Shown here one piece after another: positions 1-64,000 of a stretch of DNA of 64,000 nucleotides; the first letter of the stretch is position 1; each line of letters starts with the position of its first letter. Under the pieces are notes generated by a model. That model was given only the letters and a program-made list of their open reading frames with translations, was not told where the DNA came from and did not search any database. Origin of the DNA: an uncultured Clostridia bacterium (GTDB lineage: Bacteria; Bacillota; Clostridia; Christensenellales; CAG-138); the NCBI GenBank assembly GCA_947168855.1, contig CAMVNO010000006.1, positions 62,001 through 126,000 on the forward strand, written 5' to 3'. A program made the position numbers and the translations under genes.

Positions 1-42
1 AAGCCGCCAGAAAGCGCAAGTATTGATTTTGTGCAACAAGCA

Positions 43-70
43 AGAGAACCGGTCATCGGTTCTCTTTTTT
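43..70 (+). terminator. Intrinsic terminator of a gene left of the window
   Basis: A 9-bp stem (43-51 with 57-65, loop 52-56) is followed by a run of T on the plus strand. It should end a plus-strand transcript coming from outside the window; no gene for it is visible here. Confidence 0.8.
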
Positions 71-75
71 GTACC

Positions 76-105
76 AAAACAGGGCGGGGTCCCTGCCCCG
101 CCCTG
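76..105 (-). terminator. Intrinsic terminator of the PHP/dockerin gene
   Basis: A 10-bp GC-rich stem (80-89 with 96-105) is followed, on the minus strand, by TTTT. It lies 13 nt past the stop codon of the large minus-strand gene at 118. Confidence 0.75.
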
Positions 106-117
106 CTGCTGTTTTTG

Positions 118-3100
118 TCAGTGTACCTGCTCCGCCTCGAACGTTTCGATCAGCTTGACCACATAGCGCAGGATTGCCACCGCGTCCGTTGCGTTCGGCA
201 TGGAGTCGAAATCAGCGGCAACATCCGCGTTCATGCAGCCTGTGAAGCTCATCGCAGACAGTCCGACCAGCGCACGCAGCACGAGCGCCGCGTCCGCAGC
301 AGTGACCTTGCCGTCGCAGTTGGCGTCGCCGTAAACCGGGACTGGCTTTACGATGTCCGCACGGCTGCGCGTACGAATGCGCGGACCGATCTGGTCGGAG
401 TTCTCATAGCTGTTCTGACCGATGGACGCAATGCCGCAGGCGGTGATATAGGCGCCTTCTTTGACCCAGGAAAGATCATGGTATCCCTGTTCGTCCGGCT
501 CACAGCCGTCGTTGCAGTTGATGTAGCCGTCAAGGAAGACCAGAACCTCTCCGCTGCCGTCGTCCACATGGATCGCGCCGAGTACGCCGTTCGCGTCATA
601 CTCGACCTTGGTGACCTTGCCGATGAATGAGACGAGGTTTCCGACCTTGTCGGGCAATGCAGCCTGCGCCGTCGTCAGCCGTTCGGGAACGACATATTGC
701 GTAGCGTTCTCCGCGCAGATCCCGTCGATCACCCGATTCAGATTTCCGTCATCGATCACATACGTTTCAATCGTCTGCTTATTCGCCATCGTGATCGCGA
801 CCTCGAGGAGTCTCGCGCGCGTTGCGTAGCCCGTCGTGGTCACGCCGTCCGCGGTGTATTCCACGTCGCGCAGCGTGACATCCTGAATGTCTCCGCCGTA
901 GTCGTTGCCGCAGTTCAGCTCGATCTCACCCATGTACTCGCTCGTCATACCGGTGATGCGAAGCTTCTGACCGACTTCATAACGGCCTGCAACCGGGAAC
1001 ACGTTGATGCCGCGGCCGCTTGCATCCTGGATATAGATGCAGTCGAAGAACGCGGTGTCCTTATCATAGCCGGACGCGTTGGAAGTGACATAGCCCTCGA
1101 TCGTATAGGAGGTGTTCAGTTTGCCTGCCTCATGGATCTCGGCGATCGGCGTGACCTCGGAGGGATGGAGCTTTTTGAAGAGGTTCACAACGATCTGGTA
1201 GTTCGTGTTCTGCAGCGTTGCAGCGCTCTCCATCTCGACCTTGACCTCGAACGTGGAGAAGAAGGTAACGCCGGAGGTGATGCAGAAGCCGCCCGTGGGC
1301 AGTTCTTCATACGCGAGCACGCTGATCGTGCTCTGATCGCCGCAGGCATCGTAATACGGCTGATAGGTCTTGTCCGCCGTGACATTCTTGCCGCCGTTGT
1401 AATACAGCGGATACGAGCTGACGAACGAGGTATCAAACGCGTTGACGACGCTGGTTGCGCCGTTCAGAATGATCGGCGCCGCGTTGTAGCAGGAGAACAT
1501 CAGGTTCGTGTTCTCGATGAGGTACTCGGTCAGCGGGTTGTCCCAGTTGTAGAATTCCTTGCCGGTGAAGTGCAGACGGTAGGACTCGTTGGTCATGTTG
1601 ACCGCGTCGGAAACGATGCCCTTGCCCACGCGCGCCTTTGCGCCGATGGTTTCGAGGATCCCGTTCGAAATGACGCTCGCCCATTCTGCCTCATTATTCG
1701 GCTCGAGACGGTCGGACTTGGAGCAGACGATGAAATTGCCGCCGCGTTCCGCGTATCTGCCGATCGCCGCGATCTCGTCCTCGGTGTAGAGCGAATCCGC
1801 AACGGAGATGCTGTCACCCTTGAACGGAACGGTCAGAACGAGCAGATCGCAGCCTTCGAGCACCTCGTCGGTGATCGTCTCGGTAATATGCTGCGACTTG
1901 ACGCCGTACTGCGCTGCAAGCTCGATAAACGCAGTATCGGAATCCGCATATTTGCCGGAGACGTAGAAGTTGCTGTGTCTTGCGTCGATCAGCATCAGCG
2001 ACATATCTGCGCCGTCACGGACCGTGAATCCGAGATTGCCGTTGAACACATATTCAACGCCGCGGTACGTCGCCGTGATTTTGACCTTCATCGTGAAGCG
2101 TCCGGTCTCGGTGGGCGTGTAGACCCAGGTCAGCCGATCCTCCTGATTGGTGGTGGTCAGCTTGGATGTGCCGTTCGAGAATGTGGGATTCTCAACTGTT
2201 TCAACCAAGGTATCATCGATGGAATACTCGACCTTGTTGATCGTGAGATCAACGGCGCTCGCGTCTTCGCCGATCGCCGGTTCTTCATAGTTATACAGCG
2301 GAACGCTGAACGTAATCGGTTCGTCCTTCAGCTCGATCGCGGTGTTCTTCTCGACGGGCGACATGCCGATCTTGACCGTTTCGCTCGTCCAGACAGGCGC
2401 GGTCACGGCGATATCGGCGTCGACCTCGTCCACACGGACGTAGTAGTAGGAGTAGTTGTTGTCCAGCTGGATCTCCCAGGAACCGGACTGCGTGTTGAAG
2501 GTCTTCGAAGCCACGGTGACGTCGCCGTTCGCAATGATGCTTACCTTCTGGATCTTGTCGGTCGGATCCTTGAAATCGACGCGGATCGTAAGCTTTTCGC
2601 CCTGCCCGAGATTCAGCACAGAGCCCATCACGTTGTCGTTCAGGGTGTAGTAGATCTCGAGGTCGTTGTCCTCGGTGGCGTACATCGTCATGGCGCGCAT
2701 CGCGTCATAGATGCCTTCCTCGGAGAAATTGTCGGTGTAGATAACGTCACGGCAGGTGTTGCTGTCGCCCCAGCCGCCCTTATGGTTGTCCTGGTTGTTC
2801 GTCGGCGCAAGGTGCCAGCCCTTGTCAAGCGCCATGGTATAGTACTGGTAGGAGGGCCAGTACATGGAACCGCCGACCTTGCCCTCGCCGTTGCCGACCT
2901 CGATCATGGTGATCAGCTCGTCGTACGCGGGCGTGTAGTGCGCGAAATCTTCAAACGTACCGAACGTGGTGCCCGGATGGTTGAACTGGTTGATCGTCGT
3001 CTTTCTGCCGTTCTCCTTGTCGATGCGGGCTACCTCGACCAGACGGTCATAGTACGCAACAAGACCCGGACCGTTCTTCACGACGTATTTCGGCAGATTG

Positions 3101-5400
3101 CGCGATTCGAAGCCGATCGAGTTGAACGTGTTCATGTGACCGTACTGACCGGACCACGTCATCTCGTAACCGATGATCGGGATAAAGTCGAGGGTCGCAT
3201 ATTCCGCTGCCGTCGCCTTGGCTTCCTGCCACTTGGTCATGGATCCGTCCGCCGTCATCACGCCCTTCGACGCATCGGTCATATCGCCGTTCGGATTGTC
3301 CTTGGTATCGTAGTAGTTGCTGTGATCCGTAACCGCAAGGAAGTCGATTTGCGGCGCGTTCTTCGCATGCTCGAGCGCCTGCGCCAGCGTGCCGGTACCG
3401 TCGGAATACTGCGCGGTGTGCGAATGCAGCTCGCCGAAATAGAGCTGGAAGGTCGCAATGCCGACCGTGAAGCTCCAGTTTGTTTCGTAGGATCTGCCAT
3501 CCGTACGGGTGATCCTGACCCAAACGACGACCTTGCCGTCTTCCATATCCGCGGCGGGCGTATAGGTTGCGGTATTGCCGTCAACGACCGGGTTGACCGG
3601 TTCACCGTTCAGCGTCATTTCCACGGCGGGGTTTTTACCGCAGTTTGCAAACGTGACGGAGATCACCGGGCGCTTGTCGTCGCCGGTCGCGCTGTTCGCT
3701 TCCGGAGAATAACTCACGATCTGCGGGAGGTCAACGACGACGATCTCGAAGTCTTCTTCCCTTGTGTTCGGTTTCGTCCATGCGTCGGTCGCCGTGACCG
3801 TAACGGTCAGGTTGCCGCCTGTGATGATGTTCGCCGGGATCTTGATCGTGTACTCGCCGTCACCGTTCGGTTCAACGTTTTCGAACACAGCGAGCTCCGC
3901 TTCATTCTCGTCGAATACCTCCATTCTGACTTCCGAAACGCCGCTGGCGTCCTCAACCTTTACCGTAAACGTATACGGCTTGCCGACCTCAGCGTTCGCA
4001 TTGGTCAGGCGCGTAATGACCGGCGCCTTGGTATCATTCGTCGGAACATAATCCGTTGAGGAGCCGTTGCGGAGCTGCTTGGTGGTGCCGTACTTTGAAA
4101 CGCACGCATACAGATTCACAACGTCGCCCGCTTCCACACCCACGGGATAGGGCGCCGCGCGATAGATCGGCATCGAATTGTTCTCGGCGTCCTTCACGGT
4201 CGTGGAACCGTTGCTCTTATACTCGCCGAGCGTGACGTTCTTGATCAGAACATACTCGGTCAAAAGATTGTCGAAGTTATCATTGATGCCGGAAAAGTCC
4301 TCGAACACCTGCACTTCGGTCGCATCCTCGCCGATGATCTCCCCGGGCTCCGCCTTGCGGATCGTCGTCATGGACTGGATCTGCTGTACGCCGCTGTACG
4401 CTCCGAGCTTGCCCTCGAGAACGAGCCAGTCGCCGATCTCGATCGGGTTGCCGTCGGTGTCGCTGTCCAGCGAATTGAACGCCTGCAGCGCGTAGATCTC
4501 GTCGCCGATCTTTGCCTGCAGAACCGCAGAGTTGATGCTGCCGAAATTGCCGAAGCGATATACGAGCTGCCCGACGACCGTCGCAGAATCGACATCTCCC
4601 GCCGCGAGTGCCTGCGGGATGCTCATCATGCCTTCATAGACGAGATACTCAAATTCAACGGTTGCGGACTGTGTGCCGTCCTTCTCCGCGTAGGCATAGA
4701 TCGTGCAGTCCTCGTTGATCGCGATCGGCGCGGTGTATTCCGCAAACTCGGCGTCCTCGCCGATCTTGTAATAGACCTTTGCGCCTTCCGTCAGAGTCGA
4801 CAGCTTGACCGTCGTTCCCTTCTTGATCGCGCCGGCTGCCGGATCCGCGGTCGGTGCAAGCACCGTTATCTCGTTGGTGAGTTTGAAGAACCGGAACGTA
4901 TAAATCTGAGGTTTACTGCTGTTGAAACTATATGCCGTAAACTGGTTGTTATAGAATTCGATATACTGAGGTTTGCCTTTATACTCAGCTGCCTTATTCT
5001 TGATGTAATAACCACCTTCAGCTGTTTCCAAAATCCAAAGACCTAAATCAGTCAGTGTATCATCAAGCGTCAACGAGTTACCCGTTGAGCCCGTTGTCAG
5101 ATACTTGCCGTCGTTTGCAAACGCATACTCGCCTGCCTCATTGACGGTGACGTCAAAGATCGCGGCGCCGTCCGGAAGCGTGATGCTGTTGTCTGCAATC
5201 GTCACGCCGACGCCGGTCAGCTTGTCGCCGCTTGCGACCGTGCTGATCACGGTGCTGCCGGTCGGATAATACATGACGATCTTGTCGCCTGTCTCCGGAG
5301 CCGCGTCCATCGCAACGGCAACCTCGCCTGCAGCGAACGCCGTCGGGATCAGCGCGAGCATCATCAGCAGCGACAGGATGAGTGCCAAAGCTTTCTTCAT
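118..5400 (-). CDS. Secreted multidomain PHP (CehA/McbA-type) metallohydrolase with dockerin
   Basis: 1760 aa. The start at 5400 follows an AGGAGG site and opens a signal peptide (MKKALALILSLLMMLALIP). Reading along the chain: a chitobiase/CHB_HEX-like domain (about 183-253), an OB-fold DUF6359-like module (about 257-353), an Ig-like region, then a PHP domain from about 653 with GELHSHTAQYSDG and VTDHS metal-ligand motifs, a flavodoxin/GATase-like domain (about 1130-1280), another OB-like region (about 1410-1570) and a C-terminal dockerin (about 1690-1760) with one good calcium loop, DANCDGKVTAADAALVLR, and one degenerate repeat. PHP proteins of the CehA/McbA group are phosphoesterases or carbamate-type hydrolases; substrate here is unknown. 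The dockerin implies docking to a cohesin outside the cell, but no cohesin is in the window. Upstream frame to 5517 has no ribosome site and was not used. Confidence 0.85.
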   Translation of the reverse strand: MKKALALILSLLMMLALIPTAFAAGEVAVAMDAAPETGDKIVMYYPTGSTVISTVASGDKLTGVGVTIADNSITLPDGAAIFDVTVNEAGEYAFANDGKYLTTGSTGNSLTLDDTLTDLGLWILETAEGGYYIKNKAAEYKGKPQYIEFYNNQFTAYSFNSSKPQIYTFRFFKLTNEITVLAPTADPAAGAIKKGTTVKLSTLTEGAKVYYKIGEDAEFAEYTAPIAINEDCTIYAYAEKDGTQSATVEFEYLVYEGMMSIPQALAAGDVDSATVVGQLVYRFGNFGSINSAVLQAKIGDEIYALQAFNSLDSDTDGNPIEIGDWLVLEGKLGAYSGVQQIQSMTTIRKAEPGEIIGEDATEVQVFEDFSGINDNFDNLLTEYVLIKNVTLGEYKSNGSTTVKDAENNSMPIYRAAPYPVGVEAGDVVNLYACVSKYGTTKQLRNGSSTDYVPTNDTKAPVITRLTNANAEVGKPYTFTVKVEDASGVSEVRMEVFDENEAELAVFENVEPNGDGEYTIKIPANIITGGNLTVTVTATDAWTKPNTREEDFEIVVVDLPQIVSYSPEANSATGDDKRPVISVTFANCGKNPAVEMTLNGEPVNPVVDGNTATYTPAADMEDGKVVVWVRITRTDGRSYETNWSFTVGIATFQLYFGELHSHTAQYSDGTGTLAQALEHAKNAPQIDFLAVTDHSNYYDTKDNPNGDMTDASKGVMTADGSMTKWQEAKATAAEYATLDFIPIIGYEMTWSGQYGHMNTFNSIGFESRNLPKYVVKNGPGLVAYYDRLVEVARIDKENGRKTTINQFNHPGTTFGTFEDFAHYTPAYDELITMIEVGNGEGKVGGSMYWPSYQYYTMALDKGWHLAPTNNQDNHKGGWGDSNTCRDVIYTDNFSEEGIYDAMRAMTMYATEDNDLEIYYTLNDNVMGSVLNLGQGEKLTIRVDFKDPTDKIQKVSIIANGDVTVASKTFNTQSGSWEIQLDNNYSYYYVRVDEVDADIAVTAPVWTSETVKIGMSPVEKNTAIELKDEPITFSVPLYNYEEPAIGEDASAVDLTINKVEYSIDDTLVETVENPTFSNGTSKLTTTNQEDRLTWVYTPTETGRFTMKVKITATYRGVEYVFNGNLGFTVRDGADMSLMLIDARHSNFYVSGKYADSDTAFIELAAQYGVKSQHITETITDEVLEGCDLLVLTVPFKGDSISVADSLYTEDEIAAIGRYAERGGNFIVCSKSDRLEPNNEAEWASVISNGILETIGAKARVGKGIVSDAVNMTNESYRLHFTGKEFYNWDNPLTEYLIENTNLMFSCYNAAPIILNGATSVVNAFDTSFVSSYPLYYNGGKNVTADKTYQPYYDACGDQSTISVLAYEELPTGGFCITSGVTFFSTFEVKVEMESAATLQNTNYQIVVNLFKKLHPSEVTPIAEIHEAGKLNTSYTIEGYVTSNASGYDKDTAFFDCIYIQDASGRGINVFPVAGRYEVGQKLRITGMTSEYMGEIELNCGNDYGGDIQDVTLRDVEYTADGVTTTGYATRARLLEVAITMANKQTIETYVIDDGNLNRVIDGICAENATQYVVPERLTTAQAALPDKVGNLVSFIGKVTKVEYDANGVLGAIHVDDGSGEVLVFLDGYINCNDGCEPDEQGYHDLSWVKEGAYITACGIASIGQNSYENSDQIGPRIRTRSRADIVKPVPVYGDANCDGKVTAADAALVLRALVGLSAMSFTGCMNADVAADFDSMPNATDAVAILRYVVKLIETFEAEQVH

Positions 5401-5575
5401 GTGTTCTTCTCTCCTCCTACTCAGAATCGCGGCAAAATGCCGAAAGGGCAAACTACCCCTATTTATACAAGAATCAGTATACACGAAATGCGCCGAAAAA
5501 TCTATCCCCGAATTCATATATTTTTCATATAAATTGCAGGAATTGCCCGCTCACTGTCCCAACATTGTACCACGC

Positions 5576-5604
5576 AAAAAAGAAAGGGCATTTCTGCCCT
5601 TTCT
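5576..5604 (-). terminator. Intrinsic terminator of the str operon (after tuf)
   Basis: A perfect 10-bp stem (5581-5590 with 5595-5604, loop 5591-5594) is followed by six T on the minus strand, 18 nt past the tuf stop codon. Confidence 0.85.
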
Positions 5605-5621
5605 TTTGATTGTGAGCTCGA

Positions 5622-6833
<1,212 letters not shown>

Positions 6834-6867
6834 TGGTAGTTCTCCTTATAAATTTTGTATTTTGTTT

Positions 6868-8955
6868 TTAGAACCAGTAGTTATATTTGCCCAGGATCTG
6901 CTCCTGTATTGCGGCCGAAACCTTGTCGTAGCGGTTGAACTGCATCGTGAACGTGCCTCTGCCCTGTGTCCTTGAACGCAGATCGGTCGCGTACCCGAAC
7001 ATTTCACTGAGCGGACAGATGGCGTTGACCGCCGTGCTGCCCTGCCTCGTCTCCATGCCGGAGATCTTGCACCGCCGCGACGTGAGATTGCCCACGATGT
7101 CGCCCAGATACTCGTCCGGCACCAGCACCTCGACGCTCATCATCGGCTCCAGAAGCTCACAATTGTCCTTTGTGATACCCTCCTTGACCGACAGCGAGCC
7201 CGCTATGCGGAATGCCAAATCGCTGGAATCGACCTCGTGGAAGCTTCCGTCCTTCAGCGTCGCCTTGAGATTGATGAGCTCGTAGCCGCCGAGCGGTCCG
7301 CTCATCAACGCATCGCGAATGCCCTGATCGACCGCCGGAATGAATTCCTTCGGGATCACGCCGCCGACGATCTTGTTGACAAAGCGGAACGTCTCGCCTT
7401 CTTCGGCGTCCTCAAGCGGAGCGAATTCGATCACCGTGTGCGCAAACTGCCCGTGACCGCCGGTCTGCCGCGCATAGCGGCATTCGTATGTCACCGGATG
7501 CACGATGGATTCCTTGTAAGCGACCTGCGGCTTGCCGACCGTCGCTTCCACGCGGAATTCGCGGATCAGACGATCCACGATGATCTCCAGATGCAGCTCG
7601 CCCATGCCCGCGATGATGGTCTGCCCCGTTTCCTGATCCGTATAGGTGCGGAAGGTGGGGTCCTCTTCGCCGAGCTTTTGTAGCGCCGCCATCATCTTTT
7701 CCTGTCCGGCTTTGGTCTTCGGCTCAATCGCAACCTGAATGACCGGCGTCGGGAAAATCATGCTCTCCAGGAGCATCTGGCGGTTTTCCGTGCAGAGCGT
7801 GTCGCCGGTCGACGTTTCTTTCATGCCGACCAGCGCGCAGATATCGCCTGCGTGGACTTCATCCAGCTCCGTGCGCGCGTCCGCGTGCATCAAGAGGATC
7901 TTGCTGACGCGCTCGCGCTTCTGCTTCGAGACGTTGTAGACGTAAGAACCGGCTTTCAGCGTTCCGCTGTACACGCGCACAAACGCCAGCCGTCCCACAA
8001 ACGGGTCGGTGACGATCTTGAACGCGAGCGCTGCAAACGGCGCGTCGTCTCTCGGCTCCGCCGTGAGCTCTTTTTCGCCGCTGCGGTCGGTGCCCTTCGC
8101 CGGCGGAATATCCAGCGGAGAGGGCAGAAAATCGACGATCGCGTTCAGAAGCGGCTGTACGCCCTTGTTGCGGTAGGATGTGCCGCAGGTGACCGGCACG
8201 GCCGTTCCGGCGATGGTTGCCTTGCGGATGCAGGAGATCAGCTCTTCGTTCGAAGGCATTTCCCCCTCGAAATATTTCTCGAGAAGATCCTCGTCCTGCT
8301 CGATGACCGCTTCGATCAGCGCCGCGCGATGCTCCTCCGCCGCTTCGACCATGTCCGAAGGGATCGGCTCTTCGCGGATGTCGGTTCCGTCGTCGTTGTA
8401 GTAAACCTCCGCCTTCATCGTCACGAGATCGACGATGCCGCGAAAGTTCATTTCGCTTCCGATCGGAAGCTGCACCGGTATCGGGTTTGCGCCCAAACGA
8501 TCACGCATCATGTCCATCACGTGGAAGAAATCCGCTCCGGTGATGTCCATTTTATTGACGTACGCAATGCAGGGGACGTGATATTTCATCGCCTGCCGCC
8601 AGACCGTTTCGGACTGCGGCTCGACCCCGCCCTTTGCGCAGAATACGGCAACAGCACCATCCAGCACACGGAGACTGCGTTCCACCTCAACCGTGAAATC
8701 CACATGTCCCGGCGTGTCGATGATGTTGATGCGATGACCGCGCCAGTACGTCGTGGTCGCGGCGGAGCAGATCGTGATGCCGCGTTCCTGCTCCTGCGCC
8801 ATGTAGTCCATGGTCGCCGTGCCCTCGTGTACTTCCCCGACCTTGTGGATCTTGCCCGTGTAGAACAGGATCCGCTCGGTCGTCGTGGTCTTGCCGGCAT
8901 CGATGTGCGCCATGATGCCGATATTGCGTGTCAGTTCAAGCGCAGTATCCCGCAT
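6868..8955 (-). CDS. fusA: Elongation factor G
   Basis: 695 aa translocase GTPase that moves tRNA-mRNA through the ribosome after peptide bond formation. The G1 motif [15 protein letters not shown] sits at about residues 15-29, followed by [13 protein letters not shown] and NKMD. Domain IV/V sequence such as [13 protein letters not shown] is present, so it is full length. Its ATG shares one base with the rpsG stop (TAATG), which suggests translational coupling. It is a canonical fusA of the str operon rather than a TetM-like resistance copy, judging by context. Confidence 0.97.
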
Positions 8956-9425
8956 TACCAGCGATAGTGTGCAAACGCCTTGTTGGCCTCTGCCATCTTA
9001 TGGGTGTCTTCCTTCTTCTTGACGGCGTTGCCCTGTTCGTTGCAGGCATCCATGATCTCGCCCGCAAGGCGCTCCGCCATCGTGCGCTCGCCGCGGCTGC
9101 GCGCATAGCTCACGAGCCAGCGAAGACCCAGGGTCTGACGGCGCTCTGCGCGGATCTCGATCGGGACCTGATAGGTCGAACCGCCGACTCTGCGCGCTTT
9201 GACTTCGAGGACCGGCATGATGTTGTTCATTGCCTGCTCAAACGCTTCGAGCGCGTCCTTGCCCGTCTTCTGATTGATCAGCTCAAACGCGTCATAGACA
9301 GCCTTCTGCGCAACGCCGCGCTTGCCGTCCAGCATGACCTGGTTGATGAGCTTGGTTACGACAACGCTCTTGTAGATCGGATCTGCAAGAACTTCTCTCT
9401 TGGGAATAAAACCTCTTCTCGGCAT
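8955..9425 (-). CDS. rpsG: 30S ribosomal protein S7
   Basis: 156 aa, typical length. S7 is a primary 16S rRNA binder that nucleates the 30S head. The N-terminus [18 protein letters not shown] and the segments [11 protein letters not shown] and ALRWLV-like [10 protein letters not shown] are characteristic. It lies 12 nt after rpsL and overlaps fusA by one base. In E. coli S7 represses its own operon through the rpsL-rpsG gap, but that gap is only 12 nt here, so the same mechanism is unlikely. Confidence 0.97.
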
Positions 9426-9437
9426 AGTGTGTTCTCC

Positions 9438-9812
9438 TTATTTCTTCGGACGCTTTGCACCGTACAGCGAGCGAGCCTGCTTGCGGTTTGCAACGCCTGC
9501 GGTGTCCAGAGCACCGCGGATGATGTGGTAACGGACGCCGGGCAGGTCCTTGACACGACCGCCGCGGATCAGAACCACGGAGTGCTCCTGCAGATTGTGA
9601 CCGATACCGGGGATGTACGCGGTACCTTCGAGACCGTCGGTCAGACGGATACGAGCGATTTTACGCAGTGCGGAATTCGGCTTTTTCGGCGTCATCGTAC
9701 GGACTGCGGTGCAGACGCCGCGACGCTGCGGGCACTGCTTCAGAATGGGCGCCGTGGACTTGTATTCCACGGGCTGTCTGCCCTTGCGAACCAACTGATT
9801 AATGGTCGGCAT
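9438..9812 (-). CDS. rpsL: 30S ribosomal protein S12
   Basis: 124 aa protein of the decoding centre. The conserved loop [11 protein letters not shown] and the segment [20 protein letters not shown] match S12. The lysines whose change gives streptomycin resistance are the wild-type residues. First gene of the str operon, read from its own promoter (9962-9990) placed at the end of the preceding gene, with a structured leader of about 140 nt and an AGGAGG ribosome site before the ATG. Confidence 0.97.
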
Positions 9813-9955
9813 TCAGATGTTTCCTCCTAAAAATATTTCAATTGTTGTATAAATCAATCCCTCTGCAACCCAAATCAGAGGATATTGTCCGGTTTTTATG
9901 CGCTTTTCGCTCGAAAAACGCAGGTTTCGGCGGTGTTTTTCTCAAACACCGCCAA
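9813..9955 (-). promoter_or_regulatory. Structured leader of the rpsL operon
   Basis: The predicted transcript begins near 9955 and runs straight into three hairpins: 9929-9953 (10-bp stem), 9899-9922 (about 10 bp) and 9860-9881 (6 bp). None is followed by a good T-run, so these are not obvious terminators. The arrangement resembles ribosomal-protein leaders but matches no leader family I recognise. Confidence 0.5.
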
Positions 9956-9961
9956 AATGGT

Positions 9962-9990
9962 AGTGTAACAGAAAATTCTATTCTTGTCAA
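9962..9990 (-). promoter_or_regulatory. Promoter of rpsL-rpsG-fusA-tuf
   Basis: Minus-strand -35 TTGACA (9985-9990), 17-bp spacer, -10 TACACT (9962-9967). It overlaps the stop codon of the upstream Cys-rich gene, so the str genes can be read separately from rpoBC. Confidence 0.75.
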
Positions 9991-10754
9991 TCCGTAATTT
10001 TATCTTCGGCTGCCGGCGTTTCGTAATCCGGAAGGTCGTACACGGCGCGCGGCGCTGTGCCCAGTCCACGGTTGATCCGTTGCTTTGTAAACGCAAGATG
10101 CGCCGAGCGGTCGTTGAACAGCGGCCGCCACCCCTTCTCCGTCATCGCGGAAACAAACGGATGCGTGCGCACGTCGATATACATGTCCGCTTCGCATTTG
10201 CGCTTGTAGAGGTGCGAAAGCAGCTTCCCGACGCCGTAGCCGCCGACGATCGCCGCAACGACGACCGCGAACGGCAGCCATCCCGCAGCCTGCCGCATCG
10301 TCTGCGCAAAGCGCTCGGTCATGACGAACGGAAGCGCGATCAGCGACAGAACGATGGGCGTGATCAGCGGAAGATACGACTGAAGCAGGATCCTGCGGCG
10401 GCATTTCGAGCAGCAGGCAAACTGCAGCGGGACCATGAATCCCGTTTCCTGCCTGGAAAGCCACTTGCGCTTCGCGAGGTTTTTCGGTTCGGTATGCGCC
10501 ATATCGAACACGGCAAAGCTCGTGGGGGTTCCCTTCGGCTCGTTCTTGCACAGGGTGCAGGTCTTGCTTTCAAAGAGCTGCGCAACGGTGCCTTCCGGCT
10601 GCAGCGTGCAGAACAGTCTGAGATCGTCGTGAATCGCGGGATCTGCGACGCGGCCCTTTAGCGGGCACTTGTCGCAGTCCTGCATATTCAGCAGCGCACA
10701 GGATTTGGTTCCGTACAGCGTGCATTCGGTATCGGTCAGTTTGCGTTCGTCCAT
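9987..10754 (-). CDS. Uncharacterised Cys-rich two-helix membrane protein
   Basis: 255 aa, function not recognised. The N-terminal 120 residues carry several Cys pairs (CALLNMQDCDKC at 19-30, CTLC around 66-69, CCSKC around 114-118) that could form zinc ribbons. Two hydrophobic helices follow (about 128-148 and 159-177), then a basic, probably cytoplasmic tail. It starts 4 nt after the rpoC stop and so is almost certainly translated from the rpoBC transcript, an unusual neighbour between rpoC and rpsL, where many Firmicutes have an L7Ae-like protein. Three other reading frames across it are open, but this one has the transmembrane and Cys patterns of a real protein. Confidence 0.75.
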   Translation of the reverse strand: MDERKLTDTECTLYGTKSCALLNMQDCDKCPLKGRVADPAIHDDLRLFCTLQPEGTVAQLFESKTCTLCKNEPKGTPTSFAVFDMAHTEPKNLAKRKWLSRQETGFMVPLQFACCSKCRRRILLQSYLPLITPIVLSLIALPFVMTERFAQTMRQAAGWLPFAVVVAAIVGGYGVGKLLSHLYKRKCEADMYIDVRTHPFVSAMTEKGWRPLFNDRSAHLAFTKQRINRGLGTAPRAVYDLPDYETPAAEDKITD

Positions 10755-10758
10755 GGCG

Positions 10759-13700
10759 TTACTCCATGTCCGACGGGACGTCCTGCGCCTCGGTCACTTC
10801 GACGTTGCGATAGCACTTCAGTCCGATGCCGGCAGGGATCAGCTTGCCGATGATAACGTTCTCTTTGAGTCCGACGAGCGGATCGATCTTGCCCTTGATG
10901 GCAGCTTCGGTCAGCACGCGCGTGGTCTCCTGGAAGGACGCCGCGGACAGGAACGATTCGGTGGCGAGCGCCGCCTTGGTGATGCCGAGGAGCTTGCGCT
11001 TTGCTCTTGCAAGCACCGGCTCCGCGGGCTCTTCCGTTCCGTTCTTCTGTGCGAGCGCAAGCGCGGTCTCGTACTCGGAGATCAGCTTCTCGTTCTCTTC
11101 CTCGAAGCGGAAGCTGTCGCAGCGTTCGCCGGGCAGCAGGTTCGTGTCGCCCGGATCCTCGATCTCGACCTTGCGCAGCATCTGACGGATGATGACCTCG
11201 ATGTGCTTATCGGAGATCTCAACGCCCTGCAGACGGTAGACGCTCTGGACTTCCTTCAGGAGGTAAGCCTGCACGCCCTTGACGCCCGTGATCTTCAGGA
11301 TGTCGTTCGGGTAAACGGAGCCTTCGTTGAGCTCGTCGCCCGCCTCGACATGCTGCCCTTCGGTGACCTTCAGACGGCTGTCGAGCGAGATCTGATATTT
11401 CACGGACTCGCCCTTGTCGTTCGTGACGATGACGTTGTGCTTGCCGTCCTCGATGTGGACGGTGCCGGAGATCTCGGTGAGCGTTGTGAGCGCCTTCGGC
11501 TTTCTTGCCTCGAAGAGCTCCTCAACACGCGGAAGACCTTGCGTGATGTCCTTGCTGGATGCAACGCCGCCGGTGTGGAACGTACGCATCGTCAGCTGCG
11601 TGCCCGGTTCGCCGATCGCCTGCGCCGCGATGATACCCACCGCTTCGCCGATGTCGACGTGACCGCCGGTTGCGAGGTTCGCGCCGTAGCACTTGCAGCA
11701 GACGCCGTGCTCGCTGCGGCAGGTCAGGACTGTGCGGCAGTAGACTTCCTTGACGCCCGCTTTCTCGATCGCAAGCGCCTCGTCGTGGCTGATCATGTGA
11801 TCGCCTTCGCAGAGCTGTTCGCCGGTTTCCGGATGGAAGACCGGATCGATCGCGTAGCGGCCCTCGATACGCGCGGACAGCGGCTCGATGACCTTGCTGC
11901 CGTCGGCGATCGCGGAGATCATCATGCCGCGCGGCGTATCGTTGCGCTCCGCGAAGCAGTCGACCTCACGGACGATAACGTCCTGCGAAACGTCGACGAG
12001 ACGACGCGTGAGGTAACCGGAGTCCGCCGTACGAAGCGCCGTGTCGGCAAGACCTTTGCGCGCGCCGTGCGAAGAGATGAAGAACTCTAGAACGGACAGA
12101 CCTTCGCGGAAGTTTGCGCGAATCGGCACCTCAATGATTTCGCCGGACGGGTCCGCCATCAGACCGCGCATACCGGCGAGCTGACGAATCTGCGCCGAGC
12201 TGCCGCGCGCGCCGGAGTCCGCCATCATGAAGATGGGGTTGAACGCGTCGAGCGAATCCATCAAAGCGTTGGTGACGTCCTCGGTGGTCTGTTCCCAGAC
12301 CTTGATGACGCGGGCTCTGCGCTCCTTGTTGGAGAGGAGACCCATGCGGAAGTAGTTGTCGATCTCGACGACCTGCTTCTCGGCGTCGGCGATCAGCGCC
12401 TTTTTCTCTTCCGGAACCCTGATGTCCTGGAAGCCGACGGTGATGCCGCCGCGGGTCGAGTACGAATAACCGAGCTTCTTGATGCGGTCGAGCGTTTCGC
12501 TCGTCTGCGTCGGACCGTACTTTCTGTAGCACGCGTCGACGATCTTGCCCAGGTCCTTCTTCTTGACGAGGTGGTCGATCTCCAGCTTGAACATATCGTC
12601 CGCGCAGGTTCTTTCGACAAAACCGAGGTCCTGCGGGATCGCGTTGTTGAACAGCACGCGGCCGACAGAGGTGTCGCAGACCTTGTAGATCGTTTCGCCT
12701 TCCCACTGACGCGCAAGACGGATCTTGACCTTCGCCTGCAGCGCGACCTCGCCGGTCTGATACGCCATGATCGCTTCGTCCTCGGACGAGAACGCCTTGC
12801 CCTCGCCCTTGACGCCGTCACGCTGCTGCGTGAGGTAGTAGCAGCCCATGACCATGTCCTGCGTCGGGCAGACGACCGGCTTGCCGTCCTGCGGCTTCAG
12901 GATGTTGTTGCTCGCGAGCATCAGGAAGCGCGCTTCCGACTGCGCCTCGACCGAGAGCGGTACGTGAACCGCCATCTGGTCGCCGTCGAAGTCCGCGTTG
13001 AACGCGGTACATACGAGCGGATGCAGCTTGATCGCGCGGCCTTCGACGAGGACCGGCTCAAACGCCTGAATGCCCAGACGGTGCAGCGTCGGCGCGCGGT
13101 TGAGCATGACGGGATGGTCCTTGATGACCTCCTCCAGTACGCCCCAGACCTCGGTCGCGCCGCGCTCGACCATGCGCTTTGCGCCTTTTACGTTCTGCGC
13201 GAAGCCGCCCTTGACGAGCTTCTTCATCACGAACGGTTTGAACAGCTCCAGCGCCATCTCCTTCGGAAGACCGCACTGATACATCTTGAGTTCCGGACCG
13301 ACGACGATAACCGAACGGCCGGAATAGTCGACGCGCTTGCCGAGAAGGTTCTGACGGAAGCGTCCCTGCTTGCCGCGCAGCATGTCGGAAAGCGATTTCA
13401 GCGGGCGGTTGCCCGGACCCGTGACGGGGCGGGAACGGCGGCCGTTGTCAATGAGGGAGTCGACCGCTTCCTGCAGCATGCGCTTCTCGTTGCGGACGAT
13501 GATATCCGGCGCGCGCAGCTCCAGAAGCCGCTTTAAGCGGTTGTTGCGGTTGATGACGCGGCGATAGAGATCGTTCAGATCGCTCGTCGCGAACCGTCCG
13601 CCGTCCAGCTGGACCATCGGGCGAAGCTCCGGCGGAATGACCGGAAGCACGGTCAGAATGATCCATTCGGGGCGGTTGCCGCTCTTCAGGAACGCTTCGA

Positions 13701-14340
13701 CGACTTCCAGACGCTTGACCGCGTTTGCGCGCTTCTGTCCGCCGCTGGTTTCGACCTCTTCGCGAAGCTCGGCGTCGAGCTTTTCAAGGTCGATCTCGCA
13801 GAGGAGCTCGCGGATCGCCTCCGCGCCCATGCCGGCACGGAAGGATTTCTCGCCGAACTGCTCCTGCGCTTCACGGTATTCCTTATCGGTGATGACCTGC
13901 TTCTTGAGGAGCGTGGTCGTACCGGGATCGATGACGACGTACGCCGCAAAATACAGGACCTGTTCCAATTCTTTCGGACTCATGTCGAGCAGCATCTTCA
14001 TGCGGCACGGAATGCCCTTGAAATACCAGATATGAGAAACCGGAACGGCCAGCTCGATGTGACCCATGCGTTCGCGGCGCACCTTTGCGCGCGTGACTTC
14101 AACGCCGCACTTGTCGCAGACGATGCCCTTGTATCTGCCGCGCTTATAGCGTCCGCAGTGGCATTCCCAGTCCTTTGTCGGTCCGAAGATCCGTTCGCAG
14201 AACAGACCGTCCTTTTCGGGCTTCAGAGTGCGATAGTTGATCGTTTCGGGTTTCTTGACCTCGCCGTGAGACCATTCCAGAATCTTTTCCGGGGAAGCCA
14301 GACCGATCTTAAGAGCATCAAATTCCGTTAAATCAAACAT
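10759..14340 (-). CDS. rpoC: RNA polymerase subunit beta-prime
   Basis: 1193 aa, typical of Clostridia. It forms the catalytic centre of RNA polymerase with RpoB. The N-terminal zinc site ([20 protein letters not shown], about 60-79), the catalytic [12 protein letters not shown] with its three Asp, the bridge-helix/trigger-loop region ([19 protein letters not shown]) and the second zinc-site segment ([13 protein letters not shown]) are all seen. It lies 20 nt after rpoB in the same operon. Confidence 0.98.
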
Positions 14341-14360
14341 TTGCTGTCTCCTTTCGCACG

Positions 14361-18109
<3,749 letters not shown>

Positions 18110-18113
<4 letters not shown>

Positions 18114-18175
18114 TGCGTTCTCTCCTTGCTGATGTTTTTTTCGGGCGAATCCCCCCGCCCGAGGAGGTGGCACAT
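18110..18175 (-). CDS. Possible 21-codon upstream ORF overlapping the rpoB start
   Basis: ATG at 18175 with AGGAGG 8 nt upstream encodes [20 protein letters not shown] plus Q and stops in the ATGA that begins rpoB. The strong site and exact stop/start overlap suggest translational coupling. Alternatively the same ribosome site serves the in-frame GTG of rpoB at 18173. The AGGAGGT can pair with ACCTCCT just inside the ORF. Confidence 0.4.
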
Positions 18176-18422
18176 ATTCCTTACCTCCTGTGTTTTTAGT
18201 CCCGATTGGCTCGCTTTATTTCAATCCGCGTAGACTTTGGGGCATATTCCCACAGTATAGGCATCATAATGCAATATCGGATATTATCATCTTCAAATCA
18301 ATATGTCAAGAAGAAAATTCATAAAATGAAAATATTTTTACTGACACCGGTTTTGTGTGCATAGATTGTATAGGCAGATCTGAATATGTCCATACTCCAT
18401 ACAAACCAAAGGAGGTGAAACC
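18114..18422. promoter_or_regulatory. Divergent intergenic region, rpoB leader and promoter
   Basis: For rpoB (minus): -35 TTGACA at 18304-18309 with a -10 candidate TAATAT at 18281-18286 (17-bp spacer) or GATAAT at 18283-18288 (15 bp). The leader of about 160 nt contains a hairpin that pairs the AGGAGGT at 18183-18189 with 18162-18168 and a second hairpin CGGGCG/CGCCCG around 18142-18162. For the plus-strand gene at 18423 only a GGAGGTG ribosome site was found; no convincing promoter. Confidence 0.6.
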
Positions 18423-18983
18423 ATGAAAGGAACCCATACGGGCTGGACCGACGAGGAGGATCAGGCGCTGATGGAATGTGTCCTCGACGCGCGGCAGGCG
18501 CGGCAGCCGCTGAAGACCGCGTTCGATACGATCGCCGCGAAAACCAACCGAAGACCGAACAGCGTCCGCAACCATTATTACACGCAGCTGAAACCCGTCG
18601 AAAGGACGGAACCGGCGTTTCTCCCCTTCTCCGAGGAGGAAACCGAACGTCTCCTCAACGAGGTGCTTCTTGCGCTGTCGAACGGGCAATCGGTGCGCGC
18701 CTGCACGCTGAATATGGCGAACGGCGACACGCGCCGCATGCTGCGCTATCAGAACAAATATCGCGCGCTGCTGAAAACGCAGCCGGAGCGAGTCCGCGCC
18801 GTGCGCAGCGCACTGATCGCAAAGGGGCACCGGGTGCCGGACCCGTTTGTGCGCGATCCCGAAGCGCCGCACGTCGGGCGACCGCCGAAATCGTCGTGCG
18901 AGCTGGAAGTCCGCATTCGCACCCTGCTCGACAACCTATACCGAAATTTGCTCGCGCTGACGCAGGGCGAAAACGCGGGTTGA
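18423..18983 (+). CDS. Myb/SANT-like DNA-binding protein (RsfA-like)
   Basis: 186 aa. Residues about 6-50 form a Myb/SANT-type helix set (GWTDEEDQALMECV ... NSVRNHYYTQL). This fold is found in the prespore regulator RsfA and its relatives in Bacillus, and in many Clostridia proteins of unknown role. The middle and C-terminus are basic and helical without a recognised domain. A textbook AAAGGAGGTGAAACC ribosome site precedes the ATG. It is a single-gene unit with its own terminator. The sporulation link is inference from family resemblance only. Confidence 0.7.
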   Translation: MKGTHTGWTDEEDQALMECVLDARQARQPLKTAFDTIAAKTNRRPNSVRNHYYTQLKPVERTEPAFLPFSEEETERLLNEVLLALSNGQSVRACTLNMANGDTRRMLRYQNKYRALLKTQPERVRAVRSALIAKGHRVPDPFVRDPEAPHVGRPPKSSCELEVRIRTLLDNLYRNLLALTQGENAG

Positions 18984-18986
18984 CCG

Positions 18987-19013
18987 AAAGGAGGTATCCC
19001 CCTCCTTTTTTTA
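18987..19013 (+). terminator. Intrinsic terminator after the Myb-like gene
   Basis: An 8-bp stem (18987-18994 with 19001-19008) overlapping a run of seven T, directly after the stop codon. Confidence 0.8.
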
Positions 19014-19027
19014 TACCCTCGAAACGA

Positions 19028-19070
19028 TTGAAAAACCGACGGAAGACCGTTATAATAGAAAGGAAAGGAG
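19028..19070 (+). promoter_or_regulatory. Promoter and ribosome site of the acyltransferase gene
   Basis: -35 TTGAAA (19028-19033), 17-bp spacer, -10 TATAAT (19051-19056), then AAAGGAG at 19064-19070 before the ATG at 19081. A normal leadered gene, useful as contrast to the leaderless ones. Confidence 0.75.
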
Positions 19071-19080
19071 TCGTACCGTC

Positions 19081-19899
19081 ATGCTGATCTGGATTCTGAT
19101 CCTGTTTCTTTCCGCAGGCGCCGCCGCGGGGCTGACCTTTGCTTTCGGTCCCTGCGAACCGTGGTGGTTCGTGCTTCGCATTCCGCTGCTGTTTCTTGCC
19201 GCATATTTCGGCCTTCTGATTCTGTACACGCTGCTGATCGTTCTGGTTTCCCTGTTCATCGATAAAAACAAGCCGGTCAAAAAGGCGCACCACGGCATGC
19301 GTCGGTTTGTCGTTGAAACCATGCAGCTCATTCTGCTCGTCGGACGGATCCGCGTCCGTGCCGAGGGGCTGGAGCGCATCGACCGCACAAAGCCGTTTCT
19401 GCTGGTTGCCAACCACCGTTCCATGATCGATCCGTTCCTGCCTTTGACGCTTTTGAAGGGCACGGAGATCCTGTATATCTGCAAGCCGGAAATTCTCGAC
19501 ATGCCGATCATCGGACGCTATGCGCACATATGCGGTTATCCGTTCATCGACCGGAACAACAACCGGCAGGCGCTGAAAACGATCCTGCACGCCGTCGACA
19601 TCCTCAAAGAAGAACAGACCGCCGTCGGCATCTTCCCGGAAGGCACGCGCAACAAAACGGATGCGCCGCTGCTGCCGCTGCACCCGGGGTCCTTTTCGAT
19701 CGCGAAGCGCGCGGGCGTGCCGATCGTCGTCGCCGTCAGCCGCAGCACCGAAAAGGCGCTGAAGCGGTTCCTCTGGCGCGGCACCAGGGTCTCGTTCAAA
19801 GTCGTCGAGGTCCTTTCGCCGGAGCAGATCGAATCGCTCTCCACGCAGGAAATCGCGGAACGGGTCGGGGAAACGCTCAAAACGGAGCTTGCGCGCTGA
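19081..19899 (+). CDS. plsC: 1-acyl-sn-glycerol-3-phosphate acyltransferase
   Basis: 272 aa membrane enzyme that adds the second acyl chain to make phosphatidic acid. Two N-terminal hydrophobic segments (about 1-20 and 30-58) anchor it. The acyltransferase block shows the HX4D box NHRSMID at about 111 and the substrate box FPEGTRN at about 185. It has its own promoter and terminator. PlsC is the best assignment; a related lysophospholipid acyltransferase cannot be ruled out by motifs alone. Confidence 0.88.
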   Translation: MLIWILILFLSAGAAAGLTFAFGPCEPWWFVLRIPLLFLAAYFGLLILYTLLIVLVSLFIDKNKPVKKAHHGMRRFVVETMQLILLVGRIRVRAEGLERIDRTKPFLLVANHRSMIDPFLPLTLLKGTEILYICKPEILDMPIIGRYAHICGYPFIDRNNNRQALKTILHAVDILKEEQTAVGIFPEGTRNKTDAPLLPLHPGSFSIAKRAGVPIVVAVSRSTEKALKRFLWRGTRVSFKVVEVLSPEQIESLSTQEIAERVGETLKTELAR

Positions 19900-19911
19900 C
19901 CGTATCAGGGA

Positions 19912-19960
19912 AGAGGGTGTTAAGAAACGCAAAACGGTTTCTTGACACCCTCTTTGTTTT
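19912..19960 (+). terminator. Intrinsic terminator after plsC
   Basis: A 17-bp stem with one G-T pair (19912-19928 with 19937-19953) followed by TTGTTTTC. It sits between convergent genes and probably also stops the minus-strand gene ending at 19961, though the T-run on that side is poor. Confidence 0.8.
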
Positions 19961-20359
19961 CTATTTCTGCGTGATCCGGTCCGTGACCATCTCGGCAAGC
20001 GTGCAGATAAACTCCGCGCTGCTCGGGCGATCCGAAAACGGAAAAAACTGCGCGCAGACCCTGTCCGCGGAAAGAAAGCCGACGCTGATCGCGTCGCGCG
20101 CGGCAAACGCCGGATTGCGTTCCCCGCAGAGTTTCCCGACCGTCGGCTGCAGTTCGACCAGCGACGGGCGTTCGCTGCCTCGCTCGCATTCCACCGTGAT
20201 CCGTACCTCCTCGCGCAGCGGTTCAAAGCCCTTGAGATGCGGCGTAATGCCGAACCGCAGCAGCAGTTCTCCGATGATGCGCGTCGTGTCCGTCTCCCTG
20301 CGCGGCGTTCTTTTGCCGCTGCAGTCGCGCGCAAAATACCTTGCGGATTCCATTGTCAT
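19961..20359 (-). CDS. Stand-alone, divergent Spo0A C-terminal domain protein
   Basis: 132 aa. From about residue 27 the chain follows the DNA-binding effector domain of Spo0A: FGITPHLKGFEPLREEV matches the IGVPAHIKGYxYLREAI region and PSSAEFICTLAEMVTDRI matches the PTNSEFIAMIADKLR end. The receiver domain is absent, and the recognition-helix stretch (SRVERAIRHAIEVAW in Spo0A) is replaced by FAARDAISVGFLS, losing the arginines that contact 0A boxes. It is not a truncated Spo0A by frameshift: it has its own start with a GGGGGGA ribosome site and about 20 unrelated N-terminal residues. Function unknown; it may have lost or altered DNA recognition. Confidence 0.7.
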   Translation of the reverse strand: MTMESARYFARDCSGKRTPRRETDTTRIIGELLLRFGITPHLKGFEPLREEVRITVECERGSERPSLVELQPTVGKLCGERNPAFAARDAISVGFLSADRVCAQFFPFSDRPSSAEFICTLAEMVTDRITQK

Positions 20360-20464
20360 TGATCTTCCCCCCTCTCACCGACAGTTTGCCTGAAAAGGGG
20401 CGGAAATGCAACAGATGGAATTTTACGGGATGCGGGGATGCTGTGAACGTTCCTTGAACGGCGT

Positions 20465-21151
20465 CTACACAAGCTGCGCCGGGCGCGCGCCCGAACCCTC
20501 CGGCGTTTGCTCCGTTCTGCGGTCCGGCACGACTGTGATCGTCACGCCGTCCTTCCCGAGCTTCTTTGCCTCGACGAGCGCAAGCCTTGCGCGCTGCCCG
20601 CTCATCAGAAGCTGCATGCGCTTCGGCGCAAGCCGGTTTTCATCCAGCGCGCGGAACAGTGCCGCGAGCCGGTCCGCCGGATAGCAGAGCGCCAGCGTTC
20701 CGCCGTTATTGAGCAGCAAAAACGCCGCGTGACACCAGTCGGAAAGCAGCGAATCGTCCGCGTGCCGTGCCTTCGCGCGCAAGCCGGGCTCGCCCGCGGT
20801 AAAATACGGCGGGTTCATCAGCACGCGCGTGAACGTCCCATGTCCGAGCGTGTCCGGCGCGTCCTCCGCCCGAAGCGAGAGAAACCGGATCGCCTGTCCG
20901 TTCCGTTCGGCGCTGCGCCTTGCAAGCGCGATTTGCGCTTCGTCGATGTCGATCCCGGTATAGACGCCGCCGTACCGCGCCGCCGCGTACAGGCACATCA
21001 CGCCGTTTCCCGTGCCGAGATCCAGCACCGTGTCCGTTTCGCCGATCCGCGCAAAATGCACGAGCGCGATCGGATCCTCCGTGAAGCAGCCGAGCGCGGG
21101 ATCCTGAAAGATCCCCGCTTTGCCTTCGATCAGCCATTCCCAGCGTTCCAT
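20465..21151 (-). CDS. trmN6: tRNA1(Val) adenine-37 N6-methyltransferase-like protein
   Basis: 228 aa from the ATG at 21151, chosen because GGAGGG lies 5 nt upstream and the spoIID stop ends one base before it. The SAM-binding motif VLDLGTGNGVMCL and the catalytic NPPYF motif of N6-adenine methyltransferases are clear (about 45-57 and 112-116). The family (YfiC/TrmN6, YabB in Bacillus) methylates A37 of tRNA. Co-transcribed with spoIID and lying 1 nt behind it. The exact RNA target is inferred from family. Confidence 0.85.
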   Translation of the reverse strand: MERWEWLIEGKAGIFQDPALGCFTEDPIALVHFARIGETDTVLDLGTGNGVMCLYAAARYGGVYTGIDIDEAQIALARRSAERNGQAIRFLSLRAEDAPDTLGHGTFTRVLMNPPYFTAGEPGLRAKARHADDSLLSDWCHAAFLLLNNGGTLALCYPADRLAALFRALDENRLAPKRMQLLMSGQRARLALVEAKKLGKDGVTITVVPDRRTEQTPEGSGARPAQLV

Positions 21152-21152
21152 C

Positions 21153-22277
21153 TCAACCCTCCGGCACAAACAGTCCGTCCGTGTTCTGCGGCGCGGGAGA
21201 TGCTTTTTCCGTGATCCCGTCCGCGCCGTAATCGGCGATCGAAACGCCGGTGTAATAGTGCAGCAGGATCTCGCGATAGTCCGAGCCGCGCTTTGCCATG
21301 CCGTTGGCGCCGTTCTGCGAAAGCCCCACGCCGTGACCGTAGCCCTTCACATGGAAGACGATCCCCTTGCCGGTCCATTCGACCGTGAACATGGTGCTGC
21401 GGAGCCCGAACAGATTCCTTGCCTGCTTGCCGGTGATCGTCGTTTTTCCGAGCCGCAGCGTTTCCACGCGTCCGCTTTCATACGCCTTTTCGATCGCGAT
21501 CCCGTCGCGGACGTTGTCCTTCGTGATGCCGCTTTCCGGGTACTTCGCCGCGATCAGCTCGACAAGCGCATCCGTATCGAATGCAGCGTCGTCTTCGCGC
21601 ATCGGGTCCTCGTAGGGACTCGAAACGCCGCGCAGATACGGCAGCGCGTTTGCGTAGACATGCTCGGAATCCTCGGTCTGCCCGCCCGAGCAGGCATGGT
21701 ACAGCGCATCGCAGAGCTTGCCGTCGTAGACCAGCACCTCGCCCGCCGTTCCCATGACCGCCTGCGCGACGCGGTTGTAGTTGTCGGCGTAATCGTTTTT
21801 CCACGTGTTCTGCATCCGCTCGTGCGTCGAGAACGCCTGACAACACTTGCTGTTCGTGCAGACGTCGGCGTCCGGGTTCGTATGACAGCCGCCGTGCGCC
21901 ATGCTGTACAGCGTGTAGGTACGCGACGCGACCGCCTGCGCCTTCAGCGCTTCGAACGAATAATACGCGGGCATTTCCGCGGAGACCACGCCGACGATGT
22001 ATTCCTCGAGGTCCATATCGACGAGCTTGTCCGCCCGATGATCATACACCTTGATCCGCGTCGTTTCCGTCCAGTCGAAATACGCATACAGATCCAGCAG
22101 CGTCGGCGCCGGCGTCATGACGGCGATCTCCCCCGCCGCGCTCGGCTTGCAGGAGTCCGTTCTGATCTCCCTGCCGCTGAGAATCGCGCGCAGCAGGAGG
22201 AACAGCAGCACGCAGAGCGCAAACAGCACTGCCGAGAGGGCGATCACGATAACGGGGTTTTGTTTCTTTCTCTTCAT
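21153..22277 (-). CDS. spoIID: SpoIID/LytB-domain protein (stage II sporulation protein D)
   Basis: 374 aa with one N-terminal membrane helix (about 9-31). The lytic transglycosylase domain is complete: EEYIVGVVSAEMPAYYSFEALKAQAVASR carries the catalytic Glu, CHTNPDADVCTNSKCCQAF is the Cys-bearing segment, and GYGHGVGLSQNGANGMAK is the C-terminal signature. In spore formers SpoIID trims glycan strands denuded by SpoIIP during engulfment. The ATG lies 7 nt after a TATAAT box with no ribosome site, so the mRNA is predicted to be leaderless. Divergent from dnaD. A non-sporulation role is possible, since the promoter does not look like a sigma-E one. Confidence 0.88.
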   Translation of the reverse strand: MKRKKQNPVIVIALSAVLFALCVLLFLLLRAILSGREIRTDSCKPSAAGEIAVMTPAPTLLDLYAYFDWTETTRIKVYDHRADKLVDMDLEEYIVGVVSAEMPAYYSFEALKAQAVASRTYTLYSMAHGGCHTNPDADVCTNSKCCQAFSTHERMQNTWKNDYADNYNRVAQAVMGTAGEVLVYDGKLCDALYHACSGGQTEDSEHVYANALPYLRGVSSPYEDPMREDDAAFDTDALVELIAAKYPESGITKDNVRDGIAIEKAYESGRVETLRLGKTTITGKQARNLFGLRSTMFTVEWTGKGIVFHVKGYGHGVGLSQNGANGMAKRGSDYREILLHYYTGVSIADYGADGITEKASPAPQNTDGLFVPEG

Positions 22278-22284
22278 GGTTTAT

Positions 22285-22290
22285 ATTATA
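22285..22290 (-). promoter_or_regulatory. -10 box of spoIID, predicted leaderless start
   Basis: Minus-strand TATAAT at 22285-22290 puts the transcription start at about 22278, one base from the ATG at 22277. No ribosome site is present; the -35 region is weak (TGGTAT). Confidence 0.6.
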
Positions 22291-22347
22291 GTGCCTGTGT
22301 ACGGAAAATACCAGTCATTTTTACTTGTACCAAAACTTCGGTTGCCG

Positions 22348-22377
22348 TTGCAATCCGCGGTAAAGCCGTGCTATAAT
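22348..22377 (+). promoter_or_regulatory. Promoter of dnaD-dnaC-rsmI, predicted leaderless
   Basis: -35 TTGCAA (22348-22353), 18-bp spacer, -10 TATAAT (22372-22377). The expected +1 coincides with the ATG at 22384. No Shine-Dalgarno sequence. Confidence 0.7.
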
Positions 22378-22383
22378 ACGGAT

Positions 22384-23571
22384 ATGATTATTCGTTTTTC
22401 GCCGGAAGCGGCACGGCGTGAGATGACGCCGGTCGACAATCTGTTTTTGCTTGAGTACATGCCCGATGCGGACGGCATGTTTGTGAAGGTTTACCTCTAT
22501 GGGCTGATGCAGTGCTATCACCCCTCGCTTTCCGACACGGACCCCGCGGACGCGCTTGGCCTGAGCGAAGCGCAGATCCGCTGCGCGTTTGTCTATTGGC
22601 AGGCAAAGGGGCTTGTCCGCATCCGCAGCGACGAACCGCTGACGGTCGAGTATCTCCTTACCGAACAGCCCGCCGTAACGACCGCAACGCCCGTGAAGTA
22701 TCGCCGGTTCATCGAGTCGCTCAACGCGCTCCTCAGTCCGCGCGCACTCGATCTGCGCGAAATGAAGGCGATGTACGACTGCATCGAGCTCTACGGGCTT
22801 GAGGAAGGCGCGGTGCTCTCGCTTGTCGCCTACTGCATTGAGCGCAAGGGCAAGCGCGTGTCCGCCAACTACATCCTGACCGTTGCGCAGGAATGGAGCG
22901 AGCAGGACATCAAAACGCAGGACGCCGCCGAGCGGTTTGTGGCGGACTACCGCGTGCAGAAGCACGGCGCCGCCGAGGTGCTGCGCCGCTGGAACAAGCA
23001 CCGCCCGCCGACCGTCGATGAGATGGCGCTCTATGACCGGTGGATAAACGAGCTCGGATTCGACGCCGAAACGATCCTTGCCGCCGCTTCGCGGATGACG
23101 GACGTTGCATCTCCGACCTTTGCGATCCTGTCCGATCGGCTGACGGAAATGAAGGAACACAACATCACGAGCCTCAGCACGATGGAAGCCGCCGAAGAGC
23201 GGCAGAGCGCGGACCGCGAGTTTGCGCGGATGGTGTACGCGCGGCTCGGGAAGATCGGCGCGCCGGACAAGACGACGGTCGCGCAGCTTGCGATGTTCCG
23301 CGAGGAAAAGGGCATTTCGCGCGAGGCGATCCTGCTTGCCGCCGACGAATGCGCCGGCGCGGAGCGCGCGCTCGGGCTTTTGAAAAAGATCCTCTCCGAC
23401 TGGGCGGACGCGCAGATCAAAACCCCGGAGCAGGCGACGGAAGCGCTGCGCAAGCCGATGAATGCGCCCGCAAAGAAGAAGAAAAAGAACGCCGCGCTGC
23501 TCTATGAGCAGGCGCCGATCTCGGAAGAGGACTTTAATCAATTGGTCGTGAACCTGAACGAGGAGCTATGA
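22384..23571 (+). CDS. dnaD: DnaD-domain primosome protein
   Basis: 395 aa. The N-terminus (FSPEAARREMTPVDNLFLL) resembles the winged-helix region of Firmicutes DnaD/DnaB-type initiation proteins, and two DnaD-like helical modules follow, the first around 130-200 (LYGLEEGAVLSLVAYCIE) and the second around 215-290. The C-terminus is lysine rich and ends in a short motif. Together with the downstream loader it should help load the replicative helicase at origins or stalled forks. Start chosen at 22384 because earlier in-frame codons lie upstream of the promoter. Overlaps dnaC by 4 nt. Confidence 0.8.
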   Translation: MIIRFSPEAARREMTPVDNLFLLEYMPDADGMFVKVYLYGLMQCYHPSLSDTDPADALGLSEAQIRCAFVYWQAKGLVRIRSDEPLTVEYLLTEQPAVTTATPVKYRRFIESLNALLSPRALDLREMKAMYDCIELYGLEEGAVLSLVAYCIERKGKRVSANYILTVAQEWSEQDIKTQDAAERFVADYRVQKHGAAEVLRRWNKHRPPTVDEMALYDRWINELGFDAETILAAASRMTDVASPTFAILSDRLTEMKEHNITSLSTMEAAEERQSADREFARMVYARLGKIGAPDKTTVAQLAMFREEKGISREAILLAADECAGAERALGLLKKILSDWADAQIKTPEQATEALRKPMNAPAKKKKKNAALLYEQAPISEEDFNQLVVNLNEEL

Positions 23572-24482
23572 CGAACGAATTAAAGCGCTATTACAGCGAT
23601 CTCAGAGACAAGAATTATCGCATATGGCAGAAGCGCGTGGCGGATTGCGAAGAGAAGAACGCACGTTTCCGCGCCCTTCGGGAGGAGCCGTGCCGCGTGA
23701 TGCAGCAGGCCGCCGACGGCAAGATCAGCTATCCCACCGCCGCTTCCCGTCTCGGTCAGATCGACGCGGAACGCAAAACGCTGCTGATCTCGATGGGGCT
23801 TCCTTCCGATTACCTCGATATGATCTATACCTGTCCGATCTGCAAGGACAAGGGCGTTGTCGGCGAAACCGGCAAGCCCTGCGCCTGCGCGCTCAAGAAG
23901 GAACAGGAGATGATGCGCACCGCCTCGCGCATCAACGACCGCGAGACGTTTGCGCAGTTCAACGAAGCCATTTATCCGACCGAAGAACAGAAAAAGCAGG
24001 GGCTCGGCATGAAGCGGTTCTGCGAGCGCTACGTCGCGGCGCTTCCCCGCCCCGAAAAGCCCAACCTGCTCATTCTCGGGCAGAGCGGTCTCGGAAAGAG
24101 CTTTTTCGGCAACGCGATCGCCTGCGCCGCGATCGAAAAAGGCGTCCGCACCGTCAAGGCGACGGCGTATCAGTGCATTCAGGATATCCTGTCCGGCATC
24201 GAATCGCGCGAAGACGCAATCAACCCGTTCCTGTCCGCCGAGCTTTTGATTCTGGACGATCTCGGCACGGAAGCAATGGTGCCGAACGTTACGATCGAAA
24301 CGATCTTCCGCATCATCAACGAACGCGCCGCCGCGCAGCTCCCCACGGTCTTCATCTCCAACCTTGACCGCAGCGAGCTTTCGGAGCGTTACGGCGAGCG
24401 CGTCGCAAGCCGCATGATCGACGGCGCGCTGACCTCGATCGTGGCTTTGCGCGGAGACAATCTTCGGACGAGGACGCGCTGA
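23568..24482 (+). CDS. dnaC: DnaC/DnaI-like helicase loader ATPase
   Basis: 304 aa AAA+ ATPase. A Cys cluster CPICKDKG...CAC at about 86-104 resembles the zinc site of DnaI. The ATPase core has Walker A GQSGLGKSFFG at about 170, Walker B ELLILDDLGTEA at about 224 and a sensor/arginine-finger region SELSERYGERVASRM near the end. It is translated by ATGA overlap with the DnaD gene, so the two are partners in helicase loading. Firmicutes name it DnaI; the dnaC symbol follows general annotation practice for the family. Confidence 0.9.
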   Translation: MTNELKRYYSDLRDKNYRIWQKRVADCEEKNARFRALREEPCRVMQQAADGKISYPTAASRLGQIDAERKTLLISMGLPSDYLDMIYTCPICKDKGVVGETGKPCACALKKEQEMMRTASRINDRETFAQFNEAIYPTEEQKKQGLGMKRFCERYVAALPRPEKPNLLILGQSGLGKSFFGNAIACAAIEKGVRTVKATAYQCIQDILSGIESREDAINPFLSAELLILDDLGTEAMVPNVTIETIFRIINERAAAQLPTVFISNLDRSELSERYGERVASRMIDGALTSIVALRGDNLRTRTR

Positions 24483-25294
24483 TGCTGTACCTTGTCGCAA
24501 CCCCCATCGGCAACCTGCAGGACCTTTCGCCGCGGGCGATCGAGGTCCTGTCCTCGGTCGACGCGATCTACTGTGAGGACACGCGCCATACGGGGCTTCT
24601 GCTCACCCATTTCAACATCAAAAAACCAACGCGCTCGCTGCATACGCACAACGAGCGCGAGCGCACGGACGAGGTCGTCGCCGCTCTGAAGGAGGGACGA
24701 GACATCGCCTATGTTTCCGACGCAGGCATGCCCGGCATTTCCGATCCCGGCGCCATGCTCGTTGCGGCATGTCAGAAGGAGGGGCTTTCCCACACCGTGA
24801 TCCCCGGTCCCAGCGCCGCAATCGTCGCCGCCGTTCTGTCGGGGCTTCCCGCGCAGTCGTTCAGCTTTTTTGGGTTCCTTCCGCGCGAATCCAAACCGCG
24901 CCGCGAAACGCTCGACGCGATCGCTCCGCTTCGTCATCAGGTCATTCTCTATGAAAGCCCGCATCGCGTGCAGGCGACGCTCCGGGATCTTCTGGACCGC
25001 TTCGGCGACGGACCGGCGGCGGTCCTGCGGGAGCTGACCAAGAAATTCGAAACGGTCGTGACCGGCTCGCTCTCCGGGCTCATCGAGCGTTTTTCGGAGG
25101 AGCCGAAGGGCGAATGCGTGATCTGCTTCATCCCCGGACAGAAGGCGGAAGCGTCCGAGCCGGATCTTGACGGCCTTCTTCGCGATCTGCTTGAGACCGA
25201 ATCGGTCAAGGACGCCGCGGCGATCGCCGCCGAACGCCTCGGTCTTCCGAAAAAGCAGGTCTACCGCCGCGCGCTGGAGCTGAAAAACGAATAA
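24482..25294 (+). CDS. rsmI: 16S rRNA 2'-O-methyltransferase (C1402)
   Basis: 270 aa. Opens with MLYLVATPIGNLQDLSPRAIEVL, the signature start of RsmI, followed by CEDTRHTGLLL, SDAGMPGISDPG and the SAM-site segment PGPSAAIVAAVLSGLP. It methylates the ribose of C1402 in the decoding centre of 16S rRNA. TGATG overlap with dnaC; third gene of the operon and followed by a terminator. Confidence 0.95.
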   Translation: MLYLVATPIGNLQDLSPRAIEVLSSVDAIYCEDTRHTGLLLTHFNIKKPTRSLHTHNERERTDEVVAALKEGRDIAYVSDAGMPGISDPGAMLVAACQKEGLSHTVIPGPSAAIVAAVLSGLPAQSFSFFGFLPRESKPRRETLDAIAPLRHQVILYESPHRVQATLRDLLDRFGDGPAAVLRELTKKFETVVTGSLSGLIERFSEEPKGECVICFIPGQKAEASEPDLDGLLRDLLETESVKDAAAIAAERLGLPKKQVYRRALELKNE

Positions 25295-25307
25295 TCGGGC
25301 GCATATG

Positions 25308-25341
25308 AAAAGAGGAGGAAACCCCTCCTCTTTCTGTTTTT
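25308..25341 (+). terminator. Terminator between rsmI and the convergent transferase gene
   Basis: 8-bp stem 25311-25318 with 25324-25331, then TTCTGTTTTT. AAAA precedes the stem, so it could work in both directions. Confidence 0.75.
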
Positions 25342-25347
25342 CCGATC

Positions 25348-26262
25348 TTATTTCCAGAGCTCGTCGGGATACTGTCCCTCGTCCTTCATCTTTTGGATCG
25401 CCGCCTTCAGGATCGGCAGGTCGGGACGGTTGGTGATGCCGTGCCAGCGCGCGGAGGTCTCGAGCACCTCGATGCTGATCTTGCCCTCCTGCATCAGCGT
25501 GTCGAGCACGCGCGGCAGCAGATATTCGCACTTCAGGGGATTCTTCGGCAGATTCTCGTCGAGGAACGCCGGGAAGCGGTTCTCGAACTCGTCGAGCACG
25601 CTCTTCTGCAAGCCGAACAGGTTCATGGAGACGAGCGTATCCAGCGCAAGCGGGGTGTAGGTCGCGCCGTCGTCCTCGGTGAACGCCGCCGCGCCGTCGC
25701 GCTTTTCAATCTTCAGCCGCTCGGTGAGCGTCACAAGCTTGCCGTCCGGTCCGATCTCGCAGACGCCGCGCGCCACGGAGCCGAAATCGGAGAGCGTGTT
25801 GCCGAGCTGATAGCCGACCATAGCGTATTCGCTCTCGGTGTGCTCCGCGCTCAAAAACTCGTAGATCTTCCGATACGCGTCCGCGCCGTAGAAATCGTCG
25901 GCATTCAGCACCGCGAACGGCGCGTCGAGCTTGTCCTTGGCGCAGAGGATCGCGTGCGCGGTGCCCCATGGCTTTACACGTCCTTCGGGGATCGCATAGC
26001 CCGCGGGGAGCTTATCGAGCGACTGGAACGCGTATTCGAGCTGTACATGTCCCCGGATGCGCTTGCCGACGCGCTCCTCAAAGTCCTGCTCCATCTCCTT
26101 TTTGATGATGATAACGACCTTTTCAAAGCCCGCGCGGACCGCGTCGAACACGGAGTAATCCAGGATGACGTGATCGTGATCGTCGATCGGCTCGATCTGT
26201 TTCGGACCGCCGAAGCGGCTGCCCATACCTGCTGCCATGATCAAAAGAATCGGTTTTTTCAT
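25348..26262 (-). CDS. Sugar-nucleotide transferase (NTP-transferase family)
   Basis: 304 aa with a Rossmann-type nucleotidyltransferase core. The N-terminal MAAGMGSRFGGPKQ (about 9-22) is the nucleotide-binding signature of glucose-1-phosphate thymidylyl/uridylyl-type enzymes, VLNADDFYG (about 113) carries the metal-binding Asp, and WGTAHAIL is the substrate segment. The usual left-handed helix domain is missing, so it transfers NMP only. Which sugar is used cannot be told. It is the second gene of a pair with the DUF2156 gene, 27 nt apart, with its own AAGGGAG site. Confidence 0.8.
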   Translation of the reverse strand: MKKPILLIMAAGMGSRFGGPKQIEPIDDHDHVILDYSVFDAVRAGFEKVVIIIKKEMEQDFEERVGKRIRGHVQLEYAFQSLDKLPAGYAIPEGRVKPWGTAHAILCAKDKLDAPFAVLNADDFYGADAYRKIYEFLSAEHTESEYAMVGYQLGNTLSDFGSVARGVCEIGPDGKLVTLTERLKIEKRDGAAAFTEDDGATYTPLALDTLVSMNLFGLQKSVLDEFENRFPAFLDENLPKNPLKCEYLLPRVLDTLMQEGKISIEVLETSARWHGITNRPDLPILKAAIQKMKDEGQYPDELWK

Positions 26263-26289
26263 AAGATTATTCTCCCTTCTGCATTTCCT

Positions 26290-27186
26290 TTATACTTGGT
26301 CGCGAATCGTGACAAGATACTTTTCGCGAAGCTCTGTCGGTTTATAGTTCAGCTTGGAATACCGAAGCCCTTCGTCGCCGCCGTCGTCCTCGCGGTTCAG
26401 ATACTGCACGTCCGGAAACTGCCGGACGAACGCCTGCGCCATCGCGGGATACGCGCCGGGAATGTCCGGCATCGCCTTTTCCACATGCTCAAAGAGCATG
26501 TCCCGCTTTCTTTCGCCGATCGCCATCGCAACGACCTCGCCGCCCGTGATCAGCGCGACTGCCGTCTGCCCGAGCGCGTCGCGGTGCAGAAGCAGATCCT
26601 TGGCGCCGTTCCATTCGTTTTCCTCAAGCGCGGAAAACTCCGGGTGCATGTTATGGAAGCGATCCAGAAACGCAAGACATTTCCGCTCGGTTTCCGCATC
26701 CGAAACGATCACGGCTTCCGCGTCCGGATGCTCGCGGTAAAAGCGGTTCACATGGTTCTTCTGCCCGTGGTACGCCTTGCCCGGGAACGTGTGGAAGCTC
26801 TCGGCGTTGTAGATGTAATCCGCCCAGTCGCGGATGCTTTCCGCTTCCATGCGCGCTCCGTAGTGCGCTTCAAGCATCGGCATCATGCAGCGCGGCACAA
26901 CGCAGTAGCGCAGCGGGATCCCCCGCCGTTTCGCGTCTGCCTCGTTCGCCGCGCACGCAGCCGCAAAATTCCCGCCGCCGAGCGGCACCGTATAGCACTC
27001 GCCGTATGCGCCGTAGTTTGCGCGGATGCACAGCATGCCCTCGACGATCGCGTAATACGACACGTAGATATCGCGCCATTGATAAACGGCGCCGATCGTA
27101 TTGTCGCAGATGCCGCAGGCATAGGTTTCAAAAAACGGCTTCAAAGCCGAGATGTTTTCTCCGGTGATACGTTCGTATTCGATCAT
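26290..27186 (-). CDS. DUF2156 protein, acyltransferase-like fold
   Basis: 298 aa cytoplasmic protein resembling the C-terminal domain of phosphatidylglycerol lysyltransferases (DUF2156): two GNAT-like halves, with the segment YHGQKNHVNRFYREHP near the middle and LNREDDGGDEGLRYSKLNYKP close to the end, which is a hallmark of this family. No membrane helices, so it is not a full MprF. The real substrate is unknown. AGGAG precedes the ATG, and a TTCACA/TATACT promoter lies at 27205-27232 on the minus strand. Confidence 0.75.
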   Translation of the reverse strand: MIEYERITGENISALKPFFETYACGICDNTIGAVYQWRDIYVSYYAIVEGMLCIRANYGAYGECYTVPLGGGNFAAACAANEADAKRRGIPLRYCVVPRCMMPMLEAHYGARMEAESIRDWADYIYNAESFHTFPGKAYHGQKNHVNRFYREHPDAEAVIVSDAETERKCLAFLDRFHNMHPEFSALEENEWNGAKDLLLHRDALGQTAVALITGGEVVAMAIGERKRDMLFEHVEKAMPDIPGAYPAMAQAFVRQFPDVQYLNREDDGGDEGLRYSKLNYKPTELREKYLVTIRDQV

Positions 27187-27204
27187 ACATGCTCCTGTTT
27201 TTTC

Positions 27205-27232
27205 AGTATATCATATTTTTTGGATTTGTGAA
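27205..27232 (-). promoter_or_regulatory. Promoter of the DUF2156/transferase pair
   Basis: -35 TTCACA (27227-27232) and -10 TATACT (27205-27210), 16-bp spacer, with AGGAG before the ATG. Confidence 0.55.
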
Positions 27233-27243
27233 GACCGAAAACA

Positions 27244-27272
27244 TTGACGCACGGGAAAAAAGCGTGTAGAAT
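27244..27272 (+). promoter_or_regulatory. Promoter of the HAD gene, predicted leaderless
   Basis: -35 TTGACG (27244-27249), 17-bp spacer, -10 TAGAAT (27267-27272). Expected +1 at 27279, two bases before the ATG at 27281. No ribosome site. Confidence 0.65.
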
Positions 27273-27280
27273 ACCCGGGT

Positions 27281-27952
27281 ATGAAACAGACTGCAAACAA
27301 ATTCAAGCTGGTCGCGTTCGATCTGGACGGAACGATCTGCAATACGCTTTCGGACATCGCGTCCTCGCTGAACCGCGCGCTCGCCGCGCTGGGCTTTCAG
27401 ACCTACTCGGACGACGGCGTTTCCGGACTGATCGGAAAAAGCATCGTCTGGATGTGTCAGCATGCCGTACCGCAGGACCGTCCGGAAGCCTGGACTGACG
27501 TACGCGACGGATTCCTGATCGATTATGCCGAGCATCTGTGCGACACGACCGTGCCGTACCCCGAAATGCCGGAGCTGTTGCATGCGTTAAAAGATCGCGG
27601 CATGACGCTTGCGATCGTTACAAATAAGCCCGATCCTCATGCGAAAAAGATGATCCGCACGCTCTTTCCGGAAGACGGGCTGTTTGCCCGCGTACAGGGA
27701 CAGTGCGCGGACTATCCCGTGAAGCCCGATCCGACCATGCTGGACGTCGTGCGCGAATCGCTTGGCTTTTCCCGCGAGGAAACGCTGTATCTCGGCGACA
27801 TGGACGTCGACCTGCAATTTGCGAAAAATGCCGGTCTAAAGTGCGTCGGCTGCGGCTGGGGCTATCGCGGCGAAGCGTTCTTAAAGGAAGCCGGCGCAAA
27901 AGCCGTGATCTCGCATCCCCTGGAGCTTCTGGAGATCATCGACAATTTGTAA
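27281..27952 (+). CDS. HAD-family hydrolase, phosphoglycolate phosphatase type
   Basis: 223 aa. Motif I FDLDGTICNT (about 12-21) carries both catalytic Asp, motif II is IVTNKPD (about 110) and motif IV YLGDMDVDLQFAKNAG (about 167). A helical cap lies between motifs I and II, as in Gph/PpaX. The enzyme removes phosphate from a small metabolite, with phosphoglycolate or pyrophosphate the usual substrates of this subgroup; the exact one is not shown by sequence. Single gene with a leaderless-type promoter. Confidence 0.85.
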   Translation: MKQTANKFKLVAFDLDGTICNTLSDIASSLNRALAALGFQTYSDDGVSGLIGKSIVWMCQHAVPQDRPEAWTDVRDGFLIDYAEHLCDTTVPYPEMPELLHALKDRGMTLAIVTNKPDPHAKKMIRTLFPEDGLFARVQGQCADYPVKPDPTMLDVVRESLGFSREETLYLGDMDVDLQFAKNAGLKCVGCGWGYRGEAFLKEAGAKAVISHPLELLEIIDNL

Positions 27953-27960
27953 TTGTCAGC

Positions 27961-27982
27961 GGGGCGCCGAGGACGTCGCCCC
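27961..27982. repeat. GC-rich hairpin resembling dispersed intergenic repeats
   Basis: GGGGCG and CGCCCC flank a 10-nt loop. The sequence style (GGGGCG...ACGTC...CGCCCC next to CTAC) resembles palindromes repeated in Clostridia intergenic DNA, but only one copy is in this window, so repeat status is a guess. Confidence 0.3.
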
Positions 27983-27998
27983 CTACAAAAATGCATGC

Positions 27999-28034
27999 AA
28001 AAGCGGCAGGCTGATTGCCTGCCGTTTCGCTTTT
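27999..28034. terminator. Bidirectional terminator between the HAD and anti-sigma genes
   Basis: 8-bp stem CGGCAGGC/GCCTGCCG (28004-28011 with 28017-28024) flanked by AAAA on the left and TTTCGCTTTT on the right, between convergent stops. Confidence 0.75.
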
Positions 28035-28040
28035 GATCGT

Positions 28041-29030
28041 TCAGTGCGTTCCGCCGCACGCTTCATAGACCGGGTTGAATACATCCTCCGGTATCTGCAC
28101 GAAATACCATGCCAGCGGCTGATACCCGACAAAGCCCCCCTCGATCAGTCTGAGCCTGACGGTCGTCCCGTCATTCATGGAAAGCGTCAGATGCGCCTGA
28201 TGGGGCGTATCGTAAACCGTCGTGTAGTCGTTTTCCGGATCGCTCCAATTGCCGTCCGGATCCCACATGTTGAGAAAAGCGCAGGCGTCGAGCTGATCCA
28301 AAAACGCTTCCCACACGTCCGCATCGAGATCCGCCGTCTGCACATTTCCGAGCCCGTTGTCCCAGTCGGAATGGGTTTCAAACCGCACGGATTCCGTGCG
28401 CTCCGAAAGCTGCAGCCGGTCCTCAAACAGATCCTTTCCCGTCCTCAGCGTGATGCCGTTTGTGCAGTCAAAGAACGTAATCCAGACAACGGGGTCCTGA
28501 TTGTCATACTGTATCTCGCCGCGGATGCAGATGCGGAATCCGTCGTCGTAGCCGTTTACGGTATACACCTCGCCCGAGACGTTCGACGCAAGCTCCGTCG
28601 CGTATTCGTCCTGTGTGGACCACTCGTTGATGTTGCCCTTGGCGGTTCCGATACGCTCTCCGACAAGCGTCTCCAGCGGCTTCGCGTCCTCGCCGAAGTA
28701 TTCCTCCGCCTGCGTATAGATGTGCCCCTTGTAAACCACAAGCGGGATCATGCTGCGGGCAACCGCCCCGTCCGAGGGCTCTTCCAGCTCGACCGCCGGA
28801 ATGAATACGCCTTCCGGCTGCTCCTGCGCAAGCTTCGCTTCCCCGTTCCGCGCGCTGCGTGCAAGGATCGGAACGGCAACTCCCGCCCCAATGAGCAGGC
28901 ATGCCGCCGCTGCTGCGATCCACAGGAAGCGGCTGCCGGTTTTCTTTTTCGCCTTCACTGCGGCGTCCGCATTCTCAATCAGTTCCTTGTCAATGCCGCC
29001 GACGGCGTCCAACAGTTCATGTTCTTTCAT
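28041..29030 (-). CDS. Putative membrane anti-sigma factor
   Basis: 329 aa. A short cytoplasmic head (about 1-33) is followed by one membrane helix (FLWIAAAAACLLIGAGVAV, about 34-52) and an exported domain of about 270 residues of unknown fold. It overlaps the sigma-factor gene by 4 nt (ATGA), the usual arrangement of an ECF sigma with its membrane anti-sigma. The zinc-binding HxxxCxxC signature of ZAS-type anti-sigmas is absent, so it belongs to another class. What it senses is unknown. Confidence 0.65.
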   Translation of the reverse strand: MKEHELLDAVGGIDKELIENADAAVKAKKKTGSRFLWIAAAAACLLIGAGVAVPILARSARNGEAKLAQEQPEGVFIPAVELEEPSDGAVARSMIPLVVYKGHIYTQAEEYFGEDAKPLETLVGERIGTAKGNINEWSTQDEYATELASNVSGEVYTVNGYDDGFRICIRGEIQYDNQDPVVWITFFDCTNGITLRTGKDLFEDRLQLSERTESVRFETHSDWDNGLGNVQTADLDADVWEAFLDQLDACAFLNMWDPDGNWSDPENDYTTVYDTPHQAHLTLSMNDGTTVRLRLIEGGFVGYQPLAWYFVQIPEDVFNPVYEACGGTH

Positions 29031-29587
29031 ACGGTGTAACCTCCCTTTTCCAGATACGCTTTCAGTTCCGCTCTCATTCGGAACAGCATGGTCTTGACCT
29101 TGCTTTGCGAAAAACCGTTCGCCGCGGCGATCTCCGATACCGAATCAAAATACCAGTACCGCCGGATAAAAACCCGCTGTCGATCCTCCGGGAAGGTTTT
29201 CAGATATGCGTTAATAAGCCGCCCGAGCTCGCGCGCTTCTGTTTCGGCTTCCACATCCTGCGCCGTCGGAATGCATTCCTGCATTTCCTCTGTCAGTTCA
29301 CAATAGACCGCGTATCGCTTCTGCCGCTTGTTTCGCTTGCATTCGTTCAGTGCGATGTGTCTTAGGATGCGTCCGACAAACGCAAACAGGTAATCCCTCG
29401 GCTCATGCGGCGGGATCCTGTTCCATGTCTCCCGATAGGCGTCGTTCTCGCATTCCTCCGCCGTCTCCCAATCGTTCAGTATGCGATACGCAATGCCCCT
29501 GAGCCTTGAACCGTATTTGTCCGCCGTCTCTTTGATCGCGTCTTCGTTTCTGTTGAGATAGAGCTCCACGATCTGACTGTCGTCCAT
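29027..29587 (-). CDS. ECF-type RNA polymerase sigma factor
   Basis: 186 aa with the two domains of ECF sigma factors. Region 2 (about 10-80) includes YRILNDWETAEECENDAYRETWNRIP and region 4 (about 120-180) includes DRQRVFIRRYWYFDSVSEIA followed by a helix-turn-helix ending SQSKVKTMLFRMRAELK. It directs RNA polymerase to a small regulon, presumably held inactive by the next gene. AAAGGAGG precedes the ATG. An ECF-like motif lies upstream, suggesting self-activation. Confidence 0.88.
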   Translation of the reverse strand: MDDSQIVELYLNRNEDAIKETADKYGSRLRGIAYRILNDWETAEECENDAYRETWNRIPPHEPRDYLFAFVGRILRHIALNECKRNKRQKRYAVYCELTEEMQECIPTAQDVEAETEARELGRLINAYLKTFPEDRQRVFIRRYWYFDSVSEIAAANGFSQSKVKTMLFRMRAELKAYLEKGGYTV

Positions 29588-29625
29588 TCTCTGTTCCTCC
29601 TTTCCGTCACATGTGCGTCTTCACC

Positions 29626-29662
29626 CTATACAGCAACGATTTTGCCTTGCAGGTTACATCTT
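29626..29662 (-). promoter_or_regulatory. Possible ECF-type promoter of the sigma gene
   Basis: On the minus strand TGTAACCT lies about 16-18 nt before TGTATAG, resembling the AAC-type -35 and short -10 of ECF promoters. Autoregulation is common for such sigma factors, but the match is only by eye. Confidence 0.35.
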
Positions 29663-29690
29663 TTTTAATCTGTCGTACGCGCGGCAAAGG

Positions 29691-29720
29691 AAAGCGGCAG
29701 ACAAATCGTCTGCCGCTTTT
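29691..29720. terminator. Terminator after the pullulanase gene
   Basis: A perfect 12-bp stem (29691-29702 with 29708-29719). The T-run is short in both directions (CTTTTCG plus, CTTTCCTTT minus). It lies 12 nt past the minus-strand stop at 29732. Confidence 0.65.
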
Positions 29721-29731
29721 CGTTATGTTCT

Positions 29732-32377
29732 TCAGTTGTTCACAACCAGCAGAATACCCTGCGCCGGAACGGTGACGTTGCCGGAGACCGTCGTTTCCGG
29801 TGCATCGAAGATGCTGCCGCCGTTGATCAATACGCCCCATGTCCCTTCCGGAAGCGTATAGCCGATCTCCGCGTCATGCGGGTTGATGACCGCGATCGCA
29901 ACGACCGCGCCGTCTGCGGTATAGGTCGCAACGATCGATGCGTCCTCGAGCACTTCACAGGTCACATCCGCACCGCGCAGGAAGCTCTGCGCCTTCCGAA
30001 GCCTGATCAGACTCTTGTACCAGTCGCGCGTCTCGGCAACGAGGCTGCCGGGAACGAGCGCGTCCCAGTCAATGTTGTTGACCTTGTCGGAGGACTCGTA
30101 GCTGTTGTGATCGCCGCCCTTGGTGCGCAGAAGCTCCTCGCCCGCAAGCCAGAACGGCGTGCCCTTCGAGAGCATCACGATTGCCGCGCCGAAGCGATCC
30201 ATCGCGGCTCTCTGCTCGTCGGTTGCATCCGGGCAGGTTTTCAGAAGCTTATCCCACAGCGTGTGGTTGTCATGCGCGGACATGTAGTTGATGACCATCG
30301 CGTTCTTGACCTTCCACGCCTGCGCATGCCCCGTGCCGCCTGCGATGCCGAACGCAACTTCGTTTGCGCGCTTCTTTGATACGTCGCCGTTGATATAGCC
30401 CGGATTCTTCTCGTCGAATACGCTGCCCTTCAGACCGTCGCGGATGATGTCGTTGAAGACTGCGACGCCGCCAGCCGCGCCTTCGCTTGCCGTGATCTCG
30501 CTGATATTCGCGCGATCCGCCTGCAGGTTGCTCTTCAGTGCGGACGTGCCGCCGGTCCAGCCCTCGCCGTAGATGATCGCCTTCGGGTTGATCGCATGGA
30601 CCGCTTTCTCGATTTCCTGCATCGTGTCGAGATCATGCAGCGCCATCAGGTCGAAGCGGAAGCCGTCGATGTGGTACTCCGTCGCCCAGTAAGTGACGCT
30701 GTCGATCATGAACTTACGGAACATCTTGCGGTCGGACGCGGTCTCGTTGCCGCAGGCGCTGCCGTTGGAGTTTTCGCCGGTCGCCGTGTAGCGATAGTAG
30801 TAATACGGGACGATCTTGTTGAAGTTCGCGTTGGAATCAAAGGTATGGTTGTAAACGACGTCCATGACGACCGCAAGACCGTTGTTGTGCAGCGCCTGCA
30901 CCATCTGCTTGAACTCGTTCACACGCACCTCGCCGTGATACGGATCGGTGGAATAGCTGCCCTCGGGCGCGTTGTAGTTCTTCGGATCGTAGCCCCAGTT
31001 GAACTCGCCCTTGTCGTTATCCTCCTTGACCGTTGCGAAATCGTAGACCGGCTGCAGATGCACATGCGTGACGCCGAGATCGACGAGATAATCGACGCCG
31101 ACCGACTCGCCGGACGCGTTCTTAAGTCCCGTTTCGGTGAAGGCAAGGTACTTGCCCGGGTACTTCGAATCCGCAATGCGGTTAGAGAAGTCGCGTACGT
31201 GGACCTCCCAGATGATCGCGTCCTGATAGGTCTCGAGCTTGTCGTAATAGGCATCTTCCGCCCAGCCCTCGGGATCGGTGGAATCGAGGTCGATGACCAT
31301 GCCGCGGTCGCCGTTGACGCCGAGCGCCTTGGCGTACGGATCGGTCGTTTCCTGCGTACCTGCCGCCGTGGTGACGGTGTAGGTGTAGTACGTGCCGCTG
31401 CCGACGGGCTGCGTGGTCGTCCAGACGCCCTTCTCCGCCTTCTCCATGTCGATCTGACCACTCGAAATGCCGCCCGCACCTTCTTTGAAGAGATTCAGCA
31501 CCACGCGGCTCGCAGTCGGCGCCCAGACCTTGAAGGTCGTCTCGTCGCCGTGGATGACCGCGCCGAGGTCGTCGCCGTCATAGGTATAGTTCTCGATGAA
31601 ATCGGGGGAATCGAAGATGCCCGTCGGGATCGCCGTCGTGCGCGAATAGCCTTCGATCTCCACATCGTAGAGCTTCGTGATGTCAAGATCCTCCTTGAGC
31701 TTGATCGTGCCGATCGTCACCTCGTTGTTGAGGCTGGACAGGCTCTCGATCTCGACCTTGCAGTCACCCGCGTAGACGGCGATCTGATCGAGCGACTCGA
31801 TCCGCTTTGCCGGGGTGATGTTGTACATGATCTCGTTTTTACTGACGATGCCGACGTAATTCACTTTTTGTTTCTGCATAAGCGTTGCTCCGCCGTCGTT
31901 GCTGAAATAGATTTCCGCTTCATTGCCGATCAGATAGATCGCCGTATCGCCGTCCATCTCGGCGAAACGGTCGTTTTCGTAGACCTTCGTCGCGTCGCCC
32001 CACGAGGTGCCGCCCGGCTCGGAGCAGTTGATTCGCACGATAAAGCCGACCTCCGTGACGTCCTTCGGCACGTTGATCATGCACTTTGCGCCGTACGCGC
32101 ACGGATACATCGTGTATCCTCTGCCGTCCCCGCCCGGGAACCACATCCACATGTCGCTCGTATCAAAATTGATCGAATCCGCTTTCCAGTAGACGGTCAG
32201 CTGATTCTTGCCGTCCTCCTTCGGCAGGAAATACTCGTCGGGCAGCGGCTCAAGTCCGCTTACCGCGGGCGCCTCCGTTTCGGCGGGATTGTCCGCCGCG
32301 GGCTGCTGTCCGCCGCAGGCAAACAGACCGAGGATCATTAACAGCGCCAATAGACATGCGATCCATCTTTTTTGCAT
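29732..32377 (-). CDS. pulA: Type I pullulanase, surface lipoprotein
   Basis: 881 aa. The lipobox LGLFACGG at about 17-24 anchors it outside the membrane. A starch-binding CBM41-like domain (about 45-160) and a CBM48-like module (about 265-350, TTFKVWAPTASRV) precede the GH13 barrel. The pullulanase signature YNWGYDP appears as FNWGYDPKNYN. Catalytic residues are the Asp in GFRFDLMALHD (about 574), the Glu in YGEGWTGG (about 604) and the Asp in SAHDNH (about 702). It cuts alpha-1,6 branches in glycogen, starch or pullulan; the GH13 protein at 39.3 kb could take the products inside the cell. AGGAGG precedes the start. Confidence 0.92.
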   Translation of the reverse strand: MQKRWIACLLALLMILGLFACGGQQPAADNPAETEAPAVSGLEPLPDEYFLPKEDGKNQLTVYWKADSINFDTSDMWMWFPGGDGRGYTMYPCAYGAKCMINVPKDVTEVGFIVRINCSEPGGTSWGDATKVYENDRFAEMDGDTAIYLIGNEAEIYFSNDGGATLMQKQKVNYVGIVSKNEIMYNITPAKRIESLDQIAVYAGDCKVEIESLSSLNNEVTIGTIKLKEDLDITKLYDVEIEGYSRTTAIPTGIFDSPDFIENYTYDGDDLGAVIHGDETTFKVWAPTASRVVLNLFKEGAGGISSGQIDMEKAEKGVWTTTQPVGSGTYYTYTVTTAAGTQETTDPYAKALGVNGDRGMVIDLDSTDPEGWAEDAYYDKLETYQDAIIWEVHVRDFSNRIADSKYPGKYLAFTETGLKNASGESVGVDYLVDLGVTHVHLQPVYDFATVKEDNDKGEFNWGYDPKNYNAPEGSYSTDPYHGEVRVNEFKQMVQALHNNGLAVVMDVVYNHTFDSNANFNKIVPYYYYRYTATGENSNGSACGNETASDRKMFRKFMIDSVTYWATEYHIDGFRFDLMALHDLDTMQEIEKAVHAINPKAIIYGEGWTGGTSALKSNLQADRANISEITASEGAAGGVAVFNDIIRDGLKGSVFDEKNPGYINGDVSKKRANEVAFGIAGGTGHAQAWKVKNAMVINYMSAHDNHTLWDKLLKTCPDATDEQRAAMDRFGAAIVMLSKGTPFWLAGEELLRTKGGDHNSYESSDKVNNIDWDALVPGSLVAETRDWYKSLIRLRKAQSFLRGADVTCEVLEDASIVATYTADGAVVAIAVINPHDAEIGYTLPEGTWGVLINGGSIFDAPETTVSGNVTVPAQGILLVVNN

Positions 32378-32419
32378 GGTTTTCTCCTCCTTCTCGGCAT
32401 CTTGCGCCGATATATAAAT

Positions 32420-32448
32420 AGTATATCATGTTCCTCCCCGCAAGACAA
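32420..32448 (-). promoter_or_regulatory. Promoter of the pullulanase gene
   Basis: Minus-strand -35 TTGTCT (32443-32448), 17-bp spacer, -10 TATACT (32420-32425); leader with AGGAGG. Confidence 0.55.
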
Positions 32449-32482
32449 TATATTTTCCGACGTTTTTCTTTCATCCGCAGGC

Positions 32483-32511
32483 TTGACAACCGCGCTCCCT
32501 GTCTGTATATT
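32483..32511 (+). promoter_or_regulatory. Promoter of cysK-cysE
   Basis: -35 TTGACA (32483-32488), 17-bp spacer, -10 TATATT (32506-32511). Expected +1 near 32518, giving a leader of about 190 nt before cysK. Confidence 0.8.
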
Positions 32512-32545
32512 ATATACAATCTTTTGAAGGGAGAATCGAACGGGC

Positions 32546-32614
32546 ATGATGAACCGCAATGCTTTCGCGTGTTGTTGTTCCGGCGTCACTCTGCCCGTTT
32601 GCTCGCTCGGATAG
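32546..32614 (+). CDS. Cysteine-rich leader peptide of the cysK-cysE attenuator
   Basis: 22 codons: [20 protein letters not shown] then LG and a TAG stop. Cys codons are at positions 9, 10 and 11 (TGT TGT TGT) and at 19. AGGGAG lies 12 nt before the first ATG. The ORF sits between a good promoter and an intrinsic terminator in front of two cysteine-biosynthesis genes, as expected of a leader peptide whose translation reports charged tRNA-Cys. The codons are too concentrated to be chance in a random 22-codon frame, but translation is not proven. Confidence 0.75.
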
Positions 32615-32629
32615 GATTGTGTTTGTTCT

Positions 32630-32660
32630 GCCGGGAGGCCTGCGGGCTTCCCGGCTTTTT
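32630..32660 (+). terminator. Attenuator terminator upstream of cysK
   Basis: 11-bp stem with one G-T pair, tetraloop TGCG, followed by TTTTTGTTTTC, 49 nt before the cysK ATG. Confidence 0.85.
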
Positions 32661-32708
32661 GTTTTCACACGCAAACGAAATCAAACATACAATAATCGGG
32701 AGGATCCT

Positions 32709-33638
32709 ATGAACATCTATTCATCCGCCGATCAACTGATCGGAAACACACCGCTTCTGGAGCTTCGTGGCACTGAAACCGCGGAAGGATTGTTGGCCGC
32801 GCTGCTTGCGAAGCTCGAATACAAAAACCCCGCCGGATCGGTCAAGGACCGCATTGCAAGGGCGATGATCGACGACGCGGAGCAGCGCGGGCTTCTGAAG
32901 CCCGGCGCAGTCATCATCGAACCGACCTCCGGCAACACCGGCATCGGACTTGCGGCAGTCGCCGCGGCGCGCGGATACCGCACGATCATCGTGATGCCCG
33001 AGACCATGAGCATCGAACGGCGGCGCATGATGCGCGCATACGGCGCGGAGCTCGTTCTGACGCCCGGCGCAGAGGGTATGAAAGGCGCGATCGCGAAGGC
33101 GAACGAGCTGGCAGAAAAGATCCCGGACGCGATCATCGCCGGGCAGTTTACAAACCCCGCCAACCCGAAAGCGCATTACGAATCGACCGGACCGGAGATC
33201 TGGCGAGATACGGACGGCAAGGTCGACCTTTTCGTTGCGGGCGTCGGCACCGGCGGAACGATCACCGGCGTCGGCAGATATCTCAAGGAGCGGAATCCGC
33301 ACGTGAAGATCGTCGCGGTCGAGCCCGCCTCCTCCCCCGTGCTTTCGGGCGGCAAGCCCGGCGCGCACAAGATCCAGGGCATCGGCGCGGGCTTCGTGCC
33401 GGACGTGCTGGACCGTTCGGTCATCGACGAGATCGTTACGGTTTCCAACGAGGACGCGTTTTCTGCCGCGCGGCGCATCGGCAGAAGCGAGGGCGTTGCG
33501 GTCGGCATTTCCTCCGGCGCGGCGGCGCATGCGGCGATCACGCTTGCGAAGCGCCCCGAAAACCGCGGCAAAACGATCGTGGCGCTGTTCCCGGACGGCG
33601 GCGACCGCTATCTTTCCACCGCGCTCTTTGAGGATTGA
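32709..33638 (+). CDS. cysK: Cysteine synthase (O-acetylserine sulfhydrylase)
   Basis: 309 aa PLP enzyme that replaces the acetyl group of O-acetylserine with sulfide to make cysteine. The PLP lysine is in [11 protein letters not shown] (about 38-48), the substrate loop is [11 protein letters not shown] (about 75) and the phosphate-binding loop is [12 protein letters not shown] (about 180). The ATG at 32709 has GGGAGG 5 nt upstream. First structural gene of the operon, with cysE 2 nt behind, and controlled by the cysteine attenuator. Confidence 0.96.
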
Positions 33639-33640
33639 AC

Positions 33641-34522
33641 ATGGAACACGATTTCCGAGAACTGATCGGCGGGATCGCGGACGCGCTGCGGAACGCGGAC
33701 GAGGGACATGTCGACGCAAACGATTTCAGCTCGTTCAAAAGCAGCGCCGAATACATGACGGACCGATTGATCGACGCCATGTTTCCGCGGCACGCCGGAA
33801 AGGCGATCATGCGCGAGCAGGCGCTTTTTGAGGCGGCGGAGCTTTTGGGCTTGCTTCTGCGCATGCTGTCCTATGACGACAAGCGCGCCGGAGCCGTAAC
33901 GCGAAAGCTGATCGAATCGCTTCCGGAGGTATATCGCGTCCTGAAGACCGACCTTATGGCGGCATACATCGGCGACCCCGCGGCGAAGGGCGTCGACGAG
34001 ATCATCCTCTGCTATCCCGCGTTTTCCGCGATCGCGACCTTCCGGCTCGCGCACGTTCTGTACCTCGAAGGCGTACCGCTTCTGCCGCGCGTGATGACCG
34101 AGTACGCGCATCGGCTGACCGGCATCGACATTCATCCGGGCGCAACGATCGGGGAGTCGTTTTTCATTGACCACGGCACCGGCGTCGTCATCGGCGAGAC
34201 CGCGACCATCGGCAGCGGCGTCAAAATCTATCAGCATGTCACGATCGGCGCAAAGAGCTTCGATACCGACAACGACGGCATGCCCGTCAAGGGTGTGAAG
34301 CGACATCCGGACATCGGCGACCGCGTGGTCATCTACGCCGGCGCGACGATCCTCGGCGGTGAGACGCACATCGGAAACGACTGCGTCATCGGCGGCAGCG
34401 TGTGGCTGACGCATTCGGTCGAAGCGGGCAAGATGGTCCTTGCGCGCGCCGCAGTCACGGATTCGACGCTGAAGCGCGATATCATGCAGGCGTCCTTCCC
34501 CGAGGACAGTGCAATGCTCTAA
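33641..34522 (+). CDS. cysE: Serine O-acetyltransferase
   Basis: 293 aa from the ATG at 33641 (GAGG upstream; a TTG at 33635 is the only close alternative). An alpha-helical N-terminal half is followed by a left-handed beta-helix of hexapeptide repeats (GIDIHPGATIGESFFIDHG...VVIGETATIGSGVKIYQ) that contains the catalytic His. It makes O-acetylserine, the substrate of CysK, so the two genes form the complete serine-to-cysteine route. The helical part is long for the family, as in Firmicutes EpsC-type enzymes. Confidence 0.94.
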   Translation: MEHDFRELIGGIADALRNADEGHVDANDFSSFKSSAEYMTDRLIDAMFPRHAGKAIMREQALFEAAELLGLLLRMLSYDDKRAGAVTRKLIESLPEVYRVLKTDLMAAYIGDPAAKGVDEIILCYPAFSAIATFRLAHVLYLEGVPLLPRVMTEYAHRLTGIDIHPGATIGESFFIDHGTGVVIGETATIGSGVKIYQHVTIGAKSFDTDNDGMPVKGVKRHPDIGDRVVIYAGATILGGETHIGNDCVIGGSVWLTHSVEAGKMVLARAAVTDSTLKRDIMQASFPEDSAML

Positions 34523-34554
34523 AGATTCGGTCTGATGAACAATGTTCGACCGTC

Positions 34555-34588
34555 AAAAAAGCGTACCGTTTTTCGCGGTACGCTTTTA
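34555..34588. terminator. Bidirectional terminator between cysE and the MATE gene
   Basis: 8-bp stem GCGTACCG/CGGTACGC (34561-34568 with 34576-34583) flanked by six A and four T. Confidence 0.85.
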
Positions 34589-34597
34589 TGATTTGGT

Positions 34598-36091
34598 TCA
34601 GTCGTCGATGGGCTCGGGATCGTCGAGCGGTTTGATCTTCTTGCGGTACAGCCTCTTGAACAGCAGCCCCGCCACGATCAGCGTGATAAACTCGGAGATC
34701 GGGAACGCCCACCAGATGCCGTCGACGTCCTTGGTGATCCACGCAAGCAGCGCCGCGACCGGCAGCAGCACAATGAGCTGACGCTGCAGGGATGTGATCG
34801 CGCCGTACAGGCTCGTGTCCGTCGCGCCGAACGCGGTCGTGAACGAAATGCCCGCCGAAGCAAGCACAAAGCCGATCGAGATGATGCGCAGCGCGCGCAC
34901 CGTAACCGCCTGCATTTCCGGCGAGACCTTGAAGATCTGAATGATCTGTCCGGAGAAGAACTGGAAGATCAGCGTGCCGAAGGTCATAAAGATGCAGCAG
35001 TAGATCAGGAGCATCCTGAACGCGCGCATGAACCGCGTGCGGCTGCGCGCGCCGTAATTGTAGCCGAGCACGCTCATCGCCGCGTTGGTCAGACCGAACA
35101 CCGGCATGAAGATGATCGACTGCAGCCGGAAATACGTGCCGAACGCGCCGCGGTACAGGTCTGCGTAGTCGATACCGGGATTCGCAATGACCTGATAGTC
35201 GCCGAGCGCCTTCAGGATGGCGTTCATGCCGAACATCATCGCCGTGCCGACCGCCTGCATCAGGATCGACGGAAGACCGACGCGGTAGATCTCGTGCACC
35301 GTTTTGAGATTCAGCTTGTAGTCCGCGGGACGGATGCGGATCTCATGCTTTGTGCCGTACAGCAGGATGATCGCAAGGATCATGGACGCGAACTGACCGG
35401 CGATCGTCGCGATCGCCGCGCCCTTGACGCCCATCGCGGGGACGGGTCCCCAGCCGAGCACGAACACGCGGTCCAGCACGATGTTGGTGATCGCGCCGGT
35501 CAGCTGCATGAACATGGCGAAGATGGTCTTGCCCTGCGCAGTCATGATGCGCTCGATGCCGCAGGCAAGAAATACGCCGACGCAAAGAGAGAGACAGATC
35601 GACATATAGTGCATGCCCATCAGCTGCACGACCGGATCGTCGCTCTGCCAGCGCATGAACGGACCGGACAGCGTGAGCCCCGCGATCGTGAACACCGCCG
35701 CGGAAATCAGCAGCACGATGAGTCCGTTGCCCGCCGCGCGGTTTGCGTCCTCGAAGCGTCTTGCCCCGAGCCGGCGCGAGATCAGCGAATTGATGCCGAC
35801 CGAGGTGCCGACCGCGACCGAGATCAGAAGCATCTGCAGCGGATTGACCAGCGACAGCGCAGCGATCGCCTTGTCGCCGACGTGTCCGACCAGTTCCGGC
35901 GTATACAGATCGCCGAGGATTTTCATCAGCGCTTCCGGCGCGAGCAAATCCATGCGCGACACAAAAATGCTGTCCACAACGTTGTACAGCGCCTGCACGA
36001 GCATGGAGACGATGATCGGCCAGCCCAACGAAAGAAGGAGCCGTCCCTCCGGCTCCGTTCCCATTCTGTTTTTACGAATCGAAGCTTCCAT
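34598..36091 (-). CDS. MATE-family efflux transporter
   Basis: 497 aa. Twelve hydrophobic helices in two related halves; LSLGWPIIVSMLVQALYNVVDS is the typical first helix of the NorM/DinF-type MATE family. These pumps use sodium or proton gradients to export cationic drugs or metabolites; the substrate is unknown. The start at 36091 was chosen because a TTGCAA/TATAAT promoter ends 9 nt before it, which would make the longer in-frame version (to 36217) untranscribed. No ribosome site is visible, so the mRNA is predicted leaderless. Confidence 0.85.
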   Translation of the reverse strand: MEASIRKNRMGTEPEGRLLLSLGWPIIVSMLVQALYNVVDSIFVSRMDLLAPEALMKILGDLYTPELVGHVGDKAIAALSLVNPLQMLLISVAVGTSVGINSLISRRLGARRFEDANRAAGNGLIVLLISAAVFTIAGLTLSGPFMRWQSDDPVVQLMGMHYMSICLSLCVGVFLACGIERIMTAQGKTIFAMFMQLTGAITNIVLDRVFVLGWGPVPAMGVKGAAIATIAGQFASMILAIILLYGTKHEIRIRPADYKLNLKTVHEIYRVGLPSILMQAVGTAMMFGMNAILKALGDYQVIANPGIDYADLYRGAFGTYFRLQSIIFMPVFGLTNAAMSVLGYNYGARSRTRFMRAFRMLLIYCCIFMTFGTLIFQFFSGQIIQIFKVSPEMQAVTVRALRIISIGFVLASAGISFTTAFGATDTSLYGAITSLQRQLIVLLPVAALLAWITKDVDGIWWAFPISEFITLIVAGLLFKRLYRKKIKPLDDPEPIDD

Positions 36092-36100
36092 AACAGTATT

Positions 36101-36129
36101 ATTATAGGGAAGCATGTTGTATATTGCAA
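36101..36129 (-). promoter_or_regulatory. Promoter of the MATE gene, predicted leaderless
   Basis: Minus-strand -35 TTGCAA (36124-36129), 17-bp spacer, -10 TATAAT (36101-36106). Expected +1 near 36094, three bases before the ATG. Confidence 0.7.
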
Positions 36130-36213
36130 GTCTTTTATGCGGCTTTGCCGCAATTCGCGGATCCTTTTCGGCTCGGACCGTTCCTTTGCGGAAATCGGAA
36201 GAAGCCGCGGACG

Positions 36214-36987
36214 TCACCGCGCAAACGCGATCTCGTACTGCTCGCCGGTGTTGTAGTCGATCGAAATCAAAAGCCCGTCCGGAAGCCGGAGCGTGCCGGT
36301 ATAGCCTTTTTCGGAAGGTCTGATGCCCGCCTGCTCGGACAGGGAGTCCGCATAACCGTCGGCGGAAAGGAACAGCTTGATCGCCGTGTCGGTCTGCCCT
36401 TCGCGCACATTGTCATACAGCGCCGCGGTCAGCGAGTACACCTCGCCCGTACGGCTGTCGAACTGCACGGACAGGCAGTAGGCTCTGCCGCTGCCGGCGT
36501 CGCAGTACGCCTGCGCGCACCAGAGCGCAAGCTTTGCGCCGGTTCCGTCGTTGTAGAAATCACGCAGGGTCAGCTGATAACGGCTCTTTTTCAGCACGGA
36601 TTCGATCGATTCTCCGGTCGCGAGCCTGCCGGACGGCGCATGCATGTGCAGCGTATCCGTCCAGAGCGTTTTGATCCGTTCCGTGATCTCATCCGCGGAA
36701 AGCTCTCCGGGCATGACGGCGCGTTCCTCTCCCTGTTTTTCGCATTGCAGGAACAGCGAAACGCGCGTTTCGAGCGACAGCGGCGCGCCGATGCCGTTCG
36801 CGCTGATGATGCTGACCGCCTCGTACTTCGGATCGTCGTACAGTGACGTTTCGGTCAGGCGGAAGATCCAGCGGTTCACAAGAATCAGCAGGAACGCGAT
36901 CAGAACGGTGCCCGCCGTCAGCGCGATATAGGCGATCCGTGTCCGTGTGACGCGATCGCGGTCTGCGAACAGACGAAGCTTTTTCAT
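36214..36987 (-). CDS. Uncharacterised membrane-anchored protein of the two-component operon
   Basis: 257 aa, not recognised. One membrane helix (about 18-41, IAYIALTAGTVLIAFLLILVN) and an exported C-terminal region of about 210 residues, beta-rich in its second half (GRAYCLSVQFDSRTGEVYSL). It overlaps the histidine-kinase gene by 4 nt and so is the third member of the RR-HK operon. It may be an accessory sensor or regulator of the kinase; this is inference from position only. Confidence 0.65.
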   Translation of the reverse strand: MKKLRLFADRDRVTRTRIAYIALTAGTVLIAFLLILVNRWIFRLTETSLYDDPKYEAVSIISANGIGAPLSLETRVSLFLQCEKQGEERAVMPGELSADEITERIKTLWTDTLHMHAPSGRLATGESIESVLKKSRYQLTLRDFYNDGTGAKLALWCAQAYCDAGSGRAYCLSVQFDSRTGEVYSLTAALYDNVREGQTDTAIKLFLSADGYADSLSEQAGIRPSEKGYTGTLRLPDGLLISIDYNTGEQYEIAFAR

Positions 36988-38414
36988 TCCTCCTCGTCCC
37001 CCTTCCCGCGCTTATAGAGCGGCACGTCGAACCAGACGAGCGTGCCTTCGCCGACCTTGCTTTCAAAATGCAGCGTGCTGCCGTGCAGCTGCGCGATGCG
37101 GTTGCCGATCGCAAGACCGAGTCCCGCGCCGTGCTGTGCGCGCGCACGGGATTTGTCGACCATGAAGAACGCTTCGGTGATGCGGGAGATCTCCTCCTCC
37201 GGAATGCCGATGCCCTCGTCGCGCACGGAAATGCGATAGCGTCCGTTCTCGCGGTGTCCCGAAAGCGTGACCGTCTTGCCGGGCGAGCTGGCCTTGCGCG
37301 CATTGTCGATGAGGTTTGTGATGAGCGTCAGAAGAAGGTCCTTCTCATACAGGATGATCTGCTGCTCGATGTCGTAGCGGAAGGTCAGCTCCGCCTTTTC
37401 GAGCATCGGCGTGACGACCGCAACGACGTGTCCGAGCGCGCGGCGCGCGTAGCCGCGGATCAGCTTGAATTCGTTTTTGTCGAGCACGATGAGGTCCATG
37501 AGCTTTAAGGACATCGCTTCGAGCCGCTTGCCCTCGGAGAAGATGAAATTCGCCGCCATGAAGGCGTCCTCCTCGTCGAGCTCGGTACTCCGGAGCATGT
37601 CCGCATAGCCGATGATCGAGGTCATCGGGGTCTTCAGTTCGTGCGAGAAGTTCGCCACGAAATCCTTTTGCTGCTTGGCGTTCTGCTCCAGGGCGTCGAC
37701 CTTTTGCTCGATCGCACCGGTCATATCGTTGAACGCGACGGTGAGGTCGCCGATTTCATCGAGCGTCGTAACCCGCGCGCGGCGCGAATAGTTGCCGCCG
37801 CCGATCACCTTTGTGAAGCGCTGCAGCCGTCTTAACGGTTTCGTCGTCAGGTACGAGATCACCAGCATAGCGGCGATCGACACCGCGACGGTGATGATGT
37901 GCAGGATGGTGACCGACCGGATCTGTTCCGCGCGGAGCCGCATCAGATCGTCCGCGTCATAGCGCACGGACAGGAAATAATTCTCCCCGCCGATCGACAC
38001 GCAGCCCGCCGTATCCAGAACCGTGCGTTCTCCGTCCCGGAGCAGCCGGTATGCGAAGCGGCGCACGCGCAGTTCCGAAAACGCCAGCGTTTCCGGGAAC
38101 CCGTCCGTGCTCGCGGTGATAAGCTCGGCGTCGGTGTTATAGAGCGCGCAGGGAGATTCCACACCCTGGTTCGAGCCGGCGCGCTTTAAGATCTCGTCGT
38201 ACATATCGGGCGAGGCGGTGTTGTAGTAGAGGTAGATGCCGTACAGCTCCGCTTCCATGGCGGAGGCAAGCGCCGAATAATCCGCAACAGCCGCCTGTAC
38301 GCGAAAACGAAGCGCTGTTTCAAAGCTCTGCGCGATCAGGATCTGTCCTGCCACGCCGAACAGCAGCGCTACGATCAGTACGGTACATATGCAGATTTTC
38401 AGTGCAAATCTCAT
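36984..38414 (-). CDS. Membrane sensor histidine kinase
   Basis: 476 aa. Two membrane helices (about 7-29 and 168-190) bracket an extracellular sensor of about 135 residues. Then a HAMP linker (TTKPLRRLQRFTKVIGGGNY), the dimerisation helix with the phospho-acceptor His in NFSHELKTPMTSIIG, and the ATPase domain with N box NLIDNARKA, G1 DEGIGIPEEEI and G2 HGAGLGLAIGN. Complete and likely active as a kinase for the response regulator encoded immediately upstream with ATGA overlap. Signal unknown. Confidence 0.92.
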   Translation of the reverse strand: MRFALKICICTVLIVALLFGVAGQILIAQSFETALRFRVQAAVADYSALASAMEAELYGIYLYYNTASPDMYDEILKRAGSNQGVESPCALYNTDAELITASTDGFPETLAFSELRVRRFAYRLLRDGERTVLDTAGCVSIGGENYFLSVRYDADDLMRLRAEQIRSVTILHIITVAVSIAAMLVISYLTTKPLRRLQRFTKVIGGGNYSRRARVTTLDEIGDLTVAFNDMTGAIEQKVDALEQNAKQQKDFVANFSHELKTPMTSIIGYADMLRSTELDEEDAFMAANFIFSEGKRLEAMSLKLMDLIVLDKNEFKLIRGYARRALGHVVAVVTPMLEKAELTFRYDIEQQIILYEKDLLLTLITNLIDNARKASSPGKTVTLSGHRENGRYRISVRDEGIGIPEEEISRITEAFFMVDKSRARAQHGAGLGLAIGNRIAQLHGSTLHFESKVGEGTLVWFDVPLYKRGKGDEEE

Positions 38415-39073
38415 GCTTCGGGTATATCCAGCCGATAGCCGATCTTATGGACCGTTTTGATGCGGTCCTGCCAGCCCAGTTTCCGGCGCAGCCGCTGCAC
38501 GTGACTGTCCAGCGTGCGCGTCTCGCCGATGTAATCCGTTTCCCACACGCGCTCGAACAGCGTTTCGCGGAACAGCGCCGTGTTCGGGTTCTGCACGAAC
38601 AGAACGAGCAAATCAAACTCCTTGCGCGTGAGGTCGACGCGCTTTCCGTTCTGATAGACGTCGCGCGCATCCATGTCGATCAGCAGATCCAGACACTGGA
38701 TCATGCCCTGACTCTTGTTGAAACGCCGCAGCACCACCTCGATGCGCGCCAGAAGTTCCACGATCTCGAACGGCTTGACGATGTAATCCTCCGCGCCGAG
38801 CTTTAAGCCCTTTACACGGTCGTTGAGGTCGCTCTTTGCCGTCAGAAAGATCACCGGGATGCCCATCGGCCGGATAAAGGCAAGCAGATCATACCCGTCG
38901 AACTTCGGCAGCATGATGTCCAGAAGTACCAGGTCGAACTGGTTCTGTTCCAGAAGATCCGCCGCCTGCTGCCCGTCATAGGCGCAGGTACAGACGTAAC
39001 CCTGCCGGGTCAGATTCATGCGGATCAGGTTTGCGATCGGTTCCTCGTCATCCACGATCAGGATCTTTATCAT
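38411..39073 (-). CDS. OmpR/PhoB-type response regulator
   Basis: 220 aa from the ATG at 39073, chosen for its GGAGG 9 nt upstream. The receiver domain has the acidic pocket VDDEEP (about 7-12), the phospho-acceptor Asp in LVLLDIMLPKFDG (about 52) and the conserved Thr/Lys (FLTAKSD, IVKPF). A winged-helix DNA-binding domain ends with TLDSHVQRLRRKLG and IGYRL. It works with the kinase encoded downstream. Two TGTAACA direct repeats before the gene may be its own binding sites. Confidence 0.93.
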   Translation of the reverse strand: MIKILIVDDEEPIANLIRMNLTRQGYVCTCAYDGQQAADLLEQNQFDLVLLDIMLPKFDGYDLLAFIRPMGIPVIFLTAKSDLNDRVKGLKLGAEDYIVKPFEIVELLARIEVVLRRFNKSQGMIQCLDLLIDMDARDVYQNGKRVDLTRKEFDLLVLFVQNPNTALFRETLFERVWETDYIGETRTLDSHVQRLRRKLGWQDRIKTVHKIGYRLDIPEA

Positions 39074-39107
39074 TTTCCCATCCTCCGATTCCATATCATG
39101 GAAAAAT

Positions 39108-39142
39108 TGTAACACGCAAATGCGGACAAAATGTAACAAGCG
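39108..39142. repeat. Direct repeats upstream of the response-regulator gene
   Basis: TTGTAACACGC (39108-39118) and ATGTAACAAGC (39132-39142) are direct repeats 24 bp apart, 35-69 bp before the regulator ATG. OmpR-type regulators bind such tandem sites, so these are candidates for autoregulation. Confidence 0.4.
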
Positions 39143-39280
39143 TGTTGCCAAGATGTGTTTTTTGCACTTTTTTTACAAAAAATCACGAATCGCGGCGCAT
39201 AACCGGCTCCGTGCCGGCTGTTTTTCAGTATATCACAGTTTGCGCCGTCCGTCAAAGTGTTCCTGTCGACAAAGTCCGTG

Positions 39281-39309
39281 TTGCAATACCGATCGGAAAT
39301 CGTTATAAT
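39281..39309 (+). promoter_or_regulatory. Promoter of the GH13 gene, predicted leaderless
   Basis: -35 TTGCAA (39281-39286), 17-bp spacer, -10 TATAAT (39304-39309). Expected +1 at 39316, two bases before the ATG. No ribosome site. Confidence 0.7.
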
Positions 39310-39317
39310 ACAATCAT

Positions 39318-41216
39318 ATGAACTGGTATTATCATTCTCGCGATCCGCATTACAAAATGCCGTTCGGCGCAGTCCGAACGAACGAATCCGTCTCCTTCCG
39401 CGTCGACGGCGCGCCGAGCGCTCTGGTCGAGCTCTTGCTGTATCTGCCCGAAGGACCCGAAACAATTTCCATGCAATGGGACGGAAGCGCTTACCGCGCG
39501 TCCTTTACCGCGCCGGCCGTGCCGTGCCGCATGGGCTACGGCTTCCGCATCGACGGGCGGTATTTCGGCGCCGCAAGCGGCGAAGCGCGCTTTGCCGATA
39601 CCCCGCAGACCTACGGACTGACCGTGTACGACGGTGCGTTCCAAACGCCCGAATGGTTCCGGCATGCCGTGGTGTATCAGATCTTTCCCGACCGGTTCTT
39701 CTGCGCCGACCGCGAACGCTTTTTGCGCGAGGCTGTCGATTACCGTGCGTCCGGGCGACCGATCTTCGTGCATGACAGCTGGGATGAAACCCCGTATTAC
39801 ACGCCGCACGGCGGCGCAAAGGAATACAATCCGGACGACTATTTCGGCGGGGACCTGAACGGCATCCGCGAAAAGCTTCCGTACATCGCCTCGCTGGGCG
39901 TCACCTGCATCTATCTGAACCCGATCTTTGCCGCGCACTCAAACCATCGCTACAACACGGCGGATTACCTCACGATCGACCCGCTGCTCGGCACGAACGA
40001 CGAGTTCAAGGCGCTCTGCGAAGCGGCGAAGGCGTACGGCATCCGCATCGTGCTCGACGGCGTGTTCTCACATACGGGCGACGATTCGGTCTATTTTGAC
40101 CGCTACGGACGCTACAAAACCAACGGCGCCTGCGAAAGCAAGGACTCTCCGTATTATCCGTGGTACCGGTTCCATGAGTACCCCACGACCTACGAGTGCT
40201 GGTGGAATTTCGAGACCCTTCCGAACGTCGAGGAGACCGAGCCGAGCTATACGGCGTTTATTCAGGGCGGAAACGGCGTCCTGCGGACCTGGCTTTCTGC
40301 CGGCGCGTCCGGCTGGCGGCTCGACGTTGCGGACGAACTGCCGGATTCCTTCATTCGCGGCATTCGCCGTTCGATCAAGGATTATGATCCGGACGCGGTT
40401 CTGATCGGCGAGGTCTGGGACAACTGCGCAACGAAATACGGTCCCGAAGGCCGCCGCGGCTACGTCAACGGCGACGAACTCGACGCGCCGATGAACTATC
40501 AGTTCCGTGAGCCCACGATCGAGTTTCTGAACGGGCGCATAAACGCGTACCGGTATGCCGAAACGCAGAACGTGCTCCTTGAGGATTACCCGAAGCCCTT
40601 TATGGACGCCTGCCTGAACCTTTTGGGCTCGCACGACACCGAGCGCATCCGCACGGCTTTGACCGGCATTCCCGACGCCAGAACGCTGACCCGCAAACAG
40701 CAGCTTGCGCACGATCCCGACGCGGCGGCGCTTGCGCGCGCGACGAAGCGGCTTCTTCTCGGCTATGCGCTGATGGCGGTCCTCCCCGGTGTGCCGCACA
40801 TCTATTACGGCGACGAAGCGGGCATGACCGGCATGTCCGATCCTCTGAACCGCGGCACATTCCCGTGGGGAAGAGAAAAAACCGCCCTCACCGATCGTGT
40901 GCGGGAGCTGATGCGGCTGCACAACGAAAGCGACGCCGTCCGAAACGGCAGCGTTCGCATCGGCGCGGTCGGCAAACAGACGCTCTGCGTGATCCGCAAA
41001 AGCGAGCGGGAAACGCTGATCCTGCTTGCCAATGCCGCAGACACCCCCGTGCGCACCGTGCTCTACCCCGCGCTGTTTCACGAGGGACCCGCCGCGCTTG
41101 AGCCGCTCGATCTGTCCGGCGCGTATTGGGATGAGAGCGGCGAAGTGATCACCGCGCGCAGCACGCTGACGCTGACCGTGCCCGCAAACGGATTCCGCAT
41201 TCTCCGAAAATCATAA
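39318..41216 (+). CDS. GH13 alpha-glucan hydrolase (cyclomaltodextrinase/neopullulanase-like)
   Basis: 632 aa, no signal peptide, so cytoplasmic. An N-terminal beta domain (about 1-105) like that of GH13 subfamily 20 enzymes precedes the barrel, which opens VVYQIFPDRFF. Catalytic residues: Asp in GWRLDVADE (about 335), Glu in LIGEVWDN (about 364) and Asp in GSHDTER (about 439). A C-terminal beta domain follows. It would cut maltodextrins or cyclodextrins inside the cell after the surface pullulanase debranches polysaccharide. Subfamily assignment is from motif layout, not search. Confidence 0.88.
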   Translation: MNWYYHSRDPHYKMPFGAVRTNESVSFRVDGAPSALVELLLYLPEGPETISMQWDGSAYRASFTAPAVPCRMGYGFRIDGRYFGAASGEARFADTPQTYGLTVYDGAFQTPEWFRHAVVYQIFPDRFFCADRERFLREAVDYRASGRPIFVHDSWDETPYYTPHGGAKEYNPDDYFGGDLNGIREKLPYIASLGVTCIYLNPIFAAHSNHRYNTADYLTIDPLLGTNDEFKALCEAAKAYGIRIVLDGVFSHTGDDSVYFDRYGRYKTNGACESKDSPYYPWYRFHEYPTTYECWWNFETLPNVEETEPSYTAFIQGGNGVLRTWLSAGASGWRLDVADELPDSFIRGIRRSIKDYDPDAVLIGEVWDNCATKYGPEGRRGYVNGDELDAPMNYQFREPTIEFLNGRINAYRYAETQNVLLEDYPKPFMDACLNLLGSHDTERIRTALTGIPDARTLTRKQQLAHDPDAAALARATKRLLLGYALMAVLPGVPHIYYGDEAGMTGMSDPLNRGTFPWGREKTALTDRVRELMRLHNESDAVRNGSVRIGAVGKQTLCVIRKSERETLILLANAADTPVRTVLYPALFHEGPAALEPLDLSGAYWDESGEVITARSTLTLTVPANGFRILRKS

Positions 41217-41243
41217 GCGTCACGAAAAAATCACAATCCGCTG

Positions 41244-41272
41244 TTGAAAAACGGCGAATACCTTGGTATACT
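41244..41272 (+). promoter_or_regulatory. Promoter of the DUF1858 gene
   Basis: -35 TTGAAA (41244-41249), 17-bp spacer, -10 TATACT (41267-41272), followed by AAAGGAG before the ATG at 41305. Confidence 0.7.
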
Positions 41273-41304
41273 ATTCCCACCGAATAAGAAAAGGAGCAGA
41301 AACC

Positions 41305-41505
41305 ATGATCACGAAGGACATGAACATCCGTAAAATCATCGAGATCGACGAGGACCTGGCGGGCATTCTGATCGCGTCCGGCATGCATTGCCTCGGCTGC
41401 GCGATGTCGCACTTTGAGAATCTCGAACAGGCTTGCGCCGTCCACGGCATCGACGCCGACGCGCTGTGCAAGGATCTCAACGATTATCTCGAAAGCAAGC
41501 AATAA
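41305..41505 (+). CDS. Small DUF1858 (hybrid-cluster-associated disulfide) protein
   Basis: 66 aa. MITKDMNIRKIIEID and the redox-like segment GMHCLGCAMSHFENLEQAC identify the DUF1858 family, small proteins with a CxxC motif often fused to or beside iron-sulfur and hybrid-cluster proteins. A role in redox or cluster handling is assumed for the family but not shown. AAAGGAG site at good spacing. Followed at once by a terminator. Confidence 0.85.
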   Translation: MITKDMNIRKIIEIDEDLAGILIASGMHCLGCAMSHFENLEQACAVHGIDADALCKDLNDYLESKQ

Positions 41506-41519
41506 AAAACGGACAAGCC

Positions 41520-41547
41520 GCCCTGCCGATCCCGGCGGGGCATTTTT
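41520..41547 (+). terminator. Terminator after the DUF1858 gene
   Basis: 9-bp stem (41520-41528 with 41533-41541, one G-T pair) followed by ATTTTT. Ends only 5 nt before the start of the methyltransferase gene. Confidence 0.75.
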
Positions 41548-41552
41548 ACGCC

Positions 41553-42356
41553 ATGATAAACATCGTTCATCTGGATTCGATCGAGCGGGCCGAGCTCGAC
41601 GTGTACGCGCGGCTCACGGAGGCGCAGATCCGAAACCGTCTGGAACCCGAAAAAGGCATATTCATTGCGGAAAGCCCGAAGGTGATCCGCCTTGCGCTCG
41701 ACGCCGGATTCGAGCCCGTTTCCTTTCTGATGGAGGAAAAGCACATCGAAGGCGACGCGAAGGACCTCCTTCTGCGCTGTCCTGACGTGCCGGTCTACAC
41801 CGGCGAACGCGCGCTTCTGAAGGAGCTGACCGGCTATGCGCTGACGCGCGGCGTGCTGTCCGCCATGCGCAGAAAGCCCCTGCCCGCCCTGGACGACGTG
41901 CTGAACGGCGCAGCGCGCATCGCGGTGCTCGACGGGATCGTGGACGCCTCGAACCTCGGCGCGATCGTGCGCAGCGCCGCCGCTTTGGATATCGACGCGG
42001 TGCTGTTTACCTCCGCCTGCTGCGATCCTCTGAACCGCCGCGCGGTGCGCGTCGCCATGGGCACGGTCTTTCAGATCCCGTGGACGTTCCTGCCTGCAGA
42101 CGGCATCGCGCTTTTGCGCGGATCCGGGTTCACGACCGCGGCGATGGCGCTCATCGACGACTCGCTTCCGATGGACGATCCGCGGCTCAAGCAATGCGAA
42201 AAGCTTGCCGTCGTGCTCGGCACGGAGGGCGACGGGCTGAGCAAAGAAACGATCGCCGCCTGCGACTATGCGGTGAAGATCCCGATGGCGCACGGCGTGG
42301 ATTCCCTGAACGTCGCCGCGGCGAGCGCCGTTGCATTCTGGGAGCTCAGACGATAA
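41553..42356 (+). CDS. SpoU-family RNA 2'-O-methyltransferase
   Basis: 267 aa. N-terminal RNA-binding region with the usual FIAESPKVIRLALDAG, then a knotted SPOUT domain with motif 1 LDGIVDASNLGAIVRSAAAL, motif 2 VVLGTEGDGLS and motif 3 IPMAHGVDSLNVAAASA, all complete. It methylates a ribose in rRNA or tRNA; target unknown. The ATG at 41553 has no clear ribosome site and stands directly behind a terminator, so expression may depend on read-through or an unseen promoter. Some relatives give antibiotic resistance, but nothing here points to that. Confidence 0.85.
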   Translation: MINIVHLDSIERAELDVYARLTEAQIRNRLEPEKGIFIAESPKVIRLALDAGFEPVSFLMEEKHIEGDAKDLLLRCPDVPVYTGERALLKELTGYALTRGVLSAMRRKPLPALDDVLNGAARIAVLDGIVDASNLGAIVRSAAALDIDAVLFTSACCDPLNRRAVRVAMGTVFQIPWTFLPADGIALLRGSGFTTAAMALIDDSLPMDDPRLKQCEKLAVVLGTEGDGLSKETIAACDYAVKIPMAHGVDSLNVAAASAVAFWELRR

Positions 42357-42373
42357 TCCCGTACTATAAAAGA

Positions 42374-42400
42374 ACCGCGGAAACTCCGCGGTCCTTTTTT
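42374..42400. terminator. Bidirectional terminator
   Basis: 8-bp stem ACCGCGGA/TCCGCGGT (42374-42381 with 42385-42392), TTTTTT on the plus side and CTTTTATAG on the minus side. Serves the convergent methyltransferase and ABC operons. Confidence 0.8.
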
Positions 42401-42408
42401 GATTCGAT

Positions 42409-42711
42409 TTATTCGATCCCCCGCATGATCCGTGTTCCGATCCAAAGGAACACGACCGTGCCGCCGATCAAAACGATCCCCGCGGCGAGCAGGCTCCATA
42501 AGCCGACCAGCGCGCTCAGCGCCGGCGCCGCGGCAACAAGCGCAACGACCTTTGCAAGTCCTGTCATATACGCCTTCTGATCCTTCGGCTTGACCGACTG
42601 CCGTGCACGAAACGGCACCAGCCGATACTCCTTGGTCCATGCCATCAGCCCTGCGTAGAGCAGCAGCGCCGCCGCAAATGCGCCCATCAGAATCGAATAA
42701 CCGTATTCCAT
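42409..42711 (-). CDS. Small three-helix membrane protein
   Basis: 100 aa, mostly hydrophobic, with helices at about 6-24, 49-71 and 73-92 and a basic loop RARQSVKPKDQKAY between the first two. Resembles DUF3784-like proteins of Firmicutes but was not firmly identified. It lies 11 nt after the second ABC gene, so is probably co-transcribed; an accessory role for the exporter is only a guess. Confidence 0.6.
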   Translation of the reverse strand: MEYGYSILMGAFAAALLLYAGLMAWTKEYRLVPFRARQSVKPKDQKAYMTGLAKVVALVAAAPALSALVGLWSLLAAGIVLIGGTVVFLWIGTRIMRGIE

Positions 42712-42722
42712 TGCCGCCTCCT

Positions 42723-44507
42723 TCAGTTCAAAAGCTCATACTGCGAATTGTAGATCTCGGCGTAGAAGCCGTTCTTCGCCAGGAGTTCTTTATGTGTGCC
42801 CTGTTCCACGATCGTGCCGTTGTTCACGACGAGGATCGTGTCGGCGTCGACGATCGTCGAAAGCCGGTGCGCGATAACGAAGCTCGTGCGGTCCTTCATC
42901 AGATCGTCCATCGTCCTCTGGATCAGGATCTCGGTGCGCGTGTCGACGTTTGAAGTCGCCTCGTCGAGGATCAGGATCGGACGGTTCGCAAGGTATGCGC
43001 GCGCGATCGTCAGAAGCTGCTTCTGACCGCCGGAGATGTTCGTCGTCTCCTCGTTGATCACGGTGTCGTAGCCCTGCGGCAGCGAACGAATGAACCGGTC
43101 GATGTGCGCGCGCTTTGCCGCCTCGTGCACCTCCTCCTCCGTTGCGTCCGGTCTGCCGTAGGCAATGTTGTCGTAGATCGTGCCGGAAAACAGCCAGGTA
43201 TCCTGCAAGACCATTGAGAAAACGCTCCGGAGCGCATTGCGCGGCATCTGCATGATGTCCTTGCCGTCGACGAGGATGCGCCCGCCGTCGACGTCGTAGA
43301 AACGCATGAGGAGATTGACGATCGTGGTCTTGCCGCCGCCGGTCGGTCCGACGATGGCGACCTTTTCGCCCGCGTGCACGTCGATCGTGAGCCCTCTGAT
43401 CAGCGGCTGTTTCGGGTCGTAGGAGAAGTCGACGTTCTCGAAGGATACGTTGCCCTCGCCCTTCGGCGCGGTCTCCTCCGCTGCTTCCGTCATCTCCTCC
43501 TCATCGAGCATTTGATAGACGCGCCCGGCGGACGCGATCGTCTGCTGCAGCATGGAAAAGCCCTGCGCGATGCTTTCCAAGGGTCCTGCGAACATGCGCG
43601 CGTAAAGCACGAACGCGACGATGGTCCCGACGCTCATACCGAACAGGTTGTTGGCGGCAAAGATGCCGCCGATGATGCAGATCACGATATAGGCGATGTT
43701 GTTACTCAGCGCCGTAATCGGCTGCACGATCGACGCAAGGAACGTGCCCTTCTGCGCCGCCGTGCGCATGTCGGCGCAAAGCGCCGCCTGCCGTTCGCGC
43801 TGGCGGTTTTCGAGATGAAACGCCTTGACCGTGTCAAAACCCGTGAAGGTCTCCTCGGTCAGCGCGTACATTTCCCCGTTCTTTTTACGCACCGCCGCGA
43901 AATATTTTTCGCTCTTGCCGGCGATCTTTGCGGAAAGCACAAGCGAAATCGGCACAAACACGATGACCGCAGCCGCAAGGATCGGGTTCAGCAGAAAGAT
44001 CAGCACGATGATGCCGATGAGCTTCAGCACGCCGGAGATCAGCGTTTCGAGGAAGCTGTGCACCGTTGTTCCCATCGTGGACACGTCGTCGGTCATATGC
44101 GAGATGATCTCGCCGTTCGGCGTCTGATCGACGTATCGCACCGGAAGACGGCGGATCTTGTCGCTCATGCGGATGCGGATCGCGCAGGTAAAGTGCCTGG
44201 AAACGACGTTGTTCATGATCAGCATTTCGCCGATCGCCGCCAGCGAGCTTCCCGCGTACGCCGCGGCAAGCAGGACGCATTCGAGTCCGAACGCCTTGTT
44301 GTCAAACACCGCGCTCTGGCCGAGATGCACGGGTTCCCAATAGCCGTACAGCCGGTCGGACAGCGAGCGGAGGATCTCCGGCGTCACAAGGGACAGCGCG
44401 ACCGAAACGAGGCTGACAACCGCGCCGAGCGCAAGCCAGCCCGCGATCGGCTTCGTATCCTGCAGGATGCGCAGGACGGTCTTCAGGGATGTGTTCTGCT
44501 TCTTCAT
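42723..44507 (-). CDS. ABC exporter half-transporter, catalytically complete
   Basis: 594 aa: six membrane helices (about 20-320) and an ATPase domain with Walker A VGPTGGGKTTIV, signature NISGGQKQLL, Walker B ILILDEATSNVD (catalytic Glu present) and switch His in VIAHRLST. It overlaps the other half-transporter by 4 nt (ATGA), so the two form a heterodimer. Family members export drugs, lipids or peptides; substrate unknown. Confidence 0.9.
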   Translation of the reverse strand: MKKQNTSLKTVLRILQDTKPIAGWLALGAVVSLVSVALSLVTPEILRSLSDRLYGYWEPVHLGQSAVFDNKAFGLECVLLAAAYAGSSLAAIGEMLIMNNVVSRHFTCAIRIRMSDKIRRLPVRYVDQTPNGEIISHMTDDVSTMGTTVHSFLETLISGVLKLIGIIVLIFLLNPILAAAVIVFVPISLVLSAKIAGKSEKYFAAVRKKNGEMYALTEETFTGFDTVKAFHLENRQRERQAALCADMRTAAQKGTFLASIVQPITALSNNIAYIVICIIGGIFAANNLFGMSVGTIVAFVLYARMFAGPLESIAQGFSMLQQTIASAGRVYQMLDEEEMTEAAEETAPKGEGNVSFENVDFSYDPKQPLIRGLTIDVHAGEKVAIVGPTGGGKTTIVNLLMRFYDVDGGRILVDGKDIMQMPRNALRSVFSMVLQDTWLFSGTIYDNIAYGRPDATEEEVHEAAKRAHIDRFIRSLPQGYDTVINEETTNISGGQKQLLTIARAYLANRPILILDEATSNVDTRTEILIQRTMDDLMKDRTSFVIAHRLSTIVDADTILVVNNGTIVEQGTHKELLAKNGFYAEIYNSQYELLN

Positions 44508-46234
44508 ACAGCCTCACCTCCCAGCTGCGAACGCACGATCTCGCGATAGACCCTGCAGGACTTTACGAGCTCCGCATGCGTGCCGCTGCCGACGATGCTG
44601 CCCTGCTCGAGGACAAAGATCGTATCGCAGCGCATGGCGGTCGCCGCGCGCTGTGTGATGATAATCTGCGTTTTGCCCGCCAGATGCCGGTTCAGCGCCT
44701 TTCGGAGTTTGCTTTCGGTGAGGTAATCGAGCGCCGAAAAGCTGTCGTCGAACACATAGATCGCCGCGGGCTTCAGGATCGTTCTCGCAATGCTGATGCG
44801 CTGTTTCTGTCCGCCGGAAATGTTTGCGCCGGACTGCGCAAGACGATAGTTAAGCCCTTCCTCGTGCGAATGCAGAAACTCCGTCATCTGCGCAATGTCA
44901 AGAACGTTTTTGACCGCTTCCTCATCCGCATCCGGGTCTCCCATGCGCACGTTGTCGAAGAGCGTCCCTTCAAACACCATGCCCTTCTGCAGCGCGGCGG
45001 AGACGCTGTCACGCACGCCGCCCCTGCCGATCTCGGCATACGGCTTTCCGCCGAGCGAGATCGTGCCCTCCGTCGGCGGATAAAAGTCCAGAAGCAGCTT
45101 CAGGATCGTCGATTTGCCGCTGCCGGTACCGCCGATGATCGCGGCGGTCTCCCCCTCCCTGACCGTGATATTGAGATCCGAAACGGTTTTGATCTCGCTG
45201 CCGGGATAGGCGAAGCCGACGTTCTCGAGAACCAGATCACCGCCGAGGATCGCGCCGTCGCCGGCGTCCGCCGGTTCTTCCGGAAGATTCAGCACTTCGG
45301 TCACGCGGTTCACGCAGACCTTGAGGTGCGGCAGAAACACAAACGTCCAACTGAGCATCATCACGCCGTTCAGGATGAGCGCAACGTACTGCACCGTGGC
45401 AATGATGCCGCCCGCGGTCAGCCCCCGCTCGAGCTGTATCGGATCCTGCAGACGGTTCGCGCCGACCAGCAGCATCACGACCGTCGCCAGGTTCAGCACC
45501 AGCATGCACAGCGGATTCACATAGCCCGCGCGCACATTTGCGCGGATGATGTACTTTGCCATCTCCTCGGTCGCGTGCACGATGCGTCCGTGCTCGTGCG
45601 CCTCCTTGTCGAATGCGCGGATAACGCGAATGCCGGAAAGCCGCTCGCGCATCAGGCGGTTCTGCTCGTCGATGTATTCGTCGGAGAGCTTCCACAGCTT
45701 ATCGAGGTGCCGCACGATCGGGAACAGGATCAGAAACGCAACCGGCATGGACAGCAGCAGAATGAGCGCCAGCATGCGGTCGGACAGAAGCGCGAACGCC
45801 ACGCCGCCCGCGATCATGATCGGAACCATCACAACGACGTTAACGAACATCCCGGATACGTCCGAGATCGTGGAAACGTCATGCGTGGAGCGCGTCAGAA
45901 GGCTGGATGTGCCGATCCTGGAAAAGTTCTCAAAATCGAGCGCGGACGCCTTGTCAAAGATGCCGCGCTTGAGATCGTGCGAAAAACCCGCCGAGATCCT
46001 TGCGTTGACCGCGCCGGTCCAGATCGCGCAGAGCATGGACATGGTCGCAAGCACAAGCATCAGCGTGCCGAGCTTCCATATGACGCCCATATTGCCCGCG
46101 GCAATGCCGTCGTCGACGATGCGGCTCATCAGGTACGGCAGGAACGTCCCCTCCAGCGTGGAGGCGACGCATAGAATCCCGGTCAGGATGATTTGTTTTC
46201 GATACGGTTTCAGCAGCGGTAAAATCGTTTTCAT
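44504..46234 (-). CDS. ABC exporter half-transporter with degenerate ATP site
   Basis: 576 aa, six membrane helices then an ATPase domain. Walker A IGGTGSGKSTIL and signature NISGGQKQRIS are normal, but Walker B ends in Asp (IYVFDDSFSALD) instead of Glu and the switch-loop His is Gln (TQRAAT). Such a dead site paired with an active partner is the mark of asymmetric heterodimers such as TM287/288, BmrCD or LmrCD. The start at 46234 was chosen because a TATACT box lies 7 nt before it, predicting a leaderless mRNA. No ribosome site is seen. Confidence 0.88.
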   Translation of the reverse strand: MKTILPLLKPYRKQIILTGILCVASTLEGTFLPYLMSRIVDDGIAAGNMGVIWKLGTLMLVLATMSMLCAIWTGAVNARISAGFSHDLKRGIFDKASALDFENFSRIGTSSLLTRSTHDVSTISDVSGMFVNVVVMVPIMIAGGVAFALLSDRMLALILLLSMPVAFLILFPIVRHLDKLWKLSDEYIDEQNRLMRERLSGIRVIRAFDKEAHEHGRIVHATEEMAKYIIRANVRAGYVNPLCMLVLNLATVVMLLVGANRLQDPIQLERGLTAGGIIATVQYVALILNGVMMLSWTFVFLPHLKVCVNRVTEVLNLPEEPADAGDGAILGGDLVLENVGFAYPGSEIKTVSDLNITVREGETAAIIGGTGSGKSTILKLLLDFYPPTEGTISLGGKPYAEIGRGGVRDSVSAALQKGMVFEGTLFDNVRMGDPDADEEAVKNVLDIAQMTEFLHSHEEGLNYRLAQSGANISGGQKQRISIARTILKPAAIYVFDDSFSALDYLTESKLRKALNRHLAGKTQIIITQRAATAMRCDTIFVLEQGSIVGSGTHAELVKSCRVYREIVRSQLGGEAV

Positions 46235-46551
46235 GGTCTTCAGTATATATCCCGGAACGGTAAAAAAACCAGCAACCAACGGTTGAATCGGAGCAATCGT
46301 ACGTTGATCGCAGGCGTCGGCGCCGGCCGCATTTTGGGCGGCTCATACGGAGAACAGTATAACGGACACAGGCACACCCGTCAAGGCGCTTTTACTGAAC
46401 ACATTTCGAAAATATGTTCAGACAATTGTTCCTTATTTCCTGTTTTTCCCAGATGATATGCGCGTTGCAAAAAAGTCACAATTGTACAATATATTTTTAT
46501 TGACATTATTTTTTATATTGTGCTATCATAGCAGAAACGGAGGTGTGTGAA
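46235..46551. promoter_or_regulatory. Divergent region between the ABC operon and the XRE gene
   Basis: Minus: -10 TATACT at 46242-46247, one base of leader before the ABC ATG, weak -35. Plus: -35 TTGACA (46500-46505), 18-bp spacer, -10 TATCAT (46524-46529), then GGAGGTG. Two palindromes lie between: GAACACATTT-CGA-AAATATGTTC (46397-46419, one mismatch) and ATTGTACAAT (46481-46490), both candidate operators. Confidence 0.6.
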
Positions 46552-46911
46552 ATGGACGAATTGACAAAACTGATCAAAACCGAGATTAAAAAGCAATTCC
46601 GCAGCGTGCGTCAATTCTCAATGTATATAGGCGTTCCGCAATCGACCATTGTGACTGCGCTGCAAAAGGGGATCGGCGGCACCTCGTTTGAAACGATCAT
46701 GCATATCTGCGACGTACTGGACATCAAGCCTGTCGCAGACGACAAGCTGATCTTTCTGGACGGAGACAACCGCTCGCTTCTGGAACGCTATTCGCATCTG
46801 GATGCAGAAGGCAAAAAGGCGGTCCGCGCCGTCGCCGCATTGGAACTTCTGCGCGTGAAGGACCCCGAGGCTTACCTGAATCTCACCAAAAATCTGGACG
46901 CAGCCGAATAA
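46552..46911 (+). CDS. Small XRE-type helix-turn-helix protein
   Basis: 119 aa from the ATG at 46552, 7 nt after GGAGGTG. A helix-turn-helix occupies about 15-60 (SVRQFSMYIGVPQSTIVTALQKG ... FETIMHICDVLDI; split here across two stretches), followed by a helical tail LLERYSHLDAEGKKAVRAVAALE that may dimerise. Small regulators of this kind usually repress their own promoter; the palindromes upstream would suit. The genes it controls are unknown, though the divergent ABC operon is the nearest candidate. Confidence 0.75.
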   Translation: MDELTKLIKTEIKKQFRSVRQFSMYIGVPQSTIVTALQKGIGGTSFETIMHICDVLDIKPVADDKLIFLDGDNRSLLERYSHLDAEGKKAVRAVAALELLRVKDPEAYLNLTKNLDAAE

Positions 46912-46923
46912 CGAATTTCGCTG

Positions 46924-46951
46924 AAAAAAGCCGTCGATCGACGGCTTTTTT
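46924..46951. terminator. Perfect bidirectional terminator
   Basis: A 28-bp perfect palindrome, six A, stem GCCGTCGATCGACGGC, six T, between the convergent XRE and WYL genes. Confidence 0.9.
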
Positions 46952-46952
46952 C

Positions 46953-47933
46953 TTATTGCTGCGCTTTCCGCACGCGATCCAGCAGCCCAAGGAATTGCTC
47001 TTTCACGGGCTGCGGCGAAACGATGCGCACCGTTCCGCCGAGCGCGGCGACCCAGCCGAAGAACTGTTCGGACACGGCGACCCGCACAAACGCGGTGAAG
47101 CGGTCGCCGTTCGGATGGATCGACACGTCGGTGCCGAAGCGATCGACGATCACGCCGATCACGCTCGCGTCGCAGTCGAGCACCACATCCGCCTCCTCCC
47201 CCGCAAACATCGAAAAGTTGCGGCTCGTGTACGCGGACATATCGAGCGCTTTGAAAACGTCCTTGCCCTGCCGCTCGGCGTCGCCGATCGTGATGCGGTT
47301 CATCTTGTCCACGCGGTAATGCTTGATGCGCGCGTCGGCGGCGTCATAGGCGATCAGATAATAGAATTCGTCGTCCCAGACGAGCGCATAGGGGCTGACC
47401 CGATAGCGCGCGCCTTCCCTGCGCGGAACACGTTTTTTGTTAAGGTCGTACTGCCAGTACAGGAACGTGATCTCGCGATCCTCCGCGATCGCGCCGTGGA
47501 TGGCGTCGATGTTGTAGAAGATGGATTCGTTGTCCGTTTTGCCGCGGTCGGAGATGTAAAGCTGACGCCTTAAGAGCGCCGCTTCCCCGCGGCTCGAAAG
47601 CGCCGCCAGCTTTTTGATCAGGCGCATCGTCTTTTTCGGCGACAGGAATTTCGCCGCCTGCACGCTGTCCACGAGCATCTTGAGCTCCGCAGGCTCAAAC
47701 ATACGCGACGCGAGATAATACCCTTTGCGCTTGCCGACCGCCACCGATTCGACGTCCATACCGTACTCTGAAAGCGTCAGCAGATCGTCCGTCACGCTCT
47801 TGCGCTCGGCGGCGATATCGCGCTCCTTGAGCTTGTCGATGAAATCCTGCACGGTCAGCGGATGCTGTTCGTCCGTTTCGAGCAGCAGCTCACGAATCAC
47901 CAGGATCTTGCACTTTTGATTTTCGTGTTTCAT
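46953..47933 (-). CDS. WYL-domain transcriptional regulator
   Basis: 326 aa. N-terminal winged helix (about 8-65, HPLTVQDFIDKL ... SVTDDLLTLSEYG) and a WYL domain (about 145-230, containing ISPYALVWDDEFYYLIAYD-like VSPYALVWDDEFYYL) with a C-terminal WCX extension. WYL domains sense ligands such as nucleic acids. Overlaps the deacylase gene by 4 nt, so both are one transcript and the regulator may control that operon. Confidence 0.87.
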   Translation of the reverse strand: MKHENQKCKILVIRELLLETDEQHPLTVQDFIDKLKERDIAAERKSVTDDLLTLSEYGMDVESVAVGKRKGYYLASRMFEPAELKMLVDSVQAAKFLSPKKTMRLIKKLAALSSRGEAALLRRQLYISDRGKTDNESIFYNIDAIHGAIAEDREITFLYWQYDLNKKRVPRREGARYRVSPYALVWDDEFYYLIAYDAADARIKHYRVDKMNRITIGDAERQGKDVFKALDMSAYTSRNFSMFAGEEADVVLDCDASVIGVIVDRFGTDVSIHPNGDRFTAFVRVAVSEQFFGWVAALGGTVRIVSPQPVKEQFLGLLDRVRKAQQ

Positions 47934-49519
47934 GGGTTCCTCCGTTCCAAAACCGTTCCGTTTGTTTTGCCTGTCGGTTCGCCGTTTCCGACCGCCGGCA
48001 CGCCGTTGACCAATACCGTATCGATCCCCTCCGCGGTCCGTGCGGGATCCCGATACGTCGCCCGCTCATGGACGCGATCCGGATCAAAAATCAGAAGATC
48101 CGCGTCCGCGCCGGGTTCGAGCCGTCCCTTCTTCGTCAGCCCGTACCGGTCCGCGGGCATGCGCGTCATCTTCTGCACCGCGGCGGGAAGCGAAAGCGTT
48201 TTCCGCTCCCGCACAAACCGCTCAAGAATATGTACAAACGTTCCGTACACGCGCGGATGCAAAAGCCCGTCCGTCGGATACGTCGCGTCCGAGATCACGT
48301 AGGAAAACGGCGCCTGATAGATCGCCGCGATGTCATCCTCCGCGGTCAGCCGGTCGATCATTGTGACCGCGCAGCGATTGCGGGAGAGAAGCCCGGCGCA
48401 GAACCGCCACGGCTCCGCGTCGCCCGCCGCCTCCGCGATCGTTTTGCCGACAAGCGGCTTATCCGCTTCGCATTTTACCGAGGCGATTTCGATGTTCTCC
48501 CAGCCGATCAGCATCGCGTAGTTGTCGTAATCCGTGCCGGTTTCAAAGCGTTCCCTGAGCACCTTTTGCGCCGCGGGATCGGCGAGCCGCCTTGCGATCG
48601 CTTCCGTACCGCCCGCCAGAAACTCCGGCGGCAGAACGTGCAAAAGCTGCGTGCTGCCCGCGGTGTACGGATAGGCGTCGCACTGCACGTCAAGCCCGTC
48701 CTCCCGCGCGCGGCGGATCCTTTCGAGTGCGTCATGGATAAGACTTCCCCACCGTTCGCGCCCGACCGCCTTGAGATGGCTGATCTGCAGCGGTACATGA
48801 AGCGCCTTTGCAAGCGTGAGCGCCTCGTCGATCGACGGCAATAGGTTCATGGATTCCGAACGCATGTGCACGGACAGCGTGATATTTGTATGGCGGATCG
48901 GCTCTAGCGCGCGGATGAGCCCCGCCGTGTCGAAAAAGCATTCCGGCGCGTAGCCGAGTCCCAAAGAAACGCCGAGCGCGCCTTCGGACAGCGTGCAGGC
49001 AAGCAGCGCACGGATCGCGCGGTAATCTCCGTCGGTTAGGTTTTTCTCGAACCCCGCGACGGCGGCGCGGATCGTGCCGAGCCCCGCAAGCATGCCCGCG
49101 TGGATCGGCAGCGGACGGTTTTTCAGCGCGGCGTGATATGCCGCAAGGCTTTCGACCGGGATACCGCCGAGTTCGCCCGTGATCGGATAAAGATACGCCG
49201 CAACGTGGGCTTTGTGCGGTCCGGACACCGGCGCGGCAGAAAGCCCGCAGTTACCGTTGATGACGATCGTAAGTCCCTGCAATAGCTCCGCGGTTCCGAA
49301 GTCTTTCCAAAAGACCGCCGTGTCCGCGTGCCGGTGCGCGTCGATAAAGCCCGGCGTGACGACCCTGCCCGCCGCGTCGAAGGTCTCCCCCGCCGCAGCG
49401 GCAGACAAATCGCCGATCGCCGCGATGGTTTTGCCGATGATGCCGACGTCGGCGCGGTACGGTTCCGCCCCGCTTCCGTCAACGATCTGTCCGTTTTGAA
49501 TGATCCGATCAAAGTCCAT
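47930..49519 (-). CDS. N-acyl-D-amino-acid deacylase / D-aminoacylase-type amidohydrolase
   Basis: 529 aa amidohydrolase. Metal motif FIDAHRHAD (about 57-65), the Cys ligand in NGNCGLS (about 91), HMRSES, SHLKAVG and the late Asp in VISDATYPTDG match D-aminoacylases. The family removes the acyl group from N-acyl-D-amino acids or related compounds, including peptidoglycan-derived D-residues; the substrate here is unknown. A TACAAT -10 and AGAGGA site lie just upstream. Co-transcribed with a WYL regulator. Confidence 0.85.
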   Translation of the reverse strand: MDFDRIIQNGQIVDGSGAEPYRADVGIIGKTIAAIGDLSAAAAGETFDAAGRVVTPGFIDAHRHADTAVFWKDFGTAELLQGLTIVINGNCGLSAAPVSGPHKAHVAAYLYPITGELGGIPVESLAAYHAALKNRPLPIHAGMLAGLGTIRAAVAGFEKNLTDGDYRAIRALLACTLSEGALGVSLGLGYAPECFFDTAGLIRALEPIRHTNITLSVHMRSESMNLLPSIDEALTLAKALHVPLQISHLKAVGRERWGSLIHDALERIRRAREDGLDVQCDAYPYTAGSTQLLHVLPPEFLAGGTEAIARRLADPAAQKVLRERFETGTDYDNYAMLIGWENIEIASVKCEADKPLVGKTIAEAAGDAEPWRFCAGLLSRNRCAVTMIDRLTAEDDIAAIYQAPFSYVISDATYPTDGLLHPRVYGTFVHILERFVRERKTLSLPAAVQKMTRMPADRYGLTKKGRLEPGADADLLIFDPDRVHERATYRDPARTAEGIDTVLVNGVPAVGNGEPTGKTNGTVLERRNP

Positions 49520-49581
49520 ATCCGTTCCTCTGCCTCTATTGTACCATCTTTCCGCCCGCGCTGCAATCCCGTTTATGGGAA

Positions 49582-49613
49582 AACAAAAAAGAGCTCCCCC
49601 GCAGGAAAGCTCC
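49582..49613 (-). terminator. Terminator of the pheST-nadE-iclR operon
   Basis: On the minus strand a 9-bp stem (GAGCTTTCC with GGGGGAGCTC, two G-T pairs) is followed by TTTTTTG, just past the IclR stop. Confidence 0.75.
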
Positions 49614-49620
49614 TTTGAAA

Positions 49621-50394
49621 TCAGTTCTCCCGGTATCCGAGCGCGTCGGAAATCGCCGCGGCGGTTTTTCGGACCTCGGCGGTTGCGGTGCGGAACTCAT
49701 CCGAGTCGACGCGGCGGAACATGCCGATGAGTCCCAGCGCATAGCGCACCGCGCCGGTGTGGTCCCTGATCGGCGCGGCAACGCCGCGGACGCCGATCTT
49801 AAACTCGCCGTTTTCGATCGCGCAGCCGGTTTCGCGGACCGTTTTGAGCTCTGTTAACAGCGCGTCGGCGTTCGAAACCGAATGCGGCGTAAACTGCTGA
49901 AACTGCGTTTCGAAGATGCGCCGGGCACCCGCGTCCGAAAGCGCGGACAGCAGGACCTTGCCCTGCGCCGTGCAGAACGCGGGCAGATGCGCGCCGGTCT
50001 CGGACACGATGTGAAAGCCGGAATCCGCCTCCGCGTGCGCGAGCACCAGCGCTTCGCCGCGGTCGAGCATGGACAGCGACGCGGATTCGCCGGTCGCCTT
50101 GACGAGCCGCTCCATCGGCTCTCGCGAAAGCGTAATGATGCTGCGCGTACTCTGCACCGCGCTGCCGTACTCGAACAGGCGCACGCCGAGCGTATAGCGC
50201 CCGCTCTGCGCGTCCTGCTCCACAAGGTTACAGCTTCGCATGGAGCTCAAAAGCCCGTAAACGGTGCTCTTTGCCCAGCCCGTGGATGCTGTCAGCTCGC
50301 CCAAAGAAAGCGGGCGTTTTGCCTCGGTGAGAAGGTCCAAAAGCGTACACGCCTTTTTGATTGCGCGGACCGGTTCGGTGCTCTTCTCCGTCAT
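49621..50394 (-). CDS. IclR-family transcriptional regulator
   Basis: 257 aa. Winged helix (about 8-68, RPLSLGELTASTGWAKSTVYGLL) and an IclR effector domain (about 80-250) with SLSMLDRGEALVLAHA and the typical segment GVRGVAAPIRDHTGAVRYALGL. IclR proteins bind small metabolites and usually repress catabolic genes. It overlaps nadE by 4 nt in the pheST operon. The neighbouring deacylase operon, 102 nt downstream, is a natural but unproved target. Confidence 0.9.
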   Translation of the reverse strand: MTEKSTEPVRAIKKACTLLDLLTEAKRPLSLGELTASTGWAKSTVYGLLSSMRSCNLVEQDAQSGRYTLGVRLFEYGSAVQSTRSIITLSREPMERLVKATGESASLSMLDRGEALVLAHAEADSGFHIVSETGAHLPAFCTAQGKVLLSALSDAGARRIFETQFQQFTPHSVSNADALLTELKTVRETGCAIENGEFKIGVRGVAAPIRDHTGAVRYALGLIGMFRRVDSDEFRTATAEVRKTAAAISDALGYREN

Positions 50395-51140
50395 TCTTCC
50401 GCGTTCGGGTCGTACTGGAAGGTCTGCATCAGCTCAAGCTTGAAGAGGTTCATCTTATGCTTGCGGTCGATCAGCGCCTTGGTCTCCGGATCGTCGATCT
50501 CGCCGGTGCGGATGTAGCGGTCGAGTACGGCGTAGGTGAAGCCGAGGTTGTCCTCGTCCGTCTTGCCGCAGAGCCCGTCGCTCGGAACCTTGTGCACGAA
50601 CATGTCGGGAAGCCCCAGGTATGTTCCCATCTCCTTGACCTCCGCAACGGTGAGCTTGCCGAGCGGGCACACATCGCCCACGGAATCGCCGTAGCGCGTG
50701 GAGTAGCCGACCCAGTCCTCGGAGAGGTTGCAGGTATTGATGACTCTGCCGTTATACGACTGCGACACCGCATAGAGCGTGCTCATGCGGATGCGCGGCG
50801 CGAGGTTGATGTAGGATTGGTTAGAAAGCTCCACGCCCGCCGCCTTCGCCGCGTTCACGACGCCGTCGTACGCATCCTTGATGTTGACGACGTAGGAGCG
50901 AATGCCGAGATGCTTCACAAGCGCCTCACTTACATTGATGTCGTACTGCTCGCCGTTCGGCATCAGAACGCCGATGACGCGGTCCGCGCCGAGCGCTTTG
51001 ACGCACAGCGCCGCGGTGACCGAGCTGTCCTTGCCGCCGGAGATGCCGATCACGGCGTTGCAGCCGGGACCGTTTTCATCGAACCAGTCGTTGAGCCATT
51101 TGACGAGATCGTCGGTGACCTTTGCTACGTTGAATGCCAT
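50391..51140 (-). CDS. nadE: NAD+ synthetase, ammonia-dependent
   Basis: 249 aa. The ATP-pyrophosphatase loop GISGGKDSSVTAAL (about 31-44), NLSEDWVGYSTRYGD and the flexible-loop segment PSDGLCGKTDEDNLGFTY are characteristic. It converts nicotinate adenine dinucleotide to NAD+ using ammonia; there is no glutaminase domain. Lies 11 nt after pheT in the T-box operon, an odd placement that would tie NAD synthesis to Phe-tRNA supply if there is no internal promoter. Confidence 0.95.
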   Translation of the reverse strand: MAFNVAKVTDDLVKWLNDWFDENGPGCNAVIGISGGKDSSVTAALCVKALGADRVIGVLMPNGEQYDINVSEALVKHLGIRSYVVNIKDAYDGVVNAAKAAGVELSNQSYINLAPRIRMSTLYAVSQSYNGRVINTCNLSEDWVGYSTRYGDSVGDVCPLGKLTVAEVKEMGTYLGLPDMFVHKVPSDGLCGKTDEDNLGFTYAVLDRYIRTGEIDDPETKALIDRKHKMNLFKLELMQTFQYDPNAEE

Positions 51141-51151
51141 GATATACCTCC

Positions 51152-53515
51152 TTAAACCGTGCGCAGACGGATGTTCTTTTCCGCGAGAACAGCGAGGATG
51201 CGGTCGATATACGCCTGCACCTCCGCCTTCTGGAGCGTCTTGACCGGGGACACGAACGAGAGCCGGATCGTCATGCTCTTGACGTCCGCTTCGTAGATAT
51301 CGACGAGCGAAATACCCTGCAGCGTTTCGTCGCGGTCCGCAAAGAACGGACCGGTCACGTCCGCGTATGTGACGTCCTTATCGACGACGAACGAAAGGTC
51401 GATGTCGATGCCCGGGAAGCGGGACGCCTCGCGATACTTGAGGTCGGCTTCCCCGATCTCGGCAAGCGCGTCCATGTCAAGCTCGAGTGTGACGAGTGCG
51501 GCTTTTTTGTCGATCTCCGCCGCAATTTCGGGATGCACGGTCGACATGGTGCCGATCGTTTTGCCGTCCAGAAGGATCGCCGCGGTGTTTGCGGGATGCT
51601 CCCAGGCGTTGATCGGCGCAACACGCTCGAACGTCGGGCGGATCCTGCGCATGTCGAACAGAATCGAAGAAATCATGTCGCGCGCGGAGAGGAACACGGT
51701 GCGCTCCCTGTCGTGCGAAAGCAGGGCGACGCCGAGCGTTCTGCGCTCATTCACTGTGCCGTCCTCCCTCTGTCCCTTGACCGTTCTGCCGATCTCGAAC
51801 ACGCCGAACGCCGGCGCATAGAAGCGGTTCTCCTTCAGAACCGGCAGCAGCGTCTGCATCATGGCGGTGCGCAGCACGGTCGCGTCCGGATTCATGCCGT
51901 TTAAGAGATACACGTTTTCGGGCAGCGGAATATTGAGGTCCTTCAGCTTCTTCGCATCGCACCAGAGATAGGTGTGGACCTCGTGGAGCCCGAAGGTCTT
52001 CACAAGCGCGTCCTTCATCGCCTTCTCGTCGGCTTTCACTCTGAGCGGCTGCACCGGGCGCAGCGCGCTCATCGTGGTCTCGATCTTGAAATTGTCGTAG
52101 CCGTAGATGCGCGTGATCTCCTCGATGACGTCCGCGGGGATCGTCACGTCCTTGGTGGCGCGCCACGACGGGACCTTGACGTCGAAGACGGAGTTCTGTT
52201 CGGTGACGCCGAAGCCGAGCCGCGTCAGCGTATCGTTGATCTGCGCGTCGGCGATGTCGATGCCGGTGTAGCGGTCGACGAACGCCTTGTCGAAATGCAG
52301 CTCGATTTCCGGATAGTGATACTGCCAGCAGTCCGTATAGCGGCTTACAACCTTCGCTTCCGGATCGATCGCAAGCAGAAGCTTTAAGAATCTGCCCGCG
52401 GCGAGCGCGCACAGCTCCGGATCGAGCGTCTTCTCATAGCGCATGCTCGCGTCGGTGCGAAGTCCGATGCGGCTTGAGGTCTTGCGGACCGACACCGCGG
52501 AGAACGTGGCGCATTCGAGCGTGACCGAATCCGTATCGCTTACGATCTCGCTGTTCAGTCCGCCCATGACGCCCGCGACCGCGACGGGTTTCCCGTCGCT
52601 TGTGATCATCAGCGTTTCGGGGTCGATCTTCCGTTCAACGTCGTCCAGCGTTTTGAACGCGAACGGCTCCGGGAAGCGCTGTACGCCGATCGTGCCGACC
52701 ATGCGCGAATCGAACGCGTGCGTCGGCTGTCCGAGCTCAAGCATGACGTAGTTGGTCAGGTCGGCAAGCAGCGAGATCGCGCGCATGCCGCAGTAATAGA
52801 GGCGGATCTGCATGTCGATCGGGCTGACCTTTTTTTGGATGTGATCCGCTCGGATTGCGGAATAACGATAGCACAGCTCCGGGTCGATCGCGCCGAGCGG
52901 CACCGGGTCCAAAGCGTCGTATTTATTGAGATCGTCGAGCTCCAGCGGCCTCAGCGGGCGCTTTGCGATCGCAGAGAATTCGCGCGCGATGCCGTAATGT
53001 CCCCAGAGGTCCGGACGGTTCGTCAGCGACTTGTTGTCGACCTCGAACACGGTATCCTCGAACGCATACAGTTCCTTGACGGGCTTGCCCAGCGGCGCGT
53101 CCGCCGGAAGCTCCAGAAGCCCGCTCGAGGAATCCGCAATGCCGAGCTCCGCCGCCGAGCAGCACATGCCGCGGGAAACGACGCCCGCGATCGTGGCTTC
53201 GCCGATCGTCATGCCGACGACGGACGCCCCGAACGGCGCGAACGGCACGCGCATACCTACGCGCACGTTGGGTGCACCGCATACGCAGCGGTCGGTGTGA
53301 TCGCCGAGGTCGAGCTCGAGTAGATGCAGCTTTTGGGAATTCGGATGCGCGTCGATCGTTTTGATCTCCGCGACGACGACGCCGTTGATCTCGGTTCCGA
53401 GATGGTAAACGTCCTCCACCTCCGCGGTAGACAGCGTGAAGCGATGGATCAGATCATCAAGATCGAGTCCCGAAAGATCGACGTATTCCGAGATCCAGTT
53501 CATGGAAACTTTCAT
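51152..53515 (-). CDS. pheT: Phenylalanyl-tRNA synthetase beta subunit
   Basis: 787 aa. EMAP/OB tRNA-binding domain at about 40-150 (HPNSQKLHLLELDLG), B3/B4 editing region (about 200-380, MLELGQPTHAFD), B5 domain near 400-470 and the FDX-ACB anticodon domain at the C-terminus (SRFPGIDIDLSFVVD). It pairs with PheS as an alpha2-beta2 enzyme that charges tRNA-Phe and edits Tyr-tRNA-Phe. 12 nt after pheS. Confidence 0.97.
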   Translation of the reverse strand: MKVSMNWISEYVDLSGLDLDDLIHRFTLSTAEVEDVYHLGTEINGVVVAEIKTIDAHPNSQKLHLLELDLGDHTDRCVCGAPNVRVGMRVPFAPFGASVVGMTIGEATIAGVVSRGMCCSAAELGIADSSSGLLELPADAPLGKPVKELYAFEDTVFEVDNKSLTNRPDLWGHYGIAREFSAIAKRPLRPLELDDLNKYDALDPVPLGAIDPELCYRYSAIRADHIQKKVSPIDMQIRLYYCGMRAISLLADLTNYVMLELGQPTHAFDSRMVGTIGVQRFPEPFAFKTLDDVERKIDPETLMITSDGKPVAVAGVMGGLNSEIVSDTDSVTLECATFSAVSVRKTSSRIGLRTDASMRYEKTLDPELCALAAGRFLKLLLAIDPEAKVVSRYTDCWQYHYPEIELHFDKAFVDRYTGIDIADAQINDTLTRLGFGVTEQNSVFDVKVPSWRATKDVTIPADVIEEITRIYGYDNFKIETTMSALRPVQPLRVKADEKAMKDALVKTFGLHEVHTYLWCDAKKLKDLNIPLPENVYLLNGMNPDATVLRTAMMQTLLPVLKENRFYAPAFGVFEIGRTVKGQREDGTVNERRTLGVALLSHDRERTVFLSARDMISSILFDMRRIRPTFERVAPINAWEHPANTAAILLDGKTIGTMSTVHPEIAAEIDKKAALVTLELDMDALAEIGEADLKYREASRFPGIDIDLSFVVDKDVTYADVTGPFFADRDETLQGISLVDIYEADVKSMTIRLSFVSPVKTLQKAEVQAYIDRILAVLAEKNIRLRTV

Positions 53516-53527
53516 GGTTCTGCCTCC

Positions 53528-54553
53528 TTACTTCACGAATTGGTCGAGGGACTTCAGGTTTCCGCTGTTCAGGTCGCGGATGTCCTTGATCCCGTATTTC
53601 ATCATGGCAAGACGCGTAAGCCCCAGACCGAACGCGAAGCCGGTGTATTTCTCGGTGTCGATGCCGCCCGCTTTCAGTACGTTCGGGTGGATCATGCCGC
53701 AGGGGCAGAGCTCGAGCCAGCCGGAGTTCTTGCACGACGGACAACCCTTGCCGCCGCAGATCGCGCAGGAGATGTCGAGCTCGAAGCCCGGTTCGACGAA
53801 CGGGAAGAAGCCCGGACGGAGACGCACCTTGACGTCGCGCTGAAAGACCTCACTCAGCATCGTCTTCATAAAGTAGATGAGGTTCGAGATCGAGATGTTC
53901 TCGTCGATCATGATGCCCTCCATCTGGAAGAACGTGTTCTCGTGGCAGGCGTCGGTGCTCTCATTGCGGAAGCAGCGTCCCGGGAAGATCGCGCGGAGCG
54001 GCGCGCCGTACTTCCGCATGATCGCGTTTTGCGCGGCGGACGTGTGCGTCTTCAGAAGCTGACCGTTGCTGAGATAGTACGTGTCCTGCATGTCGCGCGC
54101 GGGATGATGCTTCGGGATGTTCAGCGCCTCGAAGCAATGGTAATCGTCGACGATCTCGTCGTAGTCCTCGATCGTGAAGCCCATCGACGCGAAGATCTGT
54201 TCGACCTCGCGCTGCACGAGCGTGATCGGGTGATAGCTGCCCTCATTGAGCGAACTCGGCAGGGAAAGGTCATAGCGCTCGGTCGCCGCGATCTTCAGCT
54301 CCAGCTCGCGCGCGTGCGCTTCCTCGATGCGCTTTCTGATGCTCGATTCGACCTCTTCCTTGAGCGCGTTGACCTTGGCGCCGTACTCCTTGCGCATGTC
54401 CGGCGCGATCGCGCCCATGTTCTTCAAAAGTCCCGTAACCTCGCCCTTTTTGCCGAGATACCGGACGCGCAGCTCCTCGAACGCTTCCGCGGCGTTCGCC
54501 TGCTGTAAATGCTCATAGAACTGCTGCCGCAGCTCTTCCATCGTGATAGCCAT
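53528..54553 (-). CDS. pheS: Phenylalanyl-tRNA synthetase alpha subunit
   Basis: 341 aa from the ATG at 54553, preceded by AAGGAGGA. N-terminal coiled coil (about 1-85), then the class II catalytic core with motif 2 (FRNESTDACHENTFFQMEG) and motif 3 (GFAFGLGLTRLAMMKYGI); HPARDMQDTYYL is a PheS marker. The Cys-rich insert CAICGGKGCPSCKNSGW is unusual in PheS but known in some bacteria. Expression is under the T-box upstream. Confidence 0.97.
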   Translation of the reverse strand: MAITMEELRQQFYEHLQQANAAEAFEELRVRYLGKKGEVTGLLKNMGAIAPDMRKEYGAKVNALKEEVESSIRKRIEEAHARELELKIAATERYDLSLPSSLNEGSYHPITLVQREVEQIFASMGFTIEDYDEIVDDYHCFEALNIPKHHPARDMQDTYYLSNGQLLKTHTSAAQNAIMRKYGAPLRAIFPGRCFRNESTDACHENTFFQMEGIMIDENISISNLIYFMKTMLSEVFQRDVKVRLRPGFFPFVEPGFELDISCAICGGKGCPSCKNSGWLELCPCGMIHPNVLKAGGIDTEKYTGFAFGLGLTRLAMMKYGIKDIRDLNSGNLKSLDQFVK

Positions 54554-54576
54554 ACATTCCTCCTTATAAAGATAAA

Positions 54577-54598
54577 GTCCCATGCAGATGCATGGGAC
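54577..54598 (-). terminator. T-box terminator upstream of pheS
   Basis: Perfect 10-bp stem (54577-54586 with 54589-54598) followed on the minus strand by TTTATCTTTAT, 24 nt before the pheS ATG. Confidence 0.85.
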
Positions 54599-54791
54599 GA
54601 AAAAACTTTCCGCGGTACCACCCAAATTAAGGGCAATGCCCTTCTCTCGTTTCCCCGATAACGCGAGGACGCGCTCCGAAAGGAGATGCTCCGGTGCTGA
54701 ACCTTCCCGTCCGTGCCCTGTTCCCCCGCTTTCAGCCGCGGCGGAGGCTCTCTTTCACTGCGTTCGGACGGTACCTGACACCTTCAACGCT
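54577..54791 (-). promoter_or_regulatory. T-box riboswitch, phenylalanine specifier
   Basis: The T-box sequence TTTGGGTGGTACCGCGG occupies 54610-54626 on the minus strand. Stem I starts near GGTGT and closes with GCACC; the specifier loop next to that helix carries TTC (Phe) followed by A. The stem I GAAAGAGAG segment and a stem III hairpin CTCG/CGAG are visible. Uncharged tRNA-Phe should bind and favour antitermination. Confidence 0.88.
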
Positions 54792-54797
54792 TTGCCT

Positions 54798-54826
54798 ATT
54801 GTATCGCACAAATCCGCGTCTGTCAA
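54798..54826 (-). promoter_or_regulatory. Promoter of pheST-nadE-iclR
   Basis: Minus-strand -35 TTGACA (54821-54826), 17-bp spacer, -10 TACAAT (54798-54803). Only 14 nt from the stop of the upstream gene, and no terminator between them. Confidence 0.85.
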
Positions 54827-54840
54827 CCGCGGATTTTCCG

Positions 54841-55962
54841 CTATTTCAACAGCTTCAGGCTCTCTTCGGTTGCGATGCGCTCGATCGAATAGCAGAACAG
54901 AAGCTCGTCTGCGCCGTACTGTGCGGCAAGCTCGGAAACGCTCTGCTTCGTATAGCGCGGGTCGACCATGACGATCGTCCGGTACGACGGTACGAGATAC
55001 GGCGCGAGCGTGTTGCCGAACGAGTCCTTGACCATGAGCAGCACCGGCGCGTCCGCCGCGGCGTTTCTGTTTTCGATCACCGTGACCGGATGATTGCCGT
55101 CCAGAAAGTACGGATACCAGTCGTATTCATTGAGATGCTCTGCAAAGAACAGGCTCGTAAACGTCCCCTCTCTGTCGGAAAACGTGACAGTCAGTTCGCA
55201 GTCCTTCGGCTCGTCGACCGTCAGCGGCTCGGTCGGATGCAGCCACAGCGCGGACCGCGAGCGCGTGGAGCCGGAATACCCCGGAATCCCGCGGCGGGTG
55301 AACGCCTCTTTCGACAGCGGTTCGTGCCCTGCGGCGCGCATATACGCCTCGTACGCCGCAAACGCGCCGTCCGCCGTCCAATGGTGATCGGTGCGGTAGT
55401 ACCACGACGCGCCCTCGTCCCGGAACCGCCCGGCGATCGGCACAAGCGAGACGCCCTGCTTCTCTTCGATCTGCTTTAAGACCTCCCCGTCGCGATACAG
55501 CGCGGCAAGCGGTTTCGGAAGCGTTTCGCTTCGGATATATCCCGTCGACGGCACGATCAGCAGCCGCGGCACGAGCCCCGCCCGTTCGCCGGCCTTTGCG
55601 ATACGATCGAGCCGTTTTTCGACCTCGGCCGCGTTGAAGTCCGTCGGCGCTTCGATCAGGTAGCCTTCCGAATCGCAATAGATATCGGCGCTCACCTGCC
55701 GTCCCGTGTACAGCGTCGCGTAGGCATTGATCGAAACCAGCGCGTTTCGAAGCGGCAGATGGTCTGCAAGAAACGTCTCGACCTTGTCGTCATAGGACCA
55801 GTCGGAAAGCTTTTGTTCCGAAACCTTCGGCGGCTCGGCAAGGTAGCGGCGCTCGGCGTCGGAAAACGTGCGGTACGGCAGCAGCAAAAAAGCGATCGGC
55901 ACGGCTGAAAGAAGCAGCGCAAACAGCACGACGGTCAGCGTATTCCACACATTTCGTTTCAC
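54841..55962 (-). CDS. DHHW-family (AlgX/AlgJ-like SGNH) exported protein
   Basis: 373 aa. N-terminal membrane anchor (about 9-30), then an SGNH-hydrolase-like exported domain. The motif YYRTDHHWTADGAFAAYEAY (about 190-209) is the DHHW signature, with MLMVKDSFGN-like VLLMVKDSFGNTLAPYLV later on. Such proteins act with MBOAT acyltransferases to add acetyl groups to exopolysaccharide or other surface polymers. It is 14 nt behind the MBOAT gene. Polymer unknown. Confidence 0.85.
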   Translation of the reverse strand: MKRNVWNTLTVVLFALLLSAVPIAFLLLPYRTFSDAERRYLAEPPKVSEQKLSDWSYDDKVETFLADHLPLRNALVSINAYATLYTGRQVSADIYCDSEGYLIEAPTDFNAAEVEKRLDRIAKAGERAGLVPRLLIVPSTGYIRSETLPKPLAALYRDGEVLKQIEEKQGVSLVPIAGRFRDEGASWYYRTDHHWTADGAFAAYEAYMRAAGHEPLSKEAFTRRGIPGYSGSTRSRSALWLHPTEPLTVDEPKDCELTVTFSDREGTFTSLFFAEHLNEYDWYPYFLDGNHPVTVIENRNAAADAPVLLMVKDSFGNTLAPYLVPSYRTIVMVDPRYTKQSVSELAAQYGADELLFCYSIERIATEESLKLLK

Positions 55963-55976
55963 GTCTGCACCTCCTC

Positions 55977-57371
55977 TCAGAACCGGAAATAGATGAACGG
56001 GTTATAGCTCTGCGACGCGAGCGAGGCGATGCAGAGCACAAACAGCAGGATGCAGGCGACGAGCCGTACCGGTCTGAACCAGCGATAACGCTCGAGCTTC
56101 TTTGCCGTAAACGCGCCGAGCGGCGTTGCGGCAACGGCGGCAAGCGAGAGCATCGGAAGATAGCCGAGACACCACGCGCCGGACCTTGCGGAGATCAGCC
56201 CGGGATTGCCGATGCCGATCAGCGAGCCGAAATACACGCCGAGCGCGGAAAAATCGGTGAAATAGAAGATACCCCAGCCGATCGAGGCGATCAGAAACGT
56301 CACAAGACAGCGAACGACCTTCGGAAGCTTTTCCATCGCCTTGCCGAAGAACAGCTTTTCGAGCGTCAGCAGCACGCCGTAATACATGCCCCACACGACA
56401 AAATTCCAGCTTGCGCCGTGCCAGAGCCCCGTAAGCGCCCAGACGATCAGAAGGTTCAGAATCTGTCGCGGTAAGCCCTTGCGGTTGCCGCCGAGCGGGA
56501 TATACACATACTCGCGGAACCACGTCGAAAGCGAAATATGCCAGCGCCGCCAGAAATCGGTCACGCTGTCCGCAATGTAGGGATGGTTGAAATTCTGCAT
56601 GAAGCGGAAGCCGAGCATCCGCCCGAGCCCGCACGCCATGTCGGAATAGCCGGAAAAGTCAAAATAAATCTGGAACGAGTATGCAAAGATCCCGACCCAT
56701 GCGCCGAGCACGCCGTTTTCGGCGGGCGACGCGGAAAGCTGTGCCCAGAGGGTTCCCATCGTGTTCGCGATCAGCACCTTTTTGCCGAGACCCACGAGGA
56801 ACTGCCGTATGCCGTCCGCAATCGAATCCGTCGAAAGATCGGGATGGTCCAGCTGCGCTTCGATATCCACGTAGCGCACGATGGGTCCCGCGATCAGCTG
56901 CGGGAACATCGTGACATACGCGCCGAACTTGATCGGATTCTTCTGTACCTTCGTCTTGCCGCGGTACAGGTCGATCACATAGGACATGATCTGAAACGTG
57001 AAAAAGGAAATGCCGATCGGCAGCCGGATCGAAACCGTTTTTTGAGACAGCGGCGCGGGGAACAATCCTTTGACCGTATTCCAGAAGAGCCCCGTATACT
57101 TGAATGTGAACAGCAGCGCAAGGTTCAGCACGACCGATGCGATCAGAAACGCCTTTTTGTGCCGCGCGCTTTTGTCCATGCCGAGCCCGATGAGCCAGTT
57201 GATGACGATCGAGCCGATCATGAGAAGCACGTAAAGCGGTTCGCCCCATGCGTAAAAGACAAGGCTTGCAAGCAGCAGAAACGCGATCTTCGCTTTTTTC
57301 GGCAACAAGTAATAGCCGATCAGTGTGATCGGCAGAAATGCAAATAAGAATGTAAGTGACGAAAAGACCAT
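55977..57371 (-). CDS. MBOAT-family O-acyltransferase (AlgI-like)
   Basis: 464 aa, about 11 membrane helices. The family core is intact: YFDFSGYSDMACGLGRMLGF, FWRRWHISLSTWFREYVYIPLGG and the catalytic His in TGLWHGASWNFVVWGMYYG. AlgI/DltB relatives carry acyl groups across the membrane for transfer to surface polymers. It directly abuts the DUF4358 gene and precedes the DHHW gene, a recurrent three-gene set in Clostridia. Confidence 0.92.
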   Translation of the reverse strand: MVFSSLTFLFAFLPITLIGYYLLPKKAKIAFLLLASLVFYAWGEPLYVLLMIGSIVINWLIGLGMDKSARHKKAFLIASVVLNLALLFTFKYTGLFWNTVKGLFPAPLSQKTVSIRLPIGISFFTFQIMSYVIDLYRGKTKVQKNPIKFGAYVTMFPQLIAGPIVRYVDIEAQLDHPDLSTDSIADGIRQFLVGLGKKVLIANTMGTLWAQLSASPAENGVLGAWVGIFAYSFQIYFDFSGYSDMACGLGRMLGFRFMQNFNHPYIADSVTDFWRRWHISLSTWFREYVYIPLGGNRKGLPRQILNLLIVWALTGLWHGASWNFVVWGMYYGVLLTLEKLFFGKAMEKLPKVVRCLVTFLIASIGWGIFYFTDFSALGVYFGSLIGIGNPGLISARSGAWCLGYLPMLSLAAVAATPLGAFTAKKLERYRWFRPVRLVACILLFVLCIASLASQSYNPFIYFRF

Positions 57372-57860
57372 TTACGGCCGGACCGTGCGCAGCGTTTCGA
57401 GCATCGCCTGCGCGTCCGGCGAAACGATCATCACGATCGCGCCGCCGTTGTTTTCAAGGATCGCCTGCTCCGCGATCTTCAGCGCTTCCGGATCATAGGA
57501 GCGGAACGTCTCCCGCATGGCGGAAAGATGCTCCTCCAGAAGCTGCATGATCTCCGCCGCGGTCGATTCCTCCGCGACGACTACGATCGCTTCCGTCGTG
57601 TAGCCTACGGCGTCCGCGTAGCCCACGCCGCACTTGCATGCCGCAAGATCGATCCCGTAGTAGTCTAAAAGGTCCACGTCGGAGTAACGCGCCATGTCCT
57701 TCAGATACCCTGCCGCGTCCCATGCCTCGGCAACGCGCTGCGCATAGTCTGCGCTGTATTCCCCGCTCTCAACGGGCTCCGCCGGTTTTTCCGCTCCCTG
57801 CGTTCCCGCACAGGCGCAGAACAGCGCCGCAATCAAAAGAATGCAAACCAACCGTTTCAT
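57372..57860 (-). CDS. DUF4358 lipoprotein
   Basis: 162 aa. The signal peptide ends in a lipobox (LFCACAG, about 13-19). The mature domain (about 45-160) matches DUF4358 in length and in segments such as AEIMQLLEEHLSAMRETFRSYDPEA. The family has no assigned activity but is repeatedly found with MBOAT and DHHW genes, as here, so it may be an extracellular part of the acylation machinery. GGAGAG precedes the ATG; promoter TTGCAA/TACTAT at 57897-57925. Confidence 0.8.
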   Translation of the reverse strand: MKRLVCILLIAALFCACAGTQGAEKPAEPVESGEYSADYAQRVAEAWDAAGYLKDMARYSDVDLLDYYGIDLAACKCGVGYADAVGYTTEAIVVVAEESTAAEIMQLLEEHLSAMRETFRSYDPEALKIAEQAILENNGGAIVMIVSPDAQAMLETLRTVRP

Positions 57861-58215
57861 TGTTTTCTCTCCTTACAAGAAAATCCCGACTTTGTTATAG
57901 TACCAAATCCGCATCCAAATTGCAAGAACTGGCGATGTTTTCTGTCATCGGCGCCTCAGCGTATCAAAAAACCTTTTGACACGCTGAGCAGGCTGCCGTA
58001 AAGGCAGTCAGAATTCACGTTTTCGCGAAGGAGCTATACCAATGTATGCGACCGGGCGAAAACGCGGATAGTTTGCGACGAAACATCAATCAAAGAAAGG
58101 GCTTCGAGCCCTTTCAACAAATCGGTATTATTCATCATTGTATTCGTCGCAAACGGTCTGGCGCCTTTTACGACAGACTAAAGCTCCCGCATTGCGGGAG
58201 CCTGCTGTCTTCGGC
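57861..58215. other. Highly structured intergenic region upstream of DUF4358
   Basis: Holds the DUF4358 promoter (minus; -35 TTGCAA 57920-57925, -10 TACTAT 57897-57902) and a chain of inverted repeats: 57955-57988 (15-bp arms, one mismatch), 57991-58009 (7 bp), 58018-58026 with 58056-58064 (9 bp) and 58071-58082 with 58143-58154 (12 bp) enclosing 58095-58115 (9 bp). No ORF with a ribosome site except a 9-codon one on the plus strand (58042-58071). The rplT terminator closes the region. Confidence 0.6.
58187..58211 (-). terminator. Terminator of infC-rpmI-rplT
   Basis: Minus-strand stem CTCCCGC/GCGGGAG (58193-58211) followed by TTTAGTCTGT. A second hairpin with TTTGATTG at 58095-58115 could act as back-up. 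Confidence 0.65.
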
Positions 58216-58572
58216 TCAGTTGCGCGCCGCCTTTGCGATCTCGCAAAGGTTTGCGAACGCGTTCATGTCGGTGATCGCGAGGTCTGCGAGGACCTTGCGG
58301 TTGATGTCGACGTTGGCGAGCTTGAGACCGTTGATGAGACGGCTGTAGGTGGTGCCGTTCATGCGGGCGCCTGCGTTGATACGGGCGATCCACAGCTTGC
58401 GGTATTCACGCTTCTTGAGCTTTCTGCCGACGTACGCATATGCCATCGACTTCATGACCTGCTGGCTTGCAGCGCGATACTGCTTGCTCTTTGCTCCGTA
58501 GTAGCCCTTTGCGAGGCGGAGGACCTTACGACGTTTCTTGACGGCGTTGACTGCTCTCTTAATTCTTGCCAT
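58216..58572 (-). CDS. rplT: 50S ribosomal protein L20
   Basis: 118 aa, exact family length. [26 protein letters not shown] and [19 protein letters not shown]-like [21 protein letters not shown] are L20 hallmarks. It binds 23S rRNA early in 50S assembly and, in Bacillus, represses its own operon by binding the infC leader; the leader here looks competent for that. Last gene of the operon. Confidence 0.97.
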
Positions 58573-58586
58573 GGTTTTGTTCCTCC

Positions 58587-58784
58587 TTACTTATACGGAA
58601 TCAGCTTGCGGATCTTCTTCTGCTCTTCTTCGGCGATGTAGCCGGTCTGACGCAGACCGCGAAGTCTCTTGGTGCTCTTTTTGGTGAGAATGTGGCTCTT
58701 GTAAGCCTTGGCGCGCTTGATCTTGCCCGACTTGGTCAGGGAAAAACGCTTTGCTGCGCCGCGATGGGTCTTGATTTTCGGCAT
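58587..58784 (-). CDS. rpmI: 50S ribosomal protein L35
   Basis: 65 aa, the usual size. [24 protein letters not shown] is diagnostic. Between infC (27 nt away) and rplT (14 nt), with an AGGAGG-type site before the start. Structural protein of the large subunit. Confidence 0.97.
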
Positions 58785-58811
58785 GATTGTTCCTCCTGCT
58801 AATACTTTCGA

Positions 58812-59321
58812 TTACTTTTTCGGTGCAAGCACCATAAACATGTTTCTGCCCTCTTGCTTGGGAGGACGTTCCTTCACCGCGACGTCGGACACCATATTGA
58901 AGAAGCTCTCCATGACGTCCTCGCCCATTTCGCCCTTGGTGATCTGTCTGCCGCGGAAGCGGATGGACACCTTCACCTTGTCGCCGTTACGCAGAAACTT
59001 GTCGCACTGTTTCGCCTTGACTTCCATGTCATGCACATCAATCGTTGCAGACAGGCGGATCTCCTTGTTCTCGATGATTTTCTGATTGCGTTTTTGTTCC
59101 TTCTCCCGCTTCAGCATGTCATAGCGATACTTGCTGTAGTCCATGAGCTTGCAGGTCGGGGGAACGTTCTGGGAGACCTTTACAAGGTCCAGTCCGCGCT
59201 CATCCGCCAAACGCTGCGCATCCCGCACATCCATGATGCCGAGCTGCTGTCCGTTCTCGTCGATAAGCCGCACTTCGGGGTCGCGGATCTCTTCGTTGAT
59301 CTGCATATCCTGCGTAGCGAT
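58812..59321 (-). CDS. infC: Translation initiation factor IF-3, ATC start
   Basis: 169 aa when read from an ATC at 59319-59321. AGGAGG (59331-59336) lies 9 nt before that ATC, while the first downstream ATG (59306) would be 24 nt away and an upstream ATG at 59363 falls before the ribosome site. The product reads (M)ATQDMQINEEIRDPEVRLID, the proper IF-3 beginning, with both domains (PPTCKLMDYSKYRYD; KVSIRFRGRQ). A rare start codon on infC is known in other bacteria and serves autoregulation, because IF-3 rejects non-standard starts. Confidence 0.92.
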   Translation of the reverse strand: MATQDMQINEEIRDPEVRLIDENGQQLGIMDVRDAQRLADERGLDLVKVSQNVPPTCKLMDYSKYRYDMLKREKEQKRNQKIIENKEIRLSATIDVHDMEVKAKQCDKFLRNGDKVKVSIRFRGRQITKGEMGEDVMESFFNMVSDVAVKERPPKQEGRNMFMVLAPKK

Positions 59322-59447
59322 GAAAAAACACCTCCTAAGAAAAATAGTGGGCGCAGAATGCACCCACCACGAGAAAGCTGTTGCGATCTATGAACCGTGA
59401 CGCGGCGCAATTGCCGGCAGGTGAGAGCGGGCGCTCTGCTTGAAAAC
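59322..59447 (-). promoter_or_regulatory. infC leader with attenuator (L20-leader type)
   Basis: A leader of about 125 nt ending in a 9-bp hairpin (59347-59355 with 59359-59367) followed on the minus strand by TATTTTTCTT, just before the AGGAGG. Position and terminator fit the L20 autoregulatory leader of Firmicutes; I could not confirm the L20-binding fold by eye. Confidence 0.6.
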
Positions 59448-59453
59448 ACGAAT

Positions 59454-59482
59454 ATTATAATGACGCTTTCCGCTTTTGTCAA
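59454..59482 (-). promoter_or_regulatory. Promoter of infC-rpmI-rplT
   Basis: Perfect consensus on the minus strand: TTGACA (59477-59482), 17-bp spacer, TATAAT (59454-59459). Confidence 0.9.
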
Positions 59483-59552
59483 GCGTTTTTTCTTGATTTG
59501 ATCGAAGTTTTTTGCGGTTTCGACGCGGTTTCCGCCGCTTTTTCGCAGCCGC

Positions 59553-60401
59553 TTATCTTGCCCTTCTGTTTTTGCTGCCGCGGCTTGCCCGCACGATCGC
59601 GAAAAGCAGCAGCAGGAATGTCAAAAGCTCCAACGCGAGCAGCGCAATGAACCATCCGTACAGGATCGTATTCAGGAAGCCCGTCAGGATCACGCGAAAC
59701 GCGCTTGCCGTGATGTTCAGCCGCTCCACATATCCGAACAGGATAAACTGCATGACCGGCACGAACACGAGCGTCACGCCCATAAAGCAGCCGCCCGTAC
59801 GCAGCACCGCGCCCGTTTTCTTCGCCTTGCCGTAATACAGCATCGAAAGGAAGACGAGCATCACGATCGAAAGCAGAATGCCTGCGGCAAACAACACCAG
59901 CGACGACCGCGAGAACGTGTGGTTTTTGAGCTTCAGAAACGGCTCGATGAGAAGCGCTGTGTTGACGGCGGAGAGGTCCTCCGTGACCGCCTGCGCCGCG
60001 TCCTCGGCGCAATCGTCGACGGCCTCGGCGGAAAACGCCGTATTTGCGCGAAGATAGCTCTTGAATCCGTCTGCCGGATACGCCGGAAGCGAAAGCGGCG
60101 CCTTCGCGTCCGTTGCGTACAGCGCGTCGATCAGCGTCACCGTGTGGGCATGGATCGCATCGTCCGTGACGACCTCCGAAAGCGTACCCTCCGGGAGTCC
60201 GTACAACAGCGCTACGTGATCGAGATCCTCCGAAAGCGCGGCGCGCATTTCGGCGCAGTAGCTTTTGGTCGGCATAAACGCCTTGAGATAATCGGGGTTC
60301 AGCGCAAGAAAGCGCAGCCCGCCTGCCGTGAGCGTCAGCGCGATCGAAGCGCAGAGAAGGATCAGAACGATCGCCGTTCCGATGAACCGGAAGAACTTCA
60401 T
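59553..60401 (-). CDS. Uncharacterised membrane protein of the sortase cassette
   Basis: 282 aa from the ATG at 60401 (GGAGGTG 5 nt upstream, 4-nt overlap with the sortase gene). Helix at about 7-27, an exported region of about 125 residues, then three to four helices (about 155-265) and a basic C-terminal tail. No known domain recognised. Tight coupling to a sortase gene suggests a role at the cell surface. Confidence 0.7.
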   Translation of the reverse strand: MKFFRFIGTAIVLILLCASIALTLTAGGLRFLALNPDYLKAFMPTKSYCAEMRAALSEDLDHVALLYGLPEGTLSEVVTDDAIHAHTVTLIDALYATDAKAPLSLPAYPADGFKSYLRANTAFSAEAVDDCAEDAAQAVTEDLSAVNTALLIEPFLKLKNHTFSRSSLVLFAAGILLSIVMLVFLSMLYYGKAKKTGAVLRTGGCFMGVTLVFVPVMQFILFGYVERLNITASAFRVILTGFLNTILYGWFIALLALELLTFLLLLFAIVRASRGSKNRRAR

Positions 60402-61069
60402 TCGCCCACCTCCGTTCCGTCGATCAGCGTGCACAAAAGCACACAGCGTTCGGTGCGGCGTTTGCCGCCGTTGTCTCGCGGATAGCAGGTATACAGCACA
60501 AGGTCAGCGTTCTGTCCCGCGTCCATATACCAGCGGTCGGTTCCGTTTGCGGTCTTCTTTTCCTCCACGCGGTACGCATACGGTCCGTAGATCGTTTCCA
60601 CCAACACGACCGCGCCGATCGGCGTATCCTCAAGCTCCGCAAAATCGCGGGTCACATGCGCCGACAGGATCGTACAGCCGCGTTCCCCGGGGAATGCCGA
60701 GCCGAACGACATGCCCGCGCCCTTCTTCAAAAGCTTTTTATCCGATCCGAGATAAACCGGCACGTTCTGAATGCGCCAGCCGCCGCCCGGCCATGTGACG
60801 TTCAGCTGCGCAAACTGTCTGCCGTAGCGGATCGCGGGAACCTCGGAAAGCGCGTTTCTGCGCTCGCCGGGAACAAAGCCGGTGCTCTCGTCCACGAGTT
60901 CCGTCTGCGCCGTTTTGCCGACCAGCAGCCCGAAAAAGGCGGTCTCCTCAACCACCGATTGATACAGGTACATGCCCAGGCTGAATACGCCGGCAAAGAA
61001 CAGCAGGAACGGAATGACCATCATGACGCTCCTTCCCGCCGGAGAACTCCCCCTCTCACGTGTTTCCAT
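60398..61069 (-). CDS. Sortase-family transpeptidase
   Basis: 223 aa. N-terminal membrane helix (about 14-36), then a sortase domain with the catalytic His in ILSAHVTRDF (about 138), the Cys in LVLYTCYP (about 199) and the Arg in KRRTERCVLL (about 211). Sortases cut a C-terminal sorting signal and join the protein to the envelope. The TCYP form suggests class D or E rather than housekeeping class A, but this is uncertain. Flanked by two membrane-anchored proteins, likely partners. Confidence 0.85.
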   Translation of the reverse strand: METRERGSSPAGRSVMMVIPFLLFFAGVFSLGMYLYQSVVEETAFFGLLVGKTAQTELVDESTGFVPGERRNALSEVPAIRYGRQFAQLNVTWPGGGWRIQNVPVYLGSDKKLLKKGAGMSFGSAFPGERGCTILSAHVTRDFAELEDTPIGAVVLVETIYGPYAYRVEEKKTANGTDRWYMDAGQNADLVLYTCYPRDNGGKRRTERCVLLCTLIDGTEVGE

Positions 61070-61072
61070 CGC

Positions 61073-61720
61073 TTATGCCGCCTTCTTCTTTTTGCGTTCC
61101 GTGAGCACGATCAGAACGACCGCAAAGACCGCCGCCGCGCCGATCAGAATTCCGCCGCCGATGATCCAACCCAACGAAGGCGCGTCGCCGACGTCTGTTT
61201 TCGCGTCGCTGTTGATGCGTCCCAGGAGCTTTCCGTTCTTTTTGATCGTGATCACGCGGGCATATTCATTCTGGGAATCATTGCTCGGATCGATCGAATA
61301 TTCCAGTCCCAGCTCGTTGGCGATCTTTTCGATCAGCTGCGCCGCAACCTCGAAATCCTCCTCGGTATAATAGTCCAGCGCCGCGTCCTGCGAAAGCTGC
61401 TGATTCGAAACCGCTTCATTCACATAGCGAATGATGTTCTTGTAATTGTCCGCGGTGACCGTGATCTCCTCGCTTCTGAGCACGTGTTCGATCTGCCGTC
61501 TCAGGTTCTCGTTCTTGCCGAGCAGCGTCTGATCGAACGAATCCATCAGCCATTCCTTATAGGTATCGCTGTCGCGCGCAGGCGTGATCTCGACCGCGTC
61601 CGCCGGAGCGGTCGTCGGTTCGGGCGTTGCCTCCGTTTCTCCTTCGCCCTCCGCAAGCGCGGTCAGGGGCAATAATACGCATAACAATACGACGAGTATA
61701 ACGCCGATCCTTTTTTTCAT
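61073..61720 (-). CDS. Exported protein with C-terminal membrane anchor, possible sortase substrate
   Basis: 215 aa. Signal peptide (about 1-23), a Thr/Glu/Pro-rich linker (about 24-45), a helical domain (about 50-165) and a C-terminal helix followed by ERKKKKAA. This is the layout of a sortase substrate, but no LPxTG-like motif stands before the helix (the sequence there is GDAPSLGW), so the signal may be non-standard or the protein simply membrane bound. First gene of the cassette; a small hairpin (61737-61752) lies in its leader before AGGAGG. Confidence 0.7.
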   Translation of the reverse strand: MKKRIGVILVVLLCVLLPLTALAEGEGETEATPEPTTAPADAVEITPARDSDTYKEWLMDSFDQTLLGKNENLRRQIEHVLRSEEITVTADNYKNIIRYVNEAVSNQQLSQDAALDYYTEEDFEVAAQLIEKIANELGLEYSIDPSNDSQNEYARVITIKKNGKLLGRINSDAKTDVGDAPSLGWIIGGGILIGAAAVFAVVLIVLTERKKKKAA

Positions 61721-61839
61721 ATGTGTTCCTCCTTTTGCCTGTATAAACAGGCTTGCCCATTTTTGAGCATACTCATTATACGATGCAAATGCGTCGGAAA
61801 TGTAACAGAATCAAAAACGATTCGCGAATCTTCCGTCCG

Positions 61840-62142
61840 TCAGAATGCGCCTGAAAGATGCGCGATCAGCGCGCCGAGCCCGCCGACCCACAGGATCACG
61901 GACAGCGGCACGAGCACAAGAAACCGGATGTGCTTCGTCTTATGCCGGCAAAGGACCATGCCCAGAAGCGCGCCGATGCAGCCGCCCAAAAATGCGAGCA
62001 GCAAAAGCGTGCGCTCCGGCACGCGGCGCTTGCCCTTTCCCGCCTGCGCGATATGCTTGTCATAGGCGTACACCGCGAACGTGACGACGCTCATCACGCC
62101 GAGCGCCGCAAACAGCCACCAAAGTCTTGCGATCGGTTCCAT
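61840..62142 (-). CDS. DUF1294 small membrane protein
   Basis: 100 aa from the ATG at 62142, which has AAGGAGG upstream. Three hydrophobic helices; YAYDKHIAQAGKGKRRVPERTLLLLAFLGG and CRHKTKH match DUF1294 (YsdA in Bacillus). Function of the family is unknown. Single gene, divergent from mgtE. Confidence 0.85.
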   Translation of the reverse strand: MEPIARLWWLFAALGVMSVVTFAVYAYDKHIAQAGKGKRRVPERTLLLLAFLGGCIGALLGMVLCRHKTKHIRFLVLVPLSVILWVGGLGALIAHLSGAF

Positions 62143-62452
62143 GCCTTCTTCCTCCTTCGGATCGGCACATGATACCACAACCGCGTGAAAAATGCAAGCC
62201 GGCACATTTTCCCCGTTGACAACCGAACCCGAACGGAATACAATTGATTTGTTGAGGATATGAACACATTTCTTCATTTCTTCATTCTTCATTTGCAAAG
62301 GAGGTGGCTGTCATGGATGCAGGCAGTAGTACCGGCTCCGCAAGCCCGCTGATATGCGGGAACGCTTCGGACGTGCCCTTATGGCGGCCGACCTTGCCGA
62401 TCCCGTAAACGCGGGTCTTGCTCCTATTTTTGCATAAAGGAGGAAGACTGTC
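62143..62452. promoter_or_regulatory. mgtE leader region
   Basis: Promoter on the plus strand: -35 TTGACA (62216-62221), 17-bp spacer, -10 TACAAT (62239-62244), +1 near 62251. The 200-nt leader holds a 31-codon ORF (62313-62408) and alternative pairings: CCCGC/GCGGG within 62345-62360, or GCAAGCCCGC (62339-62348) with GCGGGTCTTGC (62411-62421), followed by TCCTATTTTT. No M-box or other known riboswitch core was recognised. Confidence 0.6.
62313..62408 (+). CDS. 31-codon leader ORF upstream of mgtE
   Basis: ATG at 62313 with AAAGGAGG 8 nt upstream. Peptide MDAGSSTGSASPLICGNASD then VPLWRPTLPIP, with five Pro, four of them in the last ten residues. The ribosome site and start context (AAAGGAGG...CTGTCATGG) are nearly the same as those of mgtE itself. 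Pro-rich leader peptides control Mg transporters in enterobacteria (mgtL); a similar role here is inference. Confidence 0.5.
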   Translation: MDAGSSTGSASPLICGNASDVPLWRPTLPIP

Positions 62453-63856
62453 ATGGCAAATCTTGCCACCGCGATCACATCGCTGATCGAATCCAAAAAA
62501 TACGGAACGCTGCGCGACATCCTCGTCACGATGAACGCAGCGGATATTGCCGCGCTGTTTGAGGACCTCGAGCCCGAATTCCTGCCGCGGCTGTTCCGCC
62601 TGCTCCCGAAGGAGCTTGCGGCGGACACCTTCGTCGAGATGGAGAGCGATTCCCAGGAGCTTCTCATCAAGGGCTTCTCGGATTCCGAGCTCAAGGAGGT
62701 CATCGACGAGCTGTACATCGACGACGCCGTCGATATCGTTGAGGAAATGCCGGCGAACGTCGTGAAGCGGATCCTTGCGCAGGCGGATCCCGACACGCGC
62801 AAGCTGATCAACGAGCTTCTGAAGTACCCGGACGATTCGGCGGGCAGCATTATGACGACGGAATACGTCGAGTTGCGCCCGACTTTCACCGTGGAGGACG
62901 CGATCAAAACGATCCGCCGCACCGGCATCGACAAGGAAACGATCAACATCTGCTACGTTACCCGCGCGGACCGCACGCTCTACGGCTTCGTGACGATCCG
63001 CCGGTTGATCCTTTCGCAGCCGGACGTGCTGATCGGCGACCTTGCGGAAACGAACGTGATCTCCTGCACCACGATGGACGACCAGGAGACCGTGGCGCAG
63101 ACGCTCTCTAAATACGACCTCATCGCGCTGCCGGTCGTGGACGGCGAAAACCGCCTCGTCGGTATCGTCACGGTCGACGACGCAATCGACGTCCTGCAGG
63201 AAGAGGCAACGGAAGATATCGAAAAGATGGCGGCAATCACGCCGTCCGACAAGCCGTACCTCAAGACCGGCGTATTCTCGCTGTACATCCACCGCATTCC
63301 GTGGCTGTGCATTTTGATGGTCGCCGCGATCTTCACCGAGCTCGTCATCAACCATTTCAGCAACCTGATGAGCGTGCAGTTCCAGTCCTTCATCAGCGCG
63401 ATGCTGCTTGCGTGTATCCCGATGCTGATGGACACCGGCGGCAACGCGGGCAATCAGGCGTCCGTCACGGTCATCCGCGGCATCTCCCTCGGCGAGATCG
63501 AGTTTAAGGATCTCCCCCGCGTCATCTTCAAGGAGTGGCGCATCTCGCTGCTCGCCGGCGCAACGCTCGCCGTCGTCAATTTCGGCAAGATGATGATGAT
63601 GTACGCGATCACCTACCACAACAGCTTCAATAACCAGTTTACGCCGTATCTTCTGATCGCGGTCACCGTTTCGATCGCGCTCTGCTGCACCGTGTTCCTT
63701 GCAAAGTTCATCGGCTGCTCGCTGCCGATCCTCGCGAAGAAAATCGGCTTCGACCCGGCGGTCATGGCGGGACCGTTCATCACCACGATCGTGGACGTGA
63801 CCTCGCTTCTGATCCTCTTCGGTCTTGCGCTGATGCTCGTGCCGAAGATGGTGTAA
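62453..63856 (+). CDS. mgtE: Magnesium transporter MgtE
   Basis: 467 aa. N-terminal superhelical domain (about 1-130, with PRLFRLLPKELAADTFVEME), two CBS domains (about 135-255) that sense Mg, a plug helix and five membrane helices (about 280-465). The pore motif DTGGNAGNQASVTVIRGI and the C-terminal DPAVMAGPFITTIVDV are typical. It imports Mg2+ and closes when cytoplasmic Mg is high. AAAGGAGG before the ATG. Confidence 0.95.
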   Translation: MANLATAITSLIESKKYGTLRDILVTMNAADIAALFEDLEPEFLPRLFRLLPKELAADTFVEMESDSQELLIKGFSDSELKEVIDELYIDDAVDIVEEMPANVVKRILAQADPDTRKLINELLKYPDDSAGSIMTTEYVELRPTFTVEDAIKTIRRTGIDKETINICYVTRADRTLYGFVTIRRLILSQPDVLIGDLAETNVISCTTMDDQETVAQTLSKYDLIALPVVDGENRLVGIVTVDDAIDVLQEEATEDIEKMAAITPSDKPYLKTGVFSLYIHRIPWLCILMVAAIFTELVINHFSNLMSVQFQSFISAMLLACIPMLMDTGGNAGNQASVTVIRGISLGEIEFKDLPRVIFKEWRISLLAGATLAVVNFGKMMMMYAITYHNSFNNQFTPYLLIAVTVSIALCCTVFLAKFIGCSLPILAKKIGFDPAVMAGPFITTIVDVTSLLILFGLALMLVPKMV

Positions 63857-63891
63857 CGCATACAATACAGCAAAGGAGCTGCCCGAAGGAG

Positions 63892-63918
63892 GCGCTTCGT
63901 AAGGAAGCATCTCCTTTC
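63892..63918 (+). terminator. Possible terminator after mgtE
   Basis: Interrupted stem GGAG..GCTTC with GAAGC..CTCC followed by TTTCCGTTT. Imperfect. Confidence 0.5.
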
Positions 63919-63947
63919 CGTTTGAATACGAGAAATATACGAGAAAT

Positions 63948-63976
63948 TTGACCACGCCAGCCAGTAATGGTACAAT
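63948..63976 (+). promoter_or_regulatory. Promoter of a gene right of the window
   Basis: -35 TTGACC (63948-63953), 17-bp spacer, -10 TACAAT (63971-63976). The gene itself is beyond the edge. Confidence 0.6.
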
Positions 63977-64000
63977 TATTAGATCATCGGGTTTTGTGAG

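Follow-up and report, generated by a model that had tools for sequence, protein, structure and literature searches.

The window (the whole stretch of DNA analysed, 64,000 nucleotides) carries cysK and, 2 nt 3' of it, the start of a cysE-like gene, preceded by a leader that contains a promoter, a short reading frame with a run of cysteine codons and an intrinsic terminator (Table 1). An earlier sequence-only reading had claimed a consensus promoter, a 22-codon leader open reading frame (ORF) with cysteine at codons 9-11 and 19, and a strong intrinsic terminator before cysK, and all three are present. The terminator is an 11-bp stem (32630-32655) followed by TTTTTGTTTT, the last of the four cysteine codons occupies 32600-32602, and TTGACA hexamers are found at about the same position in the attenuator-bearing relatives described below. 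Two in-frame ATGs are possible starts of the ORF, and the distance of 12 nt from AAGGGAG to the first of them is a long spacing for a leader ORF. A promoter-like sequence, TTCACA-18-TACAAT, lies at 32664-32693 between the terminator and cysK, probably by chance; we set it aside as a promoter that would bypass the leader, because its transcription start would coincide with the ribosome site of cysK.

Table 1. Features of the cysK-cysE leader and operon (window coordinates)
Feature	Position	Strand	Evidence or comment
Sigma-70-type promoter TTGACA-17-TATATT	32483-32511	+	11/12 matches to consensus
AAGGGAG, purine-rich, probable ribosome-binding site of leader ORF	32527-32533	+	sequence
Segment 1 (AACGGGCA)	32539-32546	+	pairs with 32592-32599 if leader untranslated (predicted fold)
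Leader ORF, 22 codons	32546-32614	+	TAG at 32612; alternative start ATG 32549
Putative sensing run TGT TGT TGT (Cys 9-11)	32570-32578	+	first two Cys kept in all 24 leaders, third in 22
Segment 2	32592-32610	+	predicted partner of segment 1, or of segment 3 (antiterminator); covered by a modelled ribosome at TAG
Segment 3 (terminator 5' arm, loop and first 3'-arm bases)	32630-32647	+	also 3' side of the predicted antiterminator
Segment 4 (3' arm 32645-32655) and T-run of intrinsic terminator	32645-32660	+	sequence, alignment
cysK, cysteine synthase A	32709-33638	+	TIGR01139, 462.2 bits (cut-off 350.95)
cysE-like serine O-acetyltransferase	33641-34522	+	best family TIGR01172 (cysE), 149.9 bits, below cut-off 210.65

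The leader as a whole is predicted to fold much more stably than shuffled versions of it (-63.5 versus -46.7 +/- 3.8; z -4.45), and within it segment 2 has two possible partners. Segment 1 is complementary to TGCCCGTT at 32592-32599, and the 1:2 pairing proposed earlier is predicted, with a segment 1 slightly longer than the 32541-32546 first assigned to it. The proposed antiterminator between segments 2 and 3 is predicted as well, but it is larger than described: 32593-32598 pairs with 32642-32647, a second helix joins 32606-32610 to 32631-32635, and further pairs form inside (-27.2 kcal/mol).

The genome containing the window, G000, belongs to a genus, g1, within a family of which 103 genomes were examined; its closest named records are mostly metagenome bins, several of them from rumen or other gut samples. 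CysK was found in 19 of the 23 g1 genomes, and in 14 of these 19 a Cys-run leader ORF lies upstream of cysK. A terminator was called by script in 13 of the 14 leaders, the exception, L015, having a stem with a broken T-run. A covariance model of 14 g1 leaders, R1, was then scanned across genomes; the filters were tightened, and no more than 29 preliminary candidates were scored per genome. At E < 0.001 it matched 15 of the 23 g1 genomes, including the newly added G004, whose match is close to the end of a contig, and 9 of the 12 genomes of a second genus, g20. There was one place per genome, which leaves a multi-gene regulon unsupported within the candidates scored. All 24 places (L191-L214) precede the start of cysK and have a Cys-run ORF, so that R1 has no member lacking one; the sequence-only reading had named relatives with a terminator but no such ORF as evidence against it, and among these places there are none. 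The initial leaders had been chosen for their Cys runs, and the results free of that choice are L201 and the lack of other places matching R1. The remaining three g20 genomes offer no cysK start for comparison: G065 has no CysK match, G070 matches over residues 118-307 alone, and G060 has two more distant copies.

The g20 leaders differ in sequence (for example, MRKATFNCICCCTVCHGRLVVPM) and each has its own terminator. On the CysK tree the distribution of the attenuator requires two changes, and the element may have a single origin. Outside these two genera R1 gave six matches, with E from 0.0035 (the best) to 0.087. In other families of the order, where 271 of 396 genomes gave a match, we looked at 80 cysK upstream regions, the best-scoring among the matches listed and not an even draw. 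A single weak ORF (L230) was present in them, and none held an attenuator. An ORF with a start resembling a ribosome-binding site, two adjacent cysteines and three cysteines in six codons occurred at 1 of these 80, where single-base shuffles of the same regions gave an expectation of 0.1.

All 24 leaders have Cys at the first two positions of the run, and 22 have it at the third as well; the exceptions, L018 and L022, carry Lys and Gln there, with a further Cys two codons later. The ratio of synonymous to non-synonymous single changes is 0.50 (expected 0.29) among g1 leaders (n = 15) and 1.0 (expected 0.27) among g20 leaders (n = 7; L025 and L030, with longer ORFs, are excluded), these counts being pairwise, not independent, and subject to RNA pairing that constrains some codons. 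The Cys runs of the 24 leaders contain TGT 65 times and TGC 5 times, whereas the 11 long window ORFs taken as genes contain TGT 8 and TGC 48 times; the leaders are related, and the 70 run codons are not independent choices. This bias towards TGT in the sensing run, as against TGC in the genes of the window, provides a testable point on codon choice in tRNA sensing.

The sequence-only reading had also expected that Cys codons, ORF, 2:3 pairing and terminator would be kept jointly across relatives, and they are, in 14 leaders, with compensating changes. The alignments left out duplicates (L001, L036, L037, L038, L041 and L043) and repeat places (L191-L200 and L202-L214); L201, at a contig end, was excluded from alignment A1 and included in the spacing, Cys-run and codon-change counts. 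In the 14 aligned g1 leaders, 97.4% of 153 terminator cells are paired, 6 of the 11 pairs show double changes, and the covariation score was reached by 0 of 500 shuffles. For the antiterminator, 90.9% of 154 cells are paired, as against at most 54.5% in slid versions, and 2 of 500 shuffles reached its covariation score; its inner helix has a C-G to U-A swap in six sequences. Two of five covariation measures for the antiterminator fall within the shuffle range, its double-change pairs (2; reached by 135 of 500 shuffles) and further pair types (6; 168 of 500) not exceeding shuffles. The 1:2 helix is 92.0% paired, slid versions reaching at most 47.3%, with covariation no higher than in shuffles. 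In the nine g20 leaders, the antiterminator is 94.7% paired and shows no covariation above shuffles, a comparison that is uninformative because the helix is nearly invariant there (14 of 19 pairs).

Spacing is conserved as well. The distance from stop codon to terminator stem is 17-20 nt in 14 of the 15 g1 leaders (no stem was called in L015) despite a variable linker, and in 12 of the 15 the final Cys codon of the run starts 18 nt ahead of the segment 2 core, CCCG. In L018 and L022 the core reads CCCA and the distance is 21 nt; the script did not find the core in L201. Using textbook values for ribosome footprint length, we modelled two situations. When the A site holds codon 9, 10 or 11, segment 2 is left free; when the ribosome is at the TAG, it covers segment 2 and its footprint ends just before 32630. 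Masked folding gave matching structures. With the ribosome stalled and the polymerase at 32648, the free RNA is predicted to form the antiterminator (-27.2 kcal/mol); with segment 2 covered, the terminator forms alone (-24.1 kcal/mol), which agrees with the earlier suggestion that the TAG is placed to mask segment 2. In the finished free RNA, the terminator-containing structure is equal to or slightly better than the antiterminator (-27.9 to -29.6). As the two are about equally stable once the RNA is complete, the switch would rest on timing, and folding decided by timing is the usual logic of attenuators.

The leader combines three of the features expected of a leader-peptide attenuator: a run of end-product codons before biosynthetic genes, an intrinsic terminator between them, and a conserved antiterminator that excludes it. 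Judged from sequence comparison, it is very probably a transcription attenuator worked by the ribosome, with charged tRNA-Cys as its signal and cysK-cysE as its target. In an untranslated leader, segment 1 would pair with segment 2 and the terminator would form. When cysteine is plentiful, the ribosome would reach the TAG at 32612 and cover segment 2 (about 32594-32629), the terminator (from 32630) would form, and the transcript would end near 32656-32660. When cysteine is short, the ribosome would pause at codons 9-11, between segments 1 and 2, leaving the RNA from 32592 onward free; segments 2 and 3 would then pair while segment 4 is still to be transcribed, and the polymerase would continue into cysK-cysE. 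What we would expect in cells is thus translation of the ORF, stalling where charged tRNA-Cys is scarce, and either termination or read-through.

The same RNA switch could in principle be shifted by an arrest peptide, if some other signal (metal, sulfide or oxidation) made the nascent Cys-rich chain stall the ribosome. The RNA would look identical in that case, the leader peptide is Cys-rich, and Cys-rich leaders can bind metals. However, the peptides of g1 (..RNRFACCCxGxxMPVCxxG) and g20 (MRKATFNCICCCTV..) differ outside the Cys run, the residues that g1 peptides share near their end are those overlapping segment 2, and the controlled gene makes cysteine; we regard an arrest peptide as very unlikely. 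Less probable again is a terminator governed by an RNA ligand or by a factor acting in trans, with the small ORF a mere by-product. A strong terminator in a leader would suit this explanation, as some terminators are switched by proteins, but two features, the Cys run and the distance from stop codon to terminator, persist while other positions vary, and the leader has no Rfam match at the curated score. It is scarcely credible that the terminator just damps transcription and that the Cys codons are chance or leftover, for although short ORFs are common and terminator-like stems without Cys codons precede cysK in L129, L132 and L153 (no promoter being found behind the stem), the combination stands at 24 R1 places of two genera with compensating changes, and only 0.1 such ORFs would be expected in 80 shuffled regions.

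Besides attenuation by charged tRNA-Cys, we considered the other regulators that might act at this operon. A T-box binds tRNA directly, without a leader peptide; neither it, nor another riboswitch, nor a known RNA family was found at cysK, the leader having no Rfam match at curated scores, and a scan of the cysK loci of 17 relatives returned a single tRNA and nothing else. The window has one Rfam match overall, a T-box before pheS-pheT (54590-54796, minus strand). G000 has five T-box matches, with valS, ileS and pheS among the downstream genes and none at cysK; T-box matches also lie at G000:C3:248699-248906 and G000:C2:361487-361665, the second below the curated score. Control by a CymR/Rrf2 operator was not supported, the best match to the cysK-promoter palindrome in L005 being 6 of 10 (by a model derived here from the relatives' sequences and not from a published one) and there being no linked Rrf2 gene. 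The single Rrf2 match in G000 is beside nifS and is for that reason probably an iron-sulfur regulator.

Some relatives without the element may control cysK differently. We examined 71 loci of the family, of which 23 have the attenuator, 46 lack it and 2 (L019 and L023) carry a leader of another type. In all 23 attenuator loci a cysE match begins -1 to +83 nt after the CysK match ends, and an Rrf2-family match is absent from every one of them. Among the 46 attenuator-less loci, cysE lies within 400 nt behind cysK in 7, an Rrf2 match stands beside cysK in 10, the palindrome ACCTA-N9-TAGGT occurs with at most one mismatch in its 10 positions in 7, and 27 have none of these. A palindrome of this quality (9 or 10 of 10) is found at the cysK promoter in L017, L020, L021, L026, L031, L123 and L138, and in four of these (L017, L026, L031 and L123) an Rrf2-family gene is beside cysK. 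Of 150 upstream regions, a set that contains duplicates, 20 score at least 9 of 10, compared with 1.4 in single-base shuffles, and in other families of the order 14 of the best-scoring 80 regions do so. The g20 promoters have a damaged copy (ACATACTAAACCGATAGGA, 8 of 10), while the g1 attenuator promoters score 5 to 7 of 10, the same as shuffles. We take the palindrome to resemble known Rrf2-type operators, and from this resemblance and its place beside Rrf2 genes we infer that it would be an Rrf2 operator.

Terminators were also called by script in other named loci (e.g. L056, L057, L092 and L112), and nine cysK loci of more distant members of the family that lack a Cys ORF were viewed individually. 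L141 and L145 have no stem within 300 nt; L122, L130 and L134 have one upstream of the promoter, and that of L143 stands behind a tRNA gene. The terminator-like stems of L129, L132 and L153 have no recognizable promoter, and because of this these three may have leader terminators without Cys codons, in leaders of another kind. They are not part of the R1 element. L132 has a 33-codon ORF without Cys and then a terminator-like stem, 215-74 nt before a more distant cysK.

Other Cys-containing leaders were seen in g1 and in other clostridial lines. In g1, L019 and L023 have the ORFs MKRFGMQMWACTKHAVCCTAGRASHI and MNRISMAMWCTACWMRRVCHVFGIE (from GTG), respectively, about 270-190 nt before cysK; a strong stem with a T-run, evident from sequence and fold and not called by the script, follows the ORF, and a small reading frame with SGFRCR lies downstream of the leader in both. 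Candidate leaders with three consecutive cysteines occur in L059 and L080 (Clostridiales bins) and in L089 (a record titled Mogibacterium), with the ORF 182-86, 295-196 and 221-122 nt before cysK, respectively. L059 and L089 have the palindrome at 9 of 10 in the same promoter, and a similar sequence can be seen by eye in L080. By sequence, a pairing of GCTCCCGGGCG with CGCCCGGGAGC (GCTCCCGGGCA in L089) would compete with a terminator-like stem in L080 and L089; the pattern of these two leaders was found in 0 of 391 genomes of the class.

A tentative scenario, which we consider possible and somewhat doubtful, is that cysteine sensing at cysK-cysE was rewired in place within this one family. An Rrf2-type repressor and operator would first have been joined by a tRNA-Cys attenuator (g20, with its damaged site) and then replaced by it (g1) when cysK and cysE became one operon. 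Other clostridial lines (L059 and L080/L089) would have gained similar Cys-codon leaders separately, L019/L023 would have gained one of a different kind, and some of these leaders would still lie beside the operator.

Several known systems resemble this leader in part. Enterobacterial trp, his and leu attenuators follow the same four-segment logic, in which the stop codon lets a terminating ribosome cover segment 2. In those attenuators segment 1 lies over the sensing codons, whereas here it is at the start codon, and a stalled ribosome would therefore have to separate segments 1 and 2 by standing between them. The sequence-only reading had called such control unusual in Firmicutes, which stands for cysteine but not more generally: leader-peptide attenuators have been published for branched-chain amino acids and histidine, namely Listeria Rli60 (drawn, like our leader, with regions 1-4), Staphylococcus aureus ilv-leu and Bacillus hisS*/hisZ (PMC8079631, PMC6123439, PMC2965389). 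As those reports present them, these are systems of Bacilli, whereas ours concerns cysteine in Clostridia. We recognized no cysteine leader-peptide attenuator of Firmicutes in the literature searched, an absence that carries little weight given the thin coverage of subscription journals and preprints.

Runs of Cys codons in leader ORFs before cysteine genes, as seen here, have been described in Actinobacteria, in the cys operons of Mycobacterium and Propionibacterium and at cbs of Bifidobacterium (PMC1262725). In that account the runs are near the ORF stop and no conserved terminator hairpin is reported, in contrast to the terminator and antiterminator of our leader; the four-segment design is absent from the actinobacterial Cys leaders as described there. 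In M. smegmatis the mechanism is given as translation attenuation (PMC13236596, citing Canestrari 2020). The uORFC-8-2 motif, which precedes cysS in Rhodobacterales and for which attenuation by tRNA-Cys charging has been proposed, likewise has a short ORF with adjacent Cys codons, a terminator and a U-run (PMC8632094). As described, it is set apart by gene and phylum (cysS, not cysK-cysE; Alphaproteobacteria), and it has two Cys codons, mostly UGC and usually at 14-15, where our leaders have three, for which UGU is the usual codon and which in the window are codons 9-11.

Finally, the cysK-cysE operon of Clostridium perfringens is under a Cys T-box, with the same presumed signal (tRNA-Cys charging) and the same output (premature termination) as proposed here, through an RNA for which we find no counterpart at cysK (PMC2940859). 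Its specifier codon is TGC, as quoted for 100% of Cys T-boxes (Vitreschak, in PMC2940859), a preference opposite to the TGT that predominates in our leader runs. Since the same operon has a Cys T-box in C. perfringens and some relatives have an Rrf2 gene or the palindrome, the sensor of cysK-cysE seems to have been exchanged. What is new here is cysteine, cysK-cysE and Clostridia as the setting of a leader-peptide attenuator, a kind of attenuator that is itself known. With the same operon under a T-box in C. perfringens and possibly under Rrf2 in near relatives, the family may offer a natural series in which to follow the swap of one sensor for another.
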